Source of the DNA: a virus
Length of the DNA: 23,623 nt
Virus record (IMG/VR): IMGVR_UViG_3300035670_001258
Location: 1 to 23,623 of that record
Direction: 5' to 3' (one strand)
The notes beneath the pieces were generated by a model, which searched no databases, had not been told where the DNA came from, and saw only the letters and a list, made by a program, of their open reading frames with translations. How positions within the stretch are numbered: the first letter of the stretch is position 1; every line of letters begins with the position of its first letter. Below, one piece after another: positions 1 to 23,623 of the stretch. The position numbers and the translations under genes are program-made.

Positions 1-675
1 TGACGTATAGATGGAGTGTTCCGAGCCTTGCCCGCGTAAATCCGAACAATCCGGCACACCGCCTTGAATATCGAACGTCAGCGCATCTGAAATGCCCACG
101 GTCAAGACGTTACGAATAAAGTCATCGCTACAGCTTGGGGCGCTAAACGACCGCTCTTGCGCCGTGACTGAGGTAATCCGCACGAACTGGCTTTGCTCGC
201 CCGCCGTGCCGGGTTCTGATACCAGAACCAGGGTTGCGCCCACAGCAGGCAGTTCCCGATCCACGCGCTGCAAAATCGAGATGGCTTTCATCCCGGCAAT
301 GTGCAAATCCCACAAATAGCCGTCGTACTTTGGCCCGCGTATCAGATAAGATTCCATCCGCGTCACCGCCGCCGTGCGGTAATCGTCCCAATCCTCGGTG
401 CTAAACATCGTCACCGCCACATTCGGGTCAATCGGCACCTGGTCAATAATGATGTTCGCGCCATAGTACGCATCGCGGTTATCGCTCAGCACAGCGGCAA
501 ACGCCTTGCGCAGATTGACACGCCCGATGGTACGGTCAAGCTCGGAAATGTCAGAAAACAGGTTATTACTTACCCCGTCAACAACTTCAGTGCCGGACAT
601 CCGCCCGCCGCTATCGTCGGTATCGCTGAGTATCTCGCTCGCCATCAGGCGAATGTCTTGGTCGGTAATTGCCAT
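1..675 (-). CDS. Phage tail-region protein, C-terminus beyond window
   Basis: The open frame starts at ATG 675 and is still open at the left edge, giving at least 225 residues. It begins MAITDQDIRLMASE and continues with an acidic, glycine-rich stretch (DTDDSGGRMSG, about residues 18-28). The N-terminus resembles, from memory, a conserved protein of unknown function encoded after the tape measure in several Mu-like phages. I see no signal peptide, membrane segment or enzymatic motif. A GAGAG stretch ahead of the ATG is a weak ribosome binding site. Position downstream of the tape measure and two small tail genes suggests a tail-tip or baseplate component; that role is inferred from order, not from a domain. 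Confidence 0.75.
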   Translation of the reverse strand, partial: MAITDQDIRLMASEILSDTDDSGGRMSGTEVVDGVSNNLFSDISELDRTIGRVNLRKAFAAVLSDNRDAYYGANIIIDQVPIDPNVAVTMFSTEDWDDYRTAAVTRMESYLIRGPKYDGYLWDLHIAGMKAISILQRVDRELPAVGATLVLVSEPGTAGEQSQFVRITSVTAQERSFSAPSCSDDFIRNVLTVGISDALTFDIQGGVPDCSDLRGQGSEHSIYTS

Positions 676-720
676 GTGTTATCTCTCGGAGCTCGCGCCT
701 CGGCGCGGGTTGGTTAAATT

Positions 721-791
721 TGGTGGAGGGGGCGGGACTCGAACCCGCAATTCCTGAAATCAATCAGGGCTTTTCCTGCTGCTACCTCTCC
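721..791 (-). tRNA. Degenerate tRNA-like element, anticodon uncertain
   Basis: Read on the minus strand, this 71-nt segment has a perfect T-arm (stem GCGGG/CCCGC, loop TTCGAGT). Its acceptor stem is GGAGAGG/CCCCTCC with one A-C mismatch, followed by discriminator A and an encoded CCA. The anticodon arm CCTGA/TCAGG closes a loop of only six bases (TTGATT), so the anticodon could be GAT or TGA and cannot be assigned. The D-arm is poor: only two or three pairs can form around GC...GC. It lies in a gap between tail genes. It may be a decayed phage or captured tRNA, or a tRNA-like structure with another role. Confidence 0.45.
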
Positions 792-809
792 ATTCTCTCG
801 TTCTTTTAC

Positions 810-857
810 GGTAGCGCGGGGTTACGTCCCCGCGCGGGGACGTAACCCCGCGCTACC
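810..857. repeat. Perfect 48-bp palindrome
   Basis: Two 24-bp arms (810-833 and 834-857) are exact reverse complements with no loop; the arm begins GGTAGCGCGGGGTTAC. It lies between the stop of the 48-residue ORF (862) and the tRNA-like element. There is no T-run on either side, so it does not look like a normal intrinsic terminator. It resembles a dispersed genomic palindrome (REP/MITE-like). Confidence 0.85.
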
Positions 858-861
858 ATGT

Positions 862-1008
862 CTATTTAATACGGCTACGCTTGCGCCGCGCCTTGGTTTT
901 CTTATCCGCTCTGCCTTTCCCGATTTTAATGTGGCGCTCAATAGGCGCTTGGTGTGTGGCGGTCAGCGCGGCCATTATTGCCAGTAGCGCCGCTGATTTA
1001 AGCTTCAT
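862..1008 (-). CDS. Small basic protein of 48 residues
   Basis: ATG 1008 to TAG 862 encodes MKLKSAALLAIMAALTATHQ followed by a lysine/arginine-rich tail ending RRKRSRIK. The start is well supported: a GGAGG ribosome binding site sits about nine bases upstream, overlapping the end of the preceding tail gene (stop at 1013). The first 18 residues form a short hydrophobic helix that could be a signal anchor, and the rest is highly basic. I do not recognise the family. Location within the tail operon suggests co-expression with tail genes; a membrane- or nucleic-acid-associated role is possible but only inferred from composition. Confidence 0.6.
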   Translation of the reverse strand: MKLKSAALLAIMAALTATHQAPIERHIKIGKGRADKKTKARRKRSRIK

Positions 1009-1012
1009 GTAC

Positions 1013-1396
1013 TCAAACCTCCATCAATCGCAACGTCACGCGATACAGCACGTCGTTGTTAAGTTCGCTATCGTTCCAAGTGCCCAGCGGCGTCGCCTCA
1101 AGCGCCCCGTCCTGGTGGCGAAAAATCACGCTATAACTGACCCCGCGCAGCGTCAGCGTCATGGTTTTTCCCGCAATTGCCGCCCAGCCCTTCAGCGTGT
1201 TCAAAGTAGCGCGGGTGATATACGCCATTTGCTCAGGACTGCGCAGCGTAAATGGCCGTCCGCTTTGGCGCTCGCTGGCTTCTACAACCGCCGCGCCGGT
1301 CAAGCTATACGCCAGTTCTTGGCTGACCGGTTGCCAGGTGTATTCGTCCGTCCATTCCAGTGAATCTGGCAATGTGAGTGTGTCTAGTGAAATCAC
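1013..1396 (-). CDS. Conserved phage tail-associated protein, unknown function
   Basis: This 127-residue protein starts with GTG at 1396, which overlaps the stop of the upstream gene (GTGA), so the two are probably translationally coupled; a GGAG lies about 11 bases upstream. The N-terminus (MISLDTLTLPDSLEWTDEY) and the mixed beta-rich sequence look like small tail proteins found after the tape measure in Mu-like siphophages. No catalytic motif, signal peptide or membrane segment is visible. A tail-tip role is inferred from order only. Confidence 0.75.
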   Translation of the reverse strand: MISLDTLTLPDSLEWTDEYTWQPVSQELAYSLTGAAVVEASERQSGRPFTLRSPEQMAYITRATLNTLKGWAAIAGKTMTLTLRGVSYSVIFRHQDGALEATPLGTWNDSELNNDVLYRVTLRLMEV

Positions 1397-1587
1397 AGCT
1401 TATATGCTCCACCACGGCATAAAGACCGTGCGCTTTTTCTTAAAATTGCGCCACTGTCGTTCAGTGTCATTTCAATACAGGTATTTGACGAAATGAATCC
1501 TTTTATGACTGTCCATTTACTGTACAGATAATACAACGTGTCGCCTTCGCATACGCTGTCGATGTTGTCCTCATTCAGTTGAGTCAT
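1393..1587 (-). CDS. Small hypothetical protein of 64 residues
   Basis: The frame extends upstream to 1638, but ATG 1587 is preferred. It has GGAG seven bases upstream and begins MTQLNEDNIDSVCEGDTLYY, whereas the longer form would overlap the tape measure end and starts with an odd arginine/tryptophan-rich stretch. The gene follows the tape measure stop (1604) by 16 bases and overlaps the next gene by four. Two internal cysteines (SNTCIEM and SLCRGG) are noted. The family is not recognised. Confidence 0.65.
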   Translation of the reverse strand: MTQLNEDNIDSVCEGDTLYYLYSKWTVIKGFISSNTCIEMTLNDSGAILRKSARSLCRGGAYKL

Positions 1588-1603
1588 TATGATCTCCGAA
1601 ATA

Positions 1604-4600
1604 TCATGACCGCCCCAGCGCCTCTTCCAGCGCATCAATTAACGCCTGTTCCTGACCCGCTACCACTTCTACTTTGCGGTTGCCAATTTGAACGATGACA
1701 GTTTTAACCGGTTCCGTGGTGCTGCGCGTGGTACTTGTGCCGCTGCCAGTATCGCCGCCTTTATTTCTTGCGGCTTCACGCGCTGCGCGTTCAGCCTCAC
1801 GCGCAGACTTTTCTTCGTCGCGTTTTTTCTGCTCGTCGGCTTGCTCTTTGATGTTTGCCAGCTTGACCTGGTGCAATTCAAGCGCTTGAGCCAGTTCATC
1901 ATCCGTGGCTTCACGCGCTTTCAGCCGGCGCAACTCGGCTTGATAGCGGATATTTTCCGCGCCGGTTTTGTCGCCTGCGGCTTCGGCTGTTTTGATTTGC
2001 CGCGCCTCTTGTTCACGTAGTGCAGACTCGGCGGCGGCGGCTTTGCGCTTGCGTTCGGCTTCAGAATCGCGCGCTGCTTTCTCTTCATCGCGGCGTTTCT
2101 GTTCGTCAGCCTGTTCGCGGATGTTCGCCAGCTTGGTTTCATGTAATTCACGCGCTTGCGCAAGTTCTTCGTCAGTTGCCTCGCGCGCCGCCAGGCGGCG
2201 TAATTCAGCTTGATAGCGGATATTTTCCGCGCCGGTTTTATCGCCTGCGGCCTCGGCGGTTTTGATTTGCCGCGTCTCTTGTTCACGTAGTGCAGACTCA
2301 GCAGCAGCAGCTTTGCGCTTACGCTCGGCTTCGGCCTCGCGGTCTGCTTTTTCTTTATCCCGCCGTGTCTGTTCCTCGGCCTGTTCACGGATATTCGCCA
2401 GCTTGGTTTGATGCAGTTCGTCAGCCTGAGCCAGTTCGTCATCTGTCGCCTCACGCGCCTTGAGACGGCGCAACTCGGCTTGATAGCGGATATTTTCCGC
2501 GCCGGTTTTGTCGCCTGCGGCCTCGGCTGTTTTGATTTGCCGCGCCTCTTGCTCTCGCAGCGCTGATTCGGCGGCGGCCTCGCGGCGCTTACGCTCGGCT
2601 TCTGCGGCCTTGTCGGCCTTTTCCTTTTCGCGCGCGGATTCCTCTTCGTCTTTGCGCTTTTTCTCTTCAGCCTCATCATCGATTTGGCGCATTTTGGCCT
2701 GGTGTATTTTTTCAGCCAGTGCCAACTGTTCTTGTGCCGATTGCCCAGATGCAGCCGCCAACGCGCGGAGCTTCTCTATCTGCGCTTGGTAGCGCCGTTC
2801 CTCTATTGCGGCCTGATTCTCGTTCAGCCTGTCTAATTCATCCAGCAGGCTATCTGTCATATCGGACAGGCTTTCCGCCGCGCCTTTCGCCGCATCATTC
2901 AGCCGCTCAATCTCAGCCACAGCCCCCGACAACTGCGCCTCGTCCAAATAATCGAACCGCCGCCGCAATTCTTCCACGGTCAAAATATTCTTACCGGCAG
3001 CGCTATCCAGGCTGGCATAACGCGCCGTCAGGTTTTGCAGGGCAATGGATTGATTAGCGAATGCCAATGTCGCCTGCGTAGCGGCATCTCTAATGCCCAC
3101 CACCCATCGGCTTGTAAAATCCAATATCGAGGTGGAACTTTCACGTAGAGCGTCACGCGCCTCTTGCGCCATAGCCACAAAATTTTCTGTGGTAGCGCCA
3201 GCCTTTCCTGAAAAGCGATCTAGCGCTTCGCCGCTAATGTTGAATGTATCAATGTATGTCTGGCGAAGATTAGCCGCCGCCGCATTGCTCAGGCTAGCAA
3301 CCTGCGCCAATCCAGCCCCGGCGATTTGCGCCAGTACGTTAAAACCGCCAGCGGCTTGCGCGGCGGCTTCGCCGGTGTCGGCAACAGCCTGTGTCACTTG
3401 CGCTTGCGCCGTGGCGGTTTTTTCCGCCGCTGCTGTTGCCGCTGCTGCGGCTTCTTCGTTCTTTTGCTTGTTCTCGTCCAAGCCGTCGTTGACGGTTTGC
3501 GTGGTTTGTGCGGCTTGCTTTTCGACTTGGACTAATTGACCGTTGATTTCGGCATAGCCGTCATATAATTGTTGTGCGGTCTGTGTTGCCGCCGCGCCGG
3601 TATTGGCTACCGCCGCCGCCGTATCGCCTGATTGCTTGGCGACACTTGCCAGTAGGGCTTCTAATTGCGGGTATCCCGCTGTCGATTCGATTAGCGCTTG
3701 CTGCTGAATTGCAGCGCTTTGCGTGGTCTTGCCGTTGATCACATCCCACGCGGCGGAAATCTTTGCCGCCGATGCGTCTACTGTCTCCCGGTACGCAATG
3801 TTGCTGGCTTCCATCTCGGCCAGGTCTTTCTGTACGCCGTCGCTAAGCCCTTGTGATGTTTGTAAGAGATTTTCAGCAGTCTCGCGGGTACTCTTCGCCA
3901 GTTCGTCAGCGCCAACGGCATCGGCCAGATTGGCGAGGCTGTTGGCGATGTCGGCAGCATAGCCGGTCAGTGAAGATGCCAGCGCGCCGAATGCGGCCTC
4001 TACCGTATTCTTGACTGTCACCACGCCGTTTTTGATTGCGCCGAATCCGACCGTGATGCCTTCCACGCCAATATTGACGGATGCGCTCAGCACATCCCAA
4101 CGCCGCGTCCATTCTGATACCAGGCGGTCGGCGTTATTTAGTAATTCGTCAAATTTCTCCCCAGCGACTTGGGTGAATGTCTCAATCCGCCCCTGCGCCA
4201 GCGTAAAATCAAAACCCTCAAATAAATTCGTCAGCGAATCAATTGCCCGCTGCGCCATTGTCGCGAATGCGGTGCCCAGCTTTTCCAGCACGCCAGACTC
4301 AGCTAAGCCGCCGACCGCGCCTGATAACTGGCTTAAACTATTCTTTAACGGGTCTAAAAACGGCTTTGCAAACTGCCTCGCCGCCGCGTCCACAGTAGAC
4401 ATCAACGCATCGAATGCCGCGCCCAGGCTGTTGCCCATCGTTGCGGCGGCGTTGGCGGAATAGCCGGTGGCCTTTTGGAGTTCGGTGCTAAATTGATTAA
4501 ATGCGGCGGGGGCATCGCCGCTCAGGAAAATCTGGAACGCCTTGCGCGTGGTTTCATCCAGGCCGGACAATACTTGATTGAGGTCTAAACCATTGCGGGA

Positions 4601-5380
4601 TACTTCATTGACAACCCCGGCAAAGTCGCGGGAAGAAATGCCCACCGCGCTTAAATTCTGTGACAGCTTTGATGCAGGGTCATTCAGGCGGGAAAAGGTA
4701 TCGGCAAGATACGTCCCCGCCTCGCTACCGCGCACGCCGTTCTTGGCAAGCACGTCCAGCGCGGCGGCAACCGATTCCAGCGAGGTGCCGTTAAGCTTCG
4801 CTTGGACGTTGATGTTATCCATCGCCGCGCCAAGCTGGGTCACGTCGGTATTCGCCAGCGTGGCCGCTTTCGCCAGTACGTCCGTCACCCTGGCCGCGTT
4901 GGCTTGTGCTTCGGCTGCGGTCGTGGCGGCCAGGCCAAATTGGTCTAGCCGCGTCGTCACAATTCCCGCCGCCTGGTCAAGCGACAGCGCCTGCCCTTGG
5001 GCAAAGTTCATCACGCTATTCAGCGTGCCGATTTGCTGTTCGACGTTCTGCCCGGCGCGGGTTAATACCTCAAACCCCTCGGCGGCTTGCGCAGCGCTGT
5101 AGGACAGTTCCGGCAATGCCGACAGGCGATTGGCTTCAGCTTCCAGCCTGGCAAGCTGCTCGCTGGTCAATCCGCCCGCTGCCTGGACTTTCAGCAGCGC
5201 GGTTTCAAAATCCGCCGCGCTTTTGACCGCCGCACCAAAGCCAATGGCCGGCGCGAGTTTAATCAACGCGCTAAATGCCTCGCTCAGCAAACCCGCTGAA
5301 TTGCGGGTTTTATCCAGCACGCCAGACGCCTCGTCCTTCGCGCCGATGATGAGCTTGATAGCAAGGTCTTTAGCGGCCAT
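1604..5380 (-). CDS. Tail tape measure protein with tandem 90-residue coiled-coil repeats
   Basis: At 1258 residues this is the longest gene in the window. Residues about 55-260 resemble the TP901-type tape measure core (AADFETALLKVQAAGG, then an alanine-rich helical region with SALPELSYSAAQAAEG). The middle is alanine/glutamine-rich with few aromatics. From about residue 860 onward the protein is a highly charged E/K/R/A coiled coil. This includes three near-identical 90-residue units (about residues 924-1193) and a diverged fourth unit ahead of them. The short C-terminus contains VIVQIGNRKVEVV. Tape measure proteins set tail length and are threaded through the tail tube, so extra repeats would be expected to lengthen the tail. 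The start at ATG 5380 follows the previous stop by three bases. Confidence 0.93.
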   Translation of the reverse strand: MAAKDLAIKLIIGAKDEASGVLDKTRNSAGLLSEAFSALIKLAPAIGFGAAVKSAADFETALLKVQAAGGLTSEQLARLEAEANRLSALPELSYSAAQAAEGFEVLTRAGQNVEQQIGTLNSVMNFAQGQALSLDQAAGIVTTRLDQFGLAATTAAEAQANAARVTDVLAKAATLANTDVTQLGAAMDNINVQAKLNGTSLESVAAALDVLAKNGVRGSEAGTYLADTFSRLNDPASKLSQNLSAVGISSRDFAGVVNEVSRNGLDLNQVLSGLDETTRKAFQIFLSGDAPAAFNQFSTELQKATGYSANAAATMGNSLGAAFDALMSTVDAAARQFAKPFLDPLKNSLSQLSGAVGGLAESGVLEKLGTAFATMAQRAIDSLTNLFEGFDFTLAQGRIETFTQVAGEKFDELLNNADRLVSEWTRRWDVLSASVNIGVEGITVGFGAIKNGVVTVKNTVEAAFGALASSLTGYAADIANSLANLADAVGADELAKSTRETAENLLQTSQGLSDGVQKDLAEMEASNIAYRETVDASAAKISAAWDVINGKTTQSAAIQQQALIESTAGYPQLEALLASVAKQSGDTAAAVANTGAAATQTAQQLYDGYAEINGQLVQVEKQAAQTTQTVNDGLDENKQKNEEAAAAATAAAEKTATAQAQVTQAVADTGEAAAQAAGGFNVLAQIAGAGLAQVASLSNAAAANLRQTYIDTFNISGEALDRFSGKAGATTENFVAMAQEARDALRESSTSILDFTSRWVVGIRDAATQATLAFANQSIALQNLTARYASLDSAAGKNILTVEELRRRFDYLDEAQLSGAVAEIERLNDAAKGAAESLSDMTDSLLDELDRLNENQAAIEERRYQAQIEKLRALAAASGQSAQEQLALAEKIHQAKMRQIDDEAEEKKRKDEEESAREKEKADKAAEAERKRREAAAESALREQEARQIKTAEAAGDKTGAENIRYQAELRRLKAREATDDELAQADELHQTKLANIREQAEEQTRRDKEKADREAEAERKRKAAAAESALREQETRQIKTAEAAGDKTGAENIRYQAELRRLAAREATDEELAQARELHETKLANIREQADEQKRRDEEKAARDSEAERKRKAAAAESALREQEARQIKTAEAAGDKTGAENIRYQAELRRLKAREATDDELAQALELHQVKLANIKEQADEQKKRDEEKSAREAERAAREAARNKGGDTGSGTSTTRSTTEPVKTVIVQIGNRKVEVVAGQEQALIDALEEALGRS
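1801..2610. repeat. Three tandem 270-bp repeats inside the tape measure gene
   Basis: Blocks 1801-2070, 2071-2340 and 2341-2610 align base for base without gaps. For example, TGATAGCGGATATTTTCCGC recurs at 1941, 2211 and 2481. Each block equals exactly 90 codons. A diverged copy continues to about 2800. The close nucleotide identity indicates recent duplication or conversion. Confidence 0.93.
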
Positions 5381-5383
5381 GTT

Positions 5384-5665
5384 TTATTGCCCTAACACGC
5401 TGCGTAAATGGCTGGTGGTAATCTTGGTGTCCGCCTGCAAATCACTGCGCATTGCACTTAACAGCCCCATCACTTCCTCCACGCCTGGGCGTTCGCGCAT
5501 CCGCATGAATTGAAACATCACGGCGTCGCTGGCGTAAATTGTCAGGTCGGACAAAATGTTTGCCAGTTCGCGCGCGGTATCGTTAGCGTCACGACCATCG
5601 GCCAATAGGATTGCCAGCACTTTTTGCGCGGCAATGCGGTAAACGTCTTGTTTGGTGATTTGCAT
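5384..5665 (-). CDS. Small tail protein in the tail-assembly-chaperone position
   Basis: The 93-residue product begins MQITKQDVYRIAAQKVLAIL. ATG 5665 is preferred over the upstream ATG at 5689 because AAGGA lies six to seven bases ahead of it and the extra N-terminus would fall inside a hairpin repeat. The sequence is predicted helical and has no enzymatic motif. It sits immediately before the tape measure, where lambda-type phages carry the tail assembly chaperone. I saw no slippery heptamer and no usable overlap with the gene before it, so a frameshifted chaperone pair is not supported. The chaperone role is therefore inferred from position. Confidence 0.7.
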   Translation of the reverse strand: MQITKQDVYRIAAQKVLAILLADGRDANDTARELANILSDLTIYASDAVMFQFMRMRERPGVEEVMGLLSAMRSDLQADTKITTSHLRSVLGQ

Positions 5666-5678
5666 ATATATTCCTTTT

Positions 5679-5787
5679 CTCGTTCCCACGCGCCGCGTGG
5701 GAATGCTGTATCACCGCGCTGCGGTGAGTGCTGAAACCGCTCCGCAGCGCGGAGCTTCCGCGTTACCACGCGGCGCGTGGTAACGAG
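5679..5787. repeat. Composite palindromic element with four hairpins
   Basis: Outer 22-bp arms (5679-5700 and 5766-5787) are inverted repeats with one mismatch, and each arm is itself self-complementary (CCACGCGCCGCGTGG type). Between them lie two more hairpins, CACCGCGCTGCGGTG (5712-5726) and GCTCCGCAGCGCGGAGC (5739-5755). The element separates two small tail genes. It resembles dispersed CGTTCCCACGC-type repeats seen in some proteobacterial chromosomes. Confidence 0.8.
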
Positions 5788-5801
5788 AGGCATCAGGCCG
5801 C

Positions 5802-5975
5802 TTAACTATACAACGTCTTCATGCCGTGCTTCTTATTCAGCGCATCCGCTTTCTTCTGCGCATCCGCCACGCTGGTAGCGCTGTCATAGGGCTTACCTTT
5901 GTGATTGACGCACGACTCTTTTTTACCGTTGACGGTTTTGAATCCGGCGGTGTATTCGGGTTTTTTCAGGCTCAT
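5802..5975 (-). CDS. Small phage protein of 57 residues between tail tube and tape measure
   Basis: ATG 5975 to TAA 5802 encodes MSLKKPEYTAGFKTVNGKKE followed by a lysine-rich segment ending NKKHGMKTLYS. A GAGAG stretch upstream is a weak ribosome binding site. It is basic and small, with one cysteine (ESCVNHK). Position directly after the tail tube gene suggests a tail assembly role. I do not recognise the family. Normal-looking coding sequence and conserved spacing support a real gene. Confidence 0.6.
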   Translation of the reverse strand: MSLKKPEYTAGFKTVNGKKESCVNHKGKPYDSATSVADAQKKADALNKKHGMKTLYS

Positions 5976-5998
5976 AGTTTTGCTCTCTTGTTAGTTAA

Positions 5999-6038
5999 GC
6001 CGCGCCGTGCTTCGACAAGCTCAGCAAGCGGCGCGGGC
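5999..6038. repeat. TTCGACAAGCTC-core palindrome
   Basis: The conserved core CTTCGACAAGCTCAG (6010-6024) is flanked by complementary arms CCGCGCCG and CGGCGCGG, with TGCT/AGCA next to the core. It forms a hairpin immediately upstream (on the plus strand) of a C-run/G-run repeat. Related copies occur at 13065-13104 and 16711-16733, with the same core but different arm sequences. Confidence 0.75.
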
Positions 6039-6044
6039 TCCGGG

Positions 6045-6084
6045 TTCCCCCCCCCTTTAAGAAAGGGGGGCAGGGGGGATTTTA
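6045..6084. repeat. CCCCC-TTTAAGAAA-GGGGG palindromic repeat
   Basis: A C-run, TTTAAGAAA, a G-run, then CAGGGGGGATTTTA. The terminal TTA (6082-6084) is the minus-strand TAA stop of the tail tube gene. It is a short member of the AAATCCCCC family found throughout the window. Confidence 0.85.
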
Positions 6085-6840
6085 CAAATACCGCACCACG
6101 CCATAACCGCCCAGTTCGCCGCCTTCCGGCACATTGGCGAACAGGCAACGGGCGTTTTGCAGATTCAGCGAACCGGCCTTATCAGACAGCCAGTCCACAG
6201 TGGACGGCGGGAAGCGCAATTTCGGGATAATGATTTGCGCCTTGCTGCCGTCCACTTTCGAGGTGCCGTTGAAAATCAAAGATTTCACCACGGCGGTTTT
6301 GGTCAAGGGCTGGATGTAGTCATACGCGGCGTTGTTGTGGGTCACGACAAACGGTTGCGTGAAGCCTGCCGTGTCCAAAAATTGAATGGTGCCGAAGTCA
6401 GCGCTCAGCACTTTATAGTTCGTACCGGCTACCAACGGAATCGGCGTTCCGGCGGAATCTTCGATGCTGATATTGCTCGCCCCAGCCGGGATGTGGAAAA
6501 TATCACCGTCAGCGATGGTTTGCTGAATCGTGGTGGTATTGCCGGTGCCAGCAGCCTTGGTCTGCACGTCGCCGTACAGCGCAATCGCCAGTTCCTTTTG
6601 GCTGAATTCCTGCATTTCCAGATTCAGCTTCATGCTCTGGCCGGTGGTAAATTCCGCCAAGTCCAAAGCGTAACCGCTGCACGATTCTTTTAATACCTCG
6701 GCGGCTGATTCCAGCGTGGTTTGCAGGCTACGATTGCCGCAGCCGATTTGATACTGGTTTTCCACCTCCATCAAGGTGTCGTTCCAATCACCCAAAAATA
6801 CCGGGCCTTGACCGGCCCAAATGCGTTTTGCCGTCGCCAT
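6082..6840 (-). CDS. Major tail tube protein
   Basis: This 252-residue protein begins MATAKRIWAGQGPVFLGDWN and is beta-rich with regularly spaced glycine and threonine, typical of siphophage tube subunits. About residues 80-110 carry an ELAIALYGDVQT-type stretch resembling tube proteins of Mu-like siphophages. Its length fits the family. AGAGGA lies eight bases ahead of the ATG. It is followed by two small genes and the tape measure, the usual order. The stop codon is supplied by a palindromic repeat, so the true ancestral C-terminus may differ by a few residues. Confidence 0.82.
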   Translation of the reverse strand: MATAKRIWAGQGPVFLGDWNDTLMEVENQYQIGCGNRSLQTTLESAAEVLKESCSGYALDLAEFTTGQSMKLNLEMQEFSQKELAIALYGDVQTKAAGTGNTTTIQQTIADGDIFHIPAGASNISIEDSAGTPIPLVAGTNYKVLSADFGTIQFLDTAGFTQPFVVTHNNAAYDYIQPLTKTAVVKSLIFNGTSKVDGSKAQIIIPKLRFPPSTVDWLSDKAGSLNLQNARCLFANVPEGGELGGYGVVRYL

Positions 6841-6852
6841 GACGTTAATCCT

Positions 6853-7392
6853 CTAGTTAAATAAAGCTGCGATTGTCGCCACGTCCGTGGCGGCGTTGAT
6901 GGCCGCAAACCGCGCGGCCTCGACATCGAACACCGCGCCGACGTGCGCGGCTACTGCGTCGCCCATACTGAGAATGTCGGCATGGGTGAGCGCGATAAAT
7001 TGAATCTGCATTTGCGGCGTGGCGCACTTCCAACTGGAAATACTAAAATTGCTGTTCACCGCCGCCTTGTTGTACGCCCCGGCGATTTTGCCCTGGCTGT
7101 CTCTGTCGGTTGCCAGCAACACCAGGTTGCCGGTACTCGGTTGCACCCACGCCAGCCCGCCGACCTCGGCGGCGTAGCGCTGCGCGGTTGCCATTTCCAG
7201 CGCGAGTTGCTGGGCGCTGTCCAGATCGATATAGCCTGCGCCGTAGGTGACGGTCATGAAGTCATCATCAATCATCCGGCTGTTATGCGCGGTAAAGGGC
7301 GTTAAGTCTTGCCAAATCACCGCATACCAGTCATCGCCAGGCGCATCGTCGGCGAATTGGCGAATGCCCGTGCTGACTTGTTCGTATTCCAT
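6853..7392 (-). CDS. DUF4376-like tail-fibre-associated protein
   Basis: The 179-residue product has a C-terminal segment (about residues 125-178) that resembles the DUF4376 domain, common in tail fibre and fibre assembly proteins. It contains WKCATPQMQIQFIALTHADI and an alanine-rich helix with SMGDAVAAHVGAVFDVEAAR. The N-terminal half has no recognised domain. The ATG at 7392 lies only eight bases from the edge of a palindromic repeat and has no clear ribosome binding site, so translation may be reduced. It ends 12 bases before the tail tube gene. Assignment rests on sequence resemblance from memory. Confidence 0.7.
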   Translation of the reverse strand: MEYEQVSTGIRQFADDAPGDDWYAVIWQDLTPFTAHNSRMIDDDFMTVTYGAGYIDLDSAQQLALEMATAQRYAAEVGGLAWVQPSTGNLVLLATDRDSQGKIAGAYNKAAVNSNFSISSWKCATPQMQIQFIALTHADILSMGDAVAAHVGAVFDVEAARFAAINAATDVATIAALFN

Positions 7393-7399
7393 TGCTGGT

Positions 7400-7436
7400 T
7401 AAATCCCCCCATAGCCCCCCTTTCTTAAAGGGGGAT
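7400..7436. repeat. AAATCCCCC-family palindromic repeat, short copy
   Basis: TAAATCCCCCC, ATAG, a C-run, TTTCTTAAA, then GGGGGAT. It fills most of the gap between the DUF4376-like gene start (7392) and the stop of the 355-residue gene (7445). It lacks the central GCGGC hairpin. Confidence 0.85.
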
Positions 7437-7444
7437 GCACGCCA

Positions 7445-8512
7445 TCACGCCAATACTTTAGCGGTCGTGGCAACCGACAGCGGGTCAACCTGACGCCAGT
7501 CGATATAATCCGCGCCGGTATCCGTCCGCACCAGGCGGCTTTTCACCGTGTTGGCGAATGTCGCTTTAGTCTCGACAATCAGCGTGGCGATAGCCCGGAA
7601 CTCTGGGTCAGGCATCCCGAACAGGTTAAGCTGCTCGATTTCGGTCACAGCCCCAAGCCTGGCGGCGGATAACGTTGAATACGTCGCCTGTCCCATCACC
7701 ACATTCAGCGCCCCGGCCTGATGGTCTAGCGCGGGCATGGCATACACATGCGCCAGCACATAATCACCACTGCCAGCTTCAGCTAACTGCCAATTGCCGC
7801 CGTTCTCATCATTCCATTGCGCCAACCCGGTCGCGCCGATCAACACCGGGAAGCTACTCGCCGCGCCCATGCGCCAGGTCGTGCCGCTGCGGTACAAAAC
7901 CCGGCAATTAGCCGTCAGCGCTTTAGCCGCGATGCTGTGCTTGATGTCTTCGTCTACTAATACGCCCGCGCTGGCGGCAAATTGGCAGTGTGAATCTAAC
8001 GAGCCGTTACCGGTCGCGGTCACGCTCAATTCCAAACCGCCGCCCCACTGCGCGGACAGGTGCGCGTGTAAATACGCATGAACGCTGGCGGGCATTTGAT
8101 AGCCGTGCGTCTCGTTAAATGGCGCGGGGACTGCCTGTTTATTCGTCGCGTCCCAATACACCAAGGCCACGAAACACCAACGCGCAATGATGTTATCGAC
8201 AAAGCTACCGACCGTTTGCAACACGCCGTCGTCATCAAAATAGAATAGGTGACGGCCTTCAGCATCGGGTATTTGCAAGCTCGATGCGGTGGTTTTCACA
8301 TACCGCACGCCGTTTGACCAAATCGCGTAAGTGGTGGCCGGACTGCGCGGCGCGATAGACAGCGTCCGCGTCGTGTCATCCCAACTTAAAACCGCATCAT
8401 CGCGGTTTTCAAACCCATTCGGCTCGCCCGGCAGCGATGGCGCGACACCGTCTAAGACCGTGCCTGACGGCAGTTCTATCGGTTTGCCTGCTGAATACAC
8501 CAATGCCCGCAT
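7445..8512 (-). CDS. Phage structural protein, candidate fibre or adhesin component
   Basis: This 355-residue beta-rich protein begins MRALVYSAGKPIELPSGTVL. Residues about 35-100 include LSWDDTTRTLSIAP, YAIWSNGVRYVKT and EGRHLFYFDDDGVL. From memory this combination is seen in phage virion proteins of Mu-like and podovirus groups. The central region is rich in G, S and A with no catalytic motif. AAGGAAAGG just upstream of ATG 8512 gives good initiation. It sits in a block of fibre/decoration-like genes between the tail terminator and the tube gene. A receptor-binding role is inferred only. Confidence 0.72.
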   Translation of the reverse strand: MRALVYSAGKPIELPSGTVLDGVAPSLPGEPNGFENRDDAVLSWDDTTRTLSIAPRSPATTYAIWSNGVRYVKTTASSLQIPDAEGRHLFYFDDDGVLQTVGSFVDNIIARWCFVALVYWDATNKQAVPAPFNETHGYQMPASVHAYLHAHLSAQWGGGLELSVTATGNGSLDSHCQFAASAGVLVDEDIKHSIAAKALTANCRVLYRSGTTWRMGAASSFPVLIGATGLAQWNDENGGNWQLAEAGSGDYVLAHVYAMPALDHQAGALNVVMGQATYSTLSAARLGAVTEIEQLNLFGMPDPEFRAIATLIVETKATFANTVKSRLVRTDTGADYIDWRQVDPLSVATTAKVLA

Positions 8513-8532
8513 CGCCTTTCCTTCAAATCTGT

Positions 8533-8667
8533 TAAATCCCCCCCCGCCCCCCTTTGTTAAAGGGGGGGAGCAGCAGCGGCCTCGCCGCCATCACCCCATT
8601 TATCAAAGGGGAAAGCAGCGGCTTCGCCGCCATCCCCCCCTTTATGAAAGGGGGACGGGGGGATTTA
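8533..8667. repeat. AAATCCCCC-family composite repeat with central hairpins
   Basis: The left end is TAAATCCCC with a C-run, TTTGTTAAA and a G-run. A middle section has two GCGGC-TYNGCCGCC hairpins and a weaker CCCATTTATCAAAGGGG palindrome. The right end is CCCCCTTTATGAAAGGGGG followed by GGGGGATTTA. It lies between two genes, directly abutting the TAG stop at 8668-8670. Confidence 0.88.
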
Positions 8668-9174
8668 CTACGCTAAGCCAATCGGCTGTTCTTTTTCAAA
8701 ATCCAACTCGGTCGCGGACAATGCCGTGCCGACCAGTTGGGCGATACCGCCGGAACCGGAAGTCGGCGGGGTTTGCGTGACCGCGCCAGCATTACCCAAC
8801 CACACATCGCCAGCGGTTAAGCCGGACAGTTGGTTATTCACGCCTTCCAGGTACACGGTTGCATCCGCGCCGGTCAACGCGCCGGACTTGACATAGCCAT
8901 GCGCCATCAAGCCCAGACTGGCATCCGCCAATTTCGCCTTGGGGGTACCGGTGTCGTTCCAGATATGCACCAGTTCCCCGGCGGCCAAATCTTCAGACGC
9001 GGCGACAATCTTGGTTTGTACCGTGAGACTAGAAGGCATCAAGGTAATGTCCAATTTGCCGTCCGCGCCGGTCGCGACAATCTTATCGGCATCGCCGACG
9101 CCGCTGGAGCTTTGCAGCGCGGCGGCTTCTGCCGGTTTACCGCTCAAATAACGTAAAAACTTCAATGCACTCAC
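8668..9174 (-). CDS. Decoration- or fibre-like beta-domain protein (DUF2190-like features)
   Basis: The 168-residue protein starts with GTG at 9174, supported by AGAGGA eight bases upstream. After an N-terminal helix (SALKFLRYLSGKPAEAAALQ), residues about 65-165 carry a small beta-barrel-like pattern. It includes AAGELVHIWNDTGTPKAKLAD, GLMAHGYVKSG, LSGLTAGDVWLG and QLVGTALSATELDFE. This pattern is typical of capsid decoration and fibre head-domain proteins. The protein at 9282-9878 shows the same pattern, so the two may share an origin. No enzyme motif is visible; function beyond virion structure is uncertain. Confidence 0.7.
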   Translation of the reverse strand: MSALKFLRYLSGKPAEAAALQSSSGVGDADKIVATGADGKLDITLMPSSLTVQTKIVAASEDLAAGELVHIWNDTGTPKAKLADASLGLMAHGYVKSGALTGADATVYLEGVNNQLSGLTAGDVWLGNAGAVTQTPPTSGSGGIAQLVGTALSATELDFEKEQPIGLA

Positions 9175-9191
9175 TGTTTAAGTCCTCTGGT

Positions 9192-9284
9192 TAAATCCCC
9201 CTAAATCCCCCTTTCATAAAGGGGGACTTTTAAAGTGGCTTCGCCGCTTTACCCCCCTTTGAAAAAGGGGGGCAGGGGGGATTA
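9192..9284. repeat. AAATCCCCC-family composite repeat
   Basis: TAAATCCCCCTAAATCCCCC, TTTCATAAA, GGGGGACTTTTAAAG, a GTGGCTTCGCCGC hairpin, then CCCCCCTTTGAAAAAGGGGGGCAGGGGGGATTA. The terminal TTA (9282-9284) is the stop codon of the next minus-strand gene. Confidence 0.88.
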
Positions 9285-9878
9285 CATCAATTGAATTGCC
9301 TGCCCGACTTCAACATCGAGCGTCGTGTCATACACCGCCGTGCCGATGGGCACAGCCACGCCGGTTTCCGGCGGTATATCCGTGATCATGCCCGCCGTGG
9401 CGGACAGGTAATAAATCTTTCCTACACTCAAACGTGACGTACCGGCAATGGCCGTCCAGTCAGAACGCTGCACCTGGCCGTCCGTGGTATACGAACACAT
9501 GCCGCCGATTTGCGCGGCGTAGGTAGCCAGGCCGACCACATTGGCCGCTGGCAAGCCGGTCGAGGCGGCCTTGAACAGCGAACCGCTGCTGCTCATGTAT
9601 ACCGGCATCCCGACATCCAGCGCCGCGCCGGCAATGGCAAACAGGGCTTGCGGTGACGGCGCGGGATTGGCACAGGTGTCGTATTCGCTATCAATCACCA
9701 CTTCGTCAATGATTTCCATTACCGTGATTTGCGCTGATTCAGCTTGAACCAGCACGGTTTCATCGACTAAACCAACAGCCACCGCGCCGGCGGATTCCGT
9801 CACCGTGACGGTTTGTTCGTCAAGCCGTGCAGGTACGCTCAGCATCTTGTCATCGATGACCACTTCAAACGCTGACAT
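9282..9878 (-). CDS. Beta-domain virion protein related in pattern to the following gene
   Basis: This 198-residue product has an N-terminal acidic, valine-rich segment (about residues 1-65) of alternating hydrophobic residues. The C-terminal part (about 75-198) contains GMPVYMSSSGSLFKAAS, NVVGLATYAAQIGG, RLSVGKIYYLSATAGMIT and PIGTAVYDTTLDVEVGQAI. The motif set (pathway of G-x-P/L-V-Y/H, V-G-x-A, Y-Y-L-S) matches the decoration/fibre pattern of the 168-residue neighbour. It overlaps the upstream gene by 14 bases, and AAGGTGA precedes the ATG. Its stop codon comes from a palindromic repeat. Confidence 0.7.
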   Translation of the reverse strand: MSAFEVVIDDKMLSVPARLDEQTVTVTESAGAVAVGLVDETVLVQAESAQITVMEIIDEVVIDSEYDTCANPAPSPQALFAIAGAALDVGMPVYMSSSGSLFKAASTGLPAANVVGLATYAAQIGGMCSYTTDGQVQRSDWTAIAGTSRLSVGKIYYLSATAGMITDIPPETGVAVPIGTAVYDTTLDVEVGQAIQLM

Positions 9879-10215
9879 CTTGAATCACCTTGATTTTCTC
9901 GGTGGGCTTGTCGATAGCCGGTAAAATCGTCCGCACATTCGGCGGATTGCCGGGTATCGTACGCTGAATGTCGTAGTAATAACTGCCCGGTGTCAGGTTG
10001 CCACTGGTGGCACTGTCGATTTCCAGGTACACAATGCCGTTCACCGGGTCGTCGTTAGCACCATCGCCAGCGGTTTTGCTGAGTTGCAGCGCGGGCGTCA
10101 CATCTTCCAATGCCGCCTTCATAGTGAAGGTGAACAGCCAACCGGTAATGTCCTTGCCGGGGAAGCTGAGTTTCAGCTTGTAGGTGTCGCCGCGCCTGAA
10201 GTTTTGCAGTGCCAT
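9865..10215 (-). CDS. Small virion protein with BppU-N-like beta domain
   Basis: The 116-residue sequence begins MALQNFRRGDTYKLKLSFPG followed by DITGWLFTFTMKAAL. Near residue 85 it has GSYYYDIQRTIPGNPP. This layout (an R-G-D-T/S start, W-x-F-x-F-T strand, Y-Y-Y-D-I strand) resembles the N-terminal domain of baseplate upper proteins and related fibre-attachment proteins. It follows the tail terminator by seven bases and overlaps the next gene. An attachment role in the tail is inferred from that resemblance and from its neighbours. Confidence 0.65.
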   Translation of the reverse strand: MALQNFRRGDTYKLKLSFPGKDITGWLFTFTMKAALEDVTPALQLSKTAGDGANDDPVNGIVYLEIDSATSGNLTPGSYYYDIQRTIPGNPPNVRTILPAIDKPTEKIKVIQDVSV

Positions 10216-10221
10216 TGTTTC

Positions 10222-10623
10222 TCACAAAAACTGGGTCAGGTTATAAGTGTCTTTCCAAAACAACAAATTGCGCTCTAAATCCGTCATCGCCTCGCCGCCC
10301 TGGTAGACCAGCGCATTCGCGTCTACCGGGGCCCAGTTGTCGAGCAGCGCGGCAACCGCGTCACTTAGCGCTTCGGCGGTTTCGTCTTGGGTGCCGTCGT
10401 CTTTGTCGATTTTCATCACCAACAGCACGGTATAGCTGACCTGAAACTGCTTTACGCAGCCGGGGGCGGATTCACGCTCGCGCCCGGAGCGGAAAACGAA
10501 GCACGCCGGGGCGCTCCAACCTTGGCGCAACACTGACTTGACGTTGGCCGTGCCAATGACGGTTTTGAACTCCGGCATGTTGGCTTTGATACGGCTAACG
10601 ATGGCCGGGCGTGCTGATGGCAT
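10222..10623 (-). CDS. Putative tail terminator / completion protein (Mu gp37 position)
   Basis: The 133-residue protein shows an alpha/beta pattern with a middle strand region (FQVSYTVLLVMKIDKDD) and helix (ETAEALSDAVAALLDNWAP). This is compatible with tail terminator proteins. It lies directly after the DUF1320 gene (three-base gap), where Mu-like genomes carry gp37. No strong ribosome binding site is visible, so coupling to the upstream gene is likely. Position and fold pattern support the call; sequence recognition is modest. Confidence 0.65.
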   Translation of the reverse strand: MPSARPAIVSRIKANMPEFKTVIGTANVKSVLRQGWSAPACFVFRSGRERESAPGCVKQFQVSYTVLLVMKIDKDDGTQDETAEALSDAVAALLDNWAPVDANALVYQGGEAMTDLERNLLFWKDTYNLTQFL

Positions 10624-10626
10624 GGT

Positions 10627-11034
10627 CTAAAACCCCGTAAACATTGCAGCGCCAAACACCCGCGCCGGTTTTACTACTTGCGGTAATCCGACACTGGGCA
10701 CCGCACTCAGTTGGCTGATGCCTTCCAGTTTCACGCTGCCGTCAGTGATAGACGCTAGGCGCTTGAGAGCGTAGTCGTAACGCTCTTTCAGTCCCTTGTT
10801 TTTGTCTTCGTCATAGCCGCCCAAGTTGTCGTGCAACTCGTAGCGGGCTAAGTCTGTGGCGACTTCCGCAATTAACGCCGGACACGGTGACAGCGGCACG
10901 GCGTAGCGGGCAGACAGATTGCCGTTAATAAACTCGTGTACGCTCGCCAGTGTTTGCTCCCACGACTCGTCAGTCACGTCGTTAAAGCTGTCTGGGAACA
11001 GGGTTTCTAAATCGTCGCGGGTGATGTAGCTCAT
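10627..11034 (-). CDS. DUF1320 family head-tail connector protein (Mu gp36-like)
   Basis: The 135-residue protein begins MSYITRDDLETLFPDSF and contains VHEFINGNLSARYAVPLS, ATDLARYELHD and LKERYDYALKRLASI. These are hallmarks of DUF1320, the Mu gp36 family, thought to act in head completion or head-tail joining. Length is close to the family norm. AAGGA lies six bases ahead of the ATG. It follows the major capsid gene, with a palindromic repeat in the gap, as expected for Mu-like gene order. Confidence 0.88.
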   Translation of the reverse strand: MSYITRDDLETLFPDSFNDVTDESWEQTLASVHEFINGNLSARYAVPLSPCPALIAEVATDLARYELHDNLGGYDEDKNKGLKERYDYALKRLASITDGSVKLEGISQLSAVPSVGLPQVVKPARVFGAAMFTGF

Positions 11035-11045
11035 AGTTAGTCCTT

Positions 11046-11141
11046 CAAATCCCCCTAAATCCCCCTTTCTTAAAGGGGGACTTTTAAAGCGGCTTCGCCG
11101 CCCTGTTCCCCTCTTTGAAAAAGAGGGGTTAGGGGAGATTT
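11046..11141. repeat. AAATCCCCC-family composite repeat
   Basis: AAATCCCCCTAAATCCCCC, TTTCTTAAA, GGGGGACTTTTAAA, GCGGCTTCGCCGC hairpin, then a diverged right end (CCCCTCTTTGAAAAAGAGGGG, GGGGAGATTT). Compensatory changes (CCTC/GAGG) keep the right-hand palindrome paired. Confidence 0.88.
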
Positions 11142-11143
11142 CC

Positions 11144-12193
11144 TTAAGTAATCACCTGCACACTCGCCCAGCAATCCGGTTGATGCAGCGCCACCAGCGG
11201 GGCGGATTGCAACAGCAGAATCCGTGCGCTGGGGTCGTTATCAATCCAGGTTTTGGGGAAGTATTCCAGCGGGCTGACCGCGCTCAAATCCTTGATCCCG
11301 CCAAAGTGGATTTCATTGCGGATGTTGGTATTGCCCATCCACAACTTTTTCGCAGGCATCAAGCGCACGTCGCTACCGGTATCCGGGTCGGTGACGATTT
11401 CGTTATAGGCGTACAGGTTCAGGTTCAGCGCTTTCAAGTAGCCAATATTGGTCACGCCGTTGTCCATCATCTCAGGCGCTAACGTGCCCTGGTTGATTTG
11501 CACGGTGCTGGACAGCGCGTTGTTATTGGCGACTTTCGTGTGGCTCATGAACTCAGCAGCGGCTTCGGCGCTCAGTACACAGACATTCGGCCACACGCCG
11601 GAAGTCTGGAAGATAAGATGCGCCAGGTCGCGCAAGTCCTGAATCGGGTCACTGGCCGTGCCGCCGTCGTCCCAACTGGCGCTGATGTCTGACACGCCGA
11701 GCTTATGCTCTGCGGGCATCCCGAAATCAAAGGTCATGCTGATACCATCGCCGTTGGCGGTGACAATACCGGTATCCAGCGCGGTGCTGCACATGTACTC
11801 GATACGGAAGTCCACCATATCCATGAAGCGCTTGATGTCTTTACCAAGCTGCATCTGCGCACGTTGCGCCGGGGTCTGACCGCCTTGGTAATAGACATGC
11901 TCGCCGGGCTGACGTTTCAGCACGTCTTCAGCGGTGGTAATGTCTTTGAGCTTGATATACGGCGGCTTGTAGCTCTTAGTGCTGGTATTGTCTTTCTTGA
12001 TGACGCGGCCTTGTACCGTGGAACTGACGAACGGTGCCATCACCTTGCCGCCCTTGATCACATCAATATCAATGTATTCAGTCAGACTGGGTTGCTGGCG
12101 CTTGAAAATCACGCCATCTAAAAAGCGCGGCGGCTTGCGCATCTGCTCGATGGCCGCCAGCATGGTACGGGTTGCAAACATATCAATTGCCAT
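11144..12193 (-). CDS. Major capsid protein, lambda gpE-like family
   Basis: The 349-residue protein matches the lambda E-type capsid family (Phage_cap_E). An N-terminal helix (ATRTMLAAIEQMRKPPRFL) is followed by FKRQQPSLTEYIDIDVIKGG and a VMAPFVSS-type strand. It then has the central AEDVLKRQPGEHVYYQGG segment and YMCSTALDTGIVTANGDG. The C-terminal half has VWPNVCVLSAEAAAEFMSH and a YNEIVTDPDTG loop. Length is close to lambda gpE (341). AAGGAG lies nine bases before ATG 12193. It forms the head shell with the decoration protein encoded just upstream. Confidence 0.94.
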   Translation of the reverse strand: MAIDMFATRTMLAAIEQMRKPPRFLDGVIFKRQQPSLTEYIDIDVIKGGKVMAPFVSSTVQGRVIKKDNTSTKSYKPPYIKLKDITTAEDVLKRQPGEHVYYQGGQTPAQRAQMQLGKDIKRFMDMVDFRIEYMCSTALDTGIVTANGDGISMTFDFGMPAEHKLGVSDISASWDDGGTASDPIQDLRDLAHLIFQTSGVWPNVCVLSAEAAAEFMSHTKVANNNALSSTVQINQGTLAPEMMDNGVTNIGYLKALNLNLYAYNEIVTDPDTGSDVRLMPAKKLWMGNTNIRNEIHFGGIKDLSAVSPLEYFPKTWIDNDPSARILLLQSAPLVALHQPDCWASVQVIT

Positions 12194-12211
12194 TGCTTAA
12201 ATCTCCTTGGT

Positions 12212-12309
12212 TAAATCCCCCTAAATCCCCCTTTCATAAAGGGGGACTTTCATGGCGGCTTCGCCGCCATCAATCCCCCCCCTTTAAGAAAGGGGGCTAG
12301 GGGGGATTT
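12212..12309. repeat. AAATCCCCC-family composite repeat
   Basis: TAAATCCCCCTAAATCCCCC, TTTCATAAA, GGGGGACTTT, a GGCGGCTTCGCCGCC hairpin, then a C-run, TTTAAGAAA, GGGGG and CTAGGGGGGATTT. It lies between the decoration gene stop (TCA at 12310) and the capsid ribosome binding site, and is one of the most complete copies. Confidence 0.9.
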
Positions 12310-12684
12310 TCAGACGGCGTCAACAGTGTTGGTTTTCAGATAAATACCCAGCGCCCGCAAGCCGTCTTTGATAGACGCGGCGGTATGCGCGGTGCCGATG
12401 GTCAGCTTGTCGCTGTCGAATTCGCCGGACAGATAGACGGCAATGCTGGCATCGCCGCCGGATGCGTCTACCGCTTCAGCGGCGATAGCATAGGGCGTTT
12501 CGCTGCCGTCAGTGGCCGCGCTCAACGATGCAGCCAATTTGCCGCCGGTCGTAATCTTGCCCAGCACTTCGCCGCGTACCACGTTCTGACCGCTGACCAG
12601 GGTTAATTTATCGGTGACAACCGGAAACGAACCGACCAGCAGGCCGTCCGGGGTGAAAGTTTCAGTTACCATGCCTGCGGCCAT
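12310..12684 (-). CDS. Head decoration protein, lambda gpD-like
   Basis: The 124-residue protein contains LLVGSFPVVTDKLTLVSG, NVVRGEVLGKITTGGKLA and GSETPYAIAAEAVDASGGDA. Near the C-terminus it has IAVYLSGEFDSDKLTIG. This is the characteristic pattern of the HDPD/gpD decoration family that trimerises on the capsid surface. GGAGGT lies nine bases upstream, inside the end of the protease gene. It is placed between protease and major capsid genes, the usual lambda/Mu-like order. Confidence 0.92.
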   Translation of the reverse strand: MAAGMVTETFTPDGLLVGSFPVVTDKLTLVSGQNVVRGEVLGKITTGGKLAASLSAATDGSETPYAIAAEAVDASGGDASIAVYLSGEFDSDKLTIGTAHTAASIKDGLRALGIYLKTNTVDAV

Positions 12685-12686
12685 GC

Positions 12687-13589
12687 TTATTTACCTCCAG
12701 CCGCGATACCAGCGGCAATCGTTTTCAATTCATCTTCGGCAAAGTCGGTATGGCCGTCCGGTTTGGACAGTTCACCAAACTCCACCGCCTTGGGTTGTGC
12801 CTTCAAAAACGCCCGGAACGCTTGGGCTAAGCCGGTTTGTTTCGCGCTGTCACCTTCGCCAAAGTTGACCACGGCGTTTTTGGGCGCTTGCTCCAGGTAA
12901 TCTAAAATGCCTGCCACCGTGTCACGGTCACGCGGCAACAGCTTGCCGTCCGCTTCCAGGCTCTCACAAAAGCTGGCGATTTTTTCAGCGCGGTGCGCTT
13001 GCTTTTCCGCCTCCAGCGCGGCGCGTTCTGCGGCGATGGCGGCTTGCTGTTCGGCGAAATCGCTCGCTGAGCCTGTCGAAGCGCGCGCTTCGACAAGCTC
13101 AGCGTGCGGTTTGGTTTGCTTGGTTTTATCGTCTGCCACGGCTTCGGCCTCCATAAAGTTGACGACTAGGGTTTGGTTTTGTTCCGAGTACACCAGTTCC
13201 GGCTCCGGCTGACCCTTGACCGCCGGAATCGGCACAATGCCGACGTGGCGCAAGTACAGCGAACCGGGAACGGGGTTATTGGGATTTTCAGGCAAGTAGA
13301 AAGACGCGCTGAAGTAGCGCACGGACTTGTCGTTCAATCCGCTAAGCAACATCGTGGAAAGATTGCTGGCATAGGGCACCAGCGTACCGTCTTCAAACGC
13401 CAGCTTGGCGACGTAGCCATGACGAAACGCACCAGGCGCGTCATCATGCAATTCGACAATCGGCGCTTCATGCACGGCGACATCATAGGCATCCGCCGCG
13501 CCTTGCAGCATTTCGGCGGGGAAGTCGCGGGTAACCCCCGCGCTATCGGTGTGCGTACCAGTTGGGAACAGCTTGAGCTTGAGTAACAT
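12687..13589 (-). CDS. Head maturation protease / scaffold (Mu gpI-like)
   Basis: The 300-residue product has an N-terminal protease-like half with FPTGTHTDSAGVTRDFPAEM, PIVELHDDAPGAFRHGYVA, VRYFSASFYL (about 90-99) and LYLRHVGIVPIPAVKGQ (about 112-128). These resemble Mu-like I proteases; I cannot assign the catalytic residues with confidence. The C-terminal half (from about 178) is alanine/glutamate-rich and coiled, like a scaffold. Between them, residues about 158-176 (HAELVEARASTGSASDFAE) are encoded by a palindromic repeat inserted in frame. The protein follows the gap that contains a terminator-like hairpin. Confidence 0.85.
   Translation of the reverse strand: MLLKLKLFPTGTHTDSAGVTRDFPAEMLQGAADAYDVAVHEAPIVELHDDAPGAFRHGYVAKLAFEDGTLVPYASNLSTMLLSGLNDKSVRYFSASFYLPENPNNPVPGSLYLRHVGIVPIPAVKGQPEPELVYSEQNQTLVVNFMEAEAVADDKTKQTKPHAELVEARASTGSASDFAEQQAAIAAERAALEAEKQAHRAEKIASFCESLEADGKLLPRDRDTVAGILDYLEQAPKNAVVNFGEGDSAKQTGLAQAFRAFLKAQPKAVEFGELSKPDGHTDFAEDELKTIAAGIAAGGK
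13065..13104. repeat. TTCGACARGCTC-core palindrome inserted in the protease gene
   Basis: Two 20-bp arms (13065-13084 and 13085-13104) are reverse complements except for one base. Each arm contains the CGCTGAGCYTGTCGAAGCGC motif or its complement. The insertion keeps the reading frame of the protease gene. It is the double-core version of the repeats at 5999-6038 and 16711-16733. Confidence 0.88.
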
Positions 13590-13641
13590 ACCTGCAAATC
13601 CAAAGTTGATTTGCAGTCAGTGTATAGAGGTGAGCGGGCAT

Positions 13642-13673
13642 AAAAAAACCGCGTGGGAGGTTGTTTGGCGCGG
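13642..13673 (-). terminator. Candidate rho-independent terminator upstream of protease gene
   Basis: On the minus strand, CCGCG (13673-13669) can pair with CGCGG (13653-13649) around a 15-base loop, followed directly by seven T. The stem is short and the loop large, so this is a modest candidate. It would separate the packaging/head-assembly genes from the capsid genes. Confidence 0.4.
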
Positions 13674-13679
13674 GTTTAA

Positions 13680-13779
13680 TTGTCTGAATCAGGATTTACA
13701 GGATTCTATGATTTACAGGATTATAAACGGGTTATTAATCCTGCTAATCTTTTAATCCTGTAAATCCTGATTCAGACAA
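13680..13779. repeat. Inverted repeat with 26-bp arms (AATCAGGATTTACAGGATT type)
   Basis: Arms 13680-13705 and 13754-13779 are perfect reverse complements and include GAATCAGGATTTACAGGATT. The 48-bp spacer carries further partial copies (ATTTACAGGATTA, TTAATCCTG). It resembles a dispersed MITE/REP-type genomic repeat rather than a phage gene. Confidence 0.88.
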
Positions 13780-13900
13780 GATTTAGAACGCCCGCAAACC
13801 CATCTAAAAAGCTTTATAAAGTTGCCATTGATGGTTTTGCAGGCGGATATTGCGGGTTAAATACGAGAACGGCTTAAACGGCGTTGTAGGCGGTTTTGGC

Positions 13901-14347
13901 TTATTTACTCACCCACTCCGTTAAAATCTCCAAAATACTCTCACCATCAGACTTAGACAGCCCCAGGAACGGGCGGGCTTTAATCCCTCTGTCATCGTCG
14001 CCGAATTGGTGGGTTGCGCCGTACACCGCGCCGGTGCCTAATTGCAGGTTGTCTTTGCTGGTGCGGTAGTTCAAGTCCTCCAGGCTGCCAGCCAGTTTCA
14101 GAATCTTGTTCGGGTTGCGGCTGCTGGCTTTGCGCTTGGACGCTTTATATTTATCGCTGAGCGGTTCCCAGGCATTTCCGTCCGGGTCTATTTGCTTGTC
14201 CCAGCGCTCCTCGTGCGACAGCAACAGACTTTCGCCGATGTTTTTGAACGCGGGCTCCGGATTTTTCACGCTGGTAAGCAGGCGGTCAAGCGCTTTCAGC
14301 AGTTCCTTTTCGCCTTCTACGTGGATGTCTAAAAATGCGCCAGCCAT
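13901..14347 (-). CDS. Phage virion morphogenesis protein (Mu gpG-like)
   Basis: The 148-residue protein carries the family signature: EERWDKQIDPDGNAWEPLSDKY near residues 46-67, NKILKLAGSLEDLNYRT near 80-96, AVYGATHQFGDDDRG near 107-121 and ARPFLGLSKSD near 123-133. The family (phage virion morphogenesis, Mu gpG) takes part in tail completion and head-tail joining. Length is typical. It follows the MuF-type gene and a small unknown ORF. Confidence 0.93.
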   Translation of the reverse strand: MAGAFLDIHVEGEKELLKALDRLLTSVKNPEPAFKNIGESLLLSHEERWDKQIDPDGNAWEPLSDKYKASKRKASSRNPNKILKLAGSLEDLNYRTSKDNLQLGTGAVYGATHQFGDDDRGIKARPFLGLSKSDGESILEILTEWVSK

Positions 14348-14349
14348 GT

Positions 14350-14667
14350 TTATTTCTCCTTATGGAACAAACCATGAAACCACGCATACAACGCTTTGCC
14401 GGTTTCCCGTTCCTGCGCATCTGGTAGTTCGTCTGACAGTTGCACATCGCCTAGGCGCATATCAGCACATTGCAAACGGAAGAACTCGGTAAAATCGTAT
14501 TCGGTCATGGCCTCTATACTGGTTACATCGAACACGCACCTTTGCGCTGGGTGCATTTTCCATGCGTCTTCTGAATAGATGACACTAACCTTGCCTCGAT
14601 TTGTCTGGAGCAGATAGCCTTTGAGTCTGTCACCGTCATACCACGGGCGGTATTTATAGCGCATCAC
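14350..14667 (-). CDS. Hypothetical protein of about 105 residues
   Basis: The frame starts at GTG 14667 or ATG 14664. GTG is better spaced (nine bases) from AAGGA, and both overlap the end of the MuF gene (stop 14654), so coupling is likely. The sequence is rich in aromatic and charged residues (MRYKYRPWYDGDRLKGYLLQ, KALYAWFHGLFHKEK) with two cysteines. It has no recognised domain. Placement between MuF and gpG is not part of the standard Mu order, so it could be a small accessory or cargo gene. Confidence 0.65.
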   Translation of the reverse strand: MMRYKYRPWYDGDRLKGYLLQTNRGKVSVIYSEDAWKMHPAQRCVFDVTSIEAMTEYDFTEFFRLQCADMRLGDVQLSDELPDAQERETGKALYAWFHGLFHKEK

Positions 14668-15916
14668 GAATGTCTTTCCTTACCGGTTCGTACTTGACCT
14701 CAATTCCTATAGCGTCGAATTCACGCCAGGTGCGATCAGCGAGTATGGATGGGTTGTCATATAAATCATACAGCGCATTGGCTACCTCGCCAAGCTCGGC
14801 GCGAATACCCTTGCCAGCCAGCGCCGCTTGTGCGTATTCCACCTCTGCTTTCAAGGCCGCCAGGTGGAACAAGATATTGGCGCGGATGATTTTCGGCGTC
14901 GCCAGCGGGTTATGCGCGACATTGAAACGCGCCAGGATTTCAGTGATGTCCTTAACCGGGTCAAGCCCGGCGGCATATAGTCCGGTCAATTCGCGCAATT
15001 CATGCGCCAGCACAGCCGATCCGTAAATGCCGCCGCGCTGAATCATGGTCAAGATTTCAGGGTTATTCAGCGCATTGCTGTAGACTTCAATGGTTTTAAT
15101 GTCCTGCTTGTTCGCCAGCAAAGCGGGGTCTAATGGTCGCTTGGGTTTTCTGATAAATGACGGCAAGCCCGCGATCACGCCATCCAGCAACGCCGCCACG
15201 TCAGACCTCAGCGCGGGCGGGTATTTATCTGTCTTGTCCCGCAAGGCTTTGTTAATCCGCCGCACCTCGTCACCGCCAGGGCGGTAATCAAACCCTTCAT
15301 CTATCCCCTTACCCTGAAACGGCATTTGCTTACCGCTGGTGATGGTCAGGCCGCGTTTCTTTACTTCTCGCTCTGACAGGGTGAATTTTTTGCACGAACA
15401 AAACCAGCCGTTCTGTGGCGTGTTGGTATCCCACCAGGGGTCGTCCAATGGCACCACTTTATTGTCCCAGGCCAAATGCTCTTCACGCGGGCTGATGGAA
15501 TCGCCATGTTTATACAGGCCATAGGGCCGCGCCTTGCGTAATTCAGGGTCGGCCATCTGGCGCTCACGTCCGGCATTATAGGCTTGGCGCATGTTGGTGT
15601 CGTAGATAATCGCCGCCCGCCAGTTGCGGCCCTTGGCGGTTGTCTCGCCTGTCCAACCCGTCCAACCGCGCTTTTCGACAATGTGTAGAAAATCACGGCG
15701 GAACTGGTCTAAACCGATGCCGTCGGCAATCGCCTGGTCGGTAAACTGGAAAATATCATTCAGCACATCGCCTTGCGTCGCGCCCGCCACCATAAAGCCG
15801 ATGTCGTTTTGTTCGCGCTCCAGGTCGTTCCATTTTTCAGTGTCGATAGGGAGCTTGCCGCGAAAGTAGTCAATCGCCTCTTGAAAGGGTTGATCCCCGT
15901 ATTTAACGGCCATCAC
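14654..15916 (-). CDS. MuF-type head morphogenesis protein with unusual C-terminal domain
   Basis: The 420-residue protein has an N-terminal MuF core (about 60-215). This includes NWRAAIIYDTNMRQAYNAGR (98-117), the PYGLYKHGDSISPREEHLAW stretch and the C-x-C motif NGWFCSC (169-175). The MuF family is a minor head protein next to the portal and may be ejected. The C-terminal 190 residues look like a separate module after a proline/lysine-rich linker (about 253-265). They include AVLAHELRELTGL (301-313) and a long helical part ending in YEPVRKDIRDAL. The HELRE segment resembles a metalloprotease helix but lacks the second histidine of HExxH. Start is GTG 15916 or ATG 15913, abutting the upstream stop. 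Confidence 0.9.
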   Translation of the reverse strand: MMAVKYGDQPFQEAIDYFRGKLPIDTEKWNDLEREQNDIGFMVAGATQGDVLNDIFQFTDQAIADGIGLDQFRRDFLHIVEKRGWTGWTGETTAKGRNWRAAIIYDTNMRQAYNAGRERQMADPELRKARPYGLYKHGDSISPREEHLAWDNKVVPLDDPWWDTNTPQNGWFCSCKKFTLSEREVKKRGLTITSGKQMPFQGKGIDEGFDYRPGGDEVRRINKALRDKTDKYPPALRSDVAALLDGVIAGLPSFIRKPKRPLDPALLANKQDIKTIEVYSNALNNPEILTMIQRGGIYGSAVLAHELRELTGLYAAGLDPVKDITEILARFNVAHNPLATPKIIRANILFHLAALKAEVEYAQAALAGKGIRAELGEVANALYDLYDNPSILADRTWREFDAIGIEVKYEPVRKDIRDAL

Positions 15917-16105
15917 CTATGCCCAGCCTTTCTTGGCAATAACATCCTGAATGAATTTCAGATACTTATCCGCGTCAAGCCCAGGACGCTCCACCAAGCA
16001 AAAGAAAAGTGACGAGAAAAGTTGCTGCAACTTATCAGGGTCTTTGATTGGATGTACAATTCTCAGCACCTCAAGCGCAAATTGTTCTGGCTGTTGCTCA
16101 CTCAT
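15917..16105 (-). CDS. Small hypothetical protein of 62 residues
   Basis: ATG 16105 is preceded by AAGGA nine bases upstream. The product begins MSEQQPEQFALEVLRIVHPI and is mostly helical, with one cysteine. The frame ends at TAG directly adjacent to the MuF start, indicating coupling. No family is recognised. The same 11-bp palindrome that supplies its ribosome binding site also serves the divergent plus-strand gene 14 bases away. A plus-strand promoter for that gene lies within this coding region. Confidence 0.65.
   Translation of the reverse strand: MSEQQPEQFALEVLRIVHPIKDPDKLQQLFSSLFFCLVERPGLDADKYLKFIQDVIAKKGWA
16032..16060 (+). promoter_or_regulatory. Candidate sigma-70 promoter for the plus-strand zinc-ribbon gene
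   Basis: TTATCA (16032-16037), a 17-base spacer, and TACAAT (16055-16060). The -10 matches consensus at five of six positions and the -35 at four. The predicted start near 16067 gives a leader of about 53 bases. It lies inside the opposite-strand gene. Confidence 0.4.
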
Positions 16106-16108
16106 AAC

Positions 16109-16119
16109 AAGGAATCCTT
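16109..16119. promoter_or_regulatory. Palindromic shared ribosome binding site
   Basis: AAGGAATCCTT is a palindrome, so both strands read AAGGA. It serves as Shine-Dalgarno for the plus-strand ATG at 16120 (six bases away) and for the minus-strand ATG at 16105 (nine bases away). Only 14 bases separate the two start codons. Confidence 0.75.
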
Positions 16120-16452
16120 ATGATTGCTGAAATTAAAGAGTTTATTAGTATCTCTAACGACCTGTTAAACCTGCTCCAGGTAAGCAAAGACCTATTGCCT
16201 GAAGGCGTTGATAAAGATGAAATCACCGCCAAACTCGAACAGGCAAAACGCCAACTCGCGACAGCCGAGGCATCGACGGCGAAAGAATTAGGATTCCATC
16301 TATGCTCATGCTCATTCCCACCGCAAATCATGCTATTCAAAGTAGACATGAATGCTGATGTATGCCCGGCTTGCGGTTATAAAATATCGCGTTCATACAA
16401 CACACCAACAATAGCAACGACAGGCAGGCGGACAGACTTATCTGGTTATTGA
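16120..16452 (+). CDS. Plus-strand zinc-ribbon-like cargo protein
   Basis: This 110-residue protein is the only clear plus-strand gene within the structural operon. The N-terminal half (about 1-57) is helical and acidic, with KDLLPEGVDKDEITAKLEQAK. The C-terminal half has CSCSFPPQIMLF (about 66-77) and VCPACGYK (about 85-92), so two C-x-C/C-x-x-C pairs suggest a zinc ribbon. From memory, the CxCxFPPQIML motif occurs in short proteobacterial proteins of unknown function. It has its own ribosome binding site and a candidate promoter. The gene ends 7 bp inside the end of the portal gene, tail to tail. A moron-type gene expressed from the lysogen is inferred. Confidence 0.85.
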   Translation: MIAEIKEFISISNDLLNLLQVSKDLLPEGVDKDEITAKLEQAKRQLATAEASTAKELGFHLCSCSFPPQIMLFKVDMNADVCPACGYKISRSYNTPTIATTGRRTDLSGY

Positions 16453-18011
16453 CCTGACTGTACATCCCAACGCCCGGCCAATTCAGCGGCCATCAGCGCA
16501 TTACCCAGCATATTACCCAGCGCGGTTTTGTCCATACCGGGAAACAATCCAAGCAGTTCCTTTTTGAATTGTTCCAGGCTGTCCACACTATCCAGCAAGT
16601 CCCTAATCGGGTTGATGGTGGTTTCCAGCAGCAGCGGTTCAGCCTCGCGGCTCAGACGTTGCAGCCACGGGGCGAGGGTATCTCGCTCTTCGGCCTCGGC
16701 GAATTGCGGCCCCGCTTCGACAGGCTCAGCGGGCAGCGGGTTTTGTTCAATGCCGCGCCCAGGCGCGGGCTCCGGTTGCTCAGGAATGGTTTTGTACTCC
16801 TCCCCATACACCGTCGCCAGATATTCTCCCCCGGCTGCTTGCGCAAAACTAAAAATCCGCTGATCACGTTCCGAGCGTTGATTCAAATCTTCCGAACCGT
16901 CTACGCGCCGCCAGACTTTGGGCAAGGCCGCGCCGGGATAGTTCCAATCGCGCAACCAGCGCACCACGGAATTGTTGAACGTGCCACAAATGGTATCGGC
17001 ATCGGCTTTCAGGTATTCATCTTTCACCGCGCCGCGTAGCTCTTCACTACCCAGCTTGCCGGATGTGCCGGTCACAGATGCGGTTTGTCCGAGCAAAACC
17101 TCATGCACGGCGGATTTCATGGCGTTGTACAGTTCTAAATAATCCAGCGTGCCAGAGCGTGATGCCTCCAGCATGGACAAGGTCATGCCAGCCGGATAGA
17201 TGATGCCACTATCAAGCTGTACTGCCTGCACGGCTTCTAACAGCTTGGCTTTGATTTCATCGGCGCGGGCAATGTCCGCCTCACTGGTGGCGCGGTCAAG
17301 TTCCGCCGGGTATTCACCAGCCACGGTCGGACTGGCGAATTTCTCGGCATGAAGCAATCCGAACTTGAGCAGGTTCTTTTTGAACGTCACCGGCCAATAC
17401 AGCCAGTGCGCCAGGCCAATGCCATAGGGTTCGTCGTCATGGTCGGCACCGCATGAGAATGCCCAGAATTTCCGCGCCGGTAGCAGTTCGCCCAATGGGT
17501 TGCCGGTGGTGATGAGGCGTAACCTGAAATCACCATCAAAGATGAAGCGGCGGCGGTCGCGGACTTTCACGCCTTCTAGGCTAATCGTACCGCCGTCTTT
17601 CATCCACATGCACTCGCCCACGCCATAGCCGAAGAACAGCGCATACCACATTTTCTGGGTAAGGCCGTCAAAACCGCCCATTGATTGGCGCTTGGCGAAT
17701 AGCTTGTCGTCACTGCTGCTGTTGAGATTGGCTAATGCTTCCGTCAACAGATCGGCGATTTTCTTGTCGGCGCGTTTGTTGCCGCCGGGTTCTACTACCC
17801 ACTCGCACCCAATCAGCGCGTTAATGCGCTGCTCGACGCCGGTTTTAACATCGTTATCGCGCAGCACTTCACGATAGATTTCATAGCCCTCGCCACGCGC
17901 TTGTAACAGGCTGTCAGTCGGTGACAGCGGCATGTCCGGCAGCATCCATCCACGGGTAATGTCTCGCCCGTCTCTGGTGGTTGCGATTTCTGTTAATAGT
18001 GGTTTTTGCAT
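16446..18011 (-). CDS. Portal protein, DUF935 family (Mu gp29-like)
   Basis: The 521-residue protein has the DUF935 hallmarks: ITRGWMLPDMPLSPTDSLLQ near residues 18-37, YREVLRDNDVKTGVEQRINA near 46-65, CEWVVEPGG and FGYGVGECMWMKDGGTI. It then has RDRRRFIFDGDFRLRL and LLKFGLLHAEKFASPTVAGE. It also contains a TASVTGTSGKLGSEELRGAV stretch. Portal proteins form the dodecameric vertex for DNA entry and tail attachment. Near residue 428 a PAEPVEAG segment is encoded by a TTCGACAGGCTC palindrome inserted in frame, in a proline/glutamate-rich, low-constraint region. It lies next to TerL as expected. Confidence 0.94.
   Translation of the reverse strand: MQKPLLTEIATTRDGRDITRGWMLPDMPLSPTDSLLQARGEGYEIYREVLRDNDVKTGVEQRINALIGCEWVVEPGGNKRADKKIADLLTEALANLNSSSDDKLFAKRQSMGGFDGLTQKMWYALFFGYGVGECMWMKDGGTISLEGVKVRDRRRFIFDGDFRLRLITTGNPLGELLPARKFWAFSCGADHDDEPYGIGLAHWLYWPVTFKKNLLKFGLLHAEKFASPTVAGEYPAELDRATSEADIARADEIKAKLLEAVQAVQLDSGIIYPAGMTLSMLEASRSGTLDYLELYNAMKSAVHEVLLGQTASVTGTSGKLGSEELRGAVKDEYLKADADTICGTFNNSVVRWLRDWNYPGAALPKVWRRVDGSEDLNQRSERDQRIFSFAQAAGGEYLATVYGEEYKTIPEQPEPAPGRGIEQNPLPAEPVEAGPQFAEAEERDTLAPWLQRLSREAEPLLLETTINPIRDLLDSVDSLEQFKKELLGLFPGMDKTALGNMLGNALMAAELAGRWDVQSGQ
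16711..16733. repeat. TTCGACAGGCTC-core palindrome inside the portal gene
   Basis: CCCGCT and AGCGGG arms flank the core TCGACAGGCTC, forming a hairpin. Translated in the portal frame it gives PAEPVEAG. The core matches the copies at 6010-6024 and 13065-13104, whereas the arms differ but remain complementary. Confidence 0.8.
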
Positions 18012-18025
18012 GTGTTTGCCTCGTT

Positions 18026-18205
18026 GAAAATCCCCCTAAATCCCCCTTTCCTAAAGGGGGACTTTGGAAAATCCCCCTAAATCCCCTTTCCTAAAGGGGG
18101 ACTTTGGAAAATCCCCCTAAATCCCCCTTTCCTAAAGGGGGACTTGAACGGCGGCGAAGCCGTCAAACATCCCCCCTTTAAGAAAGGGGGGTTAGGGGGG
18201 ATTTT
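18026..18205. repeat. AAATCCCCC-family cluster with three tandem left units
   Basis: Three copies of the 40-41 bp unit GAAAATCCCCCTAAATCCCC...TTTCCTAAAGGGGGACTTTG start at 18027, 18068 and 18108; the second has one C fewer. They are followed by a GGCGGCGAAGCCGTC hairpin and a right end CCCCCCTTTAAGAAAGGGGGG, GTTAGGGGGGATTTT. The cluster fills the gap between TerL and portal. Confidence 0.9.
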
Positions 18206-18219
18206 GGGTTTGGGGAGAT

Positions 18220-19599
18220 TTAATGCCCTCTAAAATCATTGCGCCCGCGCAGACTGCCAAAGCCGCGGCCAAGCCAGCCAAGCACACCGCCCGCTGTGCT
18301 TGTCGAGGCGTTATCAGCGCCAATACGCCGCCCGGCGGACATAAAGTTAGGATCCACGGGGCGATCATGCCCGGCGGCATAACAGGCCAGGAAACACGCC
18401 CAGGCGCGGTCGGCGTGGCCGTCGCCCGTGCCATCGGCAACAAAGCGCGGCGCGCCGCTGGCGGTTTGTTCTTTCTTCAGGCTATGCAGGTCGGCACGGA
18501 TTGCGGTATCCATTGGTACCCGAATCAATCTGTCCTCAAAGCGTGACTTGGCAGCGTTCGCCAATTCCAGCTTGGACGTGGTACTAAACAACACGCCCTC
18601 GACACGCCCAGCGCCGTATTGGCGTTGATAGTCTTCTACCACCTTCTCGCCCATGCCGGTTTGGTCTACACACAGCCGCGCAACCCGATAGCGCTTAAAT
18701 GCCTCGGCAACAATCGCATCTTGTTCCGCAAAGCTGATTCTTCGCCGCGCTTCAACAAGCCGAGTCCACAGTACGTCACCGACCAACTCGGCGGCCCAGA
18801 GTACCCAGAGGTCATTGCGCCGGGCGATGTCCAAGCCCATGAACACCGGGCCGCCTTGGTACAGTTCCGGCAGTCCGGCTTGGTCATGCTCTACCCCATT
18901 GATTAAATCGTAACTCAACCACGCGCTGGCTTCGTCAAGCCATTGCAATTCGTACTCTTGCGCCCAGGCGTCCGGATCTCCCAGCGCGGCTTTAAGCTCG
19001 GCAACATCACGGCGCAGGCCATCGGCAACGGCTTGGTAAATATCCGTCTGGTGACGGCTCCAGTTGTCGTCTTTGCCCGTCATCAGGTCATAGAATTTAT
19101 TTGACTTGCCGTTCGGAGTGGAAACCACTCGCAGCTTATGACCGGCGGATATGACCGGGAACAAGGCCGCCCAAATCTTGCGGCTGTCGTGATGGAACGC
19201 AAATTCGTCCAAGAACACATTGGCGCTAAAACCACGCGCCGTGTCTGGGTTGGCGGGTAGCGCGGTAATGCGCGAGCCGCCGGGGAAAATCACTTCATGC
19301 GTTTTGTAAACGCCAGATTCGCTGCGGTATTCAGAATCCAGCACTTGAATAGCTAACTGCATGGCTTGGGCGTGCTTCTTCACACCCTCGTCAATCGCTT
19401 CTTTGGCTTGGCGTTCGCCGCGACTGAGAATCACCCAGCGGGCACGGCGGCCTTTGGCTTCGGCTTCCAGACAGTCGTTGACGATTTCCAGCGTCGTCGT
19501 GAACGTCTTACCCGTTTGCCGTGCTTGCATCCCGATTTTGAAACGCGCCTCATCTTTAATCCAGCGGCGCTGGTATGGGTAGATGTTAATGGCTGGCAT
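18220..19599 (-). CDS. Terminase large subunit (Mu gp28-like)
   Basis: The 459-residue protein has Walker A ARQTGKT (26-32), Walker B VFLDEFAF (128-135) and the coupling motif STPNGKSNKFYD (160-171). The C-terminal nuclease has acidic motifs at GLDIARRNDLWVLW (D257), CVDQTGMGE (D312) and TGDGHADRAWA (D393, D397). TerL pumps DNA into the head through the portal and cuts it. AGGA lies six bases ahead of ATG 19599. The stop TAA (18220-18222) falls in a GGGGAGATTTA sequence that resembles the end of the palindromic repeat family, so the glycine-rich tail (GWLGRGFGSLRGRNDFRGH) may have been altered by insertion. Confidence 0.95.
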   Translation of the reverse strand: MPAINIYPYQRRWIKDEARFKIGMQARQTGKTFTTTLEIVNDCLEAEAKGRRARWVILSRGERQAKEAIDEGVKKHAQAMQLAIQVLDSEYRSESGVYKTHEVIFPGGSRITALPANPDTARGFSANVFLDEFAFHHDSRKIWAALFPVISAGHKLRVVSTPNGKSNKFYDLMTGKDDNWSRHQTDIYQAVADGLRRDVAELKAALGDPDAWAQEYELQWLDEASAWLSYDLINGVEHDQAGLPELYQGGPVFMGLDIARRNDLWVLWAAELVGDVLWTRLVEARRRISFAEQDAIVAEAFKRYRVARLCVDQTGMGEKVVEDYQRQYGAGRVEGVLFSTTSKLELANAAKSRFEDRLIRVPMDTAIRADLHSLKKEQTASGAPRFVADGTGDGHADRAWACFLACYAAGHDRPVDPNFMSAGRRIGADNASTSTAGGVLGWLGRGFGSLRGRNDFRGH

Positions 19600-19613
19600 A
19601 GTGTTTCCTGGTG

Positions 19614-19854
19614 TAAATCCCCCCTAGCCCCCCTTTCTTAAAGGGGGGAATGTAAATCCCCCCTAACCCCCCTTTCTTAAAGGGGGGGACGGTGGCGGCG
19701 AAGCCGCCAAGCTTTAGCCCCCCTTTCGTAAAGGGGGGGACGGTGGCGGCGAAGCCGTCAAGCTTTAGCCCCCCTTTCATAAAGGGGGGGACGGTGGCGG
19801 CGAAGCCGCCAAGCTTTAGCCCCCCTTTATGAAAGGGGGGTTGGGGGGATTTAA
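19614..19854. repeat. AAATCCCCC-family cluster with 51-bp tandem units
   Basis: Two C-run/TTTCTTAAA/G-run palindromes are followed by three 51-bp units (ACGGTGGCGGCGAAGCC...CAAGCTTTAGC) starting at 19689, 19740 and 19791. Each holds a GGCGGCGAAGCCGYC hairpin and a CCCCCCTTT...AAAGGGGGG palindrome. The final GGGGGGATTTAA supplies the stop of the small terminase gene (19851-19853). Confidence 0.9.
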
Positions 19855-20393
19855 AGCCCATACAATTCCTGCTGTACACGGCGCAGCGTGTCAATATCCA
19901 GCCCTGACGAACCGGCCTTGGCTTCAGTCTCCAGCGCGTCCAGCTTCTCTCTGATTTTCTGCTGAAAAAGCTTTTGCTGCACGCTGGCTTTGCCCAGGTC
20001 AGCCACCACGCGGCCAATCTTGGCGAACTCGCCGACACCAACCTCTTCGCCTTCCGGTACGCGCACCATGCCCAATAGCTCATAGGCTTTTTGTTGGGTG
20101 AGTGCGATCAGCATGTCATTCACGCTGCCCTCGTCATCGCCCAGTTCTTTAGCCACCACGCGAGCCTGTTCACGGAAAATACGCAGCGCTTCCAGTTCTT
20201 GTTGAAAGCGCTTGCCGTGATAGGCCACGGTGGCACGGGCGCGCACCAGGTGTTCCAGCCCTGCCGCCTCTAAAATCGTTTCAATCTCATCGGCGATGGC
20301 GTCGTAGTTCTGGAAGTTGTTGCGAATGAATACCGCCTTCACCCTGTCGCGCACGGACTCGTCCGTGATTTGCGTGATGAAGTTAGGACGCAT
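19851..20393 (-). CDS. Terminase small subunit, DUF3486 family (Mu gp27-like)
   Basis: The 180-residue protein begins MRPNFITQITDESVRDRVKA with a helical N-terminal region, consistent with the DUF3486 DNA-binding part. The middle has LEALRIFREQARVVAKELGDDE and QKAYELLGMVRVPEGEEVG, and a C-terminal coiled region (QQKLFQQKIREKLDALETEA). It overlaps the upstream gene by an ATGA and has GGAG eight bases upstream. It precedes TerL, as gp27 precedes gp28 in Mu. It would recognise the packaging site. The last codons come from a palindromic repeat end. Confidence 0.88.
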   Translation of the reverse strand: MRPNFITQITDESVRDRVKAVFIRNNFQNYDAIADEIETILEAAGLEHLVRARATVAYHGKRFQQELEALRIFREQARVVAKELGDDEGSVNDMLIALTQQKAYELLGMVRVPEGEEVGVGEFAKIGRVVADLGKASVQQKLFQQKIREKLDALETEAKAGSSGLDIDTLRRVQQELYGL

Positions 20394-20740
20394 CAGCCAT
20401 CTCCCCGCACAATGCCGTCATCGCGCAAACTGTGGTTCTCGATAAAATCAACGCCGGGAGGCAATAGCCGCGCACGCCAATCTTCACCCTTGGCAATGGT
20501 GCAATAACCTTTGTCTTCCAGGTATTGCATCATGCGCTGTACTGCCAGCAGGTCAGGACAACGCTCCGGGGTTTTGCGATTGACGGACACAAAGACAGAA
20601 TGAATCAACAAATCACTGCCATAGCTGGGGCTGCAAGCTGAAAGAATGCGTAACACGCGCCAGCGAGCGCGCTTAAGCTCTTCAAACTCGATGCCCCGTT
20701 TAGCGGCCAGAACCTCTTGCGTGATGTCGAAATCAGCCAT
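20393..20740 (-). CDS. Winged-helix-like protein in the Mu gp26 position
   Basis: The frame opens at 20776, but ATG 20740 is preferred. It overlaps the upstream stop by eight bases (ATGGCTGA) and has GGGGG eight bases ahead. The 115-residue product contains KRARWRVLRILSACSPSYGSDLLIHSVF and DLLAVQRMMQYLEDKGYCTI. The latter is a helix-helix-strand pattern typical of winged-helix proteins that stand between the spanin-like and terminase genes of Mu-like phages. The product's target is unknown. It ends with an ATGA overlap with the small terminase gene. Confidence 0.75.
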   Translation of the reverse strand: MADFDITQEVLAAKRGIEFEELKRARWRVLRILSACSPSYGSDLLIHSVFVSVNRKTPERCPDLLAVQRMMQYLEDKGYCTIAKGEDWRARLLPPGVDFIENHSLRDDGIVRGDG

Positions 20741-21095
20741 TGCTGTTGCCCCCCATGATTCGGTCCAGTTTGGCATGTACCCGGCTTAACTGCTCTTCAA
20801 TGTATTGGTTTTCGCGGATCATGTCTTCCTTCAATCCTCTTAATTCGCGCTGGAAGTCGTGGCGCGGGATGTAATTCTCGGCGACATGCAGGCGCAAATC
20901 ATTGATTTGCTTTTGCAGTTCGGCCTTGGCCGCCGCGTCGTCGTCCGAGTTTCGCAGCATCCGAGAATCCAGCGCATCTAATTTGCGCGACAGAATTTCG
21001 CGCACGATATAGATGAGCAGGCCGCCCCAGGCCAATCCCGTCAGCGCCAGCACCGCCATTGTCTGCGGGTCAATCCCGCCGAATAGCTCAGTCAT
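20733..21095 (-). CDS. Membrane-anchored coiled-coil protein (Mu gp25/DUF2730-like)
   Basis: The 120-residue product has one transmembrane segment (MAVLALTGLAWGGLLIYIV, about residues 13-31). A long charged coiled coil follows (KAELQKQINDLRLHVAENY and RELRGLKEDMIRENQYIEEQ). This layout fits DUF2730 (Mu gp25) and also spanin-like inner membrane proteins. It begins two bases after the stop of the 83-residue gene and overlaps the next gene. Because no endolysin or holin is recognisable nearby, its role could be either packaging-linked (gp25-like) or lysis; gp25 is favoured by position. Confidence 0.72.
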   Translation of the reverse strand: MTELFGGIDPQTMAVLALTGLAWGGLLIYIVREILSRKLDALDSRMLRNSDDDAAAKAELQKQINDLRLHVAENYIPRHDFQRELRGLKEDMIRENQYIEEQLSRVHAKLDRIMGGNSNG

Positions 21096-21097
21096 GG

Positions 21098-21349
21098 CTA
21101 AGACTCCTCTTCGGCATCCAAATCCTTGACCGGCAAGCGCCGCACAATCACCTCGACATCATCGCCAGTCGCGTCTTTAATCGACTGCTGCAACAACGGG
21201 CCGAGTTGTTCCAACTCCACATCGTCGGCGCGACCATCTAAAAATGAAGTGACTACCCACGGCGCAAGCCGCCCGGCAAAGATGCCGCCAATACGGATGA
21301 AGCTTTCGATACGCTCTAACGCGCCATCAAGCACGGACATCGCCCCCAT
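21098..21349 (-). CDS. First gene of the late operon, hypothetical 83-residue protein
   Basis: ATG 21349 has GGAG six bases upstream; a second ATG lies three codons inside. The product has a moderately hydrophobic middle (IRIGGIFAGRLAPWVVTSFL, about residues 19-38) and an acidic C-terminus. The hydrophobic stretch is not a clear membrane span because it contains arginine and proline. The gene is the first after the activator-site-like dyad, where Mu carries lysis genes. I do not recognise it. Confidence 0.68.
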   Translation of the reverse strand: MGAMSVLDGALERIESFIRIGGIFAGRLAPWVVTSFLDGRADDVELEQLGPLLQQSIKDATGDDVEVIVRRLPVKDLDAEEES

Positions 21350-21375
21350 GAATCTCTCCTTAAAACAGTGACTAT

Positions 21376-21397
21376 GGGGTTATGGTAGGTTTTATAA
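21376..21397 (-). promoter_or_regulatory. Candidate activator-binding dyad for the late operon
   Basis: On the minus strand TTAT (21397-21394), ten bases, then ATAACCCC (21383-21376). Phage Mu C protein is known to bind sites of the form TTAT-N6-ATAACCCC in the -35 region of late promoters; here the half-site spacing is ten. It lies between the regulator's terminator and the first late gene. Possible -10 hexamers are CATAGT (21376-21371) or CATAAC; neither is compelling. Confidence 0.45.
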
Positions 21398-21401
21398 CGG
21401 G

Positions 21402-21430
21402 CAAAAAAAAACCGCCGAAGCGGTTTTTTA
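21402..21430 (-). terminator. Intrinsic terminator after the regulator gene
   Basis: Minus-strand ACCGC-TTCG-GCGGT followed by a run of T, with an A-run before it. The stem is stable and the loop is a UUCG-type tetraloop. It overlaps the regulator's stop codon (21428-21430). The symmetric A/T flanks make it potentially bidirectional. Confidence 0.85.
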
Positions 21431-21721
21431 TTCAAGCATGGACAGTTGATTATCTAGCTCATGGCGGGATGGGGGGCGGCCTGACAGCATCTTATCCAGG
21501 CTGCTTGCCGACACGCCAAACTGGCGACAGAATTCAAGCTTGTGCCTGCTCCACGCGGCGCGGATGTAGTGGACATAGCGGGAATATTCGGAGTACGGGG
21601 AAATATACACCTGCGCACCGCGCCAGTCACGGCGGATGTCGTTTAGTACCTCGTGAACATCGCCGCCTGCTTTAAGGCGCTGTTCCAGGTCTTCAAAAAA
21701 GTCGTGCGCGGGTTCTGCCAT
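21428..21721 (-). CDS. Mor/C-like transcription activator, tentative
   Basis: The 97-residue product has a helical, acidic N-terminus (AEPAHDFFEDLEQRLKAGGD), a strand motif WRGAQVYISPYSEY (about 33-46) and a C-terminal helix-turn-helix (HKLEFCRQFGVSASSLDKML, about 60-79). The middle-strand then HTH order resembles Mor/C activators of Mu, in which GG-x-x-x-Y-I-P precedes the HTH. It is shorter than Mor (129) and C (140). Position before a terminator and an activator-like dyad at the head of the late operon supports this. There is no Shine-Dalgarno; the promoter-like sequence upstream would start transcription at or next to the ATG, suggesting leaderless translation. Confidence 0.6.
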   Translation of the reverse strand: MAEPAHDFFEDLEQRLKAGGDVHEVLNDIRRDWRGAQVYISPYSEYSRYVHYIRAAWSRHKLEFCRQFGVSASSLDKMLSGRPPSRHELDNQLSMLE

Positions 21722-21728
21722 GCGGTTA

Positions 21729-21757
21729 ATTATGGTTTATCGTGGTAATAAATTCAA
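21729..21757 (-). promoter_or_regulatory. Candidate sigma-70 promoter giving a leaderless mRNA
   Basis: Minus-strand TTGAAT (21757-21752), a 17-base spacer and CATAAT (21734-21729). Only seven bases (TAACCGC) separate the -10 from the ATG at 21721, so the start of transcription falls on or next to the start codon. Confidence 0.5.
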
Positions 21758-21784
21758 TGTTTTTATGTACATGAATCCTTTTTC

Positions 21785-21904
21785 AAATCCCCCTAAATCC
21801 CCCTTTTGCAAAGGGGGACTTTTAAATCCCCCTAAATCCCCCTTTTGCAAAGGGGGACTTTTACATTCCCCCCCTTTATGAAAGGGGGGTTAGGGGGGAT
21901 TTTA
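21785..21904. repeat. AAATCCCCC-family repeat, two tandem left units plus right end
   Basis: Two copies of AAATCCCCCTAAATCCCCCTTTTGCAAAGGGGGACTTTT, then a C-run, TTTATGAAA, GGGGGG and TTAGGGGGGATTTTA. The last TTA (21902-21904) is the stop of the antirepressor gene. The GCGGC hairpin is absent. The left end stops about 27 bases before the regulator's -35. Confidence 0.88.
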
Positions 21905-22513
21905 ATGCACCCACCGCTTCACCGTCTTCTTATCGCGGCATAACTGGCGCGCTATCGTTTTGAAGCCCCAACCCAGACCGCGCAGCTTGAGCATCTCTGC
22001 TTTTTCGGCTTCGGTCACATGATCGGCTGGCGGTTCGGTTACTGGTGTCCAGCCTGCCGGGTGGCGGGGTTTGCGCGGCTTGGGCAGCAAGGTTTCAAGC
22101 TTGTCTTCAAGCGCGGCTATGCGCACCGACAGTTCCGCGTGTTCGCTTATCAGCTTGCCGTGGCGGTAGGCTTTTAACACGTCTACTGCCCATTGGCGGA
22201 AAGCCTTCGCAATGGGCTGTTTACTAAACATGCACAGCAGCATCACGCCTTCTTCGTTGAAGATGCGAACATCGCGCAAAACTTCCCTGCCGTCATGGTC
22301 ATGAGAAGTCATTTTGACTTCGCATGAATACTTTTCAAACTCGTCTTTATGGCGGTTAAAAATCTTAGTGATAGATTGGCGCGGATGGCTATACCCCAAC
22401 GCCTGACCAATCTGCTCCGCCGTCATCCACCAATCTTCACCATGCTGAACCACGCTTAACGCCTGGTCATTGAAGTTGGTGGCTATCATGCTATACTGTT
22501 GTTGCTGGTTCAT
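21902..22513 (-). CDS. BRO-family antirepressor with C-terminal helix-turn-helix
   Basis: The product begins MNQQQQYSMIATNFNDQALS; ATG 22513 has GGAG six bases upstream, whereas the in-frame ATG at 22525 lies before that site. The BRO-N domain (about 15-115) shows WWMTAEQIGQALGYSHPRQS, SITKIFNRHKDEFEKYS and EEGVMLLCMFSKQPIAKAFR. A linker with a coiled helix follows. The C-terminus (about 165-203) has an AEMLKLRGLGWGFKTIARQL turn-helix followed by KKTVKRWVH, a resolvase-like HTH. BRO proteins bind DNA and act as phage antirepressors. The stop codon is provided by a palindromic repeat. Confidence 0.88.
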   Translation of the reverse strand: MNQQQQYSMIATNFNDQALSVVQHGEDWWMTAEQIGQALGYSHPRQSITKIFNRHKDEFEKYSCEVKMTSHDHDGREVLRDVRIFNEEGVMLLCMFSKQPIAKAFRQWAVDVLKAYRHGKLISEHAELSVRIAALEDKLETLLPKPRKPRHPAGWTPVTEPPADHVTEAEKAEMLKLRGLGWGFKTIARQLCRDKKTVKRWVH

Positions 22514-22540
22514 ATTGAACTCCATCTATGTGAGTGGAAA

Positions 22541-22580
22541 CAAAAAAGGCGCTACCGTTCCCAGCGGTAGCGCCTTTTAT
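22541..22580. terminator. Perfect-stem intrinsic terminator in the antirepressor leader
   Basis: GGCGCTACCG (22548-22557) pairs exactly with CGGTAGCGCC (22565-22574) around a seven-base loop. A-rich and T-rich tracts on both sides allow function in both directions. On the minus strand it ends in TTTTTTG and lies between the promoter-like sequence at 22579-22607 and the antirepressor ribosome binding site. Confidence 0.88.
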
Positions 22581-22607
22581 TTTGCATGTACTAAATAACA
22601 GTGTCAA
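22579..22607 (-). promoter_or_regulatory. Candidate sigma-70 promoter toward the antirepressor
   Basis: Minus-strand TTGACA (22607-22602, perfect consensus), a 17-base spacer and CAAAAT (22584-22579, four of six). The predicted start falls at about 22572, inside the first arm of the terminator hairpin. Confidence 0.5.
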
Positions 22608-22628
22608 AATTCACATATCGTCAGCAGT

Positions 22629-22641
22629 CATCAATTTGATG
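22629..22641. promoter_or_regulatory. Candidate operator, 13-bp palindrome over a -35 box
   Basis: CATCAATTTGATG is a perfect palindrome about a central T; flanking AGCAGT (22623-22628) and ACTGCT (22645-22650) extend the dyad with a small offset. It covers the -35 of the plus-strand promoter, a usual repressor position. The binding protein is unknown. Confidence 0.45.
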
Positions 22642-22664
22642 ATTACTGCTATATTGTTTATATT
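22636..22664 (+). promoter_or_regulatory. Candidate sigma-70 promoter for the 66-residue plus-strand gene
   Basis: TTGATG (22636-22641), a 17-base spacer and TATATT (22659-22664). It points away from the minus-strand promoter at 22579-22607, forming a divergent control region of about 90 bases. Confidence 0.55.
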
Positions 22665-22686
22665 GACACACAACGAAGAGAATGCC

Positions 22687-22887
22687 ATGACAACCGATAC
22701 CGTAAAACTCCACGCGATACACGAAGTCGTTAGTGCCTGCTTGCAAAGCGGGGATGATTTTGATGTATTTCGTGAGAAATTATCTTTGCAGCTTGACGCC
22801 ATTTCGGCAGGCCATCAGGCACATCCCATTGGCGATGAGACAACGGGCCAAGAAGCCTTGCCACAAAATCCAGCAACAGCGAATTAA
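22687..22887 (+). CDS. Small plus-strand protein of 66 residues from the control region
   Basis: ATG 22687 is favoured over the longer frame from 22534, which would begin inside the terminator and upstream of the promoter. GAAGAG lies seven bases ahead. The product (MTTDTVKLHAIHEVVSACLQ, then SGDDFDVFREKLSLQLDAI) is helical and acidic with a disordered, proline-containing tail. It does not resemble a known repressor. It overlaps the minus-strand gene at 22730-23077 by 158 bases, so one of the two may be spurious or they may be antagonistic. Confidence 0.55.
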   Translation: MTTDTVKLHAIHEVVSACLQSGDDFDVFREKLSLQLDAISAGHQAHPIGDETTGQEALPQNPATAN

Positions 22888-23077
22888 CCACCCGGCGGGC
22901 GGCATTTGAACAGTCGCCCCAGCTTTTCGCGTTCTCTATTGTCAGAAGAAAAGACAAAGCCTCGTCCTCGGCATCATGATCGGCTTCATTCATGATGCCG
23001 GGGGAATTTAACCAGGGTTTAACCTTAAGCAGTTCATACATGAGTTCACACGCTTTTTCTGAATTTACTGTTGCCAT
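22730..23077 (-). CDS. Hypothetical protein coupled to the DUF559 gene
   Basis: The 115-residue frame starts at ATG 23077 in a TAATG overlap with the stop of the DUF559 gene, and GGAGG lies about ten bases upstream. The first 70 residues (NSEKACELMYELLKVKPWLN, AEDEALSFLLTIENAKSWGD) look like a normal helical protein. The C-terminal 50 residues are antisense to the plus-strand 66-residue gene and may be a chance extension. Function is unknown. Coupling argues that the N-terminal part is real. Confidence 0.5.
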   Translation of the reverse strand: MATVNSEKACELMYELLKVKPWLNSPGIMNEADHDAEDEALSFLLTIENAKSWGDCSNAARRVVNSLLLDFVARLLGPLSHRQWDVPDGLPKWRQAAKIISHEIHQNHPRFASRH

Positions 23078-23436
23078 TATATTTCCGCCTCCAACTCCTT
23101 AAAAATACACTCCACCACCGCATCAATCTGATTCAACACCTCATGATTGCTAAACCGCAACACCCGCAAGCCTAGCGCATTTAGGTACGCATCACGCGCC
23201 TGGTCATTGGCACGGTGAACCGGTTCCCAGTGTTGCGAACCGTCTACCTCTATCACCAGCTTCGCCGCCGGCGCGTAAAAATCCACAATGTAGTTGCCAA
23301 CCGGCTTTTGGCGGTAGAACTGTACGCCCTTCAGTTGCTTACGCCGTACCCGCGCCCATAGCTTCTGTTCGGCTTCGGTCATGTTGCTGCGCAGCTTGCG
23401 CGATGGTTGTTTTAGTTTGGTGTTGTAGTGTTCCAT
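23077..23436 (-). CDS. DUF559 family endonuclease-like protein (Vsr/PD-(D/E)XK fold)
   Basis: ATG 23436 is chosen because the longer frame to 23511 would translate the palindromic repeat. The 119-residue product has KLRSNMTEAEQKLWARVRRK, GVQFYRQKPVGNYIVDFYAP and LVIEVDGSQH, then RDAYLNALGLRVLRFSNHEV. This is the DUF559 signature, related to the very short patch repair nuclease fold, with candidate metal ligands D (IVDF) and E-x-D (IEVDG). DUF559 genes are common in bacterial chromosomes and mobile elements. It may be prophage cargo or, if the phage boundary is near, host DNA. Confidence 0.88.
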   Translation of the reverse strand: MEHYNTKLKQPSRKLRSNMTEAEQKLWARVRRKQLKGVQFYRQKPVGNYIVDFYAPAAKLVIEVDGSQHWEPVHRANDQARDAYLNALGLRVLRFSNHEVLNQIDAVVECIFKELEAEI

Positions 23437-23457
23437 TAAGTTCTTCGCTGCTCCGTC

Positions 23458-23623
23458 AAATCCCCCCCAACCCCCCTTTTCTAAAGGGGGGGAGTAGGCA
23501 AATCCCCCCAACCCCCCTTTTCTAAAGGGGGGGAGTAGGCAAATCCCCCCAACCCCCCTTTTCTAAAGGGGGGCTTTTAAAGCGCGGCGAAGCCGCCCTG
23601 TCCCCCCCTTTGAAAAAGGGGGG
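23458..23623. repeat. AAATCCCCC-family cluster, three tandem units, runs off the window
   Basis: Three 41-42 bp units of AAATCCCCCCAACCCCCC, TTTTCTAAA, a G-run and AGTAGGC. They are followed by CTTTTAAAGC, a GGCGAAGCCGCC hairpin and CCCCCCCTTTGAAAAAGGGGGG at the right edge. The unit consensus differs from the copies at 18026 by AACCCCCC for TAAATCCCCC. Confidence 0.9.

Follow-up and report, generated by a model that had tools for sequence, protein, structure and literature searches.

Two small genes of a Mu-like phage, here called Z and P, form one cassette that is carried as mobile cargo, a moron, at the junction of the portal and MuF genes. By analogy with a characterized phage system, Z may be a competition or defense protein expressed in the lysogen and P an antidote expressed late, which we consider a realistic possibility somewhat short of a probable one. 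The DNA analyzed was a 23.6-kb virus record (23,623 nucleotides, hereafter the window) comprising the late region of the phage on the minus strand, within which the terminase, portal (PF06074, E of 3e-77), and MuF (PF04233) genes were assigned by profile search of the window. The portal protein (Portal_Mu; 16446..18011, minus strand) is the upstream late gene and the MuF head protein (14654..15916, minus strand; Phage_Mu_F, 1e-12) the downstream one, and the interval between them holds two ORFs. Z (16120..16452, plus strand) is opposed to the late operon and encodes a 110-aa protein comprising a predicted two-helix hairpin and a CxC...CxxC zinc-ribbon-like tail. P (15917..16105, minus strand) is co-oriented with the late operon as the divergent partner of Z and encodes a predicted three-helix protein of 62 aa.

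The original prediction described a plus-strand gene with paired cysteines, fully opposed to the late genes between portal and a small ORF, with a 7-bp convergent overlap with portal. All of this was confirmed: the ORF is intact, with homologues that retain the cysteines invariantly, and the Z and portal genes overlap by exactly 7 bp (16446-16452). The small ORF itself, overlooked as a partner at that stage, is the conserved gene P. Start to start, Z and P are separated by 14 bp, a gap containing a perfect palindrome, AAGGAATCCTT (16109..16119). This palindrome provides the Shine-Dalgarno core for both genes, lying 5 nt before the ATG of Z (AAGGA, 5 nt upstream) and 9 nt before the ATG of P. 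At its other end, the TAG stop codon of P directly abuts the MuF start codon(s), as TAG-GTG-ATG. The complete cassette spans 536 bp and is small and simple to test. There is no terminator-like site between portal and MuF, so late read-through antisense to Z is to be expected, as had been proposed. Elsewhere in the window, a 117-aa plus-strand ORF at 22534-22887, running against the minus-strand genes and overlapping another ORF (22730-23077), is a second possible inverted gene. PPFxKGG-type stretches recur on both strands (19586-20083, 21720-21881, and 23077-23511) and resemble a dispersed repeat family; one is joined to a DUF559 endonuclease-like ORF (PF04480, 8e-39).

The surroundings of the cassette identify it as an insertion. 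Portal and MuF touch, with no insert, in the Mu-like phages B23, AFS-2018a, and YPCBV-1, and among 17 related viral contigs with a readable junction, the junction was closed or had a gap under 40 bp in 10. Others held different short inserts, and those intact inserts judged plausible were co-oriented with the operon. By eye, the junction looks like a cargo slot in L045-L048, L051, and L055, with inserts all co-oriented that included a methyltransferase-like ORF (L047), small cysteine-rich ORFs (L048 and L051), and short ORFs elsewhere. The GC content of the Z-P module is 0.444, against 0.552 for the window, placing it in the lowest 0.5% of equal-sized windows. Together with the spread of Z over transposons, integrons, and other phages, these observations bear out the earlier description of Z as cargo.

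Mobility was seen in a contig from a Beijerinckiaceae MAG (L032, the contig of locus L006), outside any visible phage. Here, a complete IS1595-type transposon at 177-2719, with perfect 23-bp inverted repeats and an 8-bp target duplication (CAAACGCT), carries P, Z, a DUF4145/MtlR-like gene, and the IS1595 transposase (PF12762, 9e-28). An intact IS1595-type transposase also adjoins P in L004, and the apparent end of another was seen in L011. The window copy resembles such passengers to the extent that the L032 transposon carries the same Z-P pair, there alongside the DUF4145-like gene, but it was rejected as an IS1595 element itself, as the window has neither a flanking transposase nor terminal inverted repeats. 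A further set of Z relatives, in Vibrio (L007 and L008) and Paraglaciecola (L010), was judged by eye to be flanked by attC-like repeats; in L010 (274-790), the repeats on either side of Z measure about 70 bp and are nearly identical to each other. These copies are like integron cassettes but differ from the window cassette in having Z without P and in belonging to a separate clade: the integron and inovirus copies of Z form a P-less sister clade.

Homologues in phages, bacterial genomes, and viral contigs establish that the Z ORF is a real gene. Relatives were found in four viral contigs (L003, L004, L012, and L026) and seven bacterial genomes (L005-L011), and a protein of a Vibrio inovirus, the only hit of the phage search, matched Z by tblastn (5e-11). 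On profile rescoring, L003, L004, L012, and the seven bacterial genomes all scored 1e-30 or better, and L026 scored 9e-35. The cysteines C62-x-C64 and C82-x-x-C85 are invariant in 12/12 aligned relatives, within an invariant core of LG-x-x-LCxC-x-x-PPQ-x-ML ... C-x-x-C. The family is rare: the strict motif occurred in seven of about 85,000 genomes, and Z in four of 2.9 million viral contigs scanned (the window not counted). A scan of 197 Vibrio genomes returned two already known copies and one fragment, 397 further genomes from a Pseudomonadota sample gave no relative, and tblastn found none on plasmids. Among the Vibrio copies, that of L008 (5972-6315, in an integron-type cassette) is broken by an in-frame TAG, and L027 holds a 42-residue C-terminal fragment.

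AlphaFold2 modeled Z as a two-helix hairpin (residues 2-24 and 30-56) followed by a small cysteine-bearing ribbon, with a mean pLDDT of 79 and short strands at the ribbon of pLDDT about 80. The model thus has two cysteine pairs suited as metal ligands on a predicted ribbon fold, as would be expected of a zinc ribbon. A TraR/DksA-type zinc finger was considered and rejected: none of the 12 members had such a Pfam match, and window Z had no NCBIfam match. Pfam, NCBIfam, and PADLOC yielded no usable match for Z, PHROGs gave matches at chance level only, a search of the PDB by sequence returned nothing below an E of 0.08, and Foldseek against PDB and BFVD returned nothing significant. VIA-align Z-scores of up to 7.7 spanned the helical hairpin only, at the level of any helical pair. 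For P, there was no usable match in Pfam or NCBIfam, none in PHROGs, none in the phage search, and nothing significant from Foldseek against the PDB; the PADLOC search covered Z alone. Judged by these searches, Z and P appear to belong to no known family.

P is conserved as the partner of Z. Diverged copies lie head-to-head with Z, on the minus strand, in five further loci (six including the window): L003 (879-1097), L004 (934-1113), L006 (5781-5990), L011 (about 5790-5990, assuming a GTG start), and L012 (5796-5996, tied to the others only by its position and overall make-up). The start-to-start gaps are correspondingly tight, at +14 bp in the window, +5 in L003, -2 in L004 (where the Z start is uncertain), -2 in L006, -8 in L011, and -2 in L012, and the start codons of Z and P share a CATG in L004, L006, and L012. 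In profile searches against the 2139 ORFs from all loci, the top non-self match of window P alone was L003 P (E of 0.007), and the L003 P profile found the P proteins of the window (0.015) and L011 (0.038), while those of L004, L006, and L011 matched one another at 1e-5 to 1e-11. The three helices of P were predicted with a pLDDT of 88. The Z copies that have P beside them belong to one subclade, and in the Z tree, which has several long end branches and excludes the broken L008 copy, a branch with support of 97/98 splits copies with P from those without. Five Z relatives occur without P, including the integron cassettes and the inovirus. In L026, the gene facing Z in place of P (5551-5733, minus strand), again with starts sharing CATG, has a 60-aa product in which two membrane helices are likely.

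We then examined orientation relative to late operons, as the original prediction had called for a tally of inverted copies of the family in phage operons. Z is inverted in both clear late-operon loci, the window and L012, though this is a small sample. L012 (L031) is an unrelated tailed phage, in which Z is opposed to the virion genes and lies between a late-activator gene (phrog_836) and a neck gene. P is late-oriented in both of these loci; directly adjoining MuF in the window and sharing 4 bp (ATGA) with the neck-protein gene in L012, it is placed for late co-expression. In L004 (L030), Z is opposed to the head genes at their downstream edge, beside the transposase. In L003, a P2-like record as judged from its ORFs, Z lies in an accessory stretch outside the late operon. 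Z is likewise outside the late operon in the Mu-like phage record L026, which has a transposase (phrog_310) and a protease (phrog_328); there it is co-directional with downstream head genes and has minus-strand ORFs on both sides.

Z had also been credited with a candidate promoter of its own (16032..16060, plus strand), which falls inside P. A candidate sigma-70 site does exist there (TTATCA-17-TACAAT, 9/12), but it is not clearly above chance: three such promoter-like sites occurred in the 1 kb scanned versus 1.3 ± 1.3 in shuffles, and when the 200 bp upstream of Z were scored with a weight matrix, p was 0.07. Across the loci, no promoter for Z was significant, and a P-promoter-like site in L003 had a p of 0.01 as one of 17 tests. 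Since the head-to-head starts touch or overlap, any promoter of either gene would lie within the other, and the Z and P transcripts would have to be complementary around both start sites, which makes antisense or collision effects likely.

From this layout, we infer the timing of expression, a role for Z in defense, and antagonism of Z by P. Read from a putative promoter of its own on the opposed strand, Z would be made in the lysogen while the late genes are silent, where it would most likely shield the lysogen from competing phages through superinfection exclusion or defense. P, read from the late message just before MuF, would be present only once the prophage goes lytic and would most likely neutralize Z, sparing the phage self-inhibition. 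Late read-through across Z, and the way the two 5′ ends face each other, should bring a further shut-off of Z by antisense or collision. During lytic growth, then, Z is probably neutralized by P and perhaps also shut off as the original prediction had it. In the precedent discussed below, the opposed gene is not silenced; a partner among the late genes counteracts its protein instead, an alternative that the overlooked P fits. Defense-like genes occur near several Z loci (SIR2, FRG/PDC-S15, Mrr-type nuclease, HEPN-like, and PLD/DrmC-like), although integron, mobile-element, and prophage cargo regions are commonly rich in such genes, whatever the gene at hand. More tentatively, and to our minds with some doubt, the pair may amount to a previously undescribed defense/counter-defense cassette of head-to-head genes with overlapping starts, a self-timed switch set against the late operon with Z lysogenic and P lytic. 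Such a cassette would travel among tailed phages that are not related to one another and among IS1595 transposons, with Z alone in integrons and a filamentous phage. Several observations weigh against a lysogen defense with a late antidote. Chief among them, P rides with Z in the IS1595 transposon, a setting in which it is hard to see what an antidote made from a late operon would do; Z stands outside the late operon in L003 and L026, with an unrelated membrane protein as its neighbor in the latter; the candidate promoter of Z is weak; and no detectable sequence is shared with the proteins of the precedent.

The presence of P in a transposon is better explained if P and Z are a toxin-antitoxin or addiction pair, or if P is a regulator. 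In the former case, Z would be toxic or growth-regulating and P its antitoxin, maybe repressing the divergent promoters, with phage and transposon as mere vehicles. A small, tightly linked pair on both a phage and a complete IS1595 transposon suits this proposal, which accounts for P staying with Z outside phages, and toxin-antitoxin-like genes were seen by eye near Z in L003 and L011. The five P-less relatives, integron cassettes and inovirus among them, argue against it, as Z is then not generally lethal alone and the pairing not obligatory. A divergent, start-to-start order is also unusual for toxin-antitoxin operons, no known antitoxin family was matched by P, and overall we think addiction rather unlikely. 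Alternatively, P could be a small transcription regulator of Z, and Z a lysogenic-conversion protein that uses its hairpin and zinc ribbon to act on a host target, RNA polymerase for example. The divergent arrangement is a classic regulator-target layout and the modeled fold of Z would be in keeping with such a role, but P has no helix-turn-helix or other DNA-binding family match and, as two phages have it among their late genes, would act late only; regulation of this kind seems unlikely to us. Finally, that Z-P is a neutral or decaying hitch-hiker, retained because the portal/MuF junction tolerates inserts, is improbable: related contigs do hold different small inserts there and Vibrio copies of Z are broken (the L008 stop codon and the L027 fragment), but in the window both ORFs are intact with cysteines retained and clean gene-to-gene joints, and the pairing has been kept across very divergent copies.

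Returning to Z as a lysogen defense countered by P, two known systems provide context. BstA-aba is reported to be a prophage-encoded defense with linked self-immunity (PMC8585504; also discussed in PMC10884400); its self-immunity is a DNA element, whereas the candidate antidote of Z is a partner protein. The closest working analogue of Z/P is Tab/anti-Tab of the Pseudomonas Mu-like phage JBD26, from which an opposed gene active in the lysogen within a Mu-like late operon is already proven (PMC10884400). Tab runs opposite to the late operon, is expressed from its own promoter in the prophage, and keeps invading phages from assembling their tails. Anti-Tab is carried on the late message and neutralizes Tab while the phage goes through its own lytic cycle; no deletion that removed just the antidote was obtained (PMC10884400). 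Like Tab, Z is small and points against the late operon of its Mu-like phage, so that it can be expressed only independently of that operon, and like anti-Tab, P is by its gene position a small partner on the late message, joined to the neighboring late gene. Both pairs sit between packaging or head genes. Homology was rejected, as BLASTP and profile comparison gave nothing above chance for Z against Tab or for P against anti-Tab, and Tab as translated lacks cysteine pairs, unlike Z. The geometries also differ: Tab and anti-Tab are tail-to-tail with a 47-bp overlap, between the small and large terminase genes, whereas Z and P lie head-to-head, with portal and MuF on either side. The phages reported to have Tab homologues are all close to JBD26 (PMC10884400), whereas Z/P also occurs in transposons and Z in integrons. 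If our reading is true, a small opposed gene paired with a partner in the late operon would become a searchable signature for hidden prophage defenses, and the lysogen-on, lytic-antidote design of Tab/anti-Tab, known from one phage group, would gain a second instance, built from unrelated proteins in a different geometry.
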